64,000 nt of DNA from an uncultured Macellibacteroides sp. (GTDB lineage Bacteria > Bacteroidota > Bacteroidia > Bacteroidales > Tannerellaceae), in assembly GCF_963667135.1 (NCBI RefSeq), contig NZ_OY762974.1, positions 4,397,458 through 4,461,457 on the forward strand, given 5' to 3'. The first letter of the stretch is position 1. Every line of letters begins with the position of its first letter. A program made the translations under genes and the position numbers. Below are positions 1 through 64,000 of the stretch, in pieces. Below the pieces are notes generated by a model. That model was not told the DNA's origin, ran no database searches, and saw only the letters and a list, made by a program, of their open reading frames with translations.

Positions 1-2423
1 TTTTCTCCAGCCTGAACGATGGCTGTAAGCTGACCGCTGAATAGTTTCATGCGGGGTTCATGGAATGGCTCCAGACTTATGCTGTTACCATTGGCGGCTG
101 CGCGAAAGTTTCCAGCACCCTTCACTTTAAATTCGATAAGGTTGGTAGCATCGGGACAAAGGTTTCCGTCTTTATCTACTACCTTAACATTAATGAAAGA
201 AAGATCTTTTCCGTCGGCTCCAAGTTGAATACGATCTGCTATAAGTTCAATATGATGGGGCTTACCGGCTGTATGAATTTCTTTTTCAGCCACTGCTTTA
301 CCGTCTTTATCGTATGCAACCACCTTAACAGTACCCGGTTCGTATTTGGTATCCATCCACATCAGGCGGTAACGCTGCTGACGTTCGAAAGCTTCCTGCG
401 ATTCCTTACTCCCTGTATTGTGTACGGTTTTCGTTAAATCCTTGGTACGTTTACCTTGACTTTTTCCGTTAATGAACACTTCGGCAGCAGGGTAATTCGT
501 ATATACAAAAATTGGAGTAACCTCTCCTTCACGGCCTTTCCAGGTCCAGTGAGGTAGTATGTGAAGCGTTTCTGCATTAGGGTTCCAGTGACTGCGATAC
601 AGATAGTAACGATCCTTAGGTATTCCGGCCAGGTCGATAATTCCAAACAAGCTGCTGTGACTTGGCCAGTTTGTATAATATGGAGTAGGTTCGCCCAGAT
701 AGTCAAAACCCGTCCATACAAATTCGCCAATGGCATAAGACAGATCTTCATGCTGGATAAAATCGTCTTCAGGTAAATTAGACCATCCGCAATGTTCAAC
801 ATCGTAAGATGAACTTTGGTGGTCATCATACATTTTCATTGCACCGCGAACAACAGGGAACTTATAAACGCCACGGGAACTAACCGTTGAAGCGGTTTCG
901 CTGCCTAACACTATCTGTTGAGGTAACTTCTGATACGCCTCGGGATACATATGCGGACGATAATTAAATCCGGCTACATCCATTACAGCGGCAAAGTTAT
1001 TATTCAATACACTTCCCGGCTGATCCATTCCCTGAGTTACAGGACGTGTAGGATCTTCCCGATGACAAATATCCTGCAGGAAACGGGCGGTTTTGGAGGC
1101 GCCCGGTACACTTTGTTCTATTACTTCGTTCCCTATACACCACATTACAAGACTGGCACTATTTCTGAAATTATGTAACAAGTTAACCATATCCTTTTCT
1201 GCCCATTCGTCGAAAAGGAGGTTGTACCCATTTTTAACCTTAGCATGACGCCACTCATCAAAGGATTCGGCCATAATCATCATGCCCATTTCGTCGCAAG
1301 CTCTTACCAATTCGGGTGCGGGCATATTATGAGAAGTACGAATGGCATTTACACCCATGTCTTTTAGTATACGAATCTGACGACGGATAGCCGCATCGTT
1401 CACGGCAGCTCCAAGCGGACCTAAGTCGTGATGATTGCATACCCCTTTAAATACGGTGCGCTTTCCGTTAAGGAAAAATCCTTTATCGGGGATTACTTCA
1501 ATCGAACGAATACCAAAAGTGGTTGTGTAAGTATCTTTTACAACATTGCCTTCATATAATTTGGATTCGGCCTTATATAAAACCGGATTTTCCGTATCCC
1601 AGCAAACCGGATTATTCACTACCAGTTCCTGTGTAAACAGATTTTGATCGTATGCGGAGAGATATGTTTCTTGCGTTGCGACTGTAAGACCTTTTTCATC
1701 TTTTACAGCTGTAACCAATTTAAATTGTTCAGGTTTGGCAGCAGCCGGGCGGGCAAGTTTTGTTTTAATTGTAACCTTAGCAAAATCTTTTGTAATGACC
1801 GGGGTCGTAACCTGTGTACCCCAAACAGGAATGTGGGCAGCTTCTGTTACAATTACATGAACATTACGATAAATACCAGCCCCAGGATACCACCGGGAAG
1901 ATTCGGGATAATTTTCCAGACGTACGGCAAGGATATTTTCTTCACCCGGTTTCAAAAAATCTGTAATATCAAAATGGAAAGAGTTATACCCGTAAGGCCA
2001 GTAACCCACTTTCTTTCCGTTAATATATACATTGGCATGACTCATGGCTCCATCAAATAAAATTGTGGCCTGTTTTCCTGAAGTAAATTGGGGAACAGTA
2101 AATTTTGTGCGATACCAACCTACCCCTACAAAAGGAAGCCCGCCAGTACGACCTGCATGTTCAAGGGCCTCTTTCTGACCGTCTTGCGAAATAGCAACTT
2201 CTTGCTTATCGTTTTGAGCACTGAAAGGTCCATATATTGCCCAATCGTGAGGTACGGTAACTTTTTGCCACTTCGTATCATCGAAAACAGGGTTTATTGC
2301 TTCGGGATTATCCTCTCTCGTAAATCTCCAGTTCTTTTCTAAAAGGAATTCGGTTCGGTTTTGCGCCTGTAAAGCAGACATTATACATAACCAACCAATG
2401 AATGCCAGACTAATTTTTCTCAT
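1..2423 (-). CDS. GH2 beta-galactosidase, exported, 3' end outside window
   Basis: Glycoside hydrolase family 2 enzyme expected to release terminal beta-galactose (or a related sugar) from oligosaccharides in the periplasm. About 807 codons are visible from the ATG at 2423; the stop lies beyond base 1. The N-terminus (MRKISLAFIGWLCIMSALQAQ) is a signal peptide. A sugar-binding jelly roll follows, with GVGWYRTKF and the phrase DGAMSHANVYING. The TIM barrel contains NHHDLG, RTSHN and CIGNEV, where Glu433 is the predicted acid/base. Glu509 in GSETAS is a candidate nucleophile, and GEFVWTGFDYLGEP follows it. The C-terminal part resembles the DUF4982-containing Bacteroidales GH2 layout. It is divergent from the dicarboxylate transporter. 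The exact glycoside substrate cannot be read from the sequence; a beta-glucuronidase-type specificity is less likely. Confidence 0.9.
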   Translation of the reverse strand, partial: MRKISLAFIGWLCIMSALQAQNRTEFLLEKNWRFTREDNPEAINPVFDDTKWQKVTVPHDWAIYGPFSAQNDKQEVAISQDGQKEALEHAGRTGGLPFVGVGWYRTKFTVPQFTSGKQATILFDGAMSHANVYINGKKVGYWPYGYNSFHFDITDFLKPGEENILAVRLENYPESSRWYPGAGIYRNVHVIVTEAAHIPVWGTQVTTPVITKDFAKVTIKTKLARPAAAKPEQFKLVTAVKDEKGLTVATQETYLSAYDQNLFTQELVVNNPVCWDTENPVLYKAESKLYEGNVVKDTYTTTFGIRSIEVIPDKGFFLNGKRTVFKGVCNHHDLGPLGAAVNDAAIRRQIRILKDMGVNAIRTSHNMPAPELVRACDEMGMMIMAESFDEWRHAKVKNGYNLLFDEWAEKDMVNLLHNFRNSASLVMWCIGNEVIEQSVPGASKTARFLQDICHREDPTRPVTQGMDQPGSVLNNNFAAVMDVAGFNYRPHMYPEAYQKLPQQIVLGSETASTVSSRGVYKFPVVRGAMKMYDDHQSSSYDVEHCGWSNLPEDDFIQHEDLSYAIGEFVWTGFDYLGEPTPYYTNWPSHSSLFGIIDLAGIPKDRYYLYRSHWNPNAETLHILPHWTWKGREGEVTPIFVYTNYPAAEVFINGKSQGKRTKDLTKTVHNTGSKESQEAFERQQRYRLMWMDTKYEPGTVKVVAYDKDGKAVAEKEIHTAGKPHHIELIADRIQLGADGKDLSFINVKVVDKDGNLCPDATNLIEFKVKGAGNFRAAANGNSISLEPFHEPRMKLFSGQLTAIVQAGE

Positions 2424-2464
2424 TACTGATTCTAATGTTTAAATAATAGTTTTAAGTTTCGGAA

Positions 2465-2472
2465 CAAAAATA
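2465..2472 (-). promoter_or_regulatory. Predicted -7 element of the GH2 gene
   Basis: TATTTTTG on the minus strand fits the Bacteroidota -7 consensus TAnnTTTG and lies about 42 bases upstream of the GH2 start. It almost abuts the opposing -7 element of the transporter gene, so the two promoters are back to back. Confidence 0.45.
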
Positions 2473-2474
2473 AC

Positions 2475-2482
2475 TAAATTTG
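2475..2482 (+). promoter_or_regulatory. Predicted -7 element of the dicarboxylate transporter
   Basis: TAAATTTG matches TAnnTTTG. Transcription would begin near 2489, which excludes the in-frame TTG at 2480 as the start codon and favours the ATG at 2516. Confidence 0.55.
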
Positions 2483-2515
2483 CGCCTTCAAACAACATCT
2501 GTAACAAAAAATTCA

Positions 2516-3826
2516 ATGCTCATTCAATTAGCTTTCGTTTTAACTGCCATAATATTAGGAGCCCGCCTTGGTGGTATAGGACTTGGAGTTCTGGGCGGAC
2601 TCGGTTTAGGTATACTTACTTTTGGGTTTGGATTAGCACCGACCTCGCCCCCCATCGATGTAATGTTGATGATTGTAGCCGTAATAGCTGCCGCAGGATG
2701 CATGCAGGCAGCTGGCGGACTGGATCTGATGGTAAAACTTGCCGAAAAACTTCTTCGTAAAAATCCTTCCCGAATTACAATTCTCAGCCCTATCGTAACC
2801 TATCTGTTTACATTTATTGCCGGTACTGGTCACGTGGCTTATTCGGTACTTCCTGTAATAGCCGAAGTTGCGACTGAAACCAAAATACGCCCCGAACGTC
2901 CATTGGGAATAGCTGTTATTGCTTCACAGCAAGCAATAACGGCCAGCCCTATATCGGCTGCAACGGTAGCGTTGCTAAGTATGCTGTCGGGCAATAACAT
3001 CTCTCTTTTTGATATTCTGAAAATAACAATTCCATGTACTCTTCTGGGAGTTCTTGCCGGAGCGTTTTATTCAATGAGAGTAGGCAAAGAGCTAATGGAT
3101 GATCCTGAATATCAAAAAAGAGTAAGTATGGGTGAGTTTGAAACTGCTAAATTTGAGCTTGCTGATGTGAAAAACCGAAGTAAGGCTGCTCTTTCGGTCG
3201 GTATTTTCATATTTTCGACTGTATGCATTGTCTTGTTCGGATCTTTTGAAAATCTGCGTCCCACTTTTACATCCGGAGGAGAAATCATCACCCTGGGAAT
3301 GAGTTCAATTATTGAAATAAGCATGTTGTCGGCAGCCGCACTCATTCTTTTATTAACTAAAACAGATGGAATCAAAGCGGCTCAAGGGTCTGTATTTATG
3401 GCTGGAATGCAAGCTGTTGTAGCAATCTTTGGTATTGCCTGGATGGGAGACACTTTCATAGCAGGTAACATGACAGAACTACGCGGAACAATCGAGGGAT
3501 TTGTCACCCAAATGCCTTGGCTATTCGGATTTGCGCTGTTTATAATGTCGATACTACTTTACAGTCAGGCGGCTACAATTCGGGCTTTACTTCCACTTGG
3601 TATTGCATTGGGAATTTCGCCTTACATGCTGATTGCTCTTTTTCCTGCAGTAAACGGGTATTTCTTTGTTCCCAATTATCCGACGGTAGTTGCTGCTATA
3701 AATTTTGACCGCACCGGCACTACCGGAATCGGGAAATACGTACTGAATCATTCATTTATGATGCCCGGTCTGATAGCTACCGGCGTTGCAGTGGGACTTG
3801 GGTTATTATTGATACAACTGTTTTAA
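2516..3826 (+). CDS. dcuB: Anaerobic C4-dicarboxylate transporter, DcuA/DcuB family
   Basis: Inner-membrane antiporter of the Dcu family, expected to exchange fumarate, malate or aspartate for succinate during anaerobic growth. The 436-residue protein starting MLIQLAFVLTAIILG has about ten to twelve hydrophobic segments. It carries family-typical stretches such as GGLDLMVKLAEKLLRKNP, FIAGTGHVAYSVLPVIAE and ASQQAITASPISAATVA, and its length matches DcuB (about 440). The start at 2516 was chosen because the upstream TTG falls inside the predicted promoter. It fits an organism that makes succinate through fumarate reduction. DcuA and DcuB cannot be separated by eye. The 3' end overlaps the convergent DUF5715-like gene by 4 bases. 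Confidence 0.93.
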   Translation: MLIQLAFVLTAIILGARLGGIGLGVLGGLGLGILTFGFGLAPTSPPIDVMLMIVAVIAAAGCMQAAGGLDLMVKLAEKLLRKNPSRITILSPIVTYLFTFIAGTGHVAYSVLPVIAEVATETKIRPERPLGIAVIASQQAITASPISAATVALLSMLSGNNISLFDILKITIPCTLLGVLAGAFYSMRVGKELMDDPEYQKRVSMGEFETAKFELADVKNRSKAALSVGIFIFSTVCIVLFGSFENLRPTFTSGGEIITLGMSSIIEISMLSAAALILLLTKTDGIKAAQGSVFMAGMQAVVAIFGIAWMGDTFIAGNMTELRGTIEGFVTQMPWLFGFALFIMSILLYSQAATIRALLPLGIALGISPYMLIALFPAVNGYFFVPNYPTVVAAINFDRTGTTGIGKYVLNHSFMMPGLIATGVAVGLGLLLIQLF

Positions 3827-4482
3827 TCCTCGGTTCCGCGAGCGGTTATATGAAAACACCCTTGCTTGCGCTCATGTTTAATATAGCAGCGACCAGCCTT
3901 CTGAAGATCTCTCAATACCATGGCTAAAACCATTTTAAGATCTTCAGCCGGTATTTCAAGGGTATCTGTCTCGTCAATTTTAACAAAACGATTCCAGGAA
4001 ACATCGAATGTGGTGCCATACTGATGGGCCGAATTAAGAGACGAATTCTGGTTTCTCTTTCTTAATTTTTTTATATCATCTACTGTACGAGTAACACTGG
4101 TGACTTTAATCTTATAAATGGACGCATTATGACTGGACAGAGAATCCTGAAAGTTTTTCCCGATTTCTTCGAGCAAATCGGCAGCTTCGGGAACCAGAAA
4201 AGGGATTGAATGAGTAAGTTCTTCCACTTCATAGTAATCATTGGAACTTATTTCATCCATTTTGCGTGAAGCATGTTCTGCATCTTCGCGTGAAGATACA
4301 GGATCGATACCTATTTTAAGTGCAGAGGAAAGATGCAGATCGTTCAGATCATTAAAATCTCTGTTGTAGCTGCCTTTGAACCAAATCCTTTTTAATTCAC
4401 CTCTTTTTTCGTTACATGAAGAAAAGAAAACTACAAAACAGAGTGTAAGAAACAACATCGCAGACTTATTCATCATTTTCAT
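3823..4482 (-). CDS. DUF5715-like exported lipoprotein with an M15-peptidase-like motif
   Basis: A 219-residue protein with an N-terminal signal and a lipobox ending at FSSC (about residue 23), so probably a lipoprotein. The family resembles DUF5715 of Bacteroidota; no function is established. The segment NSAHQYGTTFDVSW (about residues 151-164) has the SxHxxGxxxD spacing of the zinc site of D-Ala-D-Ala carboxypeptidases and VanX (M15). A later CFHIT near residue 211 could supply the third zinc ligand, but the usual catalytic Glu of ExxH is not at the expected place. It may be a divergent peptidoglycan peptidase or an inactive relative. It is transcribed alone from its own promoter. Confidence 0.75.
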   Translation of the reverse strand: MKMMNKSAMLFLTLCFVVFFSSCNEKRGELKRIWFKGSYNRDFNDLNDLHLSSALKIGIDPVSSREDAEHASRKMDEISSNDYYEVEELTHSIPFLVPEAADLLEEIGKNFQDSLSSHNASIYKIKVTSVTRTVDDIKKLRKRNQNSSLNSAHQYGTTFDVSWNRFVKIDETDTLEIPAEDLKMVLAMVLRDLQKAGRCYIKHERKQGCFHITARGTED

Positions 4483-4500
4483 TATTCAGATTTTAAAATG

Positions 4501-4508
4501 CAAATATA
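4501..4508 (-). promoter_or_regulatory. Predicted -7 element of the DUF5715-like gene
   Basis: TATATTTG on the minus strand, 18 bases upstream of the start codon, matches the phylum -7 consensus and implies a very short leader. Confidence 0.5.
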
Positions 4509-4602
4509 AATAAAAATGAATAAAAATAACAAATAAGAAAAGCTGTGGGCTTCTAAAATTTAAATAAAAAGAGAGGATGCTACAAGTGATTGAGAATATT
4601 AT

Positions 4603-4610
4603 TACTTTTG
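4603..4610 (+). promoter_or_regulatory. Predicted -7 element of the phoH operon
   Basis: TACTTTTG matches TAnnTTTG and lies 34 bases upstream of the phoH start codon. No convincing -33 TTTG is visible at the usual distance. Confidence 0.5.
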
Positions 4611-4644
4611 TGATTCAAAATAAAAAAGCTTAGAATAAAATTGA

Positions 4645-5640
4645 ATGATTGAACGCATATATATTCTTGAGAGTGTAGATCCGGTCATTTTCTACGGAGT
4701 AAACAACTCAAACATGCAGCTTATTAAAACGCTGTTTCCCAAGTTGCGCATCGTTGCACGCGGAAATGTCATGAAGGTGATTGGAGACGAAGATGAGTCT
4801 GAACTTTTTCTCAAGAAAATACGCGATGTTGAAAAATACTGTGAAGAGTTTAATGCGCTGACAGAAGAAATCATCATTGATATCATAAAAGGAAACACTC
4901 CTTCTGTCATCAAACAAGAAAATCTGATTATTCATGGAATGAACGGGAAAGCCATTGTAGCCCGCTCTCCTAATCAACAATTGCTGGTTGAAGCTTTTCA
5001 TCAGAATGATCTTGTGTTTGCCATTGGACCTGCCGGGTCAGGAAAAACGTTTGTGGCTATTGCTCTTGCAGTAAAAGCACTTAAGAACAAAGAAGTAAAA
5101 AAGATTATACTTAGCCGACCGGCTGTTGAAGCAGGTGAAAAGCTGGGATTTCTTCCCGGAGAAATGAAAGATAAGCTAGATCCTTATCTGCAACCATTGT
5201 ACGATGCGCTTCAGGAAATGATACCGGGCGCTAAACTGAAAGAATACATGGAAAACAACATTATTCAGATAGCTCCACTTGCTTTTATGCGTGGCCGGAC
5301 ACTTAATGATGCTGTAATTATATTGGATGAAGCTCAGAACACAACAACTCATCAGATAAAAATGTTTCTTACAAGACTGGGTACAAATGCAAAGATGATT
5401 GTTACCGGAGATATAACACAGATAGATCTCCCTCCAACTGCTACATCCGGACTTATCCAGGCAATGAATATTCTGAAGGGTGTTAACGGCATTGGCCGGA
5501 TTGAATTTAATAAAAAAGACATTGTTAGACATAAGCTCGTAAAACGCATTGTAGATGCCTACGAAAAACATGATGCGAGAAGGGCTGCAGAACGAGAAGA
5601 AAAAAAACAAATTATAAACGAAGATTCTCAAAATAAATAA
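4645..5640 (+). CDS. phoH: PhoH-family ATPase (YbeZ-like)
   Basis: Cytoplasmic P-loop ATPase of the PhoH family, linked in other bacteria to RNA metabolism and ribosome biogenesis together with YbeY. The 331-residue protein has an N-terminal KH-like region (about 1-100), Walker A GPAGSGKT (128-135), Walker [10 protein letters not shown] (about 222-230) and the switch segment [12 protein letters not shown]. The C-terminal tail is rich in Lys and Glu. It is the first gene of a tight operon; purC begins 4 bases after the stop. Phosphate control is not evident, so the name reflects the family only. Confidence 0.93.
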
Positions 5641-5644
5641 GGTT

Positions 5645-6592
5645 ATGAAGAAGGCGTTAGTTAGAACAGATTTCAACTTTCCGGGACAAAAGAGTGTATA
5701 TCATGGAAAAGTTCGTGATGTATATAATATCAACGATGATTTGTTGGTAATGGTGGCAACCGACCGTATCTCTGCTTTTGATGTTATATTACCGGAAGGC
5801 ATTCCTTACAAAGGACAAGTATTAAATCAAATTGCAGCCAGATTTTTGGATGCAACCCGTGATATCGTTCCTAACTGGAAACAGGCGACTCCGGATCCAA
5901 TGGTTACTGTTGGTCTGATGTGCGAAGGATTCCGTGTGGAAATGGTTATTCGCGGATATCTTACAGGTAGCGCATGGCGTGAATACAAGGCTGGAGCCAG
6001 TTCACTTTGTGGTGTAGCTTTACCCGATGGGATGAAAGAAAATCAGAAATTTCCAACTCCAATCATTACGCCTACAACAAAGGCTGATGAAGGTCACGAT
6101 GAAAACATCTCTAAAGAAGAAATCATTGCTCAGGGTCTGGCTTCAAAGGCTGATTACGAACAGCTTGAAAAATACACCATGGCTTTATTCCAGCGTGGTA
6201 CCGAAATGGCAGCAGAAAAGGGACTTATTTTGGTAGACACTAAGTATGAATTCGGCAAAAAGGATGGTAAAATCTATCTTATTGATGAGATTCACACGCC
6301 CGATTCTTCTCGCTATTTTTACGCTGCCGGTTACCAGGAGCGTTTCGATAAAGGTGAAGAACAGAAGCAACTTTCGAAGGAATTTGTTCGTCAGTGGCTT
6401 ATCGCTAATGGATTCCAGGGCAAAACAGGTCAGCAGGTTCCTGTTATGACTCCCGAGTATTGCGACAGCGTTTCGGAACGTTACATTGAACTCTACGAAA
6501 ACATTGTGGGCGAAAAGTTCGAAAAGGCTGACACTGACAATCTGGCTGCCCGCATTGAAAAGAACGTTACATCATTTCTTCAGGGAAAATAA
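5645..6592 (+). CDS. purC: Phosphoribosylaminoimidazole-succinocarboxamide synthase
   Basis: Catalyses the ATP-dependent joining of CAIR and aspartate in purine synthesis, in the cytoplasm. At 315 residues it is of the longer type found in Bacteroidota and yeast rather than the 240-residue E. coli type. Diagnostic segments are KVRDVY near the N-terminus, [19 protein letters not shown], the long insert with [11 protein letters not shown], and LVDTKYEFG followed by [13 protein letters not shown]. The purC stop overlaps the menG start by one base (TAATG), which suggests translational coupling. Confidence 0.97.
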
Positions 6593-7329
6593 TGAAATAC
6601 GGTCCCGAAAAGATATTACCGTATAACAACGAAGAACAAAAAAGTACGCAGGTCCGGCGAATGTTTGACTCCATCGCCGGAACCTACGACTTGCTTAATC
6701 ATGCGTTGTCGTTTGGAATTGACAAAGGCTGGAGAAGAAAAGGCATAAAATTCCTTAAACCCTATGCCCCCAAAGAGATTCTAGATATTGCAACAGGTAC
6801 GGGTGATTTAGCTATTTCCATGTATCATAAGCTTATGCCCGCAAAAATTATCGGAGCGGATATATCTGAAGGCATGATGGATGTAGGGAGAAAAAAAGTT
6901 GAATCGGCCGGACTAGCTGGTCGTATTTCTTTCGAACAGCAAGATTGTGTTAACCTGTCCTATTCTGATAATTCTTTTGATGCGGTAACAGCTGCATTCG
7001 GAGTTCGAAATTTTGAAGACATACGAAAAGGTATTTCTGAAATGTACAGGGTACTCCGTCCCGGAGGTCATGTGATGATTCTGGAATTATCTACCCCTTC
7101 GGGGGTTCCGATGAAACAACTTTACCAGATATATTCAAGCACTGTGATTCCATTAATAGGTCGTTGCCTTTCCAAAGAGGGTACCGCCTATAATTATCTG
7201 CCTGCTTCAATAAAAGTGGTTCCTCAGGGAAAAGAGATGACAAACATTTTGACAAACTGTGGATTTAAAGAAGCAAAATTTCATACATTTACTTTCGGAA
7301 TTTGTTCTTTATATACTGGTACTAAATAA
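6592..7329 (+). CDS. menG: Demethylmenaquinone methyltransferase
   Basis: SAM-dependent methyltransferase (UbiE/MenG family) for the last step of menaquinone synthesis. The 245-residue protein has motif I as DIATGTGDLA (about 64-73), AAFGVRNFED, and the late motif VLRPGGHVMILELSTP, all typical of UbiE/MenG. Bacteroidales make menaquinone, not ubiquinone, so menG is the better name. Position three in phoH-purC-menG-aroE. It would feed the quinone pool used by the nrfHA nitrite reductase at 57-59 kb. Confidence 0.95.
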   Translation: MKYGPEKILPYNNEEQKSTQVRRMFDSIAGTYDLLNHALSFGIDKGWRRKGIKFLKPYAPKEILDIATGTGDLAISMYHKLMPAKIIGADISEGMMDVGRKKVESAGLAGRISFEQQDCVNLSYSDNSFDAVTAAFGVRNFEDIRKGISEMYRVLRPGGHVMILELSTPSGVPMKQLYQIYSSTVIPLIGRCLSKEGTAYNYLPASIKVVPQGKEMTNILTNCGFKEAKFHTFTFGICSLYTGTK

Positions 7330-7346
7330 TTCATAAAATAATACTT

Positions 7347-8090
7347 ATGCAAAAATACGGTTTATTAGGGTATCCCCTCAGCCATTCATTTTCTAAGACG
7401 TACTTCAACCAAAAGTTTGAATCAGAAAAAATTGATGCTGAGTATGTAAACTTTGAGATACCGGATATCAAAGAGTTAAAGAATGTATTAAAAGAAAATC
7501 CTGATTTATGCGGATTAAACGTTACTTTGCCGTATAAAACCCAGGTAATGCCATTGCTGGATGACATTGATAACGACGCAAAGCTAATTGGTGCTGTTAA
7601 TGTTATTAAGTTTACCAAAGGCTTTCTAGGAAAAACAAGACTAAAAGGATACAATTCTGATATTATCGGATTTAAAAAGTCGATTGAACCATTGCTAAAC
7701 GACACCCATCGCAAAGCCTTAATTCTGGGAACCGGAGGTGCTTCAAAAGCAGTATTCCAGGGATTGAAGCAATTAGGAATCGGTTCTACTTTCGTATCAA
7801 GAAAACCTGAGGAATTCTGTATTACATACGATGAAATTACTCCCAAAACAATGGAGCAGTACACTGTAATTGTAAACGCAACTCCGGTTGGAATGTTTCC
7901 TCACATCAATGAATGTCCCGACATCCCGTACAATCTGATTACTCCGAATCATTTACTATACGACTTACTTTACAATCCTGACGAGACTCTATTTATGAAA
8001 AAAGGAGAGGAAAAAGGTGCTGTAGTAAAAAACGGACTTGAAATGTTGCTTTTGCAGGCGTTTACTGCATGGGAGATCTGGCAAAAATAG
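7347..8090 (+). CDS. aroE: Shikimate dehydrogenase
   Basis: NADPH-dependent reduction of 3-dehydroshikimate to shikimate for aromatic amino acid and chorismate synthesis. The 247-residue protein has the substrate-binding LLGYPLSHSFSKTYFN at the N-terminus and NVTLPYKT with the catalytic Lys64. The conserved Asp follows in LLDDID, and the nucleotide-binding loop is LGTGGASKA (about 127-135). It lies 17 bases after menG and ends the operon, 6 bases from the convergent phosphopantetheinyl transferase gene, without an obvious terminator between them. Confidence 0.95.
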   Translation: MQKYGLLGYPLSHSFSKTYFNQKFESEKIDAEYVNFEIPDIKELKNVLKENPDLCGLNVTLPYKTQVMPLLDDIDNDAKLIGAVNVIKFTKGFLGKTRLKGYNSDIIGFKKSIEPLLNDTHRKALILGTGGASKAVFQGLKQLGIGSTFVSRKPEEFCITYDEITPKTMEQYTVIVNATPVGMFPHINECPDIPYNLITPNHLLYDLLYNPDETLFMKKGEEKGAVVKNGLEMLLLQAFTAWEIWQK

Positions 8091-8096
8091 ATTGGG

Positions 8097-8717
8097 TTAC
8101 TCACTTCGGGTTAATACAAACTCTGTTGAAACAAAATAATGAATTGTAAAAGATTCATTTTTTTGTGTACGGGTTTCTGTTGCATCAAACGTTCCTTCTT
8201 TTTCATATTTAAATGGCTTGATGTGAAGATGTTTTTTAAAATCGACCTCCTCCTGTCCTATCATTTTAAACAACGTCTCTTTACCACTCCAGTAAATGAG
8301 TAAATGTTCAGATTCATGTGTTGAATCAATGGCTAAATCCTCATCTGTCGACATGAACCGACTTCTTATTTTTCGTACTCTATCCGATAGAAATTCAATA
8401 TCGATGCCTGCATGTTTATTTTCAGTAAGCAGCACAGCAGCATATCCTTTGGTGTGGGAAATACTAATTTGACACGACTTCTCAAGCAAAAAGGGAGCTC
8501 CTGCCGATGTATATCCGATTTCAGGTTCTTCACCCAGCAAAGACTTTACAAGTACCCTTGAAGCAAGCCATTCGCATTTTCGCCCCTCCGTCATCCGGTT
8601 GCTTAGAAATGAATTATAAGATTCCTTATTATCCAACATGGACAATAATATTTCAGAGGATTCTTCAATCTTCCAAATTCCCCAAAGAGGAGTTGTATTT
8701 TTAGTCAATAGTGGCAT
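8097..8717 (-). CDS. 4'-phosphopantetheinyl transferase superfamily protein
   Basis: Likely transfers phosphopantetheine from CoA to a carrier protein. The 206-residue protein contains ISISHTKGYAAVLL, the magnesium-binding GIDIEFL (about 98-104) and WSGKETLFKMIGQ (about 149-161), the three signatures of Sfp/AcpT-like enzymes. The size fits the Sfp/HetI-like group. It starts one base after the gldD stop, so it is probably cotranscribed with gldE-gldD. Its natural carrier-protein partner is not shown by the neighbourhood. Confidence 0.88.
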   Translation of the reverse strand: MPLLTKNTTPLWGIWKIEESSEILLSMLDNKESYNSFLSNRMTEGRKCEWLASRVLVKSLLGEEPEIGYTSAGAPFLLEKSCQISISHTKGYAAVLLTENKHAGIDIEFLSDRVRKIRSRFMSTDEDLAIDSTHESEHLLIYWSGKETLFKMIGQEEVDFKKHLHIKPFKYEKEGTFDATETRTQKNESFTIHYFVSTEFVLTRSE

Positions 8718-8718
8718 T

Positions 8719-9288
8719 TTATTCTTTCCAGTTAAATGATTGAATTAACTCCATAATATCTTGCTCCAGATAGATAGTAACCGGAGAAAGTGAATCTGTA
8801 TTCAGCGGACATTCGTAGTACAAAGCTCCTTTCAAAAAATGATTTACACTATCTGTTAGCATAAATTGGATTGGAGTTACTGCTCCATCCAAAAGAAAAA
8901 GAGATCCGTAAACCCTTGACGAGGCGTTTGTGTATAACTTTTCACGAATTTCACCCTTAGCCACCGCCTGACGCTCAGCCAGAAAGCGACATTCTCCGAT
9001 TGCCTCTTCAAGTGTAATCTCCGACAGAGGTATATAGTTACAATAAATTGTTGCTTTAAATCGAGGATAATACAAACTCACCCACATGACAGAATCAGTG
9101 ATCGGCGAATAAGATATCTTTGCCAAATCAGATACTTTAAAATTAAAAAAGAGATTGTCACCTGAGATTGAATGATAGCGATGTGGCCCCGGGTCAATTC
9201 TGAAGTAACCTTTTGGCTTAGGCGTGTATTCCGTACAGGAAAAACAAATACAGCCAATCAACAATACGAAAAAAGCAGTTGATTTCAT
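8719..9288 (-). CDS. gldD: Gliding-motility-associated lipoprotein GldD
   Basis: A 189-residue predicted lipoprotein. The signal sequence ends in a lipobox with Cys18 (CICFSC), followed by TPKPKGYFRIDPGPH, which is characteristic of GldD. In flavobacteria GldD is needed for gliding and type IX secretion. In Bacteroidales it persists in non-gliding species, so motility should not be inferred. It follows gldE by 8 bases in the mutY-ssb-gldE-gldD order known across the phylum. Confidence 0.88.
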   Translation of the reverse strand: MKSTAFFVLLIGCICFSCTEYTPKPKGYFRIDPGPHRYHSISGDNLFFNFKVSDLAKISYSPITDSVMWVSLYYPRFKATIYCNYIPLSEITLEEAIGECRFLAERQAVAKGEIREKLYTNASSRVYGSLFLLDGAVTPIQFMLTDSVNHFLKGALYYECPLNTDSLSPVTIYLEQDIMELIQSFNWKE

Positions 9289-9296
9289 TTGGATGA

Positions 9297-10622
9297 TTAC
9301 TCCCTTTCCATAGGAAGCTCTGTATATTTTACTTTAAGAATTCGACGATTGTCGGCTTCCAAAATCTGGAAGCGATACTGCTTGTAATCGATAATTTCTC
9401 TACGTTCAGGTAAATCGCCCTTTATCTCCAAAAGGAGTCCTGCCAAAGTTTCAACTTCTTCCGTGAGATTCCCAAATTCATTTTCACTCACATTTACTAC
9501 CCTGAAAAAATCCGACAGCTGAATTTTGGCTTCAAAAATATAACTCCCATCAGAAAGTTTTGAATATTGCTTTTCGTCGTCATCGTACTCGTCGGATATT
9601 TCTCCAACAATTTCTTCCAGAATATCTTCCATAGTAACTATTCCTGAAGTCCCTCCAAATTCATCAACAACAATAGCCATATGTATTTTATTGGTGCGAA
9701 ACTCTTCGAGCAAATCATCAATCTTTTTTGTTTCTGGCACAAAATACGCAGGGCGAATAAGACTTTGCCAACGAAAAGTTATCGGTTTGTCCAGATAAGG
9801 CAATAAATCCTTTATATATAAAATTCCTCGGATATTATCCTCTGAATCCGAAAAAACCGGGATCCTTGAATATCCAGTTTTAATAATAGAATCAATTACA
9901 AAACGAAAATCGGATTTAATATCCAAATCTTCCATATCAAGGCGGGAAGTCATAATTTCCTTTGCCGTTTTACTGTAAAATTTAATTATATCAGCAAGCA
10001 TCTCTTTTTCTTCGGGAATTTCATCAGATGTTAATTCCAGCGCCTTCGATAATTCATCGACAGATAATTCATTTTTCTTTCTTGCCAATACCTTATTTAT
10101 TACCGAAGTAGATGAAACCAGGATTTTAGTTAACGGCCGGGCTAAACCTACAGCAACATTTATTATCGGCGCTGATTTACGGGCAAAACGCAACGAATTT
10201 TTTCTGGCATATATTTTAGGCATTATCTCTCCAAAAAGGAGTAACAAAAAAGTCATCGCTGCAACTTCTGTAATAAAACCTGTCACCGGGATATTCGAAA
10301 AGTCGAATAATCCATTGAATCCGTAGGTACAAAGTATTATTACTGTTACATTAGCCAAATTATTAAAAATTAAAATGGTTGCCAACAAATACTCCGGATT
10401 TTTAAGAAAATGCTGGATTTTGTTATCGGCAGGATGATCTCCTTTTCTAATTGTATTCAGATCTTCCTGTTCAAGGGAAAAAAAAGCAATCTCAGAAGCG
10501 GAAACAAAAGCAGAAACGTATAAAAGTAATATGGCCAGACTTAAAGCAACAACTGGCCCTGCAGTAAGAGCTTGTATTGTTACGTCATTAAATAAGCCCG
10601 ATAAATAATAATCAGAGTCCAA
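9297..10622 (-). CDS. gldE: GldE, CNNM/CBS-domain membrane protein
   Basis: A 441-residue membrane protein of the HlyC/CorC/CNNM type. It has an N-terminal DUF21 domain with about four hydrophobic segments (residues 20-170, including SASEIAFFSLEQ), a pair of CBS domains (about 215-345, with GYSRIPVFSDSEDNIRGILYIKDLL and VVDEFGGTSGIVTMEDILEEIVGEI) and a C-terminal transporter-associated CorC_HlyC domain. CNNM/CorC relatives take part in divalent metal homeostasis. The adjacency to gldD identifies it as GldE. It sits between ssb and gldD on the minus strand. Confidence 0.9.
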   Translation of the reverse strand: MDSDYYLSGLFNDVTIQALTAGPVVALSLAILLLYVSAFVSASEIAFFSLEQEDLNTIRKGDHPADNKIQHFLKNPEYLLATILIFNNLANVTVIILCTYGFNGLFDFSNIPVTGFITEVAAMTFLLLLFGEIMPKIYARKNSLRFARKSAPIINVAVGLARPLTKILVSSTSVINKVLARKKNELSVDELSKALELTSDEIPEEKEMLADIIKFYSKTAKEIMTSRLDMEDLDIKSDFRFVIDSIIKTGYSRIPVFSDSEDNIRGILYIKDLLPYLDKPITFRWQSLIRPAYFVPETKKIDDLLEEFRTNKIHMAIVVDEFGGTSGIVTMEDILEEIVGEISDEYDDDEKQYSKLSDGSYIFEAKIQLSDFFRVVNVSENEFGNLTEEVETLAGLLLEIKGDLPERREIIDYKQYRFQILEADNRRILKVKYTELPMERE

Positions 10623-10705
10623 GTGAATAAATATTAGTTAAACAATAAAGGCAGCTTCAAAAGCATTGTATGATTTTAAAACTGCCTCACAAAAATACAT
10701 AATTA

Positions 10706-11194
10706 TTAGAATGGTAAATCATCTTCACTATTATTTCCTTCTAACGGAGGAGTCTGAGATACGGATGGTTGAGAATAACCCATCTGCGGCTGACCTACAG
10801 CAGGAGTTGAAGGTTGTGAAGTCTGAGCAGTAGGCGACTGTGAACTACTTTCTGCAGGACGGCCTGAACTAAAGAACTCTACCCTGTCAGCATGTATCTC
10901 AGTCAGATACCTTTTTACTCCATTTTGGTCATCATAAGTACGTGTACGAATTTTTCCTTCCACATATACCATCGAACCCTTCTTCACCCATTTCTCAACA
11001 AATTGAACCTGATCTCGCCGAACCACGATATTATGCCATTCTGTACGTTCGGGAACCACTGTGCCATTAGCAAGAGTATATCCCCTTTCGGATGTAGCCA
11101 TCGGAAAATTGGCAACAGCACTACCACTATCAAAATATCTTACATCCGGGTCTTTCCCCACATTTCCGATTAAAATCACTTTATTCAACGACAT
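10706..11194 (-). CDS. ssb: Single-stranded DNA-binding protein
   Basis: Homotetrameric ssDNA-binding protein for replication and repair. The protein is 162 residues from the ATG at 11194 (MSLNKVILIGNVGKDPDVRYF); a longer reading from 11242 adds 16 residues that do not belong to the family and runs into mutY. The OB fold covers about residues 1-110. The linker is rich in Gln, Ser, Thr and Pro, and the acidic tip EDDLPF is the conserved C-terminal partner-binding tail. It lies 44 bases downstream of mutY. Confidence 0.96.
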   Translation of the reverse strand: MSLNKVILIGNVGKDPDVRYFDSGSAVANFPMATSERGYTLANGTVVPERTEWHNIVVRRDQVQFVEKWVKKGSMVYVEGKIRTRTYDDQNGVKRYLTEIHADRVEFFSSGRPAESSSQSPTAQTSQPSTPAVGQPQMGYSQPSVSQTPPLEGNNSEDDLPF

Positions 11195-11238
11195 AGCCTG
11201 GTATTTATTAATTAGTACACAAAGAAAATAAATTTTGC

Positions 11239-12324
11239 TCAATTAGCAAAGTTTTCGTCAAGTTTCTCCAAATAAATATGAATAAGCCGGGGAATTGCGT
11301 AATGTTGCAAATCGTCCGACTTAATCTGAATAAAGCGGTCTAAAGATGGATAGTAATCTGAAATTTTCACTCTGTAGAAAGTTGCATAAATAACCTGATG
11401 GGACAATACATGTTTTTTTTTGTCCAAAACAAGCGATATATCCAGCTTATCTTTTGTTAAAAATAATTCGTTAAAAACAGAGGTATCCATTAACTCCGCG
11501 AAATCAACAGCGCTATCTGTTTCTATAAGAGGAAATTCGAAAAGGCCTTTCCATATATCTTTGTCATTTCGCCTGTACAGGTAAGTAAAATCATCCCGCT
11601 CTATATGAAAATAATGGAAAAACCTGTCTCTTGACTTCGTTTTATGCTGCTTAACCGGATAGCGCTGAATATCATCTGCTGCCAATGCAATACATTTATT
11701 AGTAAAAGGGCAGTTCTGACAGGAAGGATTCTGAGGCGTACAAATCAGTGCTCCGAAGTCCATTATAGCCTGATTATGCAACAATGCATTCTCTTCATCC
11801 ATAATCGCATAGGCCAATTTTGAAAACTCTTTTTTCCCTTTTGATGAATCAATAGGAATATCAAGACCAAACAACCTGGACAATACTCTGAATACATTTC
11901 CATCAACAACAGGATAAGGCATATTCCAGGCAAAAGACACAATAGCTGCAGCCGTATATTCTCCTATTCCTCGCAAAGAAAGGATATTCTCATAGGACGA
12001 AGGAAAAACACCTTCGAATTGAGCAACTATCGTCTGCGCTGTAGCATGCAGATTCCGCGCACGGCTATAATATCCAAGCCCTTGCCAATATTTTAAAACC
12101 TCCTCTTCATTTGCTTCTGCTAATAACTCAATAGTAGGAAAACGATTTATAAACCGGATATAATAATCCAATCCCTGCGCAACACGGGTTTGTTGAAGTA
12201 TTATTTCTGAAATCCATATTTTGTAAGGATCTGTAGTTTGACGCCAAGGTAATTCTCTTTTGTTATCATTATACCAATTTATTAGCATCTTGCTAATTTC
12301 TATATCTTTATCCATAAGTTTCAT
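11239..12324 (-). CDS. mutY: A/G-specific adenine glycosylase
   Basis: Removes adenine mispaired with 8-oxoguanine. The 361-residue protein has the helix-hairpin-helix LRGIGEYTAAAIVSFAW, the catalytic Asp in VVDGNVFRVLSRLF (about 140-153), and the 4Fe-4S cluster cysteines in CTPQNPSCQNCPFTNKC (about 195-211). A C-terminal NUDIX-like domain reads the 8-oxoG strand. The start is either at 12324 or three codons later. It heads the mutY-ssb-gldE-gldD-transferase run. Confidence 0.95.
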   Translation of the reverse strand: MKLMDKDIEISKMLINWYNDNKRELPWRQTTDPYKIWISEIILQQTRVAQGLDYYIRFINRFPTIELLAEANEEEVLKYWQGLGYYSRARNLHATAQTIVAQFEGVFPSSYENILSLRGIGEYTAAAIVSFAWNMPYPVVDGNVFRVLSRLFGLDIPIDSSKGKKEFSKLAYAIMDEENALLHNQAIMDFGALICTPQNPSCQNCPFTNKCIALAADDIQRYPVKQHKTKSRDRFFHYFHIERDDFTYLYRRNDKDIWKGLFEFPLIETDSAVDFAELMDTSVFNELFLTKDKLDISLVLDKKKHVLSHQVIYATFYRVKISDYYPSLDRFIQIKSDDLQHYAIPRLIHIYLEKLDENFAN

Positions 12325-12371
12325 AAAACCAAATCAATGTATATACCATTATAAAACGACAATGACTGATG

Positions 12372-12379
12372 CAAACTTA
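12372..12379 (-). promoter_or_regulatory. Predicted -7 element of the mutY operon
   Basis: TAAGTTTG on the minus strand matches TAnnTTTG and lies 47 bases upstream of the mutY start. Confidence 0.45.
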
Positions 12380-12456
12380 CAGATATAAAATGGATTGCGA
12401 AAAATCTTTTTTACAAAAATAGAGATGCAATGCTTTTCAGGTTCAATAAAAAGCTA

Positions 12457-12464
12457 TATATTTG
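12457..12464 (+). promoter_or_regulatory. Predicted -7 element of the HU gene
   Basis: TATATTTG, 47 bases upstream of the HU start, matches the phylum consensus. A weak TTTTC lies near the -33 position. Confidence 0.5.
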
Positions 12465-12511
12465 CATTCCAAAAAATTAATAGATCGAAAACAATTAATT
12501 AATTTATAGAC

Positions 12512-12784
12512 ATGACTAAAGCGGATATTGTTAGCGAGATTTCTAAAAATACCGGTATCGACAAGGCAACGGTATTAGCAAGCGTTGAATCTTTTATGGA
12601 TATCGTAAAAAATTCTTTATCACAAGGTGATAACGTATATCTTAGAGGATTTGGAAGTTTCGTTATTAAGAAAAGAGCTCAGAAAACAGCTCGTAATATT
12701 TCTAAGAATACTACAATTATTATTCCGGAACATAATATTCCGTCGTTTAAACCAGCGAAAACATTTCTAAACGAAGTTAAGTAA
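12512..12784 (+). CDS. HU-family DNA-binding protein
   Basis: A 90-residue nucleoid protein of the HU/IHF family. The N-terminal helices (MTKADIVSEISKNTGIDKATV) and the conserved GDNVYLRGFGSFVIKKRAQKTARN give the dimerisation core. The beta-arm follows, ending in the conserved FKPAKTFLNEVK. It is followed at 37 bases by the tiny COX24-like gene, so the two are probably transcribed together. It could act as HU or as an IHF-like subunit; sequence alone does not decide. Confidence 0.95.
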   Translation: MTKADIVSEISKNTGIDKATVLASVESFMDIVKNSLSQGDNVYLRGFGSFVIKKRAQKTARNISKNTTIIIPEHNIPSFKPAKTFLNEVK

Positions 12785-12821
12785 AAATATTTATTATACG
12801 TTTAATTAAAATTTTAAAGCG

Positions 12822-12911
12822 ATGCCAAGCGGAAAGAAAAGAAAGAGACATAAAATGTCTACGCACAAGCGCAAAAAGAGACTAAAAAAGAATAGACATA
12901 AGAAGAAATAA
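12822..12911 (+). CDS. 29-residue COX24/AURKAIP1-like (mS38-like) basic protein
   Basis: An ORF of 29 codons starts MPSGKKRKRHKMSTHKRKK and ends NRHKKK; more than half of its residues are Lys or Arg and only one (Leu21) is clearly aliphatic. The pattern KRKRHKM.THKRKK matches the COX24/AURKAIP1 C-terminal domain (DUF1713), whose mitochondrial member mS38 is a small-subunit ribosomal protein. A ribosomal role in bacteria is inference. It lies between HU and rng, the latter an RNA-processing enzyme, and is too short for most gene finders. The start is set by a single ATG. Confidence 0.8.
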   Translation: MPSGKKRKRHKMSTHKRKKRLKKNRHKKK

Positions 12912-12934
12912 AGTCTAGGAAATAAAGCGACTCT

Positions 12935-12974
12935 AAAGAACAAACTTAATTGTGACCTTTTAAGTTTGTTCTTT
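12935..12974 (+). promoter_or_regulatory. Stem-loop in the rng leader
   Basis: Two perfectly complementary 15-base arms (AAAGAACAAACTTAA at 12935-12949 and its complement at 12960-12974) flank a 10-base loop. No T tract follows, so this is not a typical terminator. It sits 41 bases before the rng start and may be a processing or autoregulatory structure. Confidence 0.55.
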
Positions 12975-13015
12975 GCGTATTTAATAAGGTCTAATCTTAT
13001 AAAACCCTCTTTATT

Positions 13016-14587
13016 GTGATTAGTGAATTAGTAGTAGATGTACAGCCAAAAGAGGTATCAATAGCCATACTGGAAGATAAAAATCTGGTTGAACTCCAAA
13101 AGGAGGCCCGGAACTTATCATATGCAGTGGGTGATATCTATCTGGGAAAAGTAAAGAAGCTTATGCCCGGGCTGAATGCTGCATTCATTGACGTAGGGTA
13201 TAAAAAGGATGCATTTCTTCATTATCTGGACTTAGGTCCAAATTTCAACACCCAGCAAAAATTTCTTAAACAGGCGCTTAGCGACCAAAAGAAATTACCC
13301 ATCCTTTCTAAAATGCAGATTCTTCCGGAAATTGAAAAAGAAGGAAGTATAAGCGATATTTTAAAGGTGGGTCAGGAAGTGTTAGTCCAAATTGCGAAAG
13401 AACCGATATCAACCAAAGGGCCACGTTTAACATCTGAACTGTCTTTTGCAGGGAGATATATTGTACTTATCCCGTTCTCTGATAAGGTTTCCGTTTCACA
13501 AAAAATAAAATCAAGCGAAGAACGAGCTCGTTTGAGGCAACTGATACAAAGCATTAAGCCTAAAAACTTCAGTGTTATTGTTCGTACTTCATCCGAAGGA
13601 AAGCGTGTAGCTGAACTCGATCATGAGCTAAAGACATTATTGAAACGATGGGAAGATAATATTGTAAAAGTTCCAAAAGCTAAAGCTCCTTCTATTGTTT
13701 ACGAAGAAACCGGAAGAACAGTGGCTCTGCTACGTGACATTTTCAATCCATCTTTCCAAAATATTTATGTAAACGATACCGACTTTTACAACAGTGTAAA
13801 AGATTATGTAAGTTTAATTGCACCTGGAAGATCTGATATAGTTCAGCTATATAGCGGCGAACTTCCTATTTTCGATAATTTTGCAATTACTAAACAAATC
13901 AAGTCGCTATTTGGTCGTACGGTTACTTATAAAAGTGGAGCCTACCTTATTATTGAACATACAGAAGCTATGCACGTTATTGATGTGAATAGCGGAAACC
14001 GATCCAAAGGTAGTGATGCTCAGGAAAAAACAGCCATTGATGTCAACATTTCTGCTGCCGATGAAATAGCCCGCCAACTTCGCTTACGCGATATGGGAGG
14101 TATTATTGTAATTGACTTCATTGATATGACAGAATCTGCCAATAGGCAAAAGCTGTTTGAGCACATGAATAAAGCGATGTCTAGCGATCGAGCAAAACAC
14201 AATATACTACCTCTTAGCAAATTCGGACTTATGCAAATTACCCGTCAGCGGGTTCGTCCAGCCATGGACGTAGAAACTTCGGAAGCTTGTCCAACCTGTT
14301 TTGGAACAGGATCCGTAAAACCTTCTATTCTGTTTACGGACAGTCTGGAAGGCAAAATCGATTGTTTGGTGAACAAACACAATGTGAAGAAATTCGTTCT
14401 GCACGTACATCCTTATGTCGCAGCATTTATTAACAAGGGACTATTCCCTTTAAGCTGGAGGTGGAAATTAAAATACACCAAAGGTCTTAAAGTTATCCCA
14501 AATCAAAGTCTGGCCTTTATGGAATACAAATTTATCGACCCCGATAAAAATGAGCTGGACATGTTAGAAGAAAAAGAGATCAAATAA
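13016..14587 (+). CDS. rng: Ribonuclease E/G family protein
   Basis: Endoribonuclease of the RNase E/G family for rRNA 5' maturation and mRNA decay. The 523-residue protein starts at GTG and reads MISELVVDVQPKEVSIAILED, the usual Bacteroidota N-terminus. An S1 domain (GDIYLGKVKKLMPGLNAAFIDVG, about 42-64) is interrupted by a long insert. The catalytic region has IDVNSGNR (about 323-330) and the metal-binding Asp residues in GGIIVIDFIDM. The zinc-link motif is CPTCFGTG. It has the length of RNase G and lacks the long C-terminal scaffold of RNase E. An intrinsic terminator follows at once. Confidence 0.94.
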   Translation: MISELVVDVQPKEVSIAILEDKNLVELQKEARNLSYAVGDIYLGKVKKLMPGLNAAFIDVGYKKDAFLHYLDLGPNFNTQQKFLKQALSDQKKLPILSKMQILPEIEKEGSISDILKVGQEVLVQIAKEPISTKGPRLTSELSFAGRYIVLIPFSDKVSVSQKIKSSEERARLRQLIQSIKPKNFSVIVRTSSEGKRVAELDHELKTLLKRWEDNIVKVPKAKAPSIVYEETGRTVALLRDIFNPSFQNIYVNDTDFYNSVKDYVSLIAPGRSDIVQLYSGELPIFDNFAITKQIKSLFGRTVTYKSGAYLIIEHTEAMHVIDVNSGNRSKGSDAQEKTAIDVNISAADEIARQLRLRDMGGIIVIDFIDMTESANRQKLFEHMNKAMSSDRAKHNILPLSKFGLMQITRQRVRPAMDVETSEACPTCFGTGSVKPSILFTDSLEGKIDCLVNKHNVKKFVLHVHPYVAAFINKGLFPLSWRWKLKYTKGLKVIPNQSLAFMEYKFIDPDKNELDMLEEKEIK

Positions 14588-14594
14588 CGATCGG

Positions 14595-14626
14595 AACCCC
14601 TGTGGCAAGCTGCCCCAGGGGTTTTT
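14595..14626 (+). terminator. Intrinsic terminator of rng
   Basis: An AACCCCTG...CAGGGGTT stem with an additional GGCA/TGCC inner stem is followed by a T run, 7 bases after the rng stop. Confidence 0.85.
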
Positions 14627-14709
14627 ATTTAGAAAAAAGTATAATCCGAATCTGACTAATTGACATAAGATATGACAATCCACTCTTTTGTTTACCCACA
14701 CTATTTATT

Positions 14710-14756
14710 TTGGCACACCATTTGTTATTAGTTTTATGTTCTGTCCTGAACAGGAC
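14710..14756 (+). promoter_or_regulatory. dnaK upstream control region
   Basis: TTGGCAC at 14710-14716 followed at 5 bases by TTGTT resembles a sigma-54 -24/-12 pair with one deviation at the -12 GC. At 14743-14756 GTCCTG and CAGGAC form an inverted repeat around AA. No CIRCE-type element and no clean TAnnTTTG were found. The assignment is tentative. Confidence 0.3.
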
Positions 14757-14795
14757 GACTATTAACGAATAAACAATTATAATTAAATAAAAATC

Positions 14796-16712
14796 ATGGG
14801 AAAGATTATTGGTATTGACTTGGGAACAACCAATTCATGTGTTGCCGTACTTGAAGGTAACGAACCTGTTGTTATAACAAACAGCGAAGGTAAAAGAACA
14901 ACTCCTTCAATTGTTGCATTTGTAGAAGGCGGAGAACGAAAAGTAGGTGACCCTGCAAAACGTCAGGCCATTACCAACTCGCAGAAAACGATATTTTCAA
15001 TCAAGCGTTTCATGGGTGAAACATTTGATCAGGTACAAAAAGAAATTTCACGTGTTTCATATAAAGTTGTACGTGGAGACAACAATACGCCGCGTGTTGA
15101 TATTGATGGACGTTTATATACACCGCAGGAAATTTCGGCTATGGTACTTCAGAAAATGAAAAAAACCGCTGAAGATTATCTTGGACAAGAAGTAACTGAC
15201 GCTGTTATTACAGTTCCTGCTTATTTCAGTGAATCTCAACGTCAAGCAACAAAAGAAGCCGGTGAAATTGCAGGTCTTAATGTTCGTCGTATTGTAAACG
15301 AGCCAACTGCCGCGTCTTTGGCTTATGGACTAGACAAGACATCAAAAGATATGAAAATTGCTGTATTTGACCTTGGTGGTGGTACATTTGATATTTCAAT
15401 TCTTGAACTTGGCGACGGTGTATTTGAAGTTAAATCGACCAATGGTGACACTCACCTTGGAGGTGATGACTTTGACCATGTAATCATTGACTGGCTAGCT
15501 CAGGAATTTTTAAATGAAGAAGGCATTGACTTACGTAAGGATCCGATGGCTTTGCAACGTTTAAAAGAAGCTGCAGAAAAGGCAAAGGTTGAACTTTCAA
15601 GTACAACAAGCACAGAAATCAACTTGCCGTATATTATGCCGGTAAATGGAGTGCCAAAGCACTTAGTTAAAACGCTTAGCCGTGCTAAATTCGAACAGTT
15701 AGCTGATAAGTTGATTCAAGCTTGTGTTGAACCTTGTCGCAAAGCATTGAGTGATGCTAATCTTTCTACATCAGATATCGATGAGGTAATTCTTGTAGGT
15801 GGATCAACACGTATTCCTGCCATTCAGACGCTCGTTGAAAAGTTCTTCGGTAAAGCTCCTTCAAAGGGCGTAAATCCCGACGAAGTAGTTGCTGTAGGTG
15901 CTGCTATACAGGGTGGCGTTCTTACAGGCGAGGTAAAAGATGTATTATTACTTGATGTAACTCCGCTTTCGCTAGGTATTGAAACTATGGGAGGTGTTAT
16001 GACAAAGTTGATTGATGCCAACACGACAATTCCAACAAAGAAATCAGAAACTTTCACAACTGCTGTTGACAATCAGCCGTCTGTAGAGATCCATGTACTT
16101 CAGGGAGAACGTTCTTTAGCAAAAGACAATAAGTCTATCGGCAAATTCAATCTCGACGGAATCCCGACTGCTCAACGCGGAGTACCTCAAATTGAAGTGA
16201 CTTTCGATATAGACGCTAATGGTATTCTGAATGTATCTGCTAAAGATAAAGGAACAGGTAAAGCTCAGAGTATACGTATAGAGGCATCAAGTGGTTTGAG
16301 TGATGACGAAATCAAACGTATGAAAGACGAAGCTGCTGCTAATGCGGAAACCGATAAAAAAGAGAAAGAACGTATTGATAAGTTGAATCATGCAGATAGT
16401 TTGATCTTTAATACAGAAAAACAGCTGAAGGAATTTGGAGACAAACTTCCAGCGGATAAGAAAGGTCCGATCGAAGCAGCTCTTGCCAAGTTAAAAGAAG
16501 CTCACAAAGCCCAAGATATTGCAGCAATTGATACTGCTACAACTGAATTAAACAACGTGTTTCAAGCTGCTAGCCAGGAAATGTATAATGCCCAAAATGC
16601 TCAGCAAGGCGGTGCACAAGCGGGTCCTGATTTTGGACAACAAGCAGGTGGCAATACTGACAACAAGCAAGATGGCGGTGTAACTGATGTTGACTTTGAA
16701 GAAGTTAAGTAA
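14796..16712 (+). CDS. dnaK: Molecular chaperone DnaK (Hsp70)
   Basis: ATP-dependent cytoplasmic chaperone. The 638-residue protein opens with [15 protein letters not shown] and carries [11 protein letters not shown], the phosphate-binding [12 protein letters not shown], and the adenosine motif [12 protein letters not shown]. The linker [16 protein letters not shown] leads into the substrate-binding domain, which ends in a Gly/Gln-rich tail and DVDFEEVK. It is monocistronic here: dnaJ and grpE are not adjacent. It has its own terminator. Confidence 0.98.
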
Positions 16713-16729
16713 CCAACATAAATAAGAAG

Positions 16730-16767
16730 AAAAGCGTCTCAGGTAATTATCCTTGAGACGCTTTTTT
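16730..16767. terminator. Bidirectional terminator between dnaK and the omega-amidase gene
   Basis: AAAAGCGTCTC and GAGACGCTTTT arms around a loop, with T runs on both strands, between two convergent genes. Confidence 0.85.
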
Positions 16768-16787
16768 ATTTTATAGTACGTATATAG

Positions 16788-17582
16788 TTATTCATTTTTC
16801 AAATTTATTGTAAAGTCATCGGCATCTTTCCAAGCTGGGAACTTAGAACGTAGTTCTGAAATTTCATCCATAGAAAGCGATACGGTACGGGTTACTTCTT
16901 CCCTTTTACCAGCGTCGGCCAGCTTCTTTCCTTTAGGTGATATTATCAATGAATCTCCGCGGTAAGTAAACCCTTTTCCGTCGATACCAACACGGTTAAC
17001 ACCACAAACATACGACATATTCTCTATTGCACGTGCTTGAAGCAATATCTTCCAGACCTTCTTTCGCGCTTCCGGCCAGTTTGCACAATAGATCAACAAA
17101 TCGTATTCATTGTTTACATTGCGGCTCCAAACCGGAAAACGCAAATCATAACACACCAAAAGACAAATGTTCCAACCCCGGTAAGAAACGACTAAACGCT
17201 TATCTCCGGCAGTAAAATACTGGTCTTCGTCTCCCATCTGAAAGAGATGTCTTTTATCATAAAACAAGGAATCGCCTTCGGGGGTAATAAAAAAAGCTCG
17301 ATTATAATATTTACCATTGTCTTTAGCGATAAAACTACCAGCAACTGCCATTTTGTAATCTGCAGCCCACTTTTTGATTGTATTTACCGTTATTCCATCC
17401 GCCTCATCAGCAAGAGGCTCAACATTCATTGTAAATCCCGTAGAAAAAGTTTCAGGCAGAACAGCCAGGTCGGTTTTTCCGCTTATCCGTCTGAGTAGTT
17501 CACCGTAATAACCAAGGTTTTCGTTTCTGTCTTCCCAAATAATATGAGATTGGACCATGCTTACGCGTAAATTTTCAGCCAT
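16788..17582 (-). CDS. Omega-amidase, nitrilase superfamily (YafV/Nit2-like)
   Basis: Carbon-nitrogen hydrolase predicted to deamidate alpha-ketoglutaramate or alpha-ketosuccinamate. From MAENLRVSMVQ at 17582 the protein has 264 residues. The catalytic triad is visible as Glu in LPETFSTGF, Lys in YDKRHLF and Cys in LVCYDLRFPVWSRN; the last string is typical of the YafV/Nit2 branch. The longer reading from 17612 adds ten unrelated residues. It is the last gene of a three-gene minus-strand run behind an acyltransferase. Confidence 0.9.
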   Translation of the reverse strand: MAENLRVSMVQSHIIWEDRNENLGYYGELLRRISGKTDLAVLPETFSTGFTMNVEPLADEADGITVNTIKKWAADYKMAVAGSFIAKDNGKYYNRAFFITPEGDSLFYDKRHLFQMGDEDQYFTAGDKRLVVSYRGWNICLLVCYDLRFPVWSRNVNNEYDLLIYCANWPEARKKVWKILLQARAIENMSYVCGVNRVGIDGKGFTYRGDSLIISPKGKKLADAGKREEVTRTVSLSMDEISELRSKFPAWKDADDFTINLKNE

Positions 17583-17623
17583 ATCAGAAATATTTAAATT
17601 TAAGGTTAACAAGTAAACGTAAT

Positions 17624-18169
17624 TTATTTCTCTACAAAGTTTTCCGCATTACGGCCTTGAACTCCACGATAATAACTACGAATGGTTTCAATATCTTCTT
17701 CTGTATTACCTGTCGGATAAAAAACAGCCTTTACACCGGCTTCCTTTTTTTTATAATCCAAGTAAGCTAAAACAATAGGGACATTTGCTTTATGAGCAAT
17801 ATAATAAAAACCTTTTTTCCATTCAGTTACTTTTTTTCTAGTACCTTCGGGAGTAATACCAAGATGGAATGAATCCCTTTTAGCAAACTCTTCAACCATC
17901 TGGTCGGTTACAGAAGTTCGTTTATTGCGATCTACCGGTACACCGCCAAGCCATCCAAAAAACAAGTTAAACGGGAAAAAAAACCATTCCTTCTTAATTA
18001 GAAACCCTGCATCACGGTCAAGCGCCGAATAAAACAGTTTTCCAATTACAAAGTCCCAGTTACTTGTGTGAGGAGCCACACACACAACACACTTTGGAAC
18101 ATCTTCTCCTATTGGCCCCAACTTCCATCCTGCTAAACGAAGCAGAAATTTACTTAGCGCTACTCTCAT
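17624..18169 (-). CDS. 1-acyl-glycerol-3-phosphate acyltransferase-like protein
   Basis: A 181-residue PlsC-superfamily acyltransferase. The HxxxxD catalytic motif is HTSNWD (about 33-38) and the substrate-binding motif is ITPEGTRKK (about 105-113), followed by WKKGFYYIAHKANVPIVLAYLDY. The protein is shorter than PlsC (about 245) and lacks its N-terminal membrane helices. It belongs to a small-acyltransferase group of uncertain acceptor: phospholipid, ornithine lipid or other lipid. It overlaps the upstream 102-residue gene by 20 bases. Confidence 0.82.
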   Translation of the reverse strand: MRVALSKFLLRLAGWKLGPIGEDVPKCVVCVAPHTSNWDFVIGKLFYSALDRDAGFLIKKEWFFFPFNLFFGWLGGVPVDRNKRTSVTDQMVEEFAKRDSFHLGITPEGTRKKVTEWKKGFYYIAHKANVPIVLAYLDYKKKEAGVKAVFYPTGNTEEDIETIRSYYRGVQGRNAENFVEK

Positions 18170-18458
18170 CAGCTTGTTTGCTCAATTCTCCGATTTCTTT
18201 TGCAATAGCATTAATTTCAATCTGCAAATCAGCCAGTAATTTTGAAAAATACTCTTTTACGCGTTTCTTATTCTCTTTTCCATCCGGGCAATTTGCTCGT
18301 CTTATAAATTCATCCTGCATATCCAGGATTCTTGTCATAAGGACATCTGTTTTTTCCAAATCTACTCCTGGAATAAACAACTTACAAACCAATGCTTCTG
18401 TAAATAAATCACCGGCTATATAACCAATGTTCTTTTTTAACGTTCTTCTGCTAGCCAT
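18150..18458 (-). CDS. Conserved hypothetical protein, 102 residues
   Basis: A small, soluble, helix-rich protein without recognised domain. It contains IGYIAGDLFTEALVCKLFIPGVD, then a charged coiled-coil-like half (KKRVKEYFSKLLADLQIEINAIAKEIGEL). It starts at an ATG 44 bases from a predicted promoter and overlaps the acyltransferase start by 20 bases, so translational coupling is likely. Similar proteins are known to me only as Bacteroidales hypotheticals; no function is proposed. Confidence 0.7.
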   Translation of the reverse strand: MASRRTLKKNIGYIAGDLFTEALVCKLFIPGVDLEKTDVLMTRILDMQDEFIRRANCPDGKENKKRVKEYFSKLLADLQIEINAIAKEIGELSKQADESSAK

Positions 18459-18501
18459 TTAATTAAAGCTTTAAAAATGATAAATATCAATTATTAGTAC
18501 A

Positions 18502-18509
18502 CAAAGCTA
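18502..18509 (-). promoter_or_regulatory. Predicted -7 element of the three-gene minus-strand run
   Basis: TAGCTTTG on the minus strand matches TAnnTTTG upstream of the 102-residue gene. Confidence 0.45.
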
Positions 18510-18561
18510 CAAAAACCTTGTTAATAATAATTCAATAAGGGGACAAAATCTCAAATTAGAT

Positions 18562-18569
18562 TATCTTTG
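18562..18569 (+). promoter_or_regulatory. Predicted -7 element of the glycogen synthase gene
   Basis: TATCTTTG, 34 bases upstream of the start codon, matches the phylum consensus. Confidence 0.5.
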
Positions 18570-18603
18570 CATCTGAAATATAACAGATTATAATCAATCT
18601 TAT

Positions 18604-20268
18604 ATGAGTACACCTATAACTACGCCAACTTATTTATTTGAAAGCAGCTGGGAAGTCTGCAATAAGGTAGGCGGAATATACACCGTATTGTCCACCAAAG
18701 CATATAGTCTCAAAAAAATCTTCAACGATAATGCTATTTTTATCGGACCAGACTTATGGTCCGAAGAATCTGCCGCAGATTTTATTAAAGATGATCTCCT
18801 TTTTGCAGAATGGAAACAGCACGCGGAAACTACAGACCAGTTAAATATTAAAGTTGGCAGATGGGATGTTCCAGGAAATCCACCTGTTATTTTGGTCGAT
18901 TTCAAGCCTTTCTATAAAGACAAGGATAAACTATTCTACTCTCTTTGGGAATCATACAAAGTAAATTCGATTAACGCTTACGGCGATTACGATGAATCCT
19001 GTATATTTGCCTATTCGGTTGGAAAAGTAATCGAAAGCTTCTACCACTATTTTAAGCTGAGTAATCAACCTGTAGTCGCTCAATTTAATGAGTGGATGCT
19101 TGGAATGGGCGCGCTATATATACAAAAACAACTTCCTGCTGTTGCTACGATTTTTACAACACACGCAACTTCAATCGGGAGGTCTATTGCCGGCAACAAT
19201 AAGGCTCTCTATGCCTATATGGATGGGTACAATGGAGATCAGATGGCTTACGAGCTAAACATGGAAGCCAAGCACTCTCTGGAAAAACAAGCAGCCATTC
19301 ATTCTGATTGTTTTACAACAGTTAGTGACATTACGGCTTATGAATGCAAAAAACTACTTCAGAAGGAACCTGATGTAGTTACTCCAAATGGTTTTGAACT
19401 TAATTTCGTTCCTGAAGGTGATGATTACGTAAACAAAAGAAAGGAAGCCCGTTCAAAGCTAATACGTGTAGCTGAAAAATTGTTTGGAAGTCCTGTATCA
19501 GAAAATGCCATCTTAATCTCAACAAGTGGCAGATATGAATACAGAAACAAAGGTATTGATATATTTATCGATGCAATGAGTCATATACGCACTTCGGGTG
19601 AACTACAACGGGAAATGATTGCATTTATAATGGTTCCGGCCAATGTTTACGACGCACGTGCTGATTTAAAAGAAATACTGGCGCAAGACTATGAAACCAA
19701 AGCTCCGCTACAGACACCATTCATCACTCATTGGCTTTACGATATGGAACACGACAAGATCGTAAATCACATTCGTCAGGCTGGCTTTACAAATGCAGCA
19801 TCCGATAAAATTAAAATTGTATATGTTCCTTGTTATCTTTCTGGTAACGATGGTATATTTAACACAGCCTACTATGATTTGCTCATTGGAATGGATGCCA
19901 CGATTTACCCTTCATATTACGAACCTTGGGGATATACACCAATGGAAAGCATAGCATTCGGGATTCCAACCATTACGACAAACCTTGCTGGCTTTGGTTT
20001 ATGGGCAAAGCACTTTGAGTCTGGCAACGATCTGAACGAAGGGGTTCAAGTTATCGAACGGACTGATTTTAATTATTTTGAAGTTGCTGATAGCATAGCA
20101 GCCTCTATCCTCTCGCTCTCACATAAAGACAAGAAAGAAAGAAATGAAATTCACAAGCACTGCTTTGACTTATCCAAAGAAGCAACGTGGAACAAATTCA
20201 TTCTTTATTATGAGAAAGCATTTGATAAATCTCTTGTGAATGCAAACAAAAGAATTGTTAAACATTAG
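18604..20268 (+). CDS. Glycogen synthase, GT3-like (eukaryotic type)
   Basis: Glycosyltransferase for glycogen chain elongation. The 554-residue protein starts with ESSWEVCNKVGGIYTVLSTKA, close to the N-terminal UDP-sugar site of animal and yeast glycogen synthases (family GT3) rather than bacterial GlgA (GT5, KTGGLADV). The C-terminal Rossmann domain contains the acidic pair in YPSYYEPWGYTPMESIAFGIPTITTNLAGFG, a GT3 hallmark. UDP-glucose is the expected donor. The downstream phosphorylase gene completes a synthesis and breakdown pair. The regulatory termini of eukaryotic enzymes are absent. Confidence 0.9.
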   Translation: MSTPITTPTYLFESSWEVCNKVGGIYTVLSTKAYSLKKIFNDNAIFIGPDLWSEESAADFIKDDLLFAEWKQHAETTDQLNIKVGRWDVPGNPPVILVDFKPFYKDKDKLFYSLWESYKVNSINAYGDYDESCIFAYSVGKVIESFYHYFKLSNQPVVAQFNEWMLGMGALYIQKQLPAVATIFTTHATSIGRSIAGNNKALYAYMDGYNGDQMAYELNMEAKHSLEKQAAIHSDCFTTVSDITAYECKKLLQKEPDVVTPNGFELNFVPEGDDYVNKRKEARSKLIRVAEKLFGSPVSENAILISTSGRYEYRNKGIDIFIDAMSHIRTSGELQREMIAFIMVPANVYDARADLKEILAQDYETKAPLQTPFITHWLYDMEHDKIVNHIRQAGFTNAASDKIKIVYVPCYLSGNDGIFNTAYYDLLIGMDATIYPSYYEPWGYTPMESIAFGIPTITTNLAGFGLWAKHFESGNDLNEGVQVIERTDFNYFEVADSIAASILSLSHKDKKERNEIHKHCFDLSKEATWNKFILYYEKAFDKSLVNANKRIVKH

Positions 20269-20289
20269 TGAGTATTTAACAGAGAATCT

Positions 20290-20297
20290 TATCTTTG
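20290..20297 (+). promoter_or_regulatory. Predicted -7 element of the glucan phosphorylase gene
   Basis: TATCTTTG lies 72 bases upstream of the phosphorylase start, so this gene probably has its own promoter besides read-through from the synthase. Confidence 0.5.
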
Positions 20298-20369
20298 CGA
20301 CAGATTCGTGTAAAATTTACTTCGATTTTATAGTCATATTTTCTTGATAAACTAAAAATATTCTCAATA

Positions 20370-22940
20370 ATGAAAATCAAAGCGAACAATGCAAATTCAC
20401 CCGTTTGGAAAGATGTGCATTCACATACGGTGCTACCTGAGAAGCTTGAACCTCTTCGCGAAATAGCATACAATCTTTGGTGGGTTTGGAATTATGAGGC
20501 AACAAGACTTTTTAATAAAATAGACAGCGACCTTTGGAAAAAAACCGAAGGGAATCCAGTACTCTTTCTGCAAAGTATTTCTTACAGACGAATGGAAGAA
20601 ATTATGGCAGATCAGGAATTTCTGGATGAGCTAAAAAATGTACATGATTTATTAAAGACCTATTTGAATGAAAAGCCAAATCCCATCCATCCATCTGTCG
20701 CCTATTTCAGTATGGAATATGGATTGGCAAACGTCCTTAAAATTTATTCCGGTGGTTTAGGCGTCTTGGCCGGCGATTATCTAAAAGAAGCCAGTGACAG
20801 CAATATAGATATGGCTGCAGTTGGTTTCTTGTATCGTTACGGTTACTTCACGCAGACACTTTCCATGGAGGGGCAGCAGATAGCCAATTACGAAGCTCAG
20901 GACTTTAATCACTTGCCAATCGCTCAGGTTAACGATAGCGATGGAAGTCCTCTCATTATCGAAGTACCTTTTCCAGGCCGTTTGGTCTATGCCCAGGTTT
21001 GGAAGGTTAGTGTTGGTCGTGTTCCTTTATATCTAATGGATACAGACATCAACCAAAATAGCGAATGGGATCGATCCATTACACATCAACTGTATGGAGG
21101 TGATTGGGAAAACAGAATGAAACAAGAATATCTTCTTGGCGTCGGGGGCATAATGATGCTTAATAAGCTTGGCATTAAAAAGCAGATATACCATTGCAAC
21201 GAAGGACATGCCGCGCTTATTAATGCTCAACGGCTTGTTGACTATATAGAAAATGACAAACTCACTTTTGACCAGGCGCTTGAAGTAGTAAGAGCCTCTT
21301 CTCTTTATACTGTACACACACCGGTTCCTGCCGGTCACGACTATTTTGAGGAAGATTTATTTGGTCGTTACATGGGCGAATTTCCTGCTAAATTAGGGAT
21401 TACCTGGCAGGAGTTTATTGATATGGGACGCGAAAATCCAGGCACGCACGAGAAATTTTCGATGAGCGTTTTTGCTCTTAATACCTGTCAGGAAGCTAAT
21501 GGTGTTAGCTGGTTGCATGGAAAAGTCTCACAAAAAATGTTTGCGCCGATATGGAAAGGATATTTTCCTGACGAATTACATGTTAGCTGGGTGACCAATG
21601 GAGTTCATATGCCAACATGGGCTACTTCAGAATGGAAACAATTTTATGCAAAAACTTTTGATAAAAATTTCTTTAAAGATCAGTCTAATAAGTCTATCTG
21701 GAATGCAATTAATAAAGTCCCGGACGAAGATATCTGGAGCATCCGCAAGACTCTTAAAAACAAATTGGTTGATTATATCCGCGTTCAGTTTAAAGAAAAC
21801 TGGCTAAAAAATCAGGGTGATCCATCTCAAGTCGTTTCGATTCTCGACAAAATTAATCCAAATGCACTTCTTATTGGCTTTGGTCGTCGTTTTGCCACTT
21901 ACAAACGAGCCCACCTGTTGTTTACTGATTTGGATAGATTGTCTAAGATTCTTAACAATCAAGAACATCCGATTCAGTTTATTTATACTGGAAAAGCACA
22001 CCCGGCTGATGGTGGAGGACAAGGACTGATTAAACATATTGTTGAAATATCTCGCCGTCCCGAATTTCTTGGAAAAATTATTTTCCTCGAAAATTACGAT
22101 ATGCGTCTGGCCCGTCGCTTGATATCCGGAGTAGATGTATGGCTAAACACCCCTACCCGTCCGTTGGAAGCTTCTGGTACTTCAGGAGAAAAGGCCGAAA
22201 TGAATGGTGTTCTGAATTTCTCTGTTCTCGATGGCTGGTGGTACGAAGGGTACAAAGAAGGAGCCGGTTGGGCGCTTACAGACAAGCGAACATACGAAAA
22301 CCAGCAATATCAGGATCAGTTGGATGCTGCAACAATTTACAGTATACTTGAAAACGAAATTATACCAACTTACTATGCAAAAAACAGTAAGGGATATTCG
22401 CCCGAATGGATTCAATATATAAAGAACTCCATCTCTCAGATAGCTCCGGACTATACGATGAAGCGAATGCTGGATGATTATATTGAACGATTCTATAATA
22501 AACTTGCCACACGCTCGGCCAATTTGCATGCAAACAACTTTGAAAAGGCAAAAGAAATAGCCGCATGGAAAGAAGAAGTAGATGCACATTGGGATAGCTT
22601 TGTTGTGGATTCCATATCTTATGGTGAAGAATTACGCTCTTCAGGTCCGGTTCTCGGTCATGAACTAAGTATTAATGTTGTTTTAGACAGAAAAGATCTG
22701 AAAGGAATGTTAGGCATCGAACTTGTTGTAGCAAGAGAAAAAAAGGATACAAATGAAATCTCTTTTGTCAAAGCCTACAATTTCATGCTCACTAAAGAAG
22801 AAGGCTCCAAACTTTATTTTGAGCTTAAAATAGTGCCAAGTATTGCAGGATCTGTTAAGCTGGGATTAAGGGCATTCCCTGTTAACAAAGACCTTCCTCA
22901 TCGGATGGATTTTGCTTATGTTCGCTGGATACAACTCTAA
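20370..22940 (+). CDS. glgP: Alpha-glucan phosphorylase
   Basis: Pyridoxal-phosphate enzyme that releases glucose 1-phosphate from glycogen. The 856-residue protein has the N-terminal DUF3417 segment ([15 protein letters not shown]), then [39 protein letters not shown], and [11 protein letters not shown]-like [12 protein letters not shown]. The cofactor Lys is Lys608 in [11 protein letters not shown], followed by DGWW. This is the bacterial/archaeal short-helix phosphorylase group (GT35). The product would enter glycolysis through the phosphoglucomutase at 36.6 kb. A strong bidirectional terminator follows 10 bases after the stop. Confidence 0.95.
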
Positions 22941-22950
22941 GTATACTTTA

Positions 22951-22996
22951 TAAAAATAAGAAAGCCCGATCGTTTGATCGGGCTTTCTTATTTTTA
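22951..22996. terminator. Bidirectional terminator with a perfect 21-bp stem
   Basis: Arms at 22951-22971 and 22976-22996 are exactly complementary around a GTTT loop, with an A-rich start and T-rich end, so it works for both glgP and the convergent OmpP1 gene. Confidence 0.92.
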
Positions 22997-23008
22997 TATT
23001 GATATTAA

Positions 23009-24379
23009 TCAGAATGCATAAGAAATTCCAAGAGATGAATTAAAGGCATTTACCTCATAATGCCCTCCAAATGTTTTAGTTAAATCTTTCGGATCGTATG
23101 GATAAGAGCCATCACGACCAAATCCGGTAACATACGCAAATGCCATATCGATCGACAACCTTTGAAGCGGACGAAAGCTCAAACCTGTTGTAAGTCCAAA
23201 CTTATTCATACTAGGAGTTTCAGGATTAAGAAATTCACTTGGTACAGGAGACTCATCATAATAGGCCCCTAAACGAAGATCTAAACGGTTGGTTGCAGCA
23301 AACTGACCTCCTAAGCGATAAATGCAGGTGTTTTCATACATTTTAGGGGCATTGATACTATATCCGTCTAATACCTCCTGAGAGAACTGCACATTCAACT
23401 TATCGTAGGCACTCCATCCTACAAACTGAACTTCACCTGTAAGAAGTAAACGATCGGTTGGTTTATAACTAACAGCAACATTCAAATTAGAAGGCAATGG
23501 AAGTTCCGCAGTAAAAGTCCCTCTGTCGAGAGGAGGAACACCAATCTTTTTATCAGCTGGCAGATATGTATTCGCAACTGTTAAAATCTGATTTAGAGCG
23601 GCCTCATTCGCATAATTCATCGTTGCATGCCCTTCGGGAACCTTCATAGTTACTTTCGAACGGTAAGAAACCCCTAAAGTAATTTTATCAGAAACATCAT
23701 ACATTGCTCCTACATTATACCCAATTTTAACTCCGGCATCTCCAGCTAATGTAGCTGAGGCGGCATCAATATCTTTTAAAAGATCCAATCCATCTTTAAT
23801 TAGTGGTGCAAAGGGAGTCTGACGAAGTGCTTCCAGTCCTCCGGCAGGAATCAGTGCACGGCTAAGCGAAAAATCACCATACATAACCATCAATCCAGCC
23901 CCAAAGCTTAAACGATCAAATGGACGATAAGAAACAGTCGGTTGAATCGAGAACGACTTTAATGAGATGTCTTGTACTAAACGAGAACCAGCCCAATTGA
24001 CTCCCCAATTAATAGAACTACCGTAAGGAGTAGTAACACTTACGCCAGCAGCCAAATTATCATAAATCTTAAAGCCTGCATATAAATATAAAGGCGTTCC
24101 AATTGGATTGTCCGTCTTATGTTTATAATCTCCACTCGTGCTTTTATACTTCATACTTCCAAATATAGCACTGGCTCCGGCTGACAAGCTTATATTTTCT
24201 TTCATAAAACTTAATCCGGCAGGATTGAAATGCATACTCTCAGCACCAAGTTTCAAAGAAGCTCCTGCATGTCCCATACCAGCCTGCTTTGAACTCTGCA
24301 AATTGACCTGATAGCCCTCGGCCGAAGCATTAAATACAATTACAAGAAACAAACTTGCTAAAACGATGATTCTCTTCAT
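23009..24379 (-). CDS. OmpP1/FadL-family outer membrane channel
   Basis: A 456-residue outer-membrane beta-barrel of the FadL family, which takes up long-chain fatty acids and other hydrophobic compounds. From MKRIIVLASLFLVIVFNASAEG at 24379 there is a clear signal peptide. The mature N-terminus GYQVNLQSSKQAGMGHAGASLKLGAESMHFNPAGLSFM is the FadL hatch signature. Alternating amphipathic strands run to the C-terminal aromatic residue (SLGISYAF). The longer reading from 24499 places 40 extra residues before the signal and is rejected because the promoter lies inside it. Substrate is unknown. Confidence 0.9.
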   Translation of the reverse strand: MKRIIVLASLFLVIVFNASAEGYQVNLQSSKQAGMGHAGASLKLGAESMHFNPAGLSFMKENISLSAGASAIFGSMKYKSTSGDYKHKTDNPIGTPLYLYAGFKIYDNLAAGVSVTTPYGSSINWGVNWAGSRLVQDISLKSFSIQPTVSYRPFDRLSFGAGLMVMYGDFSLSRALIPAGGLEALRQTPFAPLIKDGLDLLKDIDAASATLAGDAGVKIGYNVGAMYDVSDKITLGVSYRSKVTMKVPEGHATMNYANEAALNQILTVANTYLPADKKIGVPPLDRGTFTAELPLPSNLNVAVSYKPTDRLLLTGEVQFVGWSAYDKLNVQFSQEVLDGYSINAPKMYENTCIYRLGGQFAATNRLDLRLGAYYDESPVPSEFLNPETPSMNKFGLTTGLSFRPLQRLSIDMAFAYVTGFGRDGSYPYDPKDLTKTFGGHYEVNAFNSSLGISYAF

Positions 24380-24433
24380 AAACACTATTTTAATTTTTAC
24401 CTGATTTGCTTGATTTTCAAGACAAATGAGGGG

Positions 24434-24441
24434 CAAAGATA
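24434..24441 (-). promoter_or_regulatory. Predicted -7 element of the OmpP1 gene
   Basis: TATCTTTG on the minus strand gives a start of transcription near 24427 and fixes the start codon at 24379. Confidence 0.5.
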
Positions 24442-24607
24442 TATACTTTTTTAATATATTACACATTTTGACATAAAATGTGCAGCACAAAACATTCAAT
24501 TCTGTGCAAACAACCTTAGTAAACAGCCAAACTATTTTTGCATTTAAAGCAAATTCTTCGATAATTTATGAAGAAAACATGTTTCATTTTTTATTACAAT
24601 TCAATTC

Positions 24608-24640
24608 TTTTGGTTGAGAAAAAGATAGTTTGTATTTTTG
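24608..24640 (+). promoter_or_regulatory. Promoter of queC-queF
   Basis: TTTTG at 24608-24612 and TATTTTTG at 24633-24640 are separated by 20 bases, a good match to the Bacteroidota -33/-7 promoter. Transcription would begin near 24647, just ahead of the aptamer. Confidence 0.65.
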
Positions 24641-24660
24641 TATCCGAAGGGATTTTCTTC

Positions 24661-24692
24661 CGTGTACTTGCAATACCACGTAAAAAACAAGG
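24661..24692 (+). promoter_or_regulatory. preQ1-I-like riboswitch aptamer before queC
   Basis: The order of parts follows a class I preQ1 aptamer. P1 is CGTG (24661-24664) with CACG (24677-24680). L1 is TA, the P2 5' strand is CTTG (24667-24670) and L2 is CAATA. The unpaired C24676 directly before the P1 3' strand matches the ligand-reading cytosine. The A-rich L3 TAAAAAA is followed by CAAG (24688-24691), which pairs with CTTG to close the pseudoknot. The spacing equals the B. subtilis queC aptamer as I recall it (2, 4, 5, 1). P1 is one pair shorter. The controlled genes make preQ0/preQ1, which is what such a switch senses. Downstream, AGGAA can pair with TTCCT, or that strand with GGAA, giving possible alternative folds; the expression platform is not clear. 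Confidence 0.72.
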
Positions 24693-24777
24693 AACAACTT
24701 ATATAATTTTCCTAACGGAATTTCAAAGTATATACAGAACTCTCCCCTCCTATTTATTAACTGTAAAAGAAACAAGT

Positions 24778-25437
24778 ATGAAAAAAGAAGCCGCAATGGT
24801 TTGTTTTTCAGGGGGACAAGATTCCACAACATGCCTTTTCTGGGCTAAAAAACATTTTAAGCATGTAGAATCAGTATGTTTTACGTATGGACAAAAACAT
24901 TCTGCTGAAACTATGGTTGCGCATAGCATAGCCGATAATGCCGGAATTCCGTTTCAACTTCTGGATGTATCTTTATTAGGACAGCTTTCCAGCAACTCAT
25001 TAACAGACAGTTCTATCGAAATGGATACAGAAAAGCCCTCCGATAGCTACCCAAATACATTTGTGCCAGGTAGAAACATGGTATTCCTTACATTGGCAGC
25101 CATCCTTGCCAGAAGCAAGGGAATCTTTAATCTTGTTACCGGCGTTTCGGAGGCTGACTTTAGTGGATATCCTGACTGTAGAGATACCTTTATCCGATCA
25201 CTTAATGTAACTCTTAATCTGGCCATGGATGAACAATTTATTATTCACACACCGCTGATGGATAAAAATAAAAGTGAGGTATGGGAAATGGCAGACAAGC
25301 TGGAGGTATTTGATCTGATAAGAAATCAGACGCTAACATGCTATAATGGCATTCTTGCCGACGGGTGCGGTCATTGTCCGGCCTGTAAATTAAGAAAAGA
25401 AGGATTAGAAAACTATTTAAAACGTAAAAATAACTAG
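24778..25437 (+). CDS. queC: 7-cyano-7-deazaguanine (preQ0) synthase
   Basis: ATP-dependent conversion of 7-carboxy-7-deazaguanine to preQ0 in queuosine synthesis. The 219-residue protein starts [19 protein letters not shown], with the P-loop-like SGGQDS of the ATP pyrophosphatase fold, and has the zinc cysteines in [13 protein letters not shown] near the C-terminus. The reading frame is open to 24568, but the added 70 residues cover the promoter and aptamer and are not family-like, so 24778 is the start. queF begins one base after the stop. queD and queE are not in this cluster. Confidence 0.95.
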
Positions 25438-25438
25438 A

Positions 25439-25891
25439 ATGAACGAGCAAGAATTAAGCTTACTAGGAGGCAAAACCGTATATAAAAGTGACTATACGCC
25501 CGAAGTCCTTGAGGCTTTCACAAACAAGCATCAGGACAACGATTATTGGGTACGCTTCAATTGTCCCGAATTTACAAGTTTATGCCCGATTACCGGTCAA
25601 CCCGATTTTGCAACGATATATATAGACTATATTCCTGACATAAAAATGGTCGAGAGTAAAAGTTTAAAACTATATTTATTTAGCTTCCGTAATCATGGTG
25701 CTTTTCATGAAGACTGTGTAAACATTATCATGAAAGACTTAATAAGACTTATGGAACCCAAATACATCGAAGTTAAAGGAATCTTCACGCCTAGAGGTGG
25801 TATCAGCATTTACCCGTTCTGTAACTATGGCAGAAAAGGAACTAAATACGAAGGACTCGCAGAAAAACGTCTTTTCGCGCACAACTCATAA
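25439..25891 (+). CDS. queF: NADPH-dependent preQ0 reductase
   Basis: Reduces the nitrile of preQ0 to the amine preQ1. The 150-residue protein is a single-domain (YkvM-type) QueF. The catalytic Cys lies in [21 protein letters not shown], and [11 protein letters not shown] provides the conserved Glu-type site region of the T-fold. It follows queC with one base between them, so both are under the same leader. A hairpin terminator follows. Confidence 0.95.
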
Positions 25892-25902
25892 TAGGATTTA
25901 CA

Positions 25903-25935
25903 GAAAAAAGTATTGTACAAAATAATACTTTTTTC
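25903..25935 (+). terminator. Intrinsic terminator of queC-queF
   Basis: Perfect 12-base arms (GAAAAAAGTATT and its complement) around a 9-base loop, ending in a T run 11 bases after the queF stop. Confidence 0.8.
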
Positions 25936-25968
25936 ACCTATTCAGAAGCACAATTATAAATAATTATG

Positions 25969-25976
25969 TAAGTTTG
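25969..25976 (+). promoter_or_regulatory. Predicted -7 element of the DUF1080 gene
   Basis: TAAGTTTG, 37 bases upstream of the start codon, matches TAnnTTTG. Confidence 0.5.
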
Positions 25977-26013
25977 CAACTTAAATTGATTTTAAACTTA
26001 AATTTAATAGACC

Positions 26014-26808
26014 ATGATTAAACGTATGATCCCCGTGAAAGCGGTTTTGGCCACGATTGCATGTACTGCATGTGTAGGCTTGCAGGCTCAAGAACAATAT
26101 CCTCAACCAGAAAAAATGACTCCAGGAATGTCTGAATACTGGACACCGCAACCAAGTGTTGTAACTCCCGGAACGACTTCTTCCAATGCTTTTCTTAGTG
26201 CACCTTCGGATGCTATCATTCTTTTTGACGGCAAAGATCTTTCCGCATGGAAGAGTGTTAATACTGGAGGACAAGCTGAATGGACCGTTAAAAATGGAGC
26301 TTTCACTGTAAATAAAAAAGCTGGGGACATTCAAACTAAAGACGAATTTAACGATTTCCAGCTTCATATTGAATGGCAAATTCCAGCAAACATTTCCGGG
26401 AAAAGTCAGGCAAGAGGTAACAGCGGCATCTTTTTACAAGGAAAGTACGAAATCCAGGTTTTAGATTGTTATGAAAACCAAACCTACGTAAATGGTCAGA
26501 CCGGAAGTATTTACAAACAAACCCCTCCTCTCGCCAATGCCATGCGTAAACCAGGCGAATGGAATGTATACGATATTATTTATACGGCACCTGTATTTAA
26601 GGAAGATGGCACCTACCGTGTACCACCTCGTGTAACAGTAATTCAAAATGGCATAGTTCTTCAAAACAACACTACAATACTTGGAACAACCGAATATATT
26701 GGTTTTCCAAAAGTAGTAAAACATGGAGCAGGTCCGATAGTTCTTCAGTCTCACGGAGATCCAAGCGAACCAATTAGCTTCAGAAATGTTTGGTTAAGAA
26801 AATTATAA
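26014..26808 (+). CDS. Exported DUF1080 (3-keto-disaccharide hydrolase) protein
   Basis: A 264-residue protein with a signal peptide (VKAVLATIACTACVGLQAQ) and a DUF1080 concanavalin-like sandwich. Typical segments are ILFDGKDLSAWKS, WTVKNGAFTV, DIQTKDEFNDFQLHIEWQIP, GNSGIFLQGKYEIQVLDCYEN and the C-terminal ISFRNVWLRKL. Members of this family hydrolyse 3-keto-glycosides or bind sugars in the periplasm. It is monocistronic with a terminator. Without a neighbouring dehydrogenase or SusCD pair, its substrate cannot be named. Confidence 0.88.
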   Translation: MIKRMIPVKAVLATIACTACVGLQAQEQYPQPEKMTPGMSEYWTPQPSVVTPGTTSSNAFLSAPSDAIILFDGKDLSAWKSVNTGGQAEWTVKNGAFTVNKKAGDIQTKDEFNDFQLHIEWQIPANISGKSQARGNSGIFLQGKYEIQVLDCYENQTYVNGQTGSIYKQTPPLANAMRKPGEWNVYDIIYTAPVFKEDGTYRVPPRVTVIQNGIVLQNNTTILGTTEYIGFPKVVKHGAGPIVLQSHGDPSEPISFRNVWLRKL

Positions 26809-26813
26809 AACAA

Positions 26814-26852
26814 AACAAGGGCTGCATTTCTAAACAAATTGCAGCCCTTGTT
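26814..26852. terminator. Bidirectional terminator between DUF1080 gene and dnaX
   Basis: Thirteen-base arms AACAAGGGCTGCA and TGCAGCCCTTGTT around a 13-base loop, between two convergent genes. Confidence 0.8.
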
Positions 26853-26866
26853 GTATTTTATTAGAA

Positions 26867-28648
26867 TTAGTCAAGAATCAAATTAAACTCTTCTTTTAAT
26901 TTTAGCAACACTGGATTTGTTAAAGCAAGCAGATCATACTTTTCTGTTGAAGTATAAGCCAAGTGTTTTTCGTTTGCTTCTATTATCCGAATCCGCATTT
27001 GTATACGTGTATTTCGCAAATTACTTCTAAGATATGGCAATAAATCTACGCCGGAATTTTCCAACTCTTGTTGTTGTCCCGGGTTGTGAACTGCTACTTC
27101 AAAAATATAATTATCCAGAAGAATCGGCTTGCAGTTTATCATCGTATTTTTCAAATACACCTTCTCTCCGGCCAACTCAGCAAAACTATCCCAATAACGC
27201 ACAAGGTCAGATTCCCTAAAAGAGCTTACAAACTCCTCCTGTTTAACTGTGCGTTGTTCTTCTACTACCGGCTTTTCTTCTGCAGCTGATTTAATTGATA
27301 TACCCTTTGGCATTATCCCCGGTTTCTTGGTTACAGGGGCCGATACAGTCGAAACCTGTAACTGAACTTTATCCTGCGGACTTACTGGCTTTTGGGAAAA
27401 ATCAGATTGCGGGGTATGCCCTGCTGCAGACACCTGCGAAACGGATGATCGTTGTATGGGAGACTGAACATGCTGCTGATTGCCTGCTGGCACTTGCTGA
27501 GGAATAGAGTCAATTACTCCTTTTTTTTTTGAATCCGCTCCTTCGCCCGAAGCAACACCTTGTAATTGGCACAGCTGAATAAGCGTCAACTCCAACAAAA
27601 GACGTTTATTATTGCTGGCTCTGTAATTCAGATCGCATGTATTTGACAACTCAATAGCTTTAAAAAGCAAACTATCCGGACAACGTTTTGCCATTTCAAG
27701 ATAGCGTTCTCTAATGGAAGCTCCAACCTCAAAAAGAACAAGTGCTTCTGAGTCACGGCATACAAGTAAATCCCGGAAATGACTTGCAAGACCGGTAATT
27801 ACATGCTGACCATCAAATCCTTTATTCAATATATCGTTTAGTATCAGTAAAATATCAAATACTCTACCGCCAAGAATGGCATCTGTTAGTCTGAAATAAT
27901 ACTCATAATCAAGCACATTCAGATTATCAATAACGGTCTGATAAGTAATATTGCCTCCAGTATAGCTTACAACCTGATCAAAAATAGAAAGCGCATCCCG
28001 CATTCCTCCATCCGACTTCTGAGCAATAATATTCAACGCATCCAAGTCGGCTGTAACACCTTCACGAGAAGCAACATATTGCAGATGTGCCACTGTATCA
28101 GCAATTGATATTCTTGAAAAATCATATATCTGACAACGGGAAAGTATAGTAGGTAAAATTTTATGCTTTTCGGTAGTTGCCAAAATAAAAAGCGCATGAT
28201 AAGGAGGCTCTTCCAGCGTCTTTAAAAAAGCGTTGAATGCAGCAGGAGATAACATATGCACCTCATCAATAATATAAACCTTATACTTCCCTATCTGTGG
28301 CGGAATACGCACCTGTTCAATAAGCGAACGAATATCGTCTACCGAATTGTTTGAAGCCGCATCTAGCTCATGAATATTATACGAACGTTGTTCATTAAAT
28401 GCTTTACATGATTCGCACTCATTACAAGCTTCACCTTCTGGAGTAAGATTCATGCAATTTATGGTCTTCGCAAAAATACGGGCGCAGGAAGTCTTACCAA
28501 CACCTCTAGGCCCGCAAAACAAATAGGCATGTGCCAGCTTGTTACTGCTTATTGCATTTTTAAGGGTAGTAGTAAGTGAATTTTGACCAACGACACTCTG
28601 AAAAGTAGATGGTCTGTATTTTCTTGCCGACACTATATAATTGTCCAT
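26867..28648 (-). CDS. dnaX: DNA polymerase III subunit gamma/tau
   Basis: Clamp-loader ATPase subunit. From MDNYIVSARKYRPSTFQSVVGQ (28648) the protein has 593 residues; another ATG lies three codons earlier. Walker A is GPRGVGKTSCARIFA, the zinc module has CNECESCKAF, Walker B is VYIIDEVHMLS and the sensor/SRC region is ATTEKHKILPTILSRC. Domain III is followed by a long Gln/Ser/Pro-rich linker and a C-terminal tau-like domain. I see no slippery A-run frameshift signal, so a separate gamma form is not indicated, although one TTTTTTTTTT run occurs near 27520 in the linker. Confidence 0.95.
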   Translation of the reverse strand: MDNYIVSARKYRPSTFQSVVGQNSLTTTLKNAISSNKLAHAYLFCGPRGVGKTSCARIFAKTINCMNLTPEGEACNECESCKAFNEQRSYNIHELDAASNNSVDDIRSLIEQVRIPPQIGKYKVYIIDEVHMLSPAAFNAFLKTLEEPPYHALFILATTEKHKILPTILSRCQIYDFSRISIADTVAHLQYVASREGVTADLDALNIIAQKSDGGMRDALSIFDQVVSYTGGNITYQTVIDNLNVLDYEYYFRLTDAILGGRVFDILLILNDILNKGFDGQHVITGLASHFRDLLVCRDSEALVLFEVGASIRERYLEMAKRCPDSLLFKAIELSNTCDLNYRASNNKRLLLELTLIQLCQLQGVASGEGADSKKKGVIDSIPQQVPAGNQQHVQSPIQRSSVSQVSAAGHTPQSDFSQKPVSPQDKVQLQVSTVSAPVTKKPGIMPKGISIKSAAEEKPVVEEQRTVKQEEFVSSFRESDLVRYWDSFAELAGEKVYLKNTMINCKPILLDNYIFEVAVHNPGQQQELENSGVDLLPYLRSNLRNTRIQMRIRIIEANEKHLAYTSTEKYDLLALTNPVLLKLKEEFNLILD

Positions 28649-28672
28649 TCTCTGCATTTTTTATTAAACACA

Positions 28673-28680
28673 CAAAGATA
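28673..28680 (-). promoter_or_regulatory. Predicted -7 element of dnaX
   Basis: TATCTTTG on the minus strand, 24 bases upstream of the dnaX start. Confidence 0.45.
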
Positions 28681-28719
28681 AACAATTCCATCAAGCAATA
28701 CTATACAGTGAAATTTTTT

Positions 28720-28727
28720 TACCTTTG
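28720..28727 (+). promoter_or_regulatory. Predicted -7 element of the FtsB-like gene
   Basis: TACCTTTG, 14 bases upstream of the start codon, matches TAnnTTTG and implies an almost leaderless mRNA. Confidence 0.5.
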
Positions 28728-28741
28728 CAAAAATTACTTCG

Positions 28742-29047
28742 ATGTCACGCATTAAAGATTTTTATACCCGTTACCTATCCAGAATCAATAAGTATTGGCT
28801 GGTTACAATTCTTTTCCTTGGCCTTACTTTTACGGCCGGCGACAGTAATCTGTACAAACGGTACGTTTACGACGAAAAAATTCGTAGTCTGGAAAGTGAA
28901 ATTGAACATTATCAGGAAGAAATTGAAATCAACACTAAAAAATTAAATGATCTCCGTACAGACAAGGAAGGATTAGAACGATTCGCCCGCGAAGAGTATC
29001 TAATGAAGAAACCGGATGAAGATGTATTTATTATCAAAGAAAAATAA
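28742..29047 (+). CDS. FtsB/DivIC-like septum formation initiator protein
   Basis: A 101-residue bitopic membrane protein. A short cytoplasmic N-terminus is followed by one transmembrane segment (WLVTILFLGLTFTAG, about 18-32). A periplasmic coiled coil (KIRSLESEIEHYQEEIEINTKKLNDLRTD) leads to the conserved ERFAREEYLMKKPDEDVFII end. This is the DivIC/FtsB architecture of the divisome FtsQLB complex. The next gene starts directly after its stop. Confidence 0.88.
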   Translation: MSRIKDFYTRYLSRINKYWLVTILFLGLTFTAGDSNLYKRYVYDEKIRSLESEIEHYQEEIEINTKKLNDLRTDKEGLERFAREEYLMKKPDEDVFIIKEK

Positions 29048-29374
29048 ATGAATAAGCAAATCAGAACAACTATATTTAATTTTTCGGGCTTACTTGTCCT
29101 GTCGGGTACAATTCTTTACCTGACCAAATGGATTTACGCTCCCTATCTTTTTGCATTCGGAGCTGCAGGTATTGCTCTTACATACCTTACTTCCCCCTAT
29201 CAGGTACTTGATTTCAGAAGAAGAAGACTTCACCGCTTTAACATAATTGCGGGCATTCTAATGCTAGTAGCCTCTGCATTCATGTTCAAAAATCGGACCG
29301 AATGGATTCTTTGTTTATCAATTGCTGCTTTTCTCCAAGCATATACAGCTTTTGTAACACCAAAAGAAAAATAA
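29048..29374 (+). CDS. Small conserved membrane protein
   Basis: A 108-residue protein with about four hydrophobic segments (residues 9-25, 30-46, 64-80 and 87-102) separated by a basic loop (DFRRRRLHRFN). No enzymatic motif was recognised. The ATG directly follows the TAA of the FtsB-like gene, so the two are cotranscribed and probably translationally coupled. A role in the envelope or division is only suggested by position. Confidence 0.75.
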   Translation: MNKQIRTTIFNFSGLLVLSGTILYLTKWIYAPYLFAFGAAGIALTYLTSPYQVLDFRRRRLHRFNIIAGILMLVASAFMFKNRTEWILCLSIAAFLQAYTAFVTPKEK

Positions 29375-29406
29375 AAGGATTAGGAACTGCTCCATTTTTA
29401 AATAAA

Positions 29407-29437
29407 ATAGGGAAGTTGGATTGACCAACTCCCCTAT
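29407..29437 (-). terminator. Hairpin with T run on the minus strand
   Basis: ATAGGGAAGTTGG and CCAACTCCCCTAT pair with one A.C mismatch around a 5-base loop. The T-rich tail is on the minus strand. Confidence 0.5.
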
Positions 29438-29500
29438 ACTTTAAATCAAGGTTTTGAATAAAAATAAAAAAATTCTAAATTAAGATTGTGGTTAAAATAC

Positions 29501-29541
29501 AAACCTCCGTAAAAACAATGTTTTCGCAGAGGTTTTGTTTT
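29501..29541 (+). terminator. Terminator of the FtsB-like operon
   Basis: AAACCTC and GAGGTTT enclose an inner AAAAC/GTTTT stem, with TTTTGTTTT following on the plus strand, about 125 bases after the last stop. Confidence 0.6.
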
Positions 29542-29652
29542 CTAATACAAATATAATATAACTTTTTTAATATTCCACTATTACAAAAGACAAAAATCAA
29601 CAAATATGTTATCTAACATACTTGTTAAAGCTCAGGAATCATAATGTAAAAT

Positions 29653-29693
29653 AAAAAAAGCATCTCAAATGAAAATTTTGAGATGCTTTTTTT
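29653..29693. terminator. Terminator of ompH
   Basis: An AAAAAAAGCATCTCAAA stem with its complement, A/T-flanked so that it can act on both strands, 20 bases beyond the ompH stop. Apart from the hairpins listed, the 338-base gap 29375-29712 holds nothing else I recognise. Confidence 0.85.
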
Positions 29694-29712
29694 ATTTTAT
29701 ATCAGACTTGTT

Positions 29713-30318
29713 TTATTTGCTTGCTGGAGCGTAATTCTTATTCAAATATTCGATAACTTCCTGAGTGATATCATAAGTATCACCTGCAAGTAAAATATTA
29801 TCTCCCATTGTATTGCTTAAGATAACCTGATAGCCTTTATCCTTGTTATAAACCTTAAGTTGTGAAACCAGCGTGTCACGCAATTGTTCATTCAATCTCT
29901 GTTGTTCAGCAACCAGTTCCTGAGCTAAACGACTGTCAAAGTCCTGAAGTTCTTGTTGTTTTTTCACTAAACGGGCCTGTTCCTGTTCTGCACGTTCGCG
30001 TGTAAGAAAAGCATTATTCTCTACTTTACGTTGAAAATCCTGCATTTCAACTTGTAAGGCACGAAGTTTTTGGTTTACACTTGCACGGGAATTTTCTTGT
30101 TTCTTAATGATAATTTCATTCAAGTCCTTAGAGTAGTTATAATTCAGCAGAAGTGAATCCACATTGACGTATGCAATTGGAAGTAAGCCGGAGGCATTTT
30201 CTTCAGCCGTAAATGTTCTGGTTACACCAGATTCTTTTTTACCGGTAAATTGCAATACAAACAAAATCACAACTGCCAAAGCAAGTACACCGTTAATAAT
30301 GTAGTTAATGTTCTTCAT
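29713..30318 (-). CDS. OmpH/Skp-family periplasmic chaperone
   Basis: A 201-residue protein with an N-terminal hydrophobic anchor or signal (INGVLALAVVILFVLQF). The Skp-like fold follows: a beta strand with LPIAYVNVDSLLLNYNYSKDL, a long coiled coil rich in Gln, Glu and Arg (about 65-145), and the return strand KGYQVILSNTMGDNILLAGDTYDIT. Skp proteins hold unfolded outer-membrane proteins. No signal peptidase site is obvious, so it may remain membrane-tethered. It lies 23 bases after the 72-residue gene and is probably cotranscribed with it. Confidence 0.85.
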   Translation of the reverse strand: MKNINYIINGVLALAVVILFVLQFTGKKESGVTRTFTAEENASGLLPIAYVNVDSLLLNYNYSKDLNEIIIKKQENSRASVNQKLRALQVEMQDFQRKVENNAFLTRERAEQEQARLVKKQQELQDFDSRLAQELVAEQQRLNEQLRDTLVSQLKVYNKDKGYQVILSNTMGDNILLAGDTYDITQEVIEYLNKNYAPASK

Positions 30319-30341
30319 AAAGTGTAATTTAAATCTTTATA

Positions 30342-30560
30342 TTATTCTTTTATTTCTTCCAAACGCTCAAATAAATTTCTCTCCTGATAGGCTTCTCTGT
30401 CTTGCGTGGAAGAACAATGAATACCTTTCTTGCCAAGTGCTTTGTTACCTCCTATATGCGTGTTGGGAAACTGACCTCCTTTCACGAATATTATTTTTAT
30501 TCCAAGTAACACGGCACAAATAACAAGAATTATGACTGTAAGCAATAACGTTATTAGCAT
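30342..30560 (-). CDS. 72-residue membrane-anchored protein with FPNTHIGGNKAL motif
   Basis: From MLITLLLTVIILVICAVLL at 30560 the protein has one N-terminal hydrophobic helix (about 1-24) and a short polar domain containing GGQFPNTHIGGNKALGKKGIHCSSTQDREA. I recognise this motif as shared by small Bacteroidota proteins annotated only as membrane or secreted. The single Cys and the HIGGN string invite a ligand-binding idea, but no function is established. The longer reading from 30623 covers the promoter and is rejected. Confidence 0.7.
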   Translation of the reverse strand: MLITLLLTVIILVICAVLLGIKIIFVKGGQFPNTHIGGNKALGKKGIHCSSTQDREAYQERNLFERLEEIKE

Positions 30561-30580
30561 TTTCTTTATATTTGTGGACG

Positions 30581-30588
30581 CAAATATA
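30581..30588 (-). promoter_or_regulatory. Predicted -7 element of the 72-residue gene and ompH
   Basis: TATATTTG on the minus strand, 20 bases before the start at 30560. Confidence 0.5.
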
Positions 30589-30707
30589 AGAGTTATACTG
30601 ATTATAAAGTACCTTTTTGGCATTTTATTCTATATTTTTTCGATAAAGGCTCTTTTGCTTAATAAAATTTTAATGATGAAGTATCATCAATAATACATTA
30701 TAACATT

Positions 30708-32168
30708 ATGAAGATTACAGATTTATCTCCTGCATTAGTGTGGAAATATTTCCACCAGGTAACACAGGTACCCCGCCCCTCAAAAAAGGAAGAAAAGATG
30801 ATTAAGTATCTTGAAACCTTCGCGGCAGAACATAAAATCGCTATAAAAAAAGATTCATGCGGAAATATCCTCATGTCAAAACCTGCTACTCCAGGAAGAG
30901 AAAGCGTGCCAACTGTAATTCTGCAATCCCATATTGATATGGTATGCGAAAAGAACAATGACACAAAACATGATTTTGACAATGATCCTATCGAAACGAT
31001 CGTAGACGGAGCCTGGCTTCGCGCAAATGGCACTACATTGGGAGCAGACAATGGGATCGGTGTTGCTGCTGAATTGGCAATTTTGGCTTCAAACGATATT
31101 GAGCATGGTCCTTTGGAATGTTTATTTACTGTTGACGAAGAAACCGGCCTTACCGGAGCAAAGGCTCTTGAAAAGGGATTTCTTTCAGGAAACATTCTGT
31201 TAAATCTGGATAGCGAAGACGAAGGTGAAATCTTTGTTGGCTGTGCCGGAGGTAAAGATACTGCTGCCACTTTTACTTACACGCCGGAAGCTGCACCGGA
31301 CGGATTATTCTACTTCCGCGTTGATGTTAAGGGTTTGAACGGAGGACACTCCGGAGGCGAGATACACAAACAGCTTGGCAATGCAAATAAACTGCTTGTA
31401 AGATACCTCTACTTGCTTAAGAAACAGACCGGAAATATCGTTCTTTGCAGTATCGACGGTGGCAACCTTCGCAATGCCATAGCCCGTGAAGCTCATGCTG
31501 TTGTAGGTGTTCCTTACGATGCCAAAGAAGGCGTACGTGTATTGCTTAATCACTTTGCAGCCGACGTTGAAAACGAATTAAAGCATGTAGATCCCAATGT
31601 TAAGCTGTTACTTGAATCGGTGGAAAAACCTGCATTCTGTATAGACGAAGTTACTGCTACACATCTAATATGTTCGATGCATGCCTGCGCTCATGGCGTT
31701 TTAGGTATGAGCCAGGATATCGAAGATTTGGTAGAAACCTCTACGAATCTGGCTTCCGTAAAAATGAAAGAAGGAAACACCATTATAGTTGGTACCAGTC
31801 AGCGTAGTTCTATCGAATCATGCAAAGAATATGCAGCCAACATGGTTGCCGCCACATTCCAATTGGCAGGTGCAAAAGTTACACACGGAGACGGATATCC
31901 TGGATGGGCTCCTAATCCTGATTCGGTTATTTTGCAGGTTGCACAAGATGCTTATAATCGGCTGTTCAAGAAGGATGCCAAGATTAAAGCCATCCATGCA
32001 GGACTAGAATGTGGATTATTTCTCGAAAAATACCCACAGTTGGATATGATTTCTTTTGGTCCCACGCTTCGCGATGTACATTCGCCCAACGAACGTATAG
32101 AAATTGCGACAGTTCAATTATGGTGGAATCATTTACTTGAAGTGTTAAAGAGCATTCCTACAAAATAA
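30708..32168 (+). CDS. pepD: Aminoacyl-histidine dipeptidase (peptidase D, M20)
   Basis: Dizinc aminopeptidase that cleaves Xaa-His dipeptides and other small peptides in the cytoplasm. The 486-residue protein has the M20 metal sites: His in VILQSHIDMVCEKN, the bridging Asp in LGADNGIGVA, the catalytic Glu pair in VDEETGLTGA, Asp in LNLDSEDEGEIFVGCAGG, and His near the C-terminus in RDVHSPNERIEI. GGHSGGEIH marks the dimerisation lid domain. Length matches E. coli PepD. It stands alone with a terminator downstream. Confidence 0.95.
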   Translation: MKITDLSPALVWKYFHQVTQVPRPSKKEEKMIKYLETFAAEHKIAIKKDSCGNILMSKPATPGRESVPTVILQSHIDMVCEKNNDTKHDFDNDPIETIVDGAWLRANGTTLGADNGIGVAAELAILASNDIEHGPLECLFTVDEETGLTGAKALEKGFLSGNILLNLDSEDEGEIFVGCAGGKDTAATFTYTPEAAPDGLFYFRVDVKGLNGGHSGGEIHKQLGNANKLLVRYLYLLKKQTGNIVLCSIDGGNLRNAIAREAHAVVGVPYDAKEGVRVLLNHFAADVENELKHVDPNVKLLLESVEKPAFCIDEVTATHLICSMHACAHGVLGMSQDIEDLVETSTNLASVKMKEGNTIIVGTSQRSSIESCKEYAANMVAATFQLAGAKVTHGDGYPGWAPNPDSVILQVAQDAYNRLFKKDAKIKAIHAGLECGLFLEKYPQLDMISFGPTLRDVHSPNERIEIATVQLWWNHLLEVLKSIPTK

Positions 32169-32191
32169 ACCGGAATGTGATACGTTATAAT

Positions 32192-32230
32192 TGAGGCTGG
32201 GTTTCTTTCCGGAGTCCAGCCTCATGCTTT
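32192..32230 (+). terminator. Terminator of pepD
   Basis: TGAGGCTGG at 32192-32200 and CCAGCCTCA at 32216-32224 form a perfect stem followed by TGCTTTTA. Confidence 0.65.
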
Positions 32231-32272
32231 TATCTAAAATTTAAAGATTCTACGTCTTAATTTCTAAAATTC

Positions 32273-33727
32273 ATGAAAAAAGGTTTCGTTTCCATTTATA
32301 TCATCCTGGTTATACTGGCACAACTTGTTAGTAGCTGCGATGGACTGGACGAAAACTATGCTACCGGTTCTAACTACACGTTACGATTTTCTTCGGATAC
32401 ACTCTCGTTCGATACCATTTTCAGTACGGTAGGATCTACCACAAAACAGTTTATGGTTTACAACAATTTTGATAAGCCCCTTAATATCCAATCCATCGAA
32501 CTGACTGGAGGCGAAAAGACCGGTTTTCGTATCAACGTAGATGGTTTAAAAGGAACTACATTCGAAAACGTAGAAGTCAGGGCTAAAGATAGCATGTTTG
32601 TATTTGTGGAAGTAACTGTAAATCCAAACGGAGCCGACCAACCACTTCTTATAGAAGATTCTGTTATTTTCACGACAAACGGAGTAAGGCAAGCAGTAAA
32701 ACTCCAGGCCTACGGACAAGACGTTGTTCTCTGCAAAGGAGGAACCATCTTAAACAGTGATACGCTTTTATCTGCAAAGCGCCCTTATTTAGTTTACGAC
32801 AGTCTGGTTGTTTCGCAAAACGCTACCGTAACCATTGAGAAAGGAGCCCGCTTTTACCTGCACGACAAAGCAAACATTCTGGTTCACGGAACATTGATTG
32901 CCCAAGGTAAACAATCAGCACCTATCCTTTTCAGGGGAGACAGACTTGACAATCTACTTAACAACCTTCCCTATAATTTAATACCTGCGCAATGGGGCGG
33001 AATTTACTTTTCATCCCAAAGTTTTGGCAATATAATGGACCATGTAATAGTTAGTAACGGCACAAGTGGATTAACTTTCGACAAATCAACTCCCGAAAAA
33101 AGCAAATTATTGATCAGCAATTCACAGATAACCAATACAGACGGTTATCTCTTGTCCTCCATCAATTGTAATATAGAAGCCTATAACTGCGAGTTCAGTA
33201 ACGCGGGCGATGGCGTTACATTGCTGGTTGGAGGAAAATACAGTTTTACTCATTGTACCCTGGCCAATTATTTTTCGTTTGGTGCCAGAACGATTCCAAC
33301 TCTTATCCTGTCGAACAATCTTACCGACAAAGAAGCTAAGGTGATTTTGTATCCCTTGCTTCAAGCCAACTTCCAAAACTGCATTATTGACGGAAACCTG
33401 TCCGGCGAGCTTGCCCTTTATTCTCAGAAAGAAAGTAGTTCGAATGAGTTTAATTACCGGTTTAAAAACTGCCTGATTAAAAGCAAAGAAGAGACTAACG
33501 CAAATTTCACAGGTACTCTTTGGGGAGCAAGCCCTTCGTATCGTTTATCGGGAGAGGCCGGCGACTACCGGTACGACTTTAGACCTGATTCGGTCTCTAT
33601 CGTAAAAGGAAAGGCCGATCGTACCATTGCCCAGAAGTATCCGACCGACAGAAACGGAGTATCCCGGTTAACCGATAGTGATGGTCCGGACATCGGAGCA
33701 TACGAATACGTCAGGGAAACGAACTAG
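32273..33727 (+). CDS. Lipoprotein with right-handed beta-helix repeats
   Basis: A 484-residue exported protein. The signal peptide ends in a lipobox-like SSC (Cys22). Residues about 35-145 look like an Ig-type domain (TLSFDTIFSTVGSTTKQFMVYNN). From about 170 to 430 there are parallel beta-helix-like turns with repeated asparagine ladders and phrases such as GGIYFSSQSFGNIMDHVIVSNG and ISNSQITNTDGYLLSS. The C-terminal DSDGPDIGAYEY resembles the DIGAYEY motif at the end of many pectate-lyase-fold proteins of Bacteroidota. It is probably surface-exposed. Catalytic residues were not identified. The next gene follows after 3 bases. Confidence 0.8.
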   Translation: MKKGFVSIYIILVILAQLVSSCDGLDENYATGSNYTLRFSSDTLSFDTIFSTVGSTTKQFMVYNNFDKPLNIQSIELTGGEKTGFRINVDGLKGTTFENVEVRAKDSMFVFVEVTVNPNGADQPLLIEDSVIFTTNGVRQAVKLQAYGQDVVLCKGGTILNSDTLLSAKRPYLVYDSLVVSQNATVTIEKGARFYLHDKANILVHGTLIAQGKQSAPILFRGDRLDNLLNNLPYNLIPAQWGGIYFSSQSFGNIMDHVIVSNGTSGLTFDKSTPEKSKLLISNSQITNTDGYLLSSINCNIEAYNCEFSNAGDGVTLLVGGKYSFTHCTLANYFSFGARTIPTLILSNNLTDKEAKVILYPLLQANFQNCIIDGNLSGELALYSQKESSSNEFNYRFKNCLIKSKEETNANFTGTLWGASPSYRLSGEAGDYRYDFRPDSVSIVKGKADRTIAQKYPTDRNGVSRLTDSDGPDIGAYEYVRETN

Positions 33728-33730
33728 CTC

Positions 33731-34777
33731 ATGCGCCAGGTTGCAACCTTATTATTTGTGCTATTCATCTGCTCACCCGTTACCCTACATTGTCAGCAGA
33801 CCTTTCGCGTTATGAGCTACAATGTCGAAAACCTCTTCGATTGCGAAAATGATCCTGAAAAAGATGATGAATCCTTTTTACCTGAAGGCGTTCTTCATTG
33901 GACAAAAGGACGTTATTATCATAAGTTACAGCAAATCTCGAAGGTTATTACAGCTGCCGGCGAGTGGCGTACTCCAGCTCTTGTTGGGCTCTGCGAAGTT
34001 GAAAACGATTCCACTTTGATTCATTTGCTTCAACGTACTCCGCTCAGGCAACAGCATTACAGGTATTGTATGACCAACAGCCCGGATAAGCGCGGAATTG
34101 ATGTGGCTCTGCTTTACCAACGTGATCAGTTTGCCTACATCGGACACGAGTCGTTGCGTATCGAATTTAAAAAACATCCGGAAAAACGTTCGAGAGACAT
34201 TCTTCACGTATCCGGAAAAGTAATATCCGGCGATACTTTGGATGTGTTTGTTTGTCATTTTCCTTCGCGTTCCGGAGGTGAAAAAGCCACAGAGCCCGAC
34301 AGGAAAGATGCCGCAGCACGATTGCGGAAAGCTTGCGATTCGCTTTTTTCATGCCGGCAAAATCCCCTGTTGATTATTATGGGCGATTTTAACGATACTC
34401 CATCAGATGTTAGTATCCGTAATGAATTGCGGGCAATAGCTTATCCGGCAACATCTATTTCGCAGCATTCGCTGTATAATCTTTTCTCTGCGCCCCGTCT
34501 TTTATCAAAACCTGGATCTCATAAATATCAAGGTGAATGGGCTCAATTGGATCAAATAATTGTAAGCGGAACGCTTATTAATCCTGGTAGGTCAATGCGT
34601 TTACTAGCGGAAAGCATCAAAATATTCGATCCTTCATTTCTATTAATGCCAGACAAGACCCATCTTGGCAAAAGACCTTTCAGAACCTTTTACGGGTATA
34701 AATATGAAGGAGGTTACAGCGATCATTTGCCAATCCTTACAGATTTTTCATTATCTTTGGCGCCTCAAGAATATTAA
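33731..34777 (+). CDS. Exported endonuclease/exonuclease/phosphatase-fold protein
   Basis: A 348-residue EEP-superfamily metal-dependent hydrolase with a signal peptide (LFVLFICSPVTLHCQ). Motifs in order are VMSYNVENLFD, GLCEVEND (metal-binding Glu), VCHFPSRSGGE, GDFNDTPSD and the terminal SDHLPILTDF (Asp-His pair). The fold covers DNases, sphingomyelinases and phosphoinositide phosphatases, so the substrate is open. Its close spacing to the beta-helix lipoprotein and the following M23 peptidase suggests an envelope cluster. Confidence 0.88.
   Translation: MRQVATLLFVLFICSPVTLHCQQTFRVMSYNVENLFDCENDPEKDDESFLPEGVLHWTKGRYYHKLQQISKVITAAGEWRTPALVGLCEVENDSTLIHLLQRTPLRQQHYRYCMTNSPDKRGIDVALLYQRDQFAYIGHESLRIEFKKHPEKRSRDILHVSGKVISGDTLDVFVCHFPSRSGGEKATEPDRKDAAARLRKACDSLFSCRQNPLLIIMGDFNDTPSDVSIRNELRAIAYPATSISQHSLYNLFSAPRLLSKPGSHKYQGEWAQLDQIIVSGTLINPGRSMRLLAESIKIFDPSFLLMPDKTHLGKRPFRTFYGYKYEGGYSDHLPILTDFSLSLAPQEY
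34752..34759 (+). promoter_or_regulatory. Predicted internal -7 element before the M23 peptidase gene
   Basis: TATCTTTG inside the end of the EEP gene, 30 bases before the M23 start, could give the peptidase gene its own promoter. Confidence 0.4.
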
Positions 34778-34788
34778 ATTCAGATACA

Positions 34789-36483
34789 ATGTTACGATAT
34801 ATATCTCTCTGCTTTTGTTTATTGACAACAGCAGCCGGAGCTCAGACAAAAGCGCAGGATATTTCTTTTAGGTCACCCATGGACATTCCTCTTTATCTTA
34901 GCGGAAACTTCGGTGAATTCAGAAGCAATCACTTTCATTCCGGGATTGATTTTAAAACACAAGGTGTAGTTGGCAAACCGGTTTATGCTGTTTACGACGG
35001 CTATATTTCACGTGTATTAGTAAGTCCGTGGGGATTTGGCAAAGCTCTTTACATGACCCATCCCAACGGGGCAACTACGGTATACGGACATATCAAGGCT
35101 TTTTCAAAAGAAGTAGAAGCCTATATCCGCGAACAACAATACAAGAAAGAAAGCTTTAGCGTCGACCTCATTTTACCCCCAAGTCTTTTTCCCGCTAAGA
35201 AAGGAGATTTGATTGCTCTGAGCGGCAATGAGGGAAGTTCGGGCGGACCACATCTTCATTTCGAGATTAGAGATACAGAAACAGAAGAAACTATAGATCC
35301 GGTTCTTTTCTTCAGAAATAGAATAAAGGATACCCGTGCCCCCATTTTACAGGGAATGATGGTTTATCCTCTGGAAGATAAAGGAATCGTAAACGGAAAT
35401 ACTCAAAAACAACCTGTTAAATTGATCAAATCCAAGTCGGGAAAGCAGACTGTGGCTGGGAAGATTGAAGCATGGGGTGAAATCGGATTTGCAATTAAAG
35501 CCTGCGATTACATGACAGAAACGTCTAACATCTATGGCGTTAAAGAAGTGATTCTTACGGCAGACGATGAAATTATTTTTCACAGCAATCTTGATCGGTA
35601 TGCTTTTCCTGAAACACGTTATATCAATAGCCTCACCGACTATGTAGAATGGAAGCAACACCGCTCCTCCTACTCAAAAAGTTTTGTAGAACCTGGCAAT
35701 AAACTTCGGTTTATTGAAAGCAGAAACAGGGGAATACTTAAAATAAAAGAAGAACGAACCTACAAATTAAGCTATCAGCTAAAGGATGCCTACGGAAATT
35801 CGACCACCTTTACATTCGAAGTTGAAGGTAAGAAACAAGATATTCCCAAAGTAAAAAAACCAGAGGGAACGGAAAAATTCTCATGGGCAAGTGATAATCG
35901 TTTTGGGGCCAAAGGCGTACGATTGAATATTCCACGTGGCAACTTGTATACAGATTTCAACTTCAGCTACAGTGTAGAAGAAGATGAAAATGCGATAAGC
36001 GCTACACATACGCTGCATAATACGCTGGTACCGCTACATAAAGAGTGCGAAATATCCATAAAACTCCAACAAGATACGCTGGCAAACAAAAGACAATACG
36101 GCATGGTATTCCTGAATAAAGGTCACCGTACATGGAAAGGCGGCACCTACCGAAACGGATGGGTGGATGCCAATGTCCGCGAATTGGGGACCTATACCCT
36201 CGTGATGGATACTGTTCCTCCCAAAATAATCCCGGTTAATCCCGGTCAATGGGTATCCAAACGTGCCATAGCCTTCCGCGTTTCGGATAATTTGAGTGGA
36301 ATGGACAGTTACCGGGGGGAAATAGACAACAAGTTTGCATTGTTTGAACACGATGGAAGCCGGGGACTTATAACCTATAAATTTGATCCGAAAAGACTGT
36401 CGAGGGGTAAACATAAACTTTCATTTATAGTTACTGATGCTTGCGGAAATACCCGCGAATACAATAACACGTTTGTCTGGTAG
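34789..36483 (+). CDS. M23-family metallopeptidase, exported
   Basis: A 564-residue periplasmic protein with signal peptide (YISLCFCLLTTAAGAQ) and a LytM/M23 domain in the N-terminal third. The zinc motif HSGIDFKTQG (HxxxD, about residues 47-56), VYGHIKAFS, and SSGGPHLHFEI give a complete active site, so it should cut peptidoglycan peptide bridges. The rest (about 190-564) is made of beta-rich, possibly Ig-like domains of unknown role. This is an uncommon order compared with LytM proteins that carry M23 at the C-terminus. Confidence 0.9.
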   Translation: MLRYISLCFCLLTTAAGAQTKAQDISFRSPMDIPLYLSGNFGEFRSNHFHSGIDFKTQGVVGKPVYAVYDGYISRVLVSPWGFGKALYMTHPNGATTVYGHIKAFSKEVEAYIREQQYKKESFSVDLILPPSLFPAKKGDLIALSGNEGSSGGPHLHFEIRDTETEETIDPVLFFRNRIKDTRAPILQGMMVYPLEDKGIVNGNTQKQPVKLIKSKSGKQTVAGKIEAWGEIGFAIKACDYMTETSNIYGVKEVILTADDEIIFHSNLDRYAFPETRYINSLTDYVEWKQHRSSYSKSFVEPGNKLRFIESRNRGILKIKEERTYKLSYQLKDAYGNSTTFTFEVEGKKQDIPKVKKPEGTEKFSWASDNRFGAKGVRLNIPRGNLYTDFNFSYSVEEDENAISATHTLHNTLVPLHKECEISIKLQQDTLANKRQYGMVFLNKGHRTWKGGTYRNGWVDANVRELGTYTLVMDTVPPKIIPVNPGQWVSKRAIAFRVSDNLSGMDSYRGEIDNKFALFEHDGSRGLITYKFDPKRLSRGKHKLSFIVTDACGNTREYNNTFVW

Positions 36484-36516
36484 AATTGATTTGTTTTACA
36501 AATTAAGAGAACATCA

Positions 36517-36546
36517 TTTGTCAATACCAATTATTTCGTATATTTG
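36517..36546 (+). promoter_or_regulatory. Promoter of the phosphoglucomutase gene
   Basis: TTTG at 36517-36520 and TATATTTG at 36539-36546 with an 18-base spacer match the phylum consensus. Confidence 0.6.
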
Positions 36547-36581
36547 AAATCAGAAAATTAGTAAATATAACATAGTAAAAA

Positions 36582-38330
36582 ATGGAAAACAGCGATTTGT
36601 TAGCAATGGTAAGATCGAAAGCTCAAGGATGGCTTTCAGATAGTTATGATGCAGAAACACGGGCCGAAGTAAAACGTATGCTTGATAATGAAGATTCAAG
36701 CGAATTGATTGAAGCATTTTATAAGGATTTGGAATTTGGAACAGGTGGTTTGCGCGGTATCATGGGCGTAGGATCTAACCGGATGAATATTTACACAGTA
36801 GGAGCTGCAACCCAGGGCCTTTCTAATTACCTGAAAAAGGAATTTTCCAAACTGGAACAAATAAAGGTGGTAATTGGTCACGACTGCCGGAACAATAGTC
36901 GTAAGTTTTCAGAAATATCTGCAGATATATTCTCTGCAAACGGCATAAAAGCCTATATCTTTGAAGACCTCCGTCCTACTCCCGAAATGTCTTATGCCAT
37001 ACGTAAGCTGGGATGCCAGAGCGGTATTATTCTTACAGCCTCTCATAATCCAAAAGAATACAACGGATACAAGGCTTATTGGGACGACGGAGCTCAGATG
37101 ATTGCTCCGCACGACCGTAATACCATTGCCCAAGTCAATCAAATAAGAAGCGCCAGTGAAATAAAATTCAAAGGCAATAAATCGTTGATCGAAGTTCTTG
37201 GCAAAGAAGTGGACGAACAGTACATTAACGATCTTACATCCATTTCCCTTTCTCCCGAATCCATTGCACGCCACAAGGACATGAAGATTGTGTACACCCC
37301 TATTCACGGTACAGGTGTAGAAATTGTTCCTGCCGCAATGAAGGCATTTGGTTTTACAAACATCATCCATGTTCCCGAACAAGATGTGGTAAGCGGAGAT
37401 TTCCCTACGGTTAAATCGCCCAATCCCGAAGAACCAGCCGCATTGGCCATGGCCGTTCAGCGTGCAAAGGATACAGATGCAGAACTTGTTCTTGCTACAG
37501 ACCCTGACGCCGACCGTGTTGGTGCTGCCGTAAAAAACAACGAAGGAGAATGGGTGCTGCTTAACGGTAACCAGACTGCTCTTATGTTTGTATATTACCT
37601 GATTACCCGTTGGAAAGAACTTGGTAAAATAAAGGGTAACGAATATATTGTGAAGACAATCGTATCCACCGAACTGATCCGCACCATTGCAGAACGCAAC
37701 GGCGTGGAACTTTACGATGTTTACACCGGATTCAAATGGATTGCCGCAATCATGAAAGATAACGAAGGCAAGAAAACATTTATCGGTGGTGGCGAAGAAA
37801 GCTACGGATTTCTTTGCGAAGACTTTGTTCGCGACAAAGATGCTGTTTCTGCTTGTACCATGCTTGCCGAAACTGCCGCATGGGCAAAAGACAAGGGATT
37901 AACTCTTTATCAGTTGCTTCAGAACATCTACGTTGAATATGGCTTTTCGAAAGAAGCTGGTATCTCTGTAGTAAAGAAAGGTAAGTCTGGCGCCGAAGAG
38001 ATTGAAGCAATGATGAAGCATTTCCGCGAAAATCCGCTTACTGAAATTGCAGGCTCCAAGGTTACTTATGTTTACGATTACGCAACGCTTAAGGGTTTAA
38101 GTGTAGCCGAAAACGAAAAGCTAACGCTTGATATGCCCACTACATCTAATGTAATTCAGTACTTTACAGAAGATAACACAAAGGTTTCGATCCGTCCTTC
38201 GGGAACAGAACCCAAAATTAAATTCTATTGCGAAGTACATTCGAAGATAAAAAGCCTTGATGACCTTCCTGCTGCAGAACTTGCAGCGCAGGAAAAGATC
38301 AATCAGATCAAGGTTTCGTTGGGTATCTGA
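36582..38330 (+). CDS. Phosphoglucomutase/phosphomannomutase family protein
   Basis: A 582-residue alpha-D-phosphohexomutase that interconverts hexose 1- and 6-phosphates. The phosphoserine loop is TASHNPKEYNGYKAYW, the magnesium loop is DPDADRVGAA, the sugar-binding loop is GGGEESYGF and the phosphate-binding loop is RPSGTEPKIKFY. The length fits the PGM2-like group rather than the 450-residue ManB type. It would link glycogen breakdown at 20-23 kb to central metabolism. Confidence 0.93.
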   Translation: MENSDLLAMVRSKAQGWLSDSYDAETRAEVKRMLDNEDSSELIEAFYKDLEFGTGGLRGIMGVGSNRMNIYTVGAATQGLSNYLKKEFSKLEQIKVVIGHDCRNNSRKFSEISADIFSANGIKAYIFEDLRPTPEMSYAIRKLGCQSGIILTASHNPKEYNGYKAYWDDGAQMIAPHDRNTIAQVNQIRSASEIKFKGNKSLIEVLGKEVDEQYINDLTSISLSPESIARHKDMKIVYTPIHGTGVEIVPAAMKAFGFTNIIHVPEQDVVSGDFPTVKSPNPEEPAALAMAVQRAKDTDAELVLATDPDADRVGAAVKNNEGEWVLLNGNQTALMFVYYLITRWKELGKIKGNEYIVKTIVSTELIRTIAERNGVELYDVYTGFKWIAAIMKDNEGKKTFIGGGEESYGFLCEDFVRDKDAVSACTMLAETAAWAKDKGLTLYQLLQNIYVEYGFSKEAGISVVKKGKSGAEEIEAMMKHFRENPLTEIAGSKVTYVYDYATLKGLSVAENEKLTLDMPTTSNVIQYFTEDNTKVSIRPSGTEPKIKFYCEVHSKIKSLDDLPAAELAAQEKINQIKVSLGI

Positions 38331-38362
38331 TTCGGATAAGTATTATTACTTCCTCATAACAG

Positions 38363-38400
38363 ACGGGAGCGTACAGGTAGCTGTATGCTCCCGTTTTTAT
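38363..38400 (+). terminator. Terminator of the phosphoglucomutase gene
   Basis: ACGGGAGCGTACAG and CTGTATGCTCCCGT pair with one G.T around a GTAG loop, followed by TTTTTAT. Confidence 0.85.
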
Positions 38401-38465
38401 TTGACATTAAGCGACCATCAAGTGCGTTCACTTAATACTATAACGGCGAAGACTACCAACATTAC

Positions 38466-38555
38466 TTCGTCCCACAACTGTGTGACGTTGGTCACACAGT
38501 TGTGGGATGATGGTCACACGTACGTGTGACAAACATCACACGACCGTGGGACGAA
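38466..38555. repeat. Block of nested perfect palindromes
   Basis: Outer inverted repeat TTCGTCCCAC (38466-38475) and GTGGGACGAA (38546-38555). Inside are a perfect 16-bp stem (38471-38486 with 38491-38506, loop GTTG) and an 18-base perfect palindrome GTCACACGTACGTGTGAC (38513-38530). GTCACAC/GTGTGAC recurs four times, plus a TCACACG. No T tract follows. The block lies in the 358-base gap between the phosphoglucomutase terminator and an unknown exported protein; the rest of the gap shows nothing recognisable. Confidence 0.85.
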
Positions 38556-38688
38556 CTAATTCCTATTACCAAAAATGTTAATTGTATAAGTCTTCGTCCT
38601 TAATTCCTTAAGGAAAATAATAGATGAAAGCAATATGGATGTACATTATCCGTTTATAATATGATAATTTACCTAAATCAAGGCAGTT

Positions 38689-39327
38689 ATGAATAAATTT
38701 ATATTTACTTGTTTGTTAGGAACGCTTACCATCCTTCCGGCTTTATCGCAGCAAACAAAACATCTTACCGACAATCTATATGGAGTAAAACACGGAACGA
38801 TTCACTACAAATCGTCCAGTGTAATGAATTTTCCTGGTCAGCCGCCCCTCACAACTCATGCAACAGGGAAAGTATATTTCGACGATTACGGCAAGAAACG
38901 TTCCAATATTTACACCGAAACCCAGGATGTAGCAGAGTTTAAAGTGAACAGAAATCTGCAAACCATCTACATAGATGATTACAAGTATAGCATCGACCTG
39001 GATACGAAAAAAGGAACGGAAGATAAGGTGAACGAACGACTTGATAAAATAACCAATTACAATCGTCCGGATGATGCCGACAAAGCCTTATTCACCTTTA
39101 CACTTACTGGCGCAGGCACTTTCCTTGATAAACCATGCAGGTTGTATACGGTTACGGAAAAACAAGGAACAGAAAGTGTGAGCAGGGTAACCGTATGGAA
39201 TAACATCGTGCTTAAACGAGTAACCTCGTCAGCTGTGTTAACCTATACCTTCGAGGTTACAAAGATTGAAGAAACCCAACCCGATACCACATCGCTCTCC
39301 ATCCCGGATGATGTGGTTATTGAATAG
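38689..39327 (+). CDS. Exported protein of unknown function
   Basis: A 212-residue protein with a signal peptide (FTCLLGTLTILPALSQ) and no membrane segment after it. The mature part is beta-rich (HGTIHYKSSSVMNF, GKVYFDDYGKKRSNIYTE, NRNLQTIYIDDYKYSIDLDTKKG), in a pattern resembling LolA/DUF4412-like periplasmic folds, but I do not recognise a definite family. It is a single-gene unit downstream of the nested palindromes. Function unknown. Confidence 0.75.
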   Translation: MNKFIFTCLLGTLTILPALSQQTKHLTDNLYGVKHGTIHYKSSSVMNFPGQPPLTTHATGKVYFDDYGKKRSNIYTETQDVAEFKVNRNLQTIYIDDYKYSIDLDTKKGTEDKVNERLDKITNYNRPDDADKALFTFTLTGAGTFLDKPCRLYTVTEKQGTESVSRVTVWNNIVLKRVTSSAVLTYTFEVTKIEETQPDTTSLSIPDDVVIE

Positions 39328-39364
39328 AAACAAAGCAAAAGTACGAATAGTATCAATAAAAGAA

Positions 39365-39395
39365 GCCATGATCTTGTTTAGAACAATTTCATGGC
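39365..39395. terminator. Hairpin between convergent genes
   Basis: GCCATGA and TCATGGC with an inner TTGTT/AACAA stem around TAG. The following sequence is A/T-rich without a strict T run. Confidence 0.5.
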
Positions 39396-39442
39396 CTCAT
39401 TTATAATAATAAAAAGGATAAAAGACCTGATAACTTTCAGCT

Positions 39443-40528
39443 TTACAGAGGATAGCTGTATTGCATGCCACAGTTTGGTTTCACCAGCAGATTGGTTACT
39501 TCAAAGTTTACATTCCCTCCTTTTACCCCATTATTCAATTTTACATTGATAACATATGTTCCATGGGGATTAATGTCGTATTCCCGAAAATAAACCAGAT
39601 TAGCATCGTGGTCAGTCTTCTTTAGCTTGAAAACAAGATCCGAATTATTCTTTAGCATTATGCTTACGTTTTTCTCCGTCTTTTGCACGCTTACAATCTC
39701 AATCGAATTTTCAAACAACTCTTTTACATAAACCTCCTCACCAATAATTTTATCTTCAAAATAAACAGCTGTCCTCCGGCTCTCCAAAGCTTCGCGAATC
39801 CCCTGAGCAGAACTTTCGCGCGCAAAAACCAATGTCATCGGCCGATGCTCTCCTTTGGCAAAATCGTAAACTGCCTGTATCGGAGCATGAACATCCGTAT
39901 TTCCGAGCATGGTGAGTTTTTTGTCCATACACCATTGCTGCGCTTCCGGATAATACTCGTCGCCATTTACGACCTCTATTCCCTGCATATATCCGGCTTT
40001 CAATAATTCAGTATGTTCTTTCCACCATAAAGTTGTATCCGGTTGCTGCGCACTCCAACCCGGATGATTCCAGAAAATAAAAGCATTTTGGGCTTTGGCA
40101 GCACGAAAAGCATCCATGTATTCCTTAGTATCCAACGAATCGTTATCTGTTAGAAACAGTGCGTTGAAATGACCCGGGGGCATAGATCTTGTAATTTCAC
40201 TTGCTTTAATAAGAATAATTCCTCTGTCTTTGGCATACTTTTCAGACAAATCATATGATCGGTTAAACGAAGCTTTGATGTCATCCTTATGCGGACGATA
40301 TTCAATATGATCGGCGATAGCCATTGCATCCAATCCTTCACGATAAATCTCGTCCACACGTACTGTCGGCCAGACCAATCCATCAGAAAATACGGTATGA
40401 ATATGAAAATCACATTTAAGAGTTTTGTATCCTTTTAAATCAGGGATACGGACTTCATTTCTGGTCTGAGCAAACGAGGTAATGCCCAATACAAGCAAGA
40501 AAGCGGGAATAAAAAGTTTTTTCATCAT
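39443..40528 (-). CDS. Exported PHP-domain phosphoesterase (Sb-PDE-like)
   Basis: A 361-residue protein with a signal peptide (LFIPAFLLVLGITSFAQ) and a PHP domain: CDFHIHTVFSDGLVWP supplies the first metal-binding His pair and Asp, and AIADHIEYRPH, ASEITRS, FWNHPGWS and GNTDVHAP supply later metal ligands. PHP enzymes hydrolyse phosphoesters using a trinuclear metal site. The closest name known to me is the Sb-PDE phosphodiesterase family. The C-terminal 90 residues form a beta domain. It is transcribed alone; the physiological substrate is unknown. Confidence 0.88.
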   Translation of the reverse strand: MMKKLFIPAFLLVLGITSFAQTRNEVRIPDLKGYKTLKCDFHIHTVFSDGLVWPTVRVDEIYREGLDAMAIADHIEYRPHKDDIKASFNRSYDLSEKYAKDRGIILIKASEITRSMPPGHFNALFLTDNDSLDTKEYMDAFRAAKAQNAFIFWNHPGWSAQQPDTTLWWKEHTELLKAGYMQGIEVVNGDEYYPEAQQWCMDKKLTMLGNTDVHAPIQAVYDFAKGEHRPMTLVFARESSAQGIREALESRRTAVYFEDKIIGEEVYVKELFENSIEIVSVQKTEKNVSIMLKNNSDLVFKLKKTDHDANLVYFREYDINPHGTYVINVKLNNGVKGGNVNFEVTNLLVKPNCGMQYSYPL

Positions 40529-40560
40529 AATCCAGTATCATATAAGGTTAATAAACAGAG

Positions 40561-40568
40561 CAAAAATA
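40561..40568 (-). promoter_or_regulatory. Predicted -7 element of the PHP phosphoesterase gene
   Basis: TATTTTTG on the minus strand, 32 bases before the start codon. Confidence 0.45.
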
Positions 40569-40649
40569 CATAATAATTTATTAATCTGACACTTCTAAAG
40601 AAAGGATTATAAATAATTAATTACTATAACGAGATACCGAAATTGTTTG

Positions 40650-40657
40650 TACTTTTG
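40650..40657 (+). promoter_or_regulatory. Predicted -7 element of the GNAT gene
   Basis: TACTTTTG, 39 bases upstream of the start codon. Confidence 0.5.
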
Positions 40658-40696
40658 CACTAATAATTACTCATATCAACGACAAAAGGACAAGTC

Positions 40697-41191
40697 ATGG
40701 AAGATTTTACAATCAGAAAAGTCAGCATAACAGATGCACCGGCAATTTGTGGTATATACAATTACTATGTACTAAACACCACCATTACCTTCGAAACATC
40801 AGCTGTAACGGTAGAAGAGATGGAAAAACGAATTATGGACATATCCTCTGCGTATCCTTATCTGGTATTCGAAGAGGAAGGCAATGTTATTGGTTATTGT
40901 TATGTCAATTCGTGGAAAAACCGTTGTGCTTACAGCAGCACGGCCGAGTCGTCCGTATATATTCACAAAGACGCTCATAAAAAAGGGATAGGCAGTAAGT
41001 TATACAAAGAACTTCTCAATGAATTAAAGAACACGTCGTTGCATGCCATTATAGCCGGAGTAGCCCTTCCCAACGAAGCAAGCGCCCGGATCCACGAGAA
41101 ATTCGGATTTCAGAAAATAGCTCACTTCAAAGAAACCGGACGAAAATTCGGCAAGTGGATTGATGTGGCGTACTGGGAAATAATCCTTTAA
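40697..41191 (+). CDS. GNAT N-acetyltransferase (phosphinothricin/methionine sulfoximine acetyltransferase-like)
   Basis: A 164-residue acetyl-CoA-dependent acetyltransferase. The acetyl-CoA loop is in VYIHKDAHKKGIGSKLYKELL (about 94-114). The N-terminal TIRKVSITDAPAICGIYNYYVLNTTITFE and the late GFQKIAHFKETGRKFGKWIDVAYWE are characteristic of the Pat/MddA branch. Natural substrates of that branch include methionine derivatives. It is transcribed alone. Confidence 0.88.
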   Translation: MEDFTIRKVSITDAPAICGIYNYYVLNTTITFETSAVTVEEMEKRIMDISSAYPYLVFEEEGNVIGYCYVNSWKNRCAYSSTAESSVYIHKDAHKKGIGSKLYKELLNELKNTSLHAIIAGVALPNEASARIHEKFGFQKIAHFKETGRKFGKWIDVAYWEIIL

Positions 41192-41212
41192 ACCTGAACA
41201 ATCAGAGTAATC

Positions 41213-41692
41213 CTACCGGGGCAGATCAGCGTCACCGAAAGACAACGGAAGTAAAGCTTCGGCCGAATCAAGCCGTACTATTTCATCGCGTCCGCAAAAG
41301 AGCAATTTGATTGGCTGCTTGTAACGATTTTCCACTTCTGTCATCACCTGGCGGCAGCCTCCGCATGGAGAAATATGCTCCACTTGTTTCCCTTCCGATA
41401 CAGCCGTAAGTGCCAGCATCTCCACAGATATTCCCGGATAGCGGGATGTGGCATAAAAAAGAGCTACTCTCTCGGCACACAAACCCGAAGGATAAGCGGC
41501 ATTTTCCTGATTACTGCCCGTTACCACTTGTCCGTTGGCAAGCAATACGGCAGCACCAACCCTGAACCGGGAATAGGGAGCATACGCGTTTTCTGCAGCT
41601 TCGTAAGCGGCTTCGCAAAGTGTTCGTTCCCTCGGCGTTAACTCATGAAGAGTACACACGGTAAGCTTTGTTTCAATTCGTTCTTCTCTCAT
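41213..41692 (-). CDS. cdd: Cytidine deaminase
   Basis: Zinc enzyme converting cytidine or deoxycytidine to uridine. From MREERIETKLTV at 41692 it has 159 residues. The zinc ligands and catalytic Glu are in GLCAERVALFYA and PCGGCRQVMTE, with the substrate-binding YAPYSRFRVGAAVL before them. It is of the homotetrameric short type. The longer reading from 41770 adds 26 residues that overlap the promoter region. Confidence 0.94.
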   Translation of the reverse strand: MREERIETKLTVCTLHELTPRERTLCEAAYEAAENAYAPYSRFRVGAAVLLANGQVVTGSNQENAAYPSGLCAERVALFYATSRYPGISVEMLALTAVSEGKQVEHISPCGGCRQVMTEVENRYKQPIKLLFCGRDEIVRLDSAEALLPLSFGDADLPR

Positions 41693-41712
41693 GATTCCTA
41701 TTTTTATACAAG

Positions 41713-41720
41713 CAAATATA
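41713..41720 (-). promoter_or_regulatory. Predicted -7 element of cdd
   Basis: TATATTTG on the minus strand, 20 bases upstream of the cdd start. Confidence 0.45.
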
Positions 41721-41741
41721 CCGAATGTTTTCATATTATTA

Positions 41742-41749
41742 TATCTTTG
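41742..41749 (+). promoter_or_regulatory. Predicted -7 element of the glucosaminidase gene
   Basis: TATCTTTG, 24 bases upstream of the start at 41774. Confidence 0.5.
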
Positions 41750-41773
41750 TCCGTAAATATAGATTGGCATATT

Positions 41774-42688
41774 ATGAAATTATTTGTCCGTATACTTATT
41801 CTTTTACTTATTTTGACAGGAATAAATCCGGAGTTGGTTAAAGCCCAGCGCAAACTCTCGTCTTACGAGGCTTATATTAGCAAGTACAGCGATCTGGCCA
41901 TCGAGCATCAGAAAAAATACAAAATACCGGCAAGTATTACCCTTTCGCAGGGTTTGCTTGAGTCGGGAGCCGGACAAAGCAGCCTTGCCCGTCAATCCAA
42001 CAACCATTTCGGAATTAAATGTCATTCAGACTGGAGGGGCGGACGTGTGTATCATGATGACGATCTGCGTGGGGAGTGTTTCCGCAAATACGATCAGGTA
42101 GAAGATTCATATACTGATCATTCTAAATTCATTGCCTTTCGTCCAAGGTATTCTGTCCTTTTTGATCTGGACTTAAAGGATTACAAAGGCTGGGCCAAAG
42201 GATTGCAGCAATGCGGATACGCAACAGACAGAGCTTATGCAAATAAACTGATAAAGGTTATCGAGGATTATGAACTGTATCGGTTCGATTCTCATAAAGG
42301 GACCCGCAAAAAGGAAACTCCTCAGCAAAATAAGAATGCTTCTGCAGAACTCATGCCGATTTATAAAACACACGGACTGATTTATGTTATAGCACGTGCA
42401 AACGATTCTTTCGAATCAATCGCGCAGAATCTTGGATTTAAGGAAAAAGAACTGAGAAAGTACAACGAGGTGCCGGAAGAGTTCCCTCTACAACCCGGAG
42501 ATATTGTTTATCTTGAGAAAAAGAAGAAAAAAGCTGACAAGCCTTATTACGATCATGTTGTACAGATTGGAGAGTCTATGCATAGTATTTCTCAGCATTA
42601 TGGCGTACGTTTGAAGAGTTTGTATAAGCTGAACAAGAAGGATATGGAGTATGTCCCTGCTGAAGGAGATGTGCTAAAACTTCGATAA
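41774..42688 (+). CDS. Glucosaminidase-domain protein with two LysM domains
   Basis: A 304-residue exported cell-wall hydrolase. The signal peptide is LFVRILILLLILTGINPELVKAQ. A GH73-type N-acetylglucosaminidase domain (about 30-175) has SITLSQGLLESGAGQSSLARQSNNHFGIKC, where the catalytic Glu is in LLES. Two LysM repeats bind peptidoglycan: VIARANDSFESIAQNLGF and VVQIGESMHSISQHYGV. The start at 41774 was chosen over an in-frame ATG at 41645 because the promoter lies between them. Confidence 0.92.
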   Translation: MKLFVRILILLLILTGINPELVKAQRKLSSYEAYISKYSDLAIEHQKKYKIPASITLSQGLLESGAGQSSLARQSNNHFGIKCHSDWRGGRVYHDDDLRGECFRKYDQVEDSYTDHSKFIAFRPRYSVLFDLDLKDYKGWAKGLQQCGYATDRAYANKLIKVIEDYELYRFDSHKGTRKKETPQQNKNASAELMPIYKTHGLIYVIARANDSFESIAQNLGFKEKELRKYNEVPEEFPLQPGDIVYLEKKKKKADKPYYDHVVQIGESMHSISQHYGVRLKSLYKLNKKDMEYVPAEGDVLKLR

Positions 42689-42703
42689 GTGTATAAATAA
42701 TTG

Positions 42704-42711
42704 TATCTTTG
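42704..42711 (+). promoter_or_regulatory. Predicted -7 element of purM-prfA-pyrF
   Basis: TATCTTTG, 18 bases before the purM start. Confidence 0.5.
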
Positions 42712-42729
42712 CAGCCAAATTAATTTACA

Positions 42730-43896
42730 ATGAGTGATCAACGTTATAACCTCCGTGGCGTTTCTGCCTCGAAAGAAGATGTTCACAATGCAATAAAGAA
42801 CATTGACAAGGGTATATTCCCAAAAGCATTTTGCAAGATTATTCCAGATATTCTGGGAGGTGATCCTGCCTATTGTAACATCATGCATGCCGATGGTGCC
42901 GGAACAAAATCTTCGCTGGCGTATATGTACTGGAAAGAAACAGGCGACTTGTCCGTATGGAAAGGCATTGCTCAGGATGCGTTGATTATGAACATTGACG
43001 ACCTGCTTTGCGTTGGCGCAGTAGATAATATTCTGATATCTTCTACCATTGGCCGCAACAAACTATTGATCCCCGGCGAGGTAATCTCGGCTATTATTAA
43101 CGGAACAGACGAATTACTTTCGGAGTTACGCGACATGGGTGTTGGTTGCTATGCTACAGGTGGCGAAACGGCCGATGTGGGCGACTTGGTACGAACCATT
43201 ATAGTAGATAGTACGGTTACCTGCCGTATGAAACGCGAAGATGTAATTGACAACAGCCGCATAAAAGGAGGAGATGTTATCGTTGGTATGGCTTCATTTG
43301 GTCAGGCTACTTACGAAAAAGAATATAACGGAGGTACCGGAAGTAACGGTCTTACTTCTGCCCGTCACGATGTCTTTGCCAAATACCTGGCAACCAAATA
43401 TCCTGAAAGCTATGACGCAGGAGTTCCCGAAGAACTTGTTTACTCGGGTGGATTGAAACTGACAGATCAGATAGAAGAGCTGGGAATTGATGCAGGTAAG
43501 CTTGTACTCTCTCCTACCCGTACGTATGCTCCGGTTATTAAAGTGTTACTCGACAAGTTACGTCCTTCTATTCATGGAATGGTTCACTGCTCGGGTGGTG
43601 CGCAAACCAAGGTAATGCATTTTGTAGAAAACAAACGGATTACTAAAAATAACCTGTTCCCTATTCCTCCCCTGTTCCGGATTATTCAGGAACAAAGCAA
43701 AACGGACTGGAGTGAAATGTATAAGGTCTTTAATATGGGTCACCGTATGGAGGTTTATATTGCTCCCGAACATGCGGATGAAGTTATTGCTGTTGCAAAC
43801 TCATTCGGTATTGAGGCCCGTGTGGTTGGATTCGTGGAAGAGGCTCCAAAAAATGAATTGATTATCGAAAGCGAAAAGGGTCGCTTCATTTACTAA
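42730..43896 (+). CDS. purM: Phosphoribosylformylglycinamidine cyclo-ligase (AIR synthase)
   Basis: ATP-dependent ring closure of FGAM to AIR in purine synthesis. The 388-residue protein has the substrate region IMHADGAGTKSSLAYMYW, the nucleotide-binding NIDDLLCVGA, TGGETADVGDLV and GMVHCSGGAQTKVMHFVEN, and is of the slightly enlarged Bacteroidota form. It begins the cluster purM-prfA-pyrF (gaps of 8 and 23 bases). Confidence 0.95.
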   Translation: MSDQRYNLRGVSASKEDVHNAIKNIDKGIFPKAFCKIIPDILGGDPAYCNIMHADGAGTKSSLAYMYWKETGDLSVWKGIAQDALIMNIDDLLCVGAVDNILISSTIGRNKLLIPGEVISAIINGTDELLSELRDMGVGCYATGGETADVGDLVRTIIVDSTVTCRMKREDVIDNSRIKGGDVIVGMASFGQATYEKEYNGGTGSNGLTSARHDVFAKYLATKYPESYDAGVPEELVYSGGLKLTDQIEELGIDAGKLVLSPTRTYAPVIKVLLDKLRPSIHGMVHCSGGAQTKVMHFVENKRITKNNLFPIPPLFRIIQEQSKTDWSEMYKVFNMGHRMEVYIAPEHADEVIAVANSFGIEARVVGFVEEAPKNELIIESEKGRFIY

Positions 43897-43904
43897 TAGA
43901 ATAG

Positions 43905-44990
43905 ATGGCCGAAAGCAACTTATTAGAGAGATTAGACGGACTAGCGAGTCGTTTCGAAGAGGTGGGTACGTTAATTACCGACCCGGCAGTGATTGCCGAT
44001 ATGAAACGGTTCGTAAAATTAAACAAAGAGTATCACGATCTTGAATTGATCTTGGCTGCCCGTTCCGAGTACATAAAAATGAAGGAAGGGATTGTAGAAG
44101 CTAAAGAAATTATTGAAACCGAACAGGATCCTGAAATGAAGGAAATGGCGAAGGAAGAGCTGGAAGCTTGCTCTTCGCGTATACCTGCGTTGGAAGAAGA
44201 AATAAAATTATTACTGGTTCCTGCCGATCCGCAAGACGACAAGAATGCAATTGTTGAAATCCGCGGTGGTACGGGAGGTGATGAGGCTGCTTTATTTGCA
44301 GGCGATCTTTACCGTATGTATCTAAAATACTGCGAAAATAAGGGTTGGAAGGTTTCTGTAAGCGATTACAGCGAAGGGACTAATGGCGGATACAAGGAGA
44401 TTGTGTTTAACGTAACCGGTGAGGGTGTGTATGGTATTCTGAAATACGAATCGGGCGTGCACCGTGTTCAGCGTGTTCCGCAAACAGAAACACAGGGACG
44501 TGTACATACATCGGCTGCTACGGTTGCCGTGCTTCCCGAAGCCGACGAGTTTGATGTGGAAGTGAAGGAATCGGATATCCGTGTGGATACTTTCTGTTCA
44601 TCAGGAGCCGGCGGACAGTCGGTTAATACCACCTACTCGGCCATTCGTCTGGTGCATATCCCAACAGGAATCACGGTTCAGTGCCAGGATCAGAAGTCGC
44701 AGCTTAAGAACAAAGCAAAAGCCATGATCGAATTGCGCAGCCGTATTTACAATATGGAGTACCAGAAGTATATCGACGAGATTGCATCAAAACGTAAAAC
44801 AATGGTTTCTTCGGGCGACCGCTCTGCAAAGATACGTACTTACAACTATCCGCAGGGACGTGTTACCGACCACCGTATTAATCTAACATTATATAACCTT
44901 TCTGCCATTATGGACGGAGAGATTCAGGGGATCATAGATCAGTTGATTGTAGCAGAGAATGCTGAACGACTTAAAGAAGCCCAATTATAA
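43905..44990 (+). CDS. prfA: Peptide chain release factor 1
   Basis: Class I release factor for UAA and UAG. The 361-residue protein has the codon-reading PxT tripeptide as PQT in [19 protein letters not shown], and the peptidyl-transferase-centre GGQ in [18 protein letters not shown]. The early [19 protein letters not shown] is typical. SPF, the RF2 signature, is absent. It lies 8 bases after purM. Confidence 0.96.
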
Positions 44991-45013
44991 TCCGACTATA
45001 GAAATTAAACATC

Positions 45014-45847
45014 ATGAACAAGCAACAGTTATTTGAAAATATTCAAAAGAAGAAGTCTTTCTTGTGTGTAGGATTAGACACCGATATTAAAAAAATTCCT
45101 CAGCATTTGCTAACGGAAGAAGATCCGATCTTTGCATTCAACAAAGCCATTATTGATGCTACGGCTCCTTATAGCGTGGCATACAAACCCAACCTTGCTT
45201 TTTATGAAAGTCTGGGTGTTCCCGGTTTGATAGCCTTCGAAAAGACAGTAAGTTATCTAAAGGCAAATTATCCCGACCAGTTCGTAATCGCCGATGCTAA
45301 GCGTGGCGATATCGGTAACACATCGGAGATGTACGCACGTTCGTTTTTCGACCACATGAAGGTGGATGCCGTGACGGTAGCTCCGTACATGGGCGAAGAT
45401 AGTGTAAAGCCATTCCTTATTTATCCTGAAAGCTGGGTGATTTTACTTGCCCTTACATCCAATAAAGGATCTCACGATTTTCAGTTTTCTGAAGATGCCA
45501 ATGGAGTTCGTCTCTTTGAAAAGGTGCTTACTAAATCGCAGGAATGGGCTACAGACCAACAGATGATGTATGTGGTAGGTGCTACTCAGGGAAAAATGTT
45601 TCTGGATATCCGCAAGCATGCTCCCAACCATTTCTTACTGGTACCAGGAGTAGGCGCTCAAGGTGGCAGCCTGAAAGAGGTAGCCGAATACGGTATGAAC
45701 GATCAATGTGGTTTACTGGTGAATTCATCGCGTGCCATTATTTATGCAGACAGCACTCCTTCTTTTGCAGAAACTGCAGCGACAGCAGCACGTGAGGTGC
45801 AGGAAGAAATGGCCGGATACTTACTTTCGAAAGGTATATTAGGCTAA
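45014..45847 (+). CDS. pyrF: Orotidine 5'-phosphate decarboxylase
   Basis: Final step of UMP synthesis. The 277-residue protein is of the longer PyrF type 2 seen in Bacteroidota, actinobacteria and Myxococcus. The active-site [15 protein letters not shown] carries the catalytic Lys and Asp, [14 protein letters not shown] is the first strand, and [15 protein letters not shown] is the phosphate-binding end. Third gene of the purM-prfA run. Confidence 0.95.
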
Positions 45848-45882
45848 TTGCATATAAAAAATAGGTACATTAAATATTTTTA

Positions 45883-45890
45883 TAATTTTG
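45883..45890 (+). promoter_or_regulatory. Predicted -7 element of the lpxD operon
   Basis: TAATTTTG, 65 bases upstream of lpxD, matches TAnnTTTG. Confidence 0.5.
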
Positions 45891-45954
45891 TCGACTTCAC
45901 TCGTGGTAATAGCGGTGAGCCTACAACGGTTTTTAAATCGCAAACATAGTACAA

Positions 45955-47001
45955 ATGGAGTTTTCAGCCCAACAAATAGCCAGCTTTCTAAATGGGACCG
46001 TATCGGGAGACCCGGAGGTAAAGGTTAATAATTTTTCAAAGATTGAAGCAGGAAGACCGGGAACGTTAACTTTTCTAGCGAACCCCAAGTATGAACATTA
46101 TATATATACTACCGAAGCAAGTATTGTTTTGGTAAATAATGACTTTTCTCCTACCGCTCCGGTTACAGCAACTCTTATTCTGGTTCCAAACGCTTACGCG
46201 GCGCTTGCCATGCTTTTAAATATGGTTGAACAATCGAAGGTTAAAAAAACAGGGATTGATTCAAGCGCATTTATTTCTGAGTCAGCAACTTTAGGCAGCG
46301 ATTGTTATGTTGGCAATTTTGCCTTTGTTGGAGAAAAGTCTGTGATTGGAAACAACTGCAAAATTTATCCCTACGCATATGTTGGCGACAGTGTAACCAT
46401 AGGAGACAATACAATCATTTATCCCCACGTAACAATCTATGAGGGATGCGTGATTGGAAAAAGCTGTATATTGCATGCCGGGTCCGTAATTGGATCTGAT
46501 GGATTCGGTTTTGCTCCTGAAGGAGAAAAATATAACAAAATACCACAGTTGGGTAACGTAGTTTTAGAAGACGATGTTGAAATCGGAGCTAACACTACTA
46601 TCGACCGTGCAGTAATGGATTCTACCATTATCCGCCGGGGTGTAAAGCTCGACAACCTGGTTCAAATCGCGCACAATGTGGAAGTTGGCGAAAATACGGT
46701 AATGGCTGCTCAGGTAGGTATAGCCGGCTCGGCCAAGATTGGCAGCCACTGCATGTTTGGCGGTCAGGTTGGCATTGCAGGTCACATTACTATTCCAGAC
46801 AAAGTAAACTTTGGGGCACAGGCAGGTACCCTTGGCACAGGAATTAAAGAAGGCGAAACTTTCCTTGGTTCGCCGGCATTACCTGTTAAAGACTACATGC
46901 GTTCGGCAATTATCTACCCAAAATTACCTGAGATGTATCGTGCTATTTCGCAATTACAACGCGAAATAGAACAACTAAAAAAAGAAATTACAAATAAATA
47001 A
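45955..47001 (+). CDS. lpxD: UDP-3-O-acylglucosamine N-acyltransferase
   Basis: Third enzyme of lipid A synthesis, adding a 3-hydroxyacyl chain from ACP. The 348-residue protein has the N-terminal uridine-binding domain (1-100, [24 protein letters not shown]), then a left-handed beta-helix of hexapeptide repeats (about 105-315) with the catalytic His in [10 protein letters not shown] (about 241), and a short C-terminal helix rich in Gln and Glu. It precedes lpxC-fabZ by 8 bases. Confidence 0.96.
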
Positions 47002-47009
47002 ATATTCTT

Positions 47010-48395
47010 ATGCATAAACAAAAGACGCTTCAGCAAAGTTTTTCTTTGCAAGGTAAAGGTTTGCATACCGGATTGGATATTAACATTACTTTTAATCCCG
47101 CACCAGAAAATCACGGGTATAAAATTAAACGTGTTGATCTGGAAGGAGAACCAATATTGGATGCGCTGGCTGAAAATGTAGCAGGCACACAACGTGGAAC
47201 AGTTATTTCCAAAAACGGAGTTCAGGTAAGCACCATAGAACATGCCATGGCAGCGCTCTATGCTTTCGAAATTGACAACTGTCTTATCGAAGTGAATGCC
47301 CCCGAATTTCCTATTCTGGATGGTAGCTCTCGTTTTTATACAGAAGAGATTCTTCGGGTTGGCGTTGCCGAGCAAAACGCACTCAAAGACTATTACATTG
47401 TTAAACATAAGATAGAAGTAAAGGACGAAGTATCCGGCTCTTCACTGATCATTTTGCCGGACGACAAGTTCAGCATTAATGCATTGATTTCTTTCGATTC
47501 TCCAGTGTTGTCAAATCAATTTGCCACGCTGAACGATATAAGCGAATTCCCAACAGAAATGGCTGCCGCCCGTACATTTGTTTTTGTACGCGAAGTGGAA
47601 GCGTTACTGCAAAATAACCTTATCAAGGGTGGCGATCTTGACAATGCAATTGTTATCTACGATCAGAAGATTTCGCAGGAGTCGCTTAACAAGCTGGCTG
47701 ATGCTGTTGGAATTCCTCACAAAGATATCGACGAACTAGGATACGTAAACAACAAACCGCTTGTATTCAACAATGAGCCGGCCCGTCATAAAATAATTGA
47801 TATCATGGGAGACCTGGCTTTGATTGGCAAACCAATTAAAGGTCGTATCATTGCAACCAGACCTGGTCATAAGATCAACAATCAGCTGGCGCGTATGATT
47901 CGGAAAGATATCAAACAAAATGAGGTTCAGGCACCGGTTTACAAAGCTGGCGTTGCTCCGGTAATGGATATAAACCGAATTAAGCAGCTACTTCCGCACC
48001 GTTATCCTTTTCTTATGGTTGATAAAATCATTGAAGTTGGACCAACTCATATTGTAGGAATCAAGAACGTGTCGGTAAATGAACCATTCTTTCAGGGACA
48101 CTTTCCGGAAGAACCTGTAATGCCAGGGGTGCTATTGGTTGAAGCTATGGCGCAAACAGGAGGATTACTTGTTCTTAATAACGTAGAAGAACCACATCGT
48201 TACTCTACTTATTTTCTTAAGATTGACAACGTAAAGTTCCGTCAGAAAGTAGTTCCGGGGGATACTGTTATTTTCCGTTTGGAATTTATGTCTGAGATCA
48301 GACGTGGCTGTGCATTAATGAAAGGGTTGGCTTTTGTCGACGAAAAAGTAGTTTGCGAAGCTGAATTTATGGCTCAGATTATTAAGAATAAATAA
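47010..48395 (+). CDS. lpxC-fabZ: Fused UDP-3-O-acyl-GlcNAc deacetylase / 3-hydroxyacyl-ACP dehydratase
   Basis: A 461-residue bifunctional protein. Residues about 1-305 are LpxC, the committed step of lipid A synthesis: zinc ligands are His in TIEHAMAALYA and the HKIIDIMGDL motif, with GLHTGLDINITFNPAP at the start. Residues about 315-461 are FabZ, with catalytic His in LLPHRYPFLMVD and Glu in GHFPEEPVMPGVLLVEAMAQTGG. The fusion is characteristic of Bacteroidota. It joins consumption of 3-hydroxyacyl chains by lipid A with their dehydration for fatty acid elongation. It lies between lpxD and lpxA. Confidence 0.97.
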   Translation: MHKQKTLQQSFSLQGKGLHTGLDINITFNPAPENHGYKIKRVDLEGEPILDALAENVAGTQRGTVISKNGVQVSTIEHAMAALYAFEIDNCLIEVNAPEFPILDGSSRFYTEEILRVGVAEQNALKDYYIVKHKIEVKDEVSGSSLIILPDDKFSINALISFDSPVLSNQFATLNDISEFPTEMAAARTFVFVREVEALLQNNLIKGGDLDNAIVIYDQKISQESLNKLADAVGIPHKDIDELGYVNNKPLVFNNEPARHKIIDIMGDLALIGKPIKGRIIATRPGHKINNQLARMIRKDIKQNEVQAPVYKAGVAPVMDINRIKQLLPHRYPFLMVDKIIEVGPTHIVGIKNVSVNEPFFQGHFPEEPVMPGVLLVEAMAQTGGLLVLNNVEEPHRYSTYFLKIDNVKFRQKVVPGDTVIFRLEFMSEIRRGCALMKGLAFVDEKVVCEAEFMAQIIKNK

Positions 48396-48407
48396 TTACA
48401 ATAGATA

Positions 48408-49190
48408 ATGAATCAACACCCATTAGCCTATGTTCACCCCGAAGCAAAGATCGGAGAGAACGTTACGATTGATCCGTTTGCCGTTATTGAAAAAGATGTA
48501 GTAATCGGAGATAATTGTCATATATTCTCGCATGCGGTGATATTGGATGGTGCACGCATCGGATCAGATTGCAGAATATTTCCCGGGGCCGTGGTTTCAG
48601 GAATTCCACAGGATTTAAAATTTGCCGGCGAAATAACAACTGCCGAGATTGGTAATAATACAACAATCCGGGAATGTGTTACGATCAACAGAGGAACAAA
48701 GGCAAAAGGAAAAACGGTAATCGGAAACAATTGCCTTATTATGGCCTATGCGCACATTGCACACGACTGTATTTTAAAGGATAATATTATTATAGGAAAT
48801 GCGACTCAGGTAGCCGGTGAAGTTGAGATCGATGATTACGCCATTATCAGTGGCGGTACATTGGTCCATCAATTTACACGGATTTCCAAGCATGTGATGA
48901 TACAGGGAGGTTCACGCGTTGGCAAGGACATCCCTCCGTACACACTGATCGGAAGAGATCCCATAGCCTATTGCGGTATAAATATAGTGGGTCTGCGCCG
49001 CCGTGGCTATACAAACGAACAGGTTTATCTTATTCAGGATATCTACAGAACGTTGTATACCCGTGGATTAAATAACAGCGATGCGATTAATTGCATCGAG
49101 ACTGAATATGAACCGGGTTTTGAAAGAGATCTGATACTCGGATTTATCAAATCTTCAAGCCGCGGAATCGTAAGAGGATCAATGGATTAA
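48408..49190 (+). CDS. lpxA: UDP-N-acetylglucosamine acyltransferase
   Basis: First enzyme of lipid A synthesis. The 260-residue protein has hexapeptide repeats from VHPEAKIGENVTIDPFAVIEKDV through about residue 190, the catalytic His in AYAHIAHDC (about 122) and GGSRVGKDIPPY, ending in the C-terminal helical domain with INIVGLRRRGYT. Length agrees with E. coli LpxA. It is the last gene of the lpx operon, with a terminator 20 bases downstream. Confidence 0.97.
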   Translation: MNQHPLAYVHPEAKIGENVTIDPFAVIEKDVVIGDNCHIFSHAVILDGARIGSDCRIFPGAVVSGIPQDLKFAGEITTAEIGNNTTIRECVTINRGTKAKGKTVIGNNCLIMAYAHIAHDCILKDNIIIGNATQVAGEVEIDDYAIISGGTLVHQFTRISKHVMIQGGSRVGKDIPPYTLIGRDPIAYCGINIVGLRRRGYTNEQVYLIQDIYRTLYTRGLNNSDAINCIETEYEPGFERDLILGFIKSSSRGIVRGSMD

Positions 49191-49211
49191 CAACAAAATC
49201 AGATAATTCTC

Positions 49212-49246
49212 AAAAAAGCTGTCTCTCCGCTGAGGCAGCTTTTTTT
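49212..49246 (+). terminator. Terminator of the lpx operon
   Basis: AAAAAAGCTG.CTC and GAG.CAGCTTTTTT form a stem with one mismatch and a seven-T tail. Confidence 0.85.
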
Positions 49247-49279
49247 ATCTGTTTTATAAGGAGGAATAAATATTTTTAC

Positions 49280-49287
49280 TACTTTTG
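49280..49287 (+). promoter_or_regulatory. Predicted -7 element of the pRiA4b ORF-3-like gene
   Basis: TACTTTTG gives transcription from about 49294, which rules out an in-frame ORF start at 49285 and supports 49312. Confidence 0.55.
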
Positions 49288-49311
49288 AACCAACAAAAAA
49301 CAACTACAATT

Positions 49312-49872
49312 ATGTTATTCAGATTTCTAATCCTGTCAGACGAAGTTGATGACTTCAAGCGTGAAATTAAGATAGATTCGGAAGCGACTTTTCTTGATTT
49401 GCACAATGCTATTCTCGACTCTGTAGGGTACACAAAAGATCAGATGTGTTCATTCTTCATTTGTGAAGACGATTGGAGCAAAAAAACAGAAATTACACTG
49501 GTTGAAATGGATACTACTTCGGAAGAAGACAATTATATAATGGAAAATACTCAATTGGAGGACTTGTTGGAGGACGAACAACAGAAGCTTCTCTTTGTAT
49601 TCGATTATATGACTGAACGAGCGTTCTTCATGGAGTTAAGAGAAATTATTCCGGGTGAAGACTTAGATGAACCAATTTGCTCGAAATCGGCAGGTGAACC
49701 TCCGGTTCAAATAATGTCTTTCGATGAATTTACCCCTAAAGCCACCGGAACCCAGGATATGGGCGAAGACTTTTACGGCGATTCCGAATTTGATATTGAA
49801 GAGTTAGATAAGGAAGGATTCGACGGTCTAGAAGGTCCTATTGAAAATCCCTTCGAGGATGAGCGTTTTTAA
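49312..49872 (+). CDS. Plasmid pRiA4b ORF-3-like protein
   Basis: A 186-residue cytoplasmic protein starting [21 protein letters not shown]. The pattern [62 protein letters not shown] is that of the pRiA4b ORF-3 family (PF07929), also annotated as IS1096 TnpR-like passengers. Here it is chromosomal and lies between lpxA and miaA without transposon ends, so it is a resident gene. The last 50 residues are strongly acidic ([19 protein letters not shown]). The molecular role is unknown. Its stop overlaps the miaA start by one base. Confidence 0.82.
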
Positions 49873-50774
49873 TGAACACACTCATTGTCCTGCTGGGACC
49901 CACCGGAGTTGGTAAAACGGAATTAAGTCTGCGTGTGGCTTCACACGTAGGCGGTCCGATTATCTCATCCGACTCCCGTCAGCTTTATAAAGAGCTTGTT
50001 ATAGGTACTGCGGCTCCCACCCCCGAACAGCTCGCCCGTGTCAGACATTATTTCGTAGGCACGTTATCCCTGACCGATTATTACAATGCCAGTCAATTTG
50101 AAGAAGAAGTGCTGTCTTGTCTGGAGAATCTGTTCCAGACATCACCTAATGTTGTGATGTCCGGAGGCTCAATGATGTACATTGATGCTGTATGCAACGG
50201 AATAGACGATCTTCCTACCGTAAGTCCGGAGATACGAAACAGGCTCATGAAACGATTCGAAGAAGAAGGTTTGGAGCCAATTAGAGAAGAATTGAAGCAG
50301 TTAGACCCCATTCATTACAACGAAGTAGATCTGAATAATTACAAAAGGGTAATACATGCACTTGAAATTTGTCTGATGACAGGCAAACCCTACTCAGAGC
50401 TTCGTACCAATCCCAAAAAACAACGTCCGTTCAACATACTTAAAATCGGACTTAACCGTGACAGGGAAGAGCTTTGCAACAGAATTAACTCACGAGTAGA
50501 TCAGATGATGAGCGACGGACTATTGGAAGAAGCACGTAAAGTGTACGCATATAAACATCTTAATTCACTGAATACGGTTGGGTACAAAGAGTTGTTCAAC
50601 TACCTGGACGGAGAATGGACGCTCGATTTCGCAGTGGAAAAAATCAAACGCAATACACGTGTTTATGCCCGGAAGCAAATGACCTGGTTTAAAAGAGATA
50701 AGGACATTACCTGGTTTCATCAGGACGATGAATCGGGAGTTCTCTCATTTATTGATGCTCACTTGAAGAAATAA
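49872..50774 (+). CDS. miaA: tRNA dimethylallyltransferase
   Basis: Transfers an isoprenyl group to A37 of tRNAs reading UNN codons. The 300-residue protein has the P-loop [32 protein letters not shown], the DMAPP/tRNA-binding [18 protein letters not shown], and the C-terminal [22 protein letters not shown]. It is translationally coupled to the upstream gene by a one-base overlap (TAATG) and followed at 11 bases by a membrane protein gene. Confidence 0.95.
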
Positions 50775-50785
50775 AATACAAACGA

Positions 50786-51172
50786 ATGGATTCAAACCCG
50801 AATCAAGCTAAAGACAAAACCGTCCGTAAAAGAATTATACTTATTTCAATTCTTGTGTTTTTGGCTGTTTACCTGACAAGCACCCTGTTGGATGAAGGTG
50901 GAATCATTCAAAAAATATCCTTTTTGCTCTTCTTTCATATGATCTTCATTCATATCTCGCAGCATAAAGCCAGGATAAAAGAAATGATAGCAAATAAAAA
51001 AGTCAACGCAATACTTGCATTGACTTTTGGAATCTTTGTTGTGATGCTGAATAATTTTATATTCGTTTTACTGGGAGCATCGTTTACCAACAAGACCGTA
51101 CATTACGTTCTTGTTGGCTTATTTCTTCTATTTGCAGCCATCCACTCAATAGGCAACTTAAAAAAAGACTAA
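50786..51172 (+). CDS. Small membrane protein of unknown function
   Basis: A 128-residue protein with four predicted transmembrane segments (about 18-35, 40-57, 72-95, 100-119) after a polar N-terminus (MDSNPNQAKDKTVRKR). No family was recognised. It lies 11 bases after miaA and is probably cotranscribed. Its 3' end overlaps the convergent SGNH hydrolase gene by 4 bases. Confidence 0.7.
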   Translation: MDSNPNQAKDKTVRKRIILISILVFLAVYLTSTLLDEGGIIQKISFLLFFHMIFIHISQHKARIKEMIANKKVNAILALTFGIFVVMLNNFIFVLLGASFTNKTVHYVLVGLFLLFAAIHSIGNLKKD

Positions 51173-51945
51173 CGTACTACTTTAAGTAAAGCCTTACCCC
51201 ACAATTCTCCCAGTTTAACAGCTCCTTTGGCATTGGGATGAAGGTAAAAAGTACCAGCGTTTCCCTCTTCAGCAAACAAGTCGGTGGCATAATTTGTCCT
51301 AAAGTAGCCAAAGCCATCTATGTCGCCACAGTAAACCCGGTCGGGATGAGCTATAGCATAGGCTTCCACCAACTGATTAATCTCAGCAAAATATTTTTCC
51401 AACCGATTGAGCCCTTCCTTCAGATACATTGCTCCATTGTATGTGTTGGGACTATACCATATCGGACGGTGCAAAACAATTCTACTGTCCGGATAAAGAG
51501 CAAGCAACTCATCAACAATTACTTTCACATTTGTTTTGTACTGTGCAGGCTGTACAGGAGATCCATTTGGGCCTTTTATAGCACTATCGTTTGTACCAAG
51601 CATAAGCGAAAATACCAGCGTTGCCTCCTTATCCGTTTTAAACACATCAGCGGCCTGTTTAACTTTCAGAAACAACGTCTGGGTTGCAGGCAGAAAATCC
51701 ACCGTTGTGGACCCACTCACCCCCTGATTAGAGAACTTCACTCCCGCCACTTCCTGCTGCAAAGTCAGATACTTCACTGCCTGAACAGGCGGAGCCTCGT
51801 GAGCCGGGTCTGTAAGCAAAGCACCCTGCGTTATACTGTTTCCAACAAAAACAACATTAACATGTTGCTTTTCTCCTTTATCCTCCGCATAGCCTGTAAG
51901 TCCGGCGCACAGCGTCAGGACTAGTAAAATCCAATGTTTTTTCAT
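51169..51945 (-). CDS. Exported SGNH/GDSL-family hydrolase
   Basis: A 258-residue esterase-like protein with a signal peptide (LLVLTLCAGLTGYA). Block I is VVFVGNSITQG with the catalytic Ser, block II is the Gly in NQGVSGSTT, block III is the Asn in MLGTNDSAIKG, and block V is the His in FYLHPNAKGAVKLGELW. All four SGNH positions are present. Relatives in Bacteroidota deacetylate xylan or other glycans; the substrate here is not indicated by neighbours. Confidence 0.88.
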   Translation of the reverse strand: MKKHWILLVLTLCAGLTGYAEDKGEKQHVNVVFVGNSITQGALLTDPAHEAPPVQAVKYLTLQQEVAGVKFSNQGVSGSTTVDFLPATQTLFLKVKQAADVFKTDKEATLVFSLMLGTNDSAIKGPNGSPVQPAQYKTNVKVIVDELLALYPDSRIVLHRPIWYSPNTYNGAMYLKEGLNRLEKYFAEINQLVEAYAIAHPDRVYCGDIDGFGYFRTNYATDLFAEEGNAGTFYLHPNAKGAVKLGELWGKALLKVVR

Positions 51946-51986
51946 GATTATACTAAAACAAAATTAGGGAGCGAATATAAAGATAA

Positions 51987-52847
51987 TTATTTAAACCATC
52001 CTTCAACAAGCTCTTTATTCTCATCTTTCCAACGTTTTGCCGCCTGGGTTTCAGACATTGAATCATCTGCCATATAATTCATAAGACTACCAATTTGCTC
52101 GTTTGTTAACTTAAAATTGGCAAAGAATCCGGCAGCCACACTATCCTTTTCAGAAAAACCTTTGGTAGCAACAATTTTGATAATCTCGGCACCACCATAA
52201 ATTCCTTTGGGATCTTCAAGAAACTTCAAGTCGTAACGTGAAAACATCCAATGAGGTGTCCAGCCTGTAACCACAATCCACTCTTTACTGTCGATCGATT
52301 TCTTCAAAAGAGCTGTCATAGCGGGACCACTAGACGACTGCAACTTCATATCAAGCTTATAGGCCTCAATGGCTTTATCAGTGGAAGTCATAATTCCTGC
52401 GCCTGCATCTATACCCACAACATTCCCGGAAAACTTATCCTTATTCGCCTTAAGTTCATCTATAGAATTAATTGTAACATAAGAAGGAACAACCAAACCA
52501 ATTTTCGCATTATTAAATGATTCACCCAATACCTCTAACTTGTCGCCGTATTGTTTCATGTAATCCGCATGAGTAACCGGCATCCATGCATCCATAAACA
52601 CATCTGCTTTTCCAGTGGAAAGCGATGCAAAAATGGGAGCAATATCCGCATTCTTCAACGAAACAATATATCCTTTTTCTTCCAGCGCAACTTTGGCCAG
52701 ATTAGTCATTGCAATACCATCAGCCCAATTAGCGTAAGCAATAGATATTTCCTTTGAGTCTTTTTTTGCTGAACCGGAACATCCGGTAATTAATAAAAGG
52801 AGTCCCAATAACAATGATAAACTTACTACAATACAAAAACGTTTCAT
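51987..52847 (-). CDS. opuAC: Glycine betaine ABC transporter substrate-binding lipoprotein
   Basis: A 286-residue OpuAC/ProX-type binding protein. The lipobox is LLITGC (Cys23). The aromatic cage that holds a quaternary ammonium group is visible as tryptophans in SIAYANWADGIAMTN, DVFMDAWMPVTHADYM and VVTGWTPHWMFSRYDL. Choline, carnitine or proline betaine remain alternatives. It is the last gene of a four-gene run: porin, ATPase, permease, binding protein. Confidence 0.92.
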   Translation of the reverse strand: MKRFCIVVSLSLLLGLLLLITGCSGSAKKDSKEISIAYANWADGIAMTNLAKVALEEKGYIVSLKNADIAPIFASLSTGKADVFMDAWMPVTHADYMKQYGDKLEVLGESFNNAKIGLVVPSYVTINSIDELKANKDKFSGNVVGIDAGAGIMTSTDKAIEAYKLDMKLQSSSGPAMTALLKKSIDSKEWIVVTGWTPHWMFSRYDLKFLEDPKGIYGGAEIIKIVATKGFSEKDSVAAGFFANFKLTNEQIGSLMNYMADDSMSETQAAKRWKDENKELVEGWFK

Positions 52848-52876
52848 ATACTTAACTATTTAAATTAATACTATCT

Positions 52877-53695
52877 TTATTTCTTATTTTTCCCAAATCC
52901 CTGTGTTATTCTGTCCAATATAATTGCCAAAATAACAACCGCTATACCTCCTTCAAAACCCAATCCTATTTTCATTTGGGTAATACCCTTTAGAACAATT
53001 TCGCCAAGCCCTCCTGCCGAAATCATAGCTGCAATTACAACCATGGAAAGAGACATCATTATAGTCTGATTTACTCCTGTCATAATTGTGGGCAAGGCCA
53101 GCGGAAGCTGCACCTTTAATAACATCTGGCTAGGTGAAGCGCCATAAGAACGGGCTGCTTCAACAATATCCTTCGGAACCTGACGGACTCCCAAATCTGT
53201 TAAACGAACCACCGGAGGCATTGCAAAAATGATTGTAGCAAAAGCTCCGGGAACCGGGCCAAGGCCAAAAAACAATACCGCAGGAATAAGATAAACAAAT
53301 GCCGGCATTGTTTGCATCAAATCAAGAACCGGTCGTAAAGTCTTGGATACTTTAGGCTTCTTAGCAGTCCATATTCCCAACGGAACACCCAAAAGCAAAG
53401 CAATAAAAGTTGACGAAAGCACAAGAGCCAAAGTCTGCATGGTGGCTTCCCAGAAACCCATTCCATAAATAAAGAAAAGGCCAACCAGAGTTAAAAGAGC
53501 TGTACCCTTCCCCGCCTTGAACCAAGCCAGTACAGCAAGAGCCACAATCAGCAAGTAAAAAGGAATCCACATCAAAGCCTGATCAAAAGCCTCAATTCCA
53601 CCTCCTATACCAGCATTTATTGCATCAAAAAATGGGGCAAAATTATCTGTAAGCCATGAAATGGCTATTTCTATATATTTTCCAACATGTATCAT
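52877..53695 (-). CDS. opuAB: Glycine betaine ABC transporter permease
   Basis: A 272-residue inner-membrane permease of the ProW/OpuAB type with an N-terminal segment before the core, about six to seven hydrophobic helices, and the cytoplasmic EAA-type loop VEAARSYGASPSQMLLKVQLPLALPTIMTGVNQ (about 180-212) that contacts the ATPase. Its start overlaps the end of the ATPase gene by 4 bases (ATGA), indicating coupling. Confidence 0.94.
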   Translation of the reverse strand: MIHVGKYIEIAISWLTDNFAPFFDAINAGIGGGIEAFDQALMWIPFYLLIVALAVLAWFKAGKGTALLTLVGLFFIYGMGFWEATMQTLALVLSSTFIALLLGVPLGIWTAKKPKVSKTLRPVLDLMQTMPAFVYLIPAVLFFGLGPVPGAFATIIFAMPPVVRLTDLGVRQVPKDIVEAARSYGASPSQMLLKVQLPLALPTIMTGVNQTIMMSLSMVVIAAMISAGGLGEIVLKGITQMKIGLGFEGGIAVVILAIILDRITQGFGKNKK

Positions 53696-54921
53696 AAGTC
53701 TATAGCGTTTTGAATTATTTTATCAATTTCATTTTGATCTTTTCCAGTCATCTCAATAATAATTGATGAAGGAGACACAACTCCCAGTAACACATTATCT
53801 TCACTTACCACCGGTATGGCCTGTTTTATTTTAGGTAACAAGGTCAGCATATCCTCTACTGTAGTTATTTCGAGCACAGAGGGCACCTCACTAAAAATAG
53901 CTGAATCAATTTCCTTTATTCCTTGTTTACGGAGATTAACAACATCCTTCAATGATATTTCGCCTAAAAATTTACCATCCGCACCCACCACAGGTAATGC
54001 AAACAAGTTTTTTTCGCGCATTTTACGGATTATCGCCTCGGGACCTTCTTTTTTTAAACGAACTATCACCGGATTCTTACGCATGATGGCCGCAGCAGTA
54101 ACAATCCTACCTCTACCCACGTTCTCAACAAAACGGGCCACATAATCATTGGCCGGCTCTGTGAGGATTTCTTCCGGAGTACCCACCTGCACTACTTCTC
54201 CATCCTTCATAATGGCTATACGATCGCCCAATTTAATTGCCTCGTGCAAATCATGAGTAATAAAAACAATCGTTTTCTTCATCTTTTCCTGCAACTGAAG
54301 TAATTCATCCTGCATCTGTTCCCGAATCAATGGATCGAGAGCAGAAAAGGCCTCGTCCATTAATAAAACAGACGCATCGTTTGCTAATGCTCTTGCCAGT
54401 CCAACACGCTGCTGCATACCTCCCGACAACTCATTTACACGTTGATTTTCGTAACCCTTTAACCCAACGAGATCTACAGTCTGCAAAGCTTTATTCTCTC
54501 GTTCTTCTTTTTTAACACCCTGTAATTCAAGCCCGAATGCAATATTACTAAGCACAGTTCGGTGAGGCAAGAGACCAAAATGCTGAAAGACCATAGCCAA
54601 TTCGGTTCTCCTCAAGAGCTGTAACTCTTTATCTGACTTTCGGGTTATATTATCACCATTAATAAATACATCACCAAGCGTAGGTTCGTTCAATCGGTTA
54701 AGGCATCGAAGCAAAGATGACTTTCCACTACCGGAAAGTCCCATAACCACGAAAACTTCACCTTCCTTAATTTCCAAATTTACATTTCGAACAGCCACAG
54801 TGCATCCGCTGGATTTCAAAATCTCGGCTTTATCTTTACCCTCCATTAACATTCTTTTGGCCTTCGACTTATCGTGACCAAAAATGACAGAGAGATTTTT
54901 TATTTCAATTTTTTCTTTCAT
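53692..54921 (-). CDS. opuAA: Glycine betaine ABC transporter ATPase with CBS domains
   Basis: A 409-residue ATPase of the ProV/OpuAA type from MKEKIEIKNLSVIFG at 54921. Walker A is GLSGSGKSS, the signature is LSGGMQQRVGLARALA, Walker B is SVLLMDEAFSALD and the switch His is in VFITHDLHEA. Tandem CBS domains (about 285-409) follow; in OpuA such domains sense ionic strength. The longer reading from 54999 overlaps the porin gene and lacks family similarity. Confidence 0.94.
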   Translation of the reverse strand: MKEKIEIKNLSVIFGHDKSKAKRMLMEGKDKAEILKSSGCTVAVRNVNLEIKEGEVFVVMGLSGSGKSSLLRCLNRLNEPTLGDVFINGDNITRKSDKELQLLRRTELAMVFQHFGLLPHRTVLSNIAFGLELQGVKKEERENKALQTVDLVGLKGYENQRVNELSGGMQQRVGLARALANDASVLLMDEAFSALDPLIREQMQDELLQLQEKMKKTIVFITHDLHEAIKLGDRIAIMKDGEVVQVGTPEEILTEPANDYVARFVENVGRGRIVTAAAIMRKNPVIVRLKKEGPEAIIRKMREKNLFALPVVGADGKFLGEISLKDVVNLRKQGIKEIDSAIFSEVPSVLEITTVEDMLTLLPKIKQAIPVVSEDNVLLGVVSPSSIIIEMTGKDQNEIDKIIQNAIDL

Positions 54922-54931
54922 ATTTTCTCTT

Positions 54932-56065
54932 TTAAAAATAATACCCCAAATTAAGATTAGTACGTCCATGCCAGGAATTGCTACTTCCTCCTTCAGCAAA
55001 AGCGTTAGTCCATTCCGGGCCTAACCATGCATGATTCTTTCCTAATGCATAGTCAGCGTATGCATAAATGCTACCTATTGTAAGCATACAACCCGTCACA
55101 TTCTGGAAACTATCCTTAAACCCGTTGGCTCTTTTATCCATCCAACCAAAATCATTATAAAACTGCAAGTCTGAAACCGGTCCCCATGCTACCGGAACCG
55201 TATAAGAAACCCCCGCAGTGTACAAATTTGCTCTCGAAGCCACCGCATAAGGAGCTCCATAGGCAGTCATCATAACTACATCACGCGTATCACCCTCTTT
55301 GTTTTCGGGGTTTTTATCGTAAGAAGCTAATTCTAACTTAAGATTCCAGCGATTGAAATTCATTTCATAGTGCACAGCCAGGGCATTGTGATTTCCATTA
55401 TTCTTCGTTTCAATATTATACAAACCACCATACATGGCAGAAACACCCAAGCGATGCTTAACCGCATTTCCGAATGAATAAAATAGCTGACCATTTAGCT
55501 GATTATTTTCTTTATTGTTCCCAGCCACATCATAAGCATAACGACTGTCGGACAAAGGCGAAGCAGAAGCAAAATCAAGTTCTTCGGCATTTTTAAAAAA
55601 AGCAAGCGCATATTCCCATTTGTCATCTTTATGAACAAATTTTATTCCCATATCAGAATCGTCTTCCAAACCTGCGTAATAATTTATCTGAAAGAAATAA
55701 CTATGCGAATTAAAAGGAGTAATACCAAAGGGAACTCTTGTAAGACCAATCTGAAGCTGATCTTCGGGAGTAAACGCATACCCCATCCATCCGGATTTCA
55801 GCATACTTCCACCAGCGCTTTTTGCATAAAACCGATATTCGGCATCAAGCATAACTTTTTTATAGGATGCATTTACATTAAGCCTAAAAACATCGAAGCC
55901 AAAATCGCCTCCCCGATCTTTACTGCCCTCCTTCCAATCGGAATAATTGTAATTAAAACGCAGAGCACCTCCAATAGAAACCTTCGGAATCTCATTTTGT
56001 ACCTGAGAAGTTGCAACAAACGACGTCGCTAAAAATAAAGACAATAGCAGCTCTTTATGTCTCAT
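54932..56065 (-). CDS. Outer-membrane porin heading the betaine transporter operon
   Basis: A 377-residue beta-barrel protein from MRHKELLLSLFLATSFVATSQ at 56065, with a signal peptide and many amphipathic strands (VSIGGALRFNYNYSDW, FRLNVNASYKKVMLDAEYRFYAKS, QLQIGLTRVPFG), ending in the aromatic NLNLGYYF expected for BAM recognition. It resembles phosphate-selective porin O/P-type barrels. Only 10 bases separate its stop from the ATPase start, so it is the first gene of the operon and presumably the outer-membrane entry for the same solute. Confidence 0.87.
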   Translation of the reverse strand: MRHKELLLSLFLATSFVATSQVQNEIPKVSIGGALRFNYNYSDWKEGSKDRGGDFGFDVFRLNVNASYKKVMLDAEYRFYAKSAGGSMLKSGWMGYAFTPEDQLQIGLTRVPFGITPFNSHSYFFQINYYAGLEDDSDMGIKFVHKDDKWEYALAFFKNAEELDFASASPLSDSRYAYDVAGNNKENNQLNGQLFYSFGNAVKHRLGVSAMYGGLYNIETKNNGNHNALAVHYEMNFNRWNLKLELASYDKNPENKEGDTRDVVMMTAYGAPYAVASRANLYTAGVSYTVPVAWGPVSDLQFYNDFGWMDKRANGFKDSFQNVTGCMLTIGSIYAYADYALGKNHAWLGPEWTNAFAEGGSSNSWHGRTNLNLGYYF

Positions 56066-56105
56066 AAAGTAGTTGTTTATGCCAGACGACAGCAAACAGA
56101 TGTCT

Positions 56106-56127
56106 TAGCCAAAAAACAATTTGGCTA
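56106..56127 (-). promoter_or_regulatory. Hairpin in the porin leader
   Basis: TAGCCAAA and TTTGGCTA (minus-strand sense) pair exactly around a 6-base loop about 40 bases before the porin start, without a T run. The predicted leader is about 200 bases long. Confidence 0.4.
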
Positions 56128-56273
56128 CCGGCTGATTAATAAATTGTAATAAAAGCAGGAGTGTAGATTAAGCGAAAAAAAATGCTTTGGAAGTAAAAAG
56201 AAATTAGATTCGGAACAAACCAAAAAATGATATTCTTACTAACAGAAAAAACCTGCTTTTTTTATTGATAATG

Positions 56274-56305
56274 CAAATATAAGAAAATTAATCCAGACCG
56301 CCAAA
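56274..56305 (-). promoter_or_regulatory. Promoter of the porin-betaine transporter operon
   Basis: On the minus strand TTTG (56305-56302) and TATATTTG (56281-56274) are separated by 20 bases, a full match to the Bacteroidota promoter. Transcription would start near 56267. Confidence 0.65.
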
Positions 56306-56331
56306 CATCTAACTCATAATAATTCAATCCA

Positions 56332-57000
56332 TTACAGAATTTCGCGTCTTAAAGCCTGTTTATTCAGGATACGAATCTGCCTTCGTTCCTGCATGATAAG
56401 ACCCTCCTCTACAAGCTCGTAAAGCACTTTTGCAAGAGCTGGTCTGGTTACCCCAAAATGTTCGGAGAGTTCTTGCTGAGTTTCTTCCAGAATTAAATCG
56501 GACGAGTTGTTTCCAACCCTTTCCAACAAATAAAATATCAGTCGGGTACGAATGGTTTTACAGGAAAGGAGCCTCAGTTTATCCGTCAGACAAAGCATGC
56601 AGGAAGCACTAAACTGAAGGAAATTTTTCAGAAAAACCTCATTATTCAACAAAGATAACATAACCGAATCGCGGGTTACCATCATAATCATTGAATCTTC
56701 CAGTACGGTTACATTCACAGGAAAACGGTTATTCTCACCAAATAAAAATGCGGAAGCAATCGGACGAGAGGCTGCAATGGTTTCTATACGAAGTGCTGCT
56801 CCGGAACGATCAACCATTTCAGTTTTCACCTTTCCTTTAAGTAAAAGGTAGAGATGCTTGCATAGATCGCCGGCATGCACTACTATTTCACCCTTTCTGA
56901 ATGATGAAACAGAATAATCCAGACCAGCCAGAAAGGGTCCTTGCTTATCTGCCTGTATTCCAGAAAATAGAGGAATAGAAAACAACTTGTAATCTTCCAT
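56332..57000 (-). CDS. Crp/Fnr-family transcriptional regulator
   Basis: A 222-residue regulator with a cyclic-nucleotide-binding-like beta roll (about 15-130, with FRKGEIVVHAGDLCKHLYLLLKGKVK) and a C-terminal winged helix-turn-helix (about 165-215, TQQELSEHFGVTRPALAKVLYELVEEGLI). The N-terminal cysteine cluster of FNR is absent, so it does not bind 4Fe-4S in the FNR way. SAFLFGENNRFPV resembles HcpR-like regulators of nitrosative stress in Bacteroidota. Its divergent position to nrfHA makes it the likely regulator of nitrite reduction. Confidence 0.9.
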   Translation of the reverse strand: MEDYKLFSIPLFSGIQADKQGPFLAGLDYSVSSFRKGEIVVHAGDLCKHLYLLLKGKVKTEMVDRSGAALRIETIAASRPIASAFLFGENNRFPVNVTVLEDSMIMMVTRDSVMLSLLNNEVFLKNFLQFSASCMLCLTDKLRLLSCKTIRTRLIFYLLERVGNNSSDLILEETQQELSEHFGVTRPALAKVLYELVEEGLIMQERRQIRILNKQALRREIL

Positions 57001-57049
57001 GACGATGAATAAGTAAGTTAAACAAAGTCTCTTATCCTTAAAAGGTAAA

Positions 57050-57081
57050 CATGTTCAAAAATAGCATTTTTTCTGAACATG
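57050..57081. promoter_or_regulatory. Inverted repeat between the Crp/Fnr gene and nrfH
   Basis: CATGTTCA (57050-57057) and TGAACATG (57074-57081) are exact complements separated by 16 bases that contain a further AAAAAT/ATTTTT pairing. It is 50 bases from the regulator start and may be an autoregulatory site or a leader hairpin. Confidence 0.45.
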
Positions 57082-57094
57082 CAAGAACAAATAG

Positions 57095-57124
57095 ATTATT
57101 TTGTAATATTTATTACAAAATAAT
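57095..57124. promoter_or_regulatory. Perfect 30-bp palindrome, probable Crp/Fnr-type operator of nrfHA
   Basis: Two exact 14-base arms (57095-57108 and 57111-57124) around TT contain the core TTGTAATA-TT-TATTACAA, whose TTGTnA...TnACAA form resembles Crp/Fnr-family sites. It lies 57 bases upstream of nrfH and 95 bases from the divergent regulator gene. Confidence 0.65.
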
Positions 57125-57180
57125 TGTTTGTTAATCAACATCTTTACCTCTTTATTAACCACAACAACCGAAGAATCCGT

Positions 57181-57774
57181 ATGAAGTTAACCAAATTCAT
57201 TGATAAGATTCTCCCTTCGAGACGATGGAAGATTTATGCCATCCTGTTTTTTGGTGTTGTCTGCGGACTAGGATTCTACACCGTGTACGCCTCCAGGGCT
57301 GCCAGTTATCTGTCCGATAATCCCTCCACGTGTGTAAACTGCCATATCATGTCGCCTTTTTATGCCACCTGGAATCACAGTTCGCACGCCAGAAATGCCA
57401 CATGCAACGATTGTCATGTACCCCAGGACAATGTTTTCCGCAAATATTACTTTAAAGGCAAAGATGGTATGCGTCATGCCTCGATTTTTGCGATACGAGG
57501 CGAAAAACAGGTTATTCAGGCAATCGACGAGAGTGCCACAGTGATAATGGAAAACTGTATACGCTGTCATACGCAGCTAAATACCGAACTGGTAAAAACA
57601 GGCCGGATGAACTACGATATGGTGAAAGCCGGCGAAGGAAAAGCCTGCTGGGATTGCCACAGGGACATTCCGCACGGAGGGACCAATAGTTTATCTTCTA
57701 CCCCAAACGCCTTGGTACCTTATCCTAAATCGGATACCCCGGAATGGCTAAAAAAATTACTATCCGAACAATAA
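57181..57774 (+). CDS. nrfH: Cytochrome c nitrite reductase small subunit
   Basis: Membrane-anchored tetrahaem quinol dehydrogenase of the NapC/NirT family that passes electrons from menaquinol to NrfA. From MKLTKFIDKILPSRRWKIYA at 57181 it has 197 residues, one transmembrane helix (about 17-37), and four haem sites: CVNCH, CNDCH, CIRCH and CWDCH. Met in the following HIMSPF is the candidate axial ligand of haem 1. The in-frame extension to 57124 overlaps the palindrome and is rejected. nrfA begins 26 bases downstream. Confidence 0.96.
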   Translation: MKLTKFIDKILPSRRWKIYAILFFGVVCGLGFYTVYASRAASYLSDNPSTCVNCHIMSPFYATWNHSSHARNATCNDCHVPQDNVFRKYYFKGKDGMRHASIFAIRGEKQVIQAIDESATVIMENCIRCHTQLNTELVKTGRMNYDMVKAGEGKACWDCHRDIPHGGTNSLSSTPNALVPYPKSDTPEWLKKLLSEQ

Positions 57775-57800
57775 TTAAAACCTGAAAATACTATCTTATT

Positions 57801-59285
57801 ATGGAAAATAAAATAAAATCATGGCAAGGCTGGCTTCTGTTTGCAGGAAGCATGATCGTCGTTTTTATATTGGGGATGCTGGCCTCGTCTATCAACGAAC
57901 GGCGAGCCGAAATTGTTACCATATTCAATAACAAGAAGACAGACATCAAGGGTATCGAATCAAGAAACGAAGTATTTGCCGACAATTATCCGCGGGAATA
58001 CAATACCTGGCTGCAAACAGCAGATACAAGCTTCCGCAGCGAGTTTAACGGAAATCAAATGGTGGATGTACTGGCTCAGCGGCCCAACATGGTAATCCTT
58101 TGGGCTGGTTATGCCTTTTCCAAGGATTATTCCACACCCCGCGGACATATGCACGCCATAGAAGATATAGTTCATACGCTGCGAACCGGAGCACCTGTGT
58201 CCGACACAGACGGACCTCAGCCTGCCACCTGCTGGAGCTGTAAAAGTCCGGACGTTCCTCGTATGATGCAGGCTGTTGGCGTCGAAAACTTTTATAAAGC
58301 CAAATGGGGAGCCATGGGAAGCGAAATTGTTAATCCCATAGGATGTGCCGATTGCCATGAACCCGAAAAGATGAATCTGCAGATAAGCAGACCGGCGCTG
58401 ATTGAAGCCTTCGAAAGACAGGGACGGGATATCAAGCAAGCCTCTTTGCAGGAAATGCGTTCGCTGGTATGCGCGCAATGTCACGTGGAATATTTCTTTA
58501 AGGGAGAAGGGAAATACCTCACCTTCCCATGGGACAAGGGAATGACCGTCGAAACCATGGAAACCTATTACGACGAAAACGAATATGCCGACTACACCCA
58601 TTCGCTAAGCAAAGCACCCATGCTTAAAGCACAGCATCCCGACTATGAATTATCACAAATGGGTATACATGCCCAGCGCGGAGTGGCTTGCGCCGATTGT
58701 CACATGCCTTACATGAGCGAAGGAGGTGTGAAGTTCAGCGACCATCATATCCAAAGTCCGCTTGCCATGATTGACCGCACTTGTCAGGTTTGCCACAGGG
58801 AAACCGAAGAAACACTGCGAAACAATGTATACGACCGTCAGCGAAAGGCCAATGAAATACGCAACCGTCTTGAATCCGAACTGGCAACCGCCCATATTGA
58901 AGCGAAGTTTGCCTGGGAAAAGGGAGCAACCGAAGCACAAATGAAACCGGTACTGAAAGCACTTCGGGCAGCCCAGTGGCGTTGGGATTTTGCGGTAGCC
59001 TCGCACGGAGGAGCCTTTCATGCACCTCAGGAGTTTCAGCGGATACTCGCACACGGACTAGATAACGCCATGCAGGCCCGCATAGCAACTACCAAAGTAC
59101 TTGCCAGCTTAGGCTTTACAGGCGATGTTCCTTTGCCGGACATCTCAACCAAGGGCAAAGCACAGGCCTATATCGGTCTGGATATGGCAAGTGAAAAACA
59201 GCTGAAAGACGAATTCATAAAAACAATAGTCCCCGAATGGCTAAAAAAAGCAAAGGAAAATAACCGACTAAAAGATAAAAACTAA
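57801..59285 (+). CDS. nrfA: Ammonia-forming cytochrome c nitrite reductase
   Basis: Periplasmic pentahaem enzyme reducing nitrite to ammonium with six electrons. The 494-residue protein has an N-terminal signal anchor (WLLFAGSMIVVFILGMLASSI). The catalytic haem site is CWSCK, the lysine-ligated form unique to NrfA, and four further haems are CADCH, CAQCH, CADCH and CQVCH. The active-site region KAQHPDYELSQMGIHAQRGVACADCHMPY is intact. It works with NrfH for respiratory ammonification or nitrite detoxification. Confidence 0.97.
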   Translation: MENKIKSWQGWLLFAGSMIVVFILGMLASSINERRAEIVTIFNNKKTDIKGIESRNEVFADNYPREYNTWLQTADTSFRSEFNGNQMVDVLAQRPNMVILWAGYAFSKDYSTPRGHMHAIEDIVHTLRTGAPVSDTDGPQPATCWSCKSPDVPRMMQAVGVENFYKAKWGAMGSEIVNPIGCADCHEPEKMNLQISRPALIEAFERQGRDIKQASLQEMRSLVCAQCHVEYFFKGEGKYLTFPWDKGMTVETMETYYDENEYADYTHSLSKAPMLKAQHPDYELSQMGIHAQRGVACADCHMPYMSEGGVKFSDHHIQSPLAMIDRTCQVCHRETEETLRNNVYDRQRKANEIRNRLESELATAHIEAKFAWEKGATEAQMKPVLKALRAAQWRWDFAVASHGGAFHAPQEFQRILAHGLDNAMQARIATTKVLASLGFTGDVPLPDISTKGKAQAYIGLDMASEKQLKDEFIKTIVPEWLKKAKENNRLKDKN

Positions 59286-59288
59286 GTT

Positions 59289-60521
59289 ATGTGGAAACAT
59301 CCGTGGGGATATATGGAGGGAGCTGTAATCTGTTTCGGCCTGTTTATAACCGGAACAATCTTGCAACTTACAGTAGGACCGGTAAACACTATCCTCTTTC
59401 AATTCCCGGTTAATCTTATTTTTGCAGGAATTTATTGGGTGTGTATGCTTATCATGCACCTGAACAAGAAACGCAGCGCCATCATCCGGTGGCTATCCGG
59501 CATGGAAGCCAGTCTAACTGCCATCGGAGCATTTCTGCTTATGGTCTTGATAATGGGACTAAACAAGCAGACTCCGATTCCATCCGACATACACTCCGAT
59601 GGGATAGTGGCAGATATAGGATTCCGTCAACTCACCTCATCCTGGTCCTTTCTGCTTATCTTTCTTTACATGGTTACCATTCTTTTGCTCACCACACTCC
59701 GGAAAGGACTTAAATTCAAGCGCGCCAACATTGGATTTCTGCTAAACCACATCGGACTGTCTGTTGTACTCTGGGGAGCGATACTGGGTAGCGGAGACAT
59801 CCAGCGGTTACATATGGTTGCACAAACAGGCAATCCCGAATGGAGAGCATCCGACGCGATGGGAAAAATAAGCGAACTTCCGCTTGCCATTCAGCTGGAA
59901 CAGTTTACCATAGACGAGTATCCGCCCAAAGTAATGGTTATCGATAACTTTACAGGCGTAAGTCTCCCGAATGGAAAACCAGAGATGCTTTCCATGGAAA
60001 ACGATTCGCTGAGCGGTAAACTGCTGGACTGGCAACTTACCGGAAGCAAGTATTTGTCCAGGGCCGCCTGGATACAGGGAAAATATGTTCCCTATCGGAA
60101 CGAAGGAGCCACCGCCGCCCTGTACGTAAAAGCCAAAAACCTGAAGTCGGGCACCCAAAAAGAAGGATGGATCAGCTACGGAAGCTTTATGTTTCCACAT
60201 CAAGCCCTGGAGCTGGATAGTGGAAAAAGTCTGGTGATGCCTCCATGCGAACCAAAACGATTCGCCTCCATTGTTACCGTATTTACAAAAGAGGGCAAAA
60301 GTATTCCGGCAACCATCGAAGTAAACAAACCCCTCAAAGTAAACGGATGGAAAATATTCCTGCTGGGCTACGACGAATCCATGGGCAGATGGAGTAAGAC
60401 ATGTACTTTCGAGCTTGTAAAAGACCCCTGGATTCCGGTTGTTTACACGGGCATTATCATGATGCTTGCCGGAGCTTTGCATCTGTTTCTTTTCACAAAA
60501 ACAAGGAGAAAAAAGATATGA
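59289..60521 (+). CDS. ResB/Ccs1-like cytochrome c biogenesis protein
   Basis: A 410-residue membrane protein with four N-terminal hydrophobic segments (about 10-30, 38-56, 72-92, 115-135), a further helix at about 152-170 (FLLNHIGLSVVLWGAIL), a periplasmic beta-rich domain (about 180-370) and a last helix (PVVYTGIIMMLAGALHLFLF). This is the ResB/Ccs1 layout of system II cytochrome c maturation, which delivers haem with CcsA. It starts 3 bases after nrfA and overlaps ccsA by ATGA. Confidence 0.86.
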   Translation: MWKHPWGYMEGAVICFGLFITGTILQLTVGPVNTILFQFPVNLIFAGIYWVCMLIMHLNKKRSAIIRWLSGMEASLTAIGAFLLMVLIMGLNKQTPIPSDIHSDGIVADIGFRQLTSSWSFLLIFLYMVTILLLTTLRKGLKFKRANIGFLLNHIGLSVVLWGAILGSGDIQRLHMVAQTGNPEWRASDAMGKISELPLAIQLEQFTIDEYPPKVMVIDNFTGVSLPNGKPEMLSMENDSLSGKLLDWQLTGSKYLSRAAWIQGKYVPYRNEGATAALYVKAKNLKSGTQKEGWISYGSFMFPHQALELDSGKSLVMPPCEPKRFASIVTVFTKEGKSIPATIEVNKPLKVNGWKIFLLGYDESMGRWSKTCTFELVKDPWIPVVYTGIIMMLAGALHLFLFTKTRRKKI

Positions 60522-61309
60522 CCTGGGATTATTTCGGTTGGATTGTGCTGGCATCATCCCTTTGCTGGACAGCAGGAGCCCTCATTGCCTGGAAGGGTAT
60601 GAGCCGCCCCCTTGCTGTGGGGATAACCGCCTCGGGCATCCTTCTATTCTTTCTCTTTATCATCGGATTATGGATTTCATTGGAACGCCCTCCCCTCCGC
60701 ACCCTTGGCGAAACCCGGCTATGGTATTCCTTTTTCTTACCGCTCGTAGGGTTAATCACTTACATTCGGTGGAATTACCGATGGATCCTCTCTTTTAGTA
60801 CACTGATGGCCATTGTCTTTTGCGTGATAAACCTGCTTAAACCCGAAATTCACAACAAAACGCTGATGCCGGCCTTGCAAAGTCCCTGGTTTGCGCCGCA
60901 TGTAATCGTGTACATGTTTGCCTACGCAGTACTTGGTGCAGCTTTTCTTGTAGCCCTTTACCTGCTGTGGAAACAAAAGAATAAGTCGGCCGCCAGCAAA
61001 TACATGGAGCTGAGCGACAACCTGGTGTATGTAGGCATAGCCTTCCTAACGATCGGAATGCTGTTCGGCGCCATCTGGGCCAAAGAAGCCTGGGGTCATT
61101 ACTGGAGCTGGGACCCAAAGGAAACCTGGGCGGCAGCCACCTGGCTGGGATACCTGCTCTACATTCATCTGCGGAAGCACCAGCCCGAAAGTCATACCGC
61201 CGCGCTGGGAATAGTTATTTTCGCCTTTGTCTTGCTTCAAATATGCTGGTTTGGAATCAATTACCTCCCCGCTGCACAAGGAAGCAGTATCCACGTATAT
61301 AACATGTGA
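60518..61309 (+). CDS. ccsA: CcsA-family cytochrome c assembly protein
   Basis: A 263-residue haem-handling membrane protein with about eight transmembrane segments. The tryptophan-rich motif is WGHYWSWDPKETWAAATWLGYLLYIHL (split around residues 188-214), and conserved His residues lie in APHVIVYMFAYA and at SHTAALG, as in CcmC/CcsA proteins. The start at 60518 overlaps the resB-like stop by 4 bases; an extension from 60401 lies inside that gene. It closes the nrf operon. Dedicated maturation genes suit an operon encoding nine c-type haems, including the special CXXCK site. Confidence 0.93.
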   Translation: MTWDYFGWIVLASSLCWTAGALIAWKGMSRPLAVGITASGILLFFLFIIGLWISLERPPLRTLGETRLWYSFFLPLVGLITYIRWNYRWILSFSTLMAIVFCVINLLKPEIHNKTLMPALQSPWFAPHVIVYMFAYAVLGAAFLVALYLLWKQKNKSAASKYMELSDNLVYVGIAFLTIGMLFGAIWAKEAWGHYWSWDPKETWAAATWLGYLLYIHLRKHQPESHTAALGIVIFAFVLLQICWFGINYLPAAQGSSIHVYNM

Positions 61310-61383
61310 ACGAGCTGACTTCTACATCCAATTGTTGTTTCATCTTTACATCATTCATTTATAAATTTGCTGTTTGTTGAGGC

Positions 61384-61409
61384 GTAAGCGTCTCCGCGAT
61401 ACCGTCTTG
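61384..61409 (+). repeat. Left terminal inverted repeat of the IS66 element
   Basis: Begins GTAAGCGTCTCCGCG and matches the right repeat at 26 of 26 positions. Confidence 0.93.
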
Positions 61410-61429
61410 TAAGATTCAATAAACTGTTA

Positions 61430-63001
61430 TTACAGTTTAGTCCACTTGTCAGGGAGTAAATCCCGGTATATTTGGTCAGGAGCTGTTGGGCTAATGTAGG
61501 CCAACCGACTTAATATATCTGTGAAGTATTCGAAGGTATTAATTCCATGGAGCTTGCAGGAGATGGCCAGCGAGTATAGCAAAGCCGTTCTCTTAGCTCC
61601 CTGGTGAGAGCCACAAAAAAGAGAGTTCTTTCTGCTTAAAGATATACTTCGCATGCATCGTTCCACAGCATTGTTGTCCAAAGCATAGTCCGGACTAACA
61701 ATGTAATTACACAGGGAATCATACTCGTTGAGCGTATAATTCGTGGCCTTAGAGAGCGGACTCTGTGGAAGGGTAGATGGGTTGGATTGTATTTCCAACA
61801 GTTTGCTTTTTAGTTCGGCTAGTATGGGTGGGGCGTACTTCTGTCTATATTTCAGGATTTTGACGGGCGTCCATTTCTTTTCGATCTTATGCTCCGCCTG
61901 ATAGAGTCGGTTGATTGTATTAACAATCCCGATGGCTTCTTTATCATTTTCGATATCCAGGAACTCGCGCTTGCAATGCTGGAAGCAGGCCAACCGGATT
62001 ATATCGGGATAGGCATCTGTCTCAAGTATTTTATAGTTGATCAGCCCGTCTGACTGGATGGCTCCTTTATATTGATTGCCGATATAGTTGGTGAGAACTT
62101 CACGGGATCGGGAACCGTTTTCGTAAAAGTACTGGATTAATTTCTTTTTATTGGCCAGCGCAGCCCATATATATCCCTTACGAACCCCTTTGCCATCCTT
62201 GTTTTTCTCTTTGGTCAGGATCGTATGGTAACTTTCATCCATGCAAAGATAGTCATCCTCAAGGATGGTTTTGTGAAGAACAACATCCAGTCGGTCCATT
62301 AATCCCGCAGATTTTTTAATCAGTCCATGGGCGGTAGCTTTGTTTAATTCAAAGCCATTCTCTGTAAAATACTTGACAATCCGCTCCACAGGCATGGAGT
62401 AAACGTATCTCAGTTGAAGCATGCCGGCGATAAAAGAGGCATCATAATTTGAGTTCTGCAGGGGAGATCTGGGGGCTTTACCCGAGTAAACCTTTTCCTG
62501 CTGTACACAATTGTATTGTCTGTATATGATTTTCTTAAATGTAGCCTTGCTGTAGGTGTACATGACCGAGTCTACGGACCCGATCACCCTGGCCTTTTCT
62601 TTGTCAAAGGCAGGATCATCGGGATATACATGCTCGACAATGGTTTCCAGAGAGAAGTGTTCTTTCCGTTTGGCATTGTTGTTGCCTCGGTTCTTGAGTG
62701 AAACAGGGGGATCGGTTTCTGCCGGATCTTCTTTTGCGGCATCGGGCACAAGCTTTTCTGATTTGTTGGAGAGAAGCTTGCTCATTCCCCTGTTTTTCCC
62801 GCTAAGCTTCTGCATGTCCCCGTTCTTCTGAAGCAGGTTTTCTTCCAGCGAACGGATTGTATCGGTTAAACTACCAACCTGCACAGAGAGTCTTTCTATT
62901 TGTTCAGATTGCCGGATGAGTTGTTCCAAATGAATCTTTTCTCTTTGAGAAAAAAGTTTCAGCTGGTCTTCCAGTAATTCAATCATCCGTTTGCTATTCA
63001 T
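61430..63001 (-). CDS. tnpC: IS66-family transposase TnpC
   Basis: DDE transposase of 523 residues. The N-terminal coiled coil (about 1-75, with LIRQSEQIERLSVQVGSL) and a helix-turn-helix/zinc-finger region precede the catalytic core. Catalytic acidic residues are Asp in YLCMDESYH (about 252), Asp in AIQSDGLINY, and Glu in ALDNNAVERCMR (about 450). The C-terminal IS66 domain follows (SRKNSLFCGSHQGAKRTALLYSL). It is full length with no frameshift. Confidence 0.95.
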   Translation of the reverse strand: MNSKRMIELLEDQLKLFSQREKIHLEQLIRQSEQIERLSVQVGSLTDTIRSLEENLLQKNGDMQKLSGKNRGMSKLLSNKSEKLVPDAAKEDPAETDPPVSLKNRGNNNAKRKEHFSLETIVEHVYPDDPAFDKEKARVIGSVDSVMYTYSKATFKKIIYRQYNCVQQEKVYSGKAPRSPLQNSNYDASFIAGMLQLRYVYSMPVERIVKYFTENGFELNKATAHGLIKKSAGLMDRLDVVLHKTILEDDYLCMDESYHTILTKEKNKDGKGVRKGYIWAALANKKKLIQYFYENGSRSREVLTNYIGNQYKGAIQSDGLINYKILETDAYPDIIRLACFQHCKREFLDIENDKEAIGIVNTINRLYQAEHKIEKKWTPVKILKYRQKYAPPILAELKSKLLEIQSNPSTLPQSPLSKATNYTLNEYDSLCNYIVSPDYALDNNAVERCMRSISLSRKNSLFCGSHQGAKRTALLYSLAISCKLHGINTFEYFTDILSRLAYISPTAPDQIYRDLLPDKWTKL

Positions 63002-63087
63002 GCCCTAAAGGTACGGACAATACTTCGGATATCAAAGAAAAACACAAACAATATATAATATATCTATTTGTATATCAATGTATTAAA

Positions 63088-63435
63088 TCAATACTTAAAC
63101 CTTCTCCTGTACTTTGCCGAACGAACAGAGACGCCCTCCATTATCAAAACAAAAGTCTTCCATTTCATCTCAAATTCATTGCTTGAAGGGTTAAATCGGG
63201 GAACTTCAAAGGTGCCCTGTTCCAGTTTTTTCTGATACAAAACAAATCCTCCATTTTCCCAATGAAGGATCTTAATTAACGACCGGTTCCTGCCAAGGAA
63301 GAGAAAAACCTCCCCCGACAAAGGATTACGTTTCATATCTGACTTTACCAACTGGTACAAGGAATAGATACCTTTGCGCATATCCACATAATGCGGACAT
63401 AGATAATAGTTCATGGATTCTGTAAGTGCAAACAT
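63088..63435 (-). CDS. tnpB: IS66 accessory protein TnpB
   Basis: A 115-residue IS66 Orf2-like protein. YLCPHYVDMRKGIYSLYQLVKSDMKRNPLSGEVFLFLGRNRSLIKILHWENGGFVLYQKKLEQGTF-type order (read in parts: HYVDMRKGI, GEVFLFLGRNR, IKILHWENGGF) is diagnostic. TnpB is required for transposition in IS66 elements, though its activity is unknown. It lies between tnpA (7 bases upstream) and tnpC. Confidence 0.94.
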   Translation of the reverse strand: MFALTESMNYYLCPHYVDMRKGIYSLYQLVKSDMKRNPLSGEVFLFLGRNRSLIKILHWENGGFVLYQKKLEQGTFEVPRFNPSSNEFEMKWKTFVLIMEGVSVRSAKYRRRFKY

Positions 63436-63442
63436 CGGTTTA

Positions 63443-63847
63443 TCAGTTAGAGTAAGTTTGTATAAATTTATTGAGATCTTCCTGGCTTATCTCTTTAATG
63501 GATATAACTACGCCATCGGGAAAGGTAATACTGACACCTTTAAGCACAGGGAAAACATTCCCTGCGAAAACCGGTTTCTCCGATGCCTCCTTTGTAAAGG
63601 AGAGCGGATAAATCTGCTGTCCTTCACAAGAGGCTTGCTCATGAGCGGAAGCAGAAACAGAAACCTCAGGTAATACAGGACGTGGTTTGAGATCTACTAC
63701 TTTTATGGAATGCCTGCTCATCCAACATTGAATGCCGTTATAACAGATATGGCGCTCTTTGCAATAATCGCGTAATGTCATAGTGCATGAAATACTGATC
63801 TGCTTGTACTCCTCAATGGCCAATGCATAAAGTTCGGATGCTTTCAT
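63443..63847 (-). CDS. tnpA: IS66 accessory protein TnpA
   Basis: A 134-residue first protein of the IS66 operon. The N-terminal part looks like a helix-turn-helix (MTLRDYCKERHICYNGIQCWMSRHSI), and the C-terminal VSITFPDGVVISIKEISQEDLNKFIQTY is typical of IS66 TnpA in Bacteroidota. It starts about 48 bases inside the right inverted repeat. Confidence 0.88.
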   Translation of the reverse strand: MKASELYALAIEEYKQISISCTMTLRDYCKERHICYNGIQCWMSRHSIKVVDLKPRPVLPEVSVSASAHEQASCEGQQIYPLSFTKEASEKPVFAGNVFPVLKGVSITFPDGVVISIKEISQEDLNKFIQTYSN

Positions 63848-63894
63848 TTGTTCCTTTTTTAGGAAACAAAAGTAAGATTATGCATTTATGCTGT

Positions 63895-63920
63895 CAAGAC
63901 GGTATCGCGGAGACGCTTAC
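63895..63920 (-). repeat. Right terminal inverted repeat of the IS66 element
   Basis: Exact complement of the left repeat. The 80 bases from 63921 to the window end hold no gene; a short ATTGC/GCAAT inverted repeat (63921-63936) lies right at the boundary. Confidence 0.93.
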
Positions 63921-64000
63921 ATTGCAGGCGGCAATGTTTGTAACTGTGAAAGAGATGAGGGAAGGCCCCTCGTAACCGTCTTGCAGGAGATGGTTGCAAA

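Follow-up and report, generated by a model that had tools for sequence, protein, structure and literature searches.

A probable class I, type II-like preQ1 riboswitch at the 5' end of the queC-queF mRNA in Bacteroidales

The 5' end of the queC-queF mRNA in the window (the whole 64,000-nucleotide stretch of DNA that was analysed) is best explained as a class I, type II preQ1 riboswitch, a reading to which a probability of about 0.9 can be given from sequence comparison. The leader is very probably a class I, type II-like preQ1 sensor; this assignment is drawn from the covariation of its two helices, P1 and P2, the retention of the binding-pocket bases, the AC that precedes the P1 3' strand and the genes to which the element is linked. 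An earlier note, made from the letters of the window, had proposed a class I preQ1 switch at this place, and that reading is supported by covariation in P1 and, thinly, in P2, by a near-complete pocket and by linkage to queC, yhhQ and queD-queE.

Organisation of the leader

Direct reading of positions 24661-24691 confirmed the pseudoknot that had been described before queC; the 31 bases are CGTG-TA-CTTG-CAATAC-CACG-TAAAAAA-CAAG. The features of the region are the following.

24609..24640, + strand: promoter, with TTTG at 24609-24612, then 20 nt, then TATTTTTG at 24633-24640 (from the sequence)
24646..24660, + strand: P0 hairpin GAAGGG-ATT-TTCTTC, 24646-24651 pairing with 24655-24660, including two G-U pairs; it abuts P1
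24661..24691, + strand: putative class I preQ1 (type II-like) aptamer (from sequence, homologues and alignment)
24661-24664, + strand: P1 5' strand CGTG, pairing with the P1 3' strand CACG at 24677-24680
24665-24666, + strand: L1, TA (from the sequence)
24667-24670, + strand: P2 5' strand CTTG, pairing with the P2 3' strand CAAG at 24688-24691
24671-24675 and 24676, + strand: L2, CAATA, and the specificity C (from the sequence)
24681-24687, + strand: L3, TAAAAAA (from the sequence)
24692..24777, + strand: aptamer-queC spacer of 86 nt, containing CTCCCCTCCTAT at 24742-24753
24778..25437, + strand: queC, 7-cyano-7-deazaguanine synthase (NCBIfam TIGR00364, 247.4 bits, cut-off 150.3)
25439..25891, + strand: queF, preQ1 synthase (type II QueF) (NCBIfam TIGR03139, 174.5 bits, cut-off 86.9)

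The genome to which the window belongs is a single contig of 4.46 Mb. The TTTG-N20-TATTTTTG arrangement agrees with the Bacteroides promoter consensus, which has TTTG at about -33 and TAnnTTTG at -7 (PMC7366714). The ATG of queC lies at 24778, 86 nt past the aptamer end, and the queC reading frame is open upstream through the aptamer, back to an ATG at 24568 (window 24568-24778). Just 5' of the queC ATG, at 24772-24776, there is a second ACAAG, a lookalike of the P2 3' strand that could compete for CTTG; it is absent at the corresponding place in the related leaders L212 and L219. At the far end of the window, an Rfam group II intron D1-D4-2 match (63957-64000) runs off the window end.

The promoter and P0 were followed through 113 leaders (63 of queC and 50 of yhhQ, with the contigs L002/L194 and L003/L209 counted twice). 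In 94 of them, the TAnnTTTG element occurs in the 75 nt preceding P1, whereas mononucleotide shuffles average 4.7 and reach 11 at most. For the hairpin, the set was reduced to 104 leaders by dropping leaders that were identical over the last 20 upstream bases or had fewer than 40 bases upstream. A score of at least 10 for a hairpin ending exactly at P1 was reached by 38 of the 55 queC leaders, where shuffles gave 3.3 on average and 9 at most, and by 22 of the 49 yhhQ leaders, where they gave 2.6 on average and 6 at most; this excess drops off once the scanned interval is shifted. Tannerella-like leaders have no P0, and their promoter TAnnTTTG ends 2-4 nt ahead of P1.

Distribution and covariation

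A QueC match was obtained in 84 of the 123 genomes of the family of the window (Tannerellaceae), and of the 78 family loci examined, a strict pattern detected the motif ahead of queC in 50 and not in the other 28. This recurrence places the pseudoknot beyond chance, together with a second copy in the genome of the window, located before yhhQ, which was matched by the covariance model R1 with 50.9 bits (E 4.3e-7) and lay outside its training set. The strict pattern had missed L171, L184 and L203, which have a five-base L2 and were later recovered; L174, L210 and L218 were judged variants by eye; L191 is degenerate. In L174 (1410-1487), about 43 nt are inserted in L2, where a hairpin is possible by eye, and P1, P2 and the tail are intact. 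The covariance model R2 gave no match at E 0.1 in 22 of the 24 pattern-negative family queC loci, so many relatives lack the motif before queC. In four of these 22 loci (L222-L225), queC directly follows yhhQ, and the fetched stretch stops inside yhhQ; R1 has a match (L256) before yhhQ of G078, the genome of L225.

R1 was built on A1, an alignment of 27 distinct aptamers from queC leaders, with P1 alone given as pairs and with no yhhQ or queD leader included in the training. Searched against 393 Bacteroidales genomes, it produced 62 matches in 53 of them, a lower bound obtained with stricter filters, and three of the 62 are training sequences. The genes located 3' of the matches are yhhQ in 50 cases, queC in 10 and queD-queE in one, and the last match, L290, was discarded as a chance hit; queuosine-pathway genes lie downstream of 61 of the 62, as they do in all of the 21 matching named loci described below. 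In L292 the aptamer precedes QueD and then QueE, the former above its NCBIfam cut-off and the latter well matched but below it. With fuller filters, all eight of the chosen Tannerellaceae genomes were matched at E 1.3e-4 or better; two of the eight have a queC leader without the motif, and in one no queC was found. In G001, which belongs to the same genus as the window, no queC was found, yet an aptamer stands upstream of yhhQ.

R2 matched 21 of 32 named Bacteroidota loci at E up to 0.1, including Bacteroides, Phocaeicola and Paraprevotella, and the first que gene past the match is YhhQ in 17 and QueC in 4. Six of 395 Bacteroidota genomes were matched by R2; four of them are Bacteroidales, and the strong matches occur only there. 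Spread beyond this order was rejected, as the two other matches are weak, at 26.5 and 25.5 bits, and no QueC, QueF or YhhQ occurs in the 3 kb fetched for them. When R2 was applied to 55 Firmicutes and viral-contig queC loci, nothing was returned under E 0.7. Additional copies were observed in two cases: L310 carries two aptamers 734 nt apart (1501-1534 and 2235-2268), apparently one leader for each of two tandem yhhQ genes, in a genome of about 550 contigs, and L312 (1501-1534) is a third copy in the same-species genome G002, located before a second YhhQ that is 56% identical to P0003.

Covariation in the two helices had been named as a check on the proposal. In the alignment A2 (78 rows), 15 cells are changed on both sides, compared with 1.1 in shuffles. 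The larger alignment A3 was fitted to the model and holds 100 matches from 99 loci, selected for matching, which give 99 distinct rows; duplicates and L289, L174, L012, L009, L014 and L022 were excluded. In A3, 98.3% of the 785 P1/P2 cells are paired versus 92.0% in shuffles, 29 cells are changed on both sides versus 3.5, and the covariation score is 0.153 versus 0.043. The two-sided changes fall at three of the four P1 pairs, with counts biased towards the model because the P1 pairs, and not those of P2, are built into it, and at one of the four P2 pairs; the check thus came out positive for P1 and thinly so for P2. The P1 changes convert C-G to A-U or G-C and U-A to A-U, while the P2 changes comprise three cells, all at one C-G pair, which becomes A-U in two rows and U-A in one, so that the support for P2 is modest. 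With slid P1/P2 partners only 18-68% of cells are paired, although slides of +1 and +2 columns still yield 11 and 10 two-sided cells, and the pair-type count of A3 was equalled by 21 of 500 shuffles.

As to the letters, P1 is CGTG/CACG in 76 of the 99 rows, CGAG/CTCG in 6, AGTG/CACT in 6, AGAG/CTCT in 4, GGTG/CACC in 2 and CATG/CATG in 1, plus four others, and P2 is CTTG/CAAG in 87, ATTG/CAAT in 2 and TTTG/CAAA in 1, plus nine others. Four Bacteroides-type rows break two P2 pairs; in these leaders P2 pairing may be partly non-canonical, as it is reported to be in Thermoanaerobacter tengcongensis (Tte).

Relation to known preQ1 riboswitches

In the class I preQ1 site, a C stands before the P1 3' strand, the floor is a G-C pair, and L1 supplies a U and L3 an A; the O6 of the floor G contacts the aminomethyl group of preQ1, and AC before the P1 3' strand denotes type II, UC type I (PMC11625349). 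In A3, the specificity C, which is C24676 in the window, stands directly before the P1 3' strand in all 97 rows with a letter there, and the remaining two of the 99 have a C in an insert column. The floor G and the floor C are each present in 99 of 99 rows, the L1 U in 98 and the A before the P2 3' strand in 99, the four bases preceding this strand being A in every row. The dinucleotide is AC in the 97 rows with a letter, as in type II (PMC11625349), and not the UC of type I. The features of class I are also found, namely an H-type pseudoknot, a P2 formed between L1 and the tail, and an A-rich L3.

The leaders share with the class I type II riboswitches of Tte and Bacillus subtilis the H-type pseudoknot, the AC before the P1 3' strand, the G-C floor, the U in L1, the A-rich L3 and the presence of Q-pathway genes downstream. 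Furthermore, the tail ending in AAAACAAG of the Bacteroidales leaders is presumably as in Tte, and the loop TTCTAG of the Bacteroides variant of the aptamer is one that we take to be as in B. subtilis. They differ from both in a 4-bp P1 with little letter change, in a P0 that abuts P1 in many leaders and in the failure of the Rfam model RF00522 to recognise them. Moreover, P2 is here mostly CTTG/CAAG and fully Watson-Crick, whereas Tte has two of four canonical steps (PMC11625349). The preQ1-II and preQ1-III riboswitches (RF01054 and RF02680) share the ligand and the target pathway but have larger folds and other pockets (PMC11625349), and both families are absent from the Rfam matches of a 601-base stretch at E up to 10.

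A covariance-model hit with RF00522, which the earlier note had named as a check and whose absence it had listed first among the refuting outcomes, was not obtained. In the window no match reached the cut-off, and the 601-base stretch gave none with E up to 10; on a 43-base stretch RF00522 was the sole family listed, with 11.8 bits against a gathering cut-off of 39 and only the tail aligned. The model likewise gave no match in 30 motif-carrying loci (10 including that of the window, and 20 more). In the positive control it exceeded the cut-off in 9 of 18 Firmicutes queC loci (18 of 48 fetched) and in the Bacteroidota locus L261, upstream of a gene identified by eye as yhhQ. Because it is insensitive to the motif loci though this control passes, RF00522 was rejected as an arbiter of identity here.

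None of 364 Bacteroidales genomes has an RF00522 match over the cut-off, and 43 have sub-cut-off matches at E 0.1. Eight of ten fetched loci with such a match are upstream of queC and have a type I look by eye. These eight (L320-L324, L326, L328 and L329) belong to other Bacteroidales and are type I-like preQ1 leaders of divergent queC genes, with scores under the cut-off. There is no positional overlap between the 50 RF00522 matches listed for Bacteroidales genomes and the 62 R1 matches. With these type I-like leaders beside the AC-type ones, two class I preQ1 types seem to be in use in the order. The type I-like leaders of Bacteroidota also precede queC or yhhQ, but they have UC before the P1 3' strand (by eye) and other P1 and P2 letters.

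Type I has been reported in Bacteroidota, with a similar distribution for type II (PMC11625349), and the novelty of the present family is limited to that extent. The family is not described in the portions available of PMC3766115, PMC11625349, PMC11089507, PMC11130926, PMC2258182, PMC6593275, PMC10570037 and PMC10043782, and it is not claimed to be unpublished; the words 'preQ1' and 'queuosine' are absent from the main text of the B. thetaiotaomicron transcriptome paper (PMC7366714). The notable points are the Rfam blind spot, the hairpin abutting P1 and the wide regulon. A well-known small riboswitch would be extended to queC-queF, yhhQ and queD-queE in an order with gut genera (Bacteroides, Parabacteroides) in whose 364 scanned genomes the Rfam model stays below its cut-off. 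The leaders also offer a compact test case for how a translation-type riboswitch works without Shine-Dalgarno sequences, and for the effect of an aptamer lying about 70-170 nt from the start codon.

Proposed control of expression and its alternatives

In the proposed mechanism, the RNA would fold as an H-type pseudoknot with P1 (CGUG/CACG) and P2 (CUUG/CAAG), in which the C ahead of the P1 3' strand would pair with preQ1, the L1 U and the A before the P2 3' strand would read the other edge of the ligand, with a G-C pair as the floor. Plentiful preQ1 would close the knot and presumably lower the expression of the preQ1-making genes, and yhhQ, which encodes a queuosine-precursor transporter, would presumably be lowered separately under the same condition. 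In the yhhQ leaders and most queC leaders, in which the knot ends at most 10 nt from the AUG, closure would structure and mask the start region.

Such masking is likely in the short-spaced leaders. An ATG stands within 10 nt of P2 in 104 of the 113 leaders; since the rule used accepts the first ATG that is no more than 20 nt from the gene start, the smallest distances are not always those of the gene's own start. Members of the phylum reportedly have no Shine-Dalgarno sequences and adjust initiation through structure close to the start (PMC6847099), and closure of the knot could therefore plausibly block initiation directly. All nine leaders without a close ATG belong to queC, and two come from the species of the window; the remark in the earlier note that a gap of 86 nt is unusual agrees with these counts. 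One of the long-spacer leaders, L212, has ATGs 1 and 5 nt past P2; the short frames that they open before queC run to 8 and 5 codons by eye.

With the queC AUG 86 nt away, the species of the window would need another route, and the mechanism of its long leader is put forward as a hypothesis, the first guess being that 5' strands of the aptamer pair with the spacer. In the window this anti-aptamer pairing did not stand out from that with shuffled spacers (p 0.156); in the other long-spacer leaders p was 0.968 (L212), 0.08 (L219), 0.798 (L250), 0.174 (L252), 0.703 (L262), 0.006 (L263) and 0.024 (L265), and since the low values of L263 and L265 come from one family, no such pairing is claimed for the window. 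A platform in which the spacer pairs with the P0 5' strand was set aside: p was 0.192 in the window, 0.007 in L212 and 0.067-0.723 in the other six long-spacer leaders, and combining the three family leaders gave 0.031, all eight 0.055. The competing AGGAA/TTCCT and TTCC/GGAA pairings suggested as the platform in the earlier note are thus not established, as the window duplexes of the leader 5' parts did no better than shuffles in either comparison.

A wider picture can be offered tentatively, at less than even odds. The leaders might constitute a class I subtype of the Bacteroidales' own, with a canonical 4-bp P2 and with P0 stacked on P1 at the mRNA 5' end, that switches translation without a Shine-Dalgarno sequence by structuring the start, and the lineage of the window might have re-coupled the aptamer to queC via a long leader with a different, undescribed platform.

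It is possible, though rather unlikely, that the long leader acts instead on transcription elongation, by preQ1-dependent pausing or by Rho-dependent termination in a C-rich, G-poor spacer. The window spacer has 17 C and 8 G, and the B. subtilis class I type II aptamer works on transcription (PMC11625349). However, the C excess is uneven among the long spacers (L262 has 23 C and 34 G), and a consensus scan, which overlooks stems having fewer than three G-C pairs, found no intrinsic terminator between the aptamer and queC.

This missing terminator also speaks for an explanation that we consider unlikely, in which the aptamer of the window species folds but the 86-nt spacer disconnects it from queC, leaving yhhQ alone regulated. 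Consistent with such uncoupling, all exceptions to the close ATG are queC leaders, and the pairing of the window spacer never beats shuffles. On the other hand, the window species and all seven of the long-spacer leaders L212, L219, L250, L252, L262, L263 and L265 have an intact aptamer, which favours its continued use, and CTCCCCTCCTAT is common to the spacer of the window and the long spacer of L219.

As regards the ligand, we infer that it is preQ1. The same pseudoknot could in nature be bound by preQ0 or queuine, which appears improbable. The leaders often govern the transporter, as in the 50 yhhQ matches of R1 and in G001, where no queC was found; furthermore, QPTR proteins vary in substrate among bacteria (PMC11130926), and a Tte class I structure with preQ0 has been reported (PMC11625349). 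Against another ligand, the bases of the preQ1 alpha-site are kept, including the floor G that contacts the aminomethyl group. Finally, it is highly improbable that the motif is a protein-binding site or other conserved leader element rather than a riboswitch. Its very high conservation (87 of the 99 rows have CTTG/CAAG) would look alike under sequence recognition by a protein, but both helices have pairs changed on both sides, the bases agree with the preQ1 pocket, an insert is tolerated in L2 of L174 and the Bacteroides variant has the loop TTCTAG, all of which speak against this reading.
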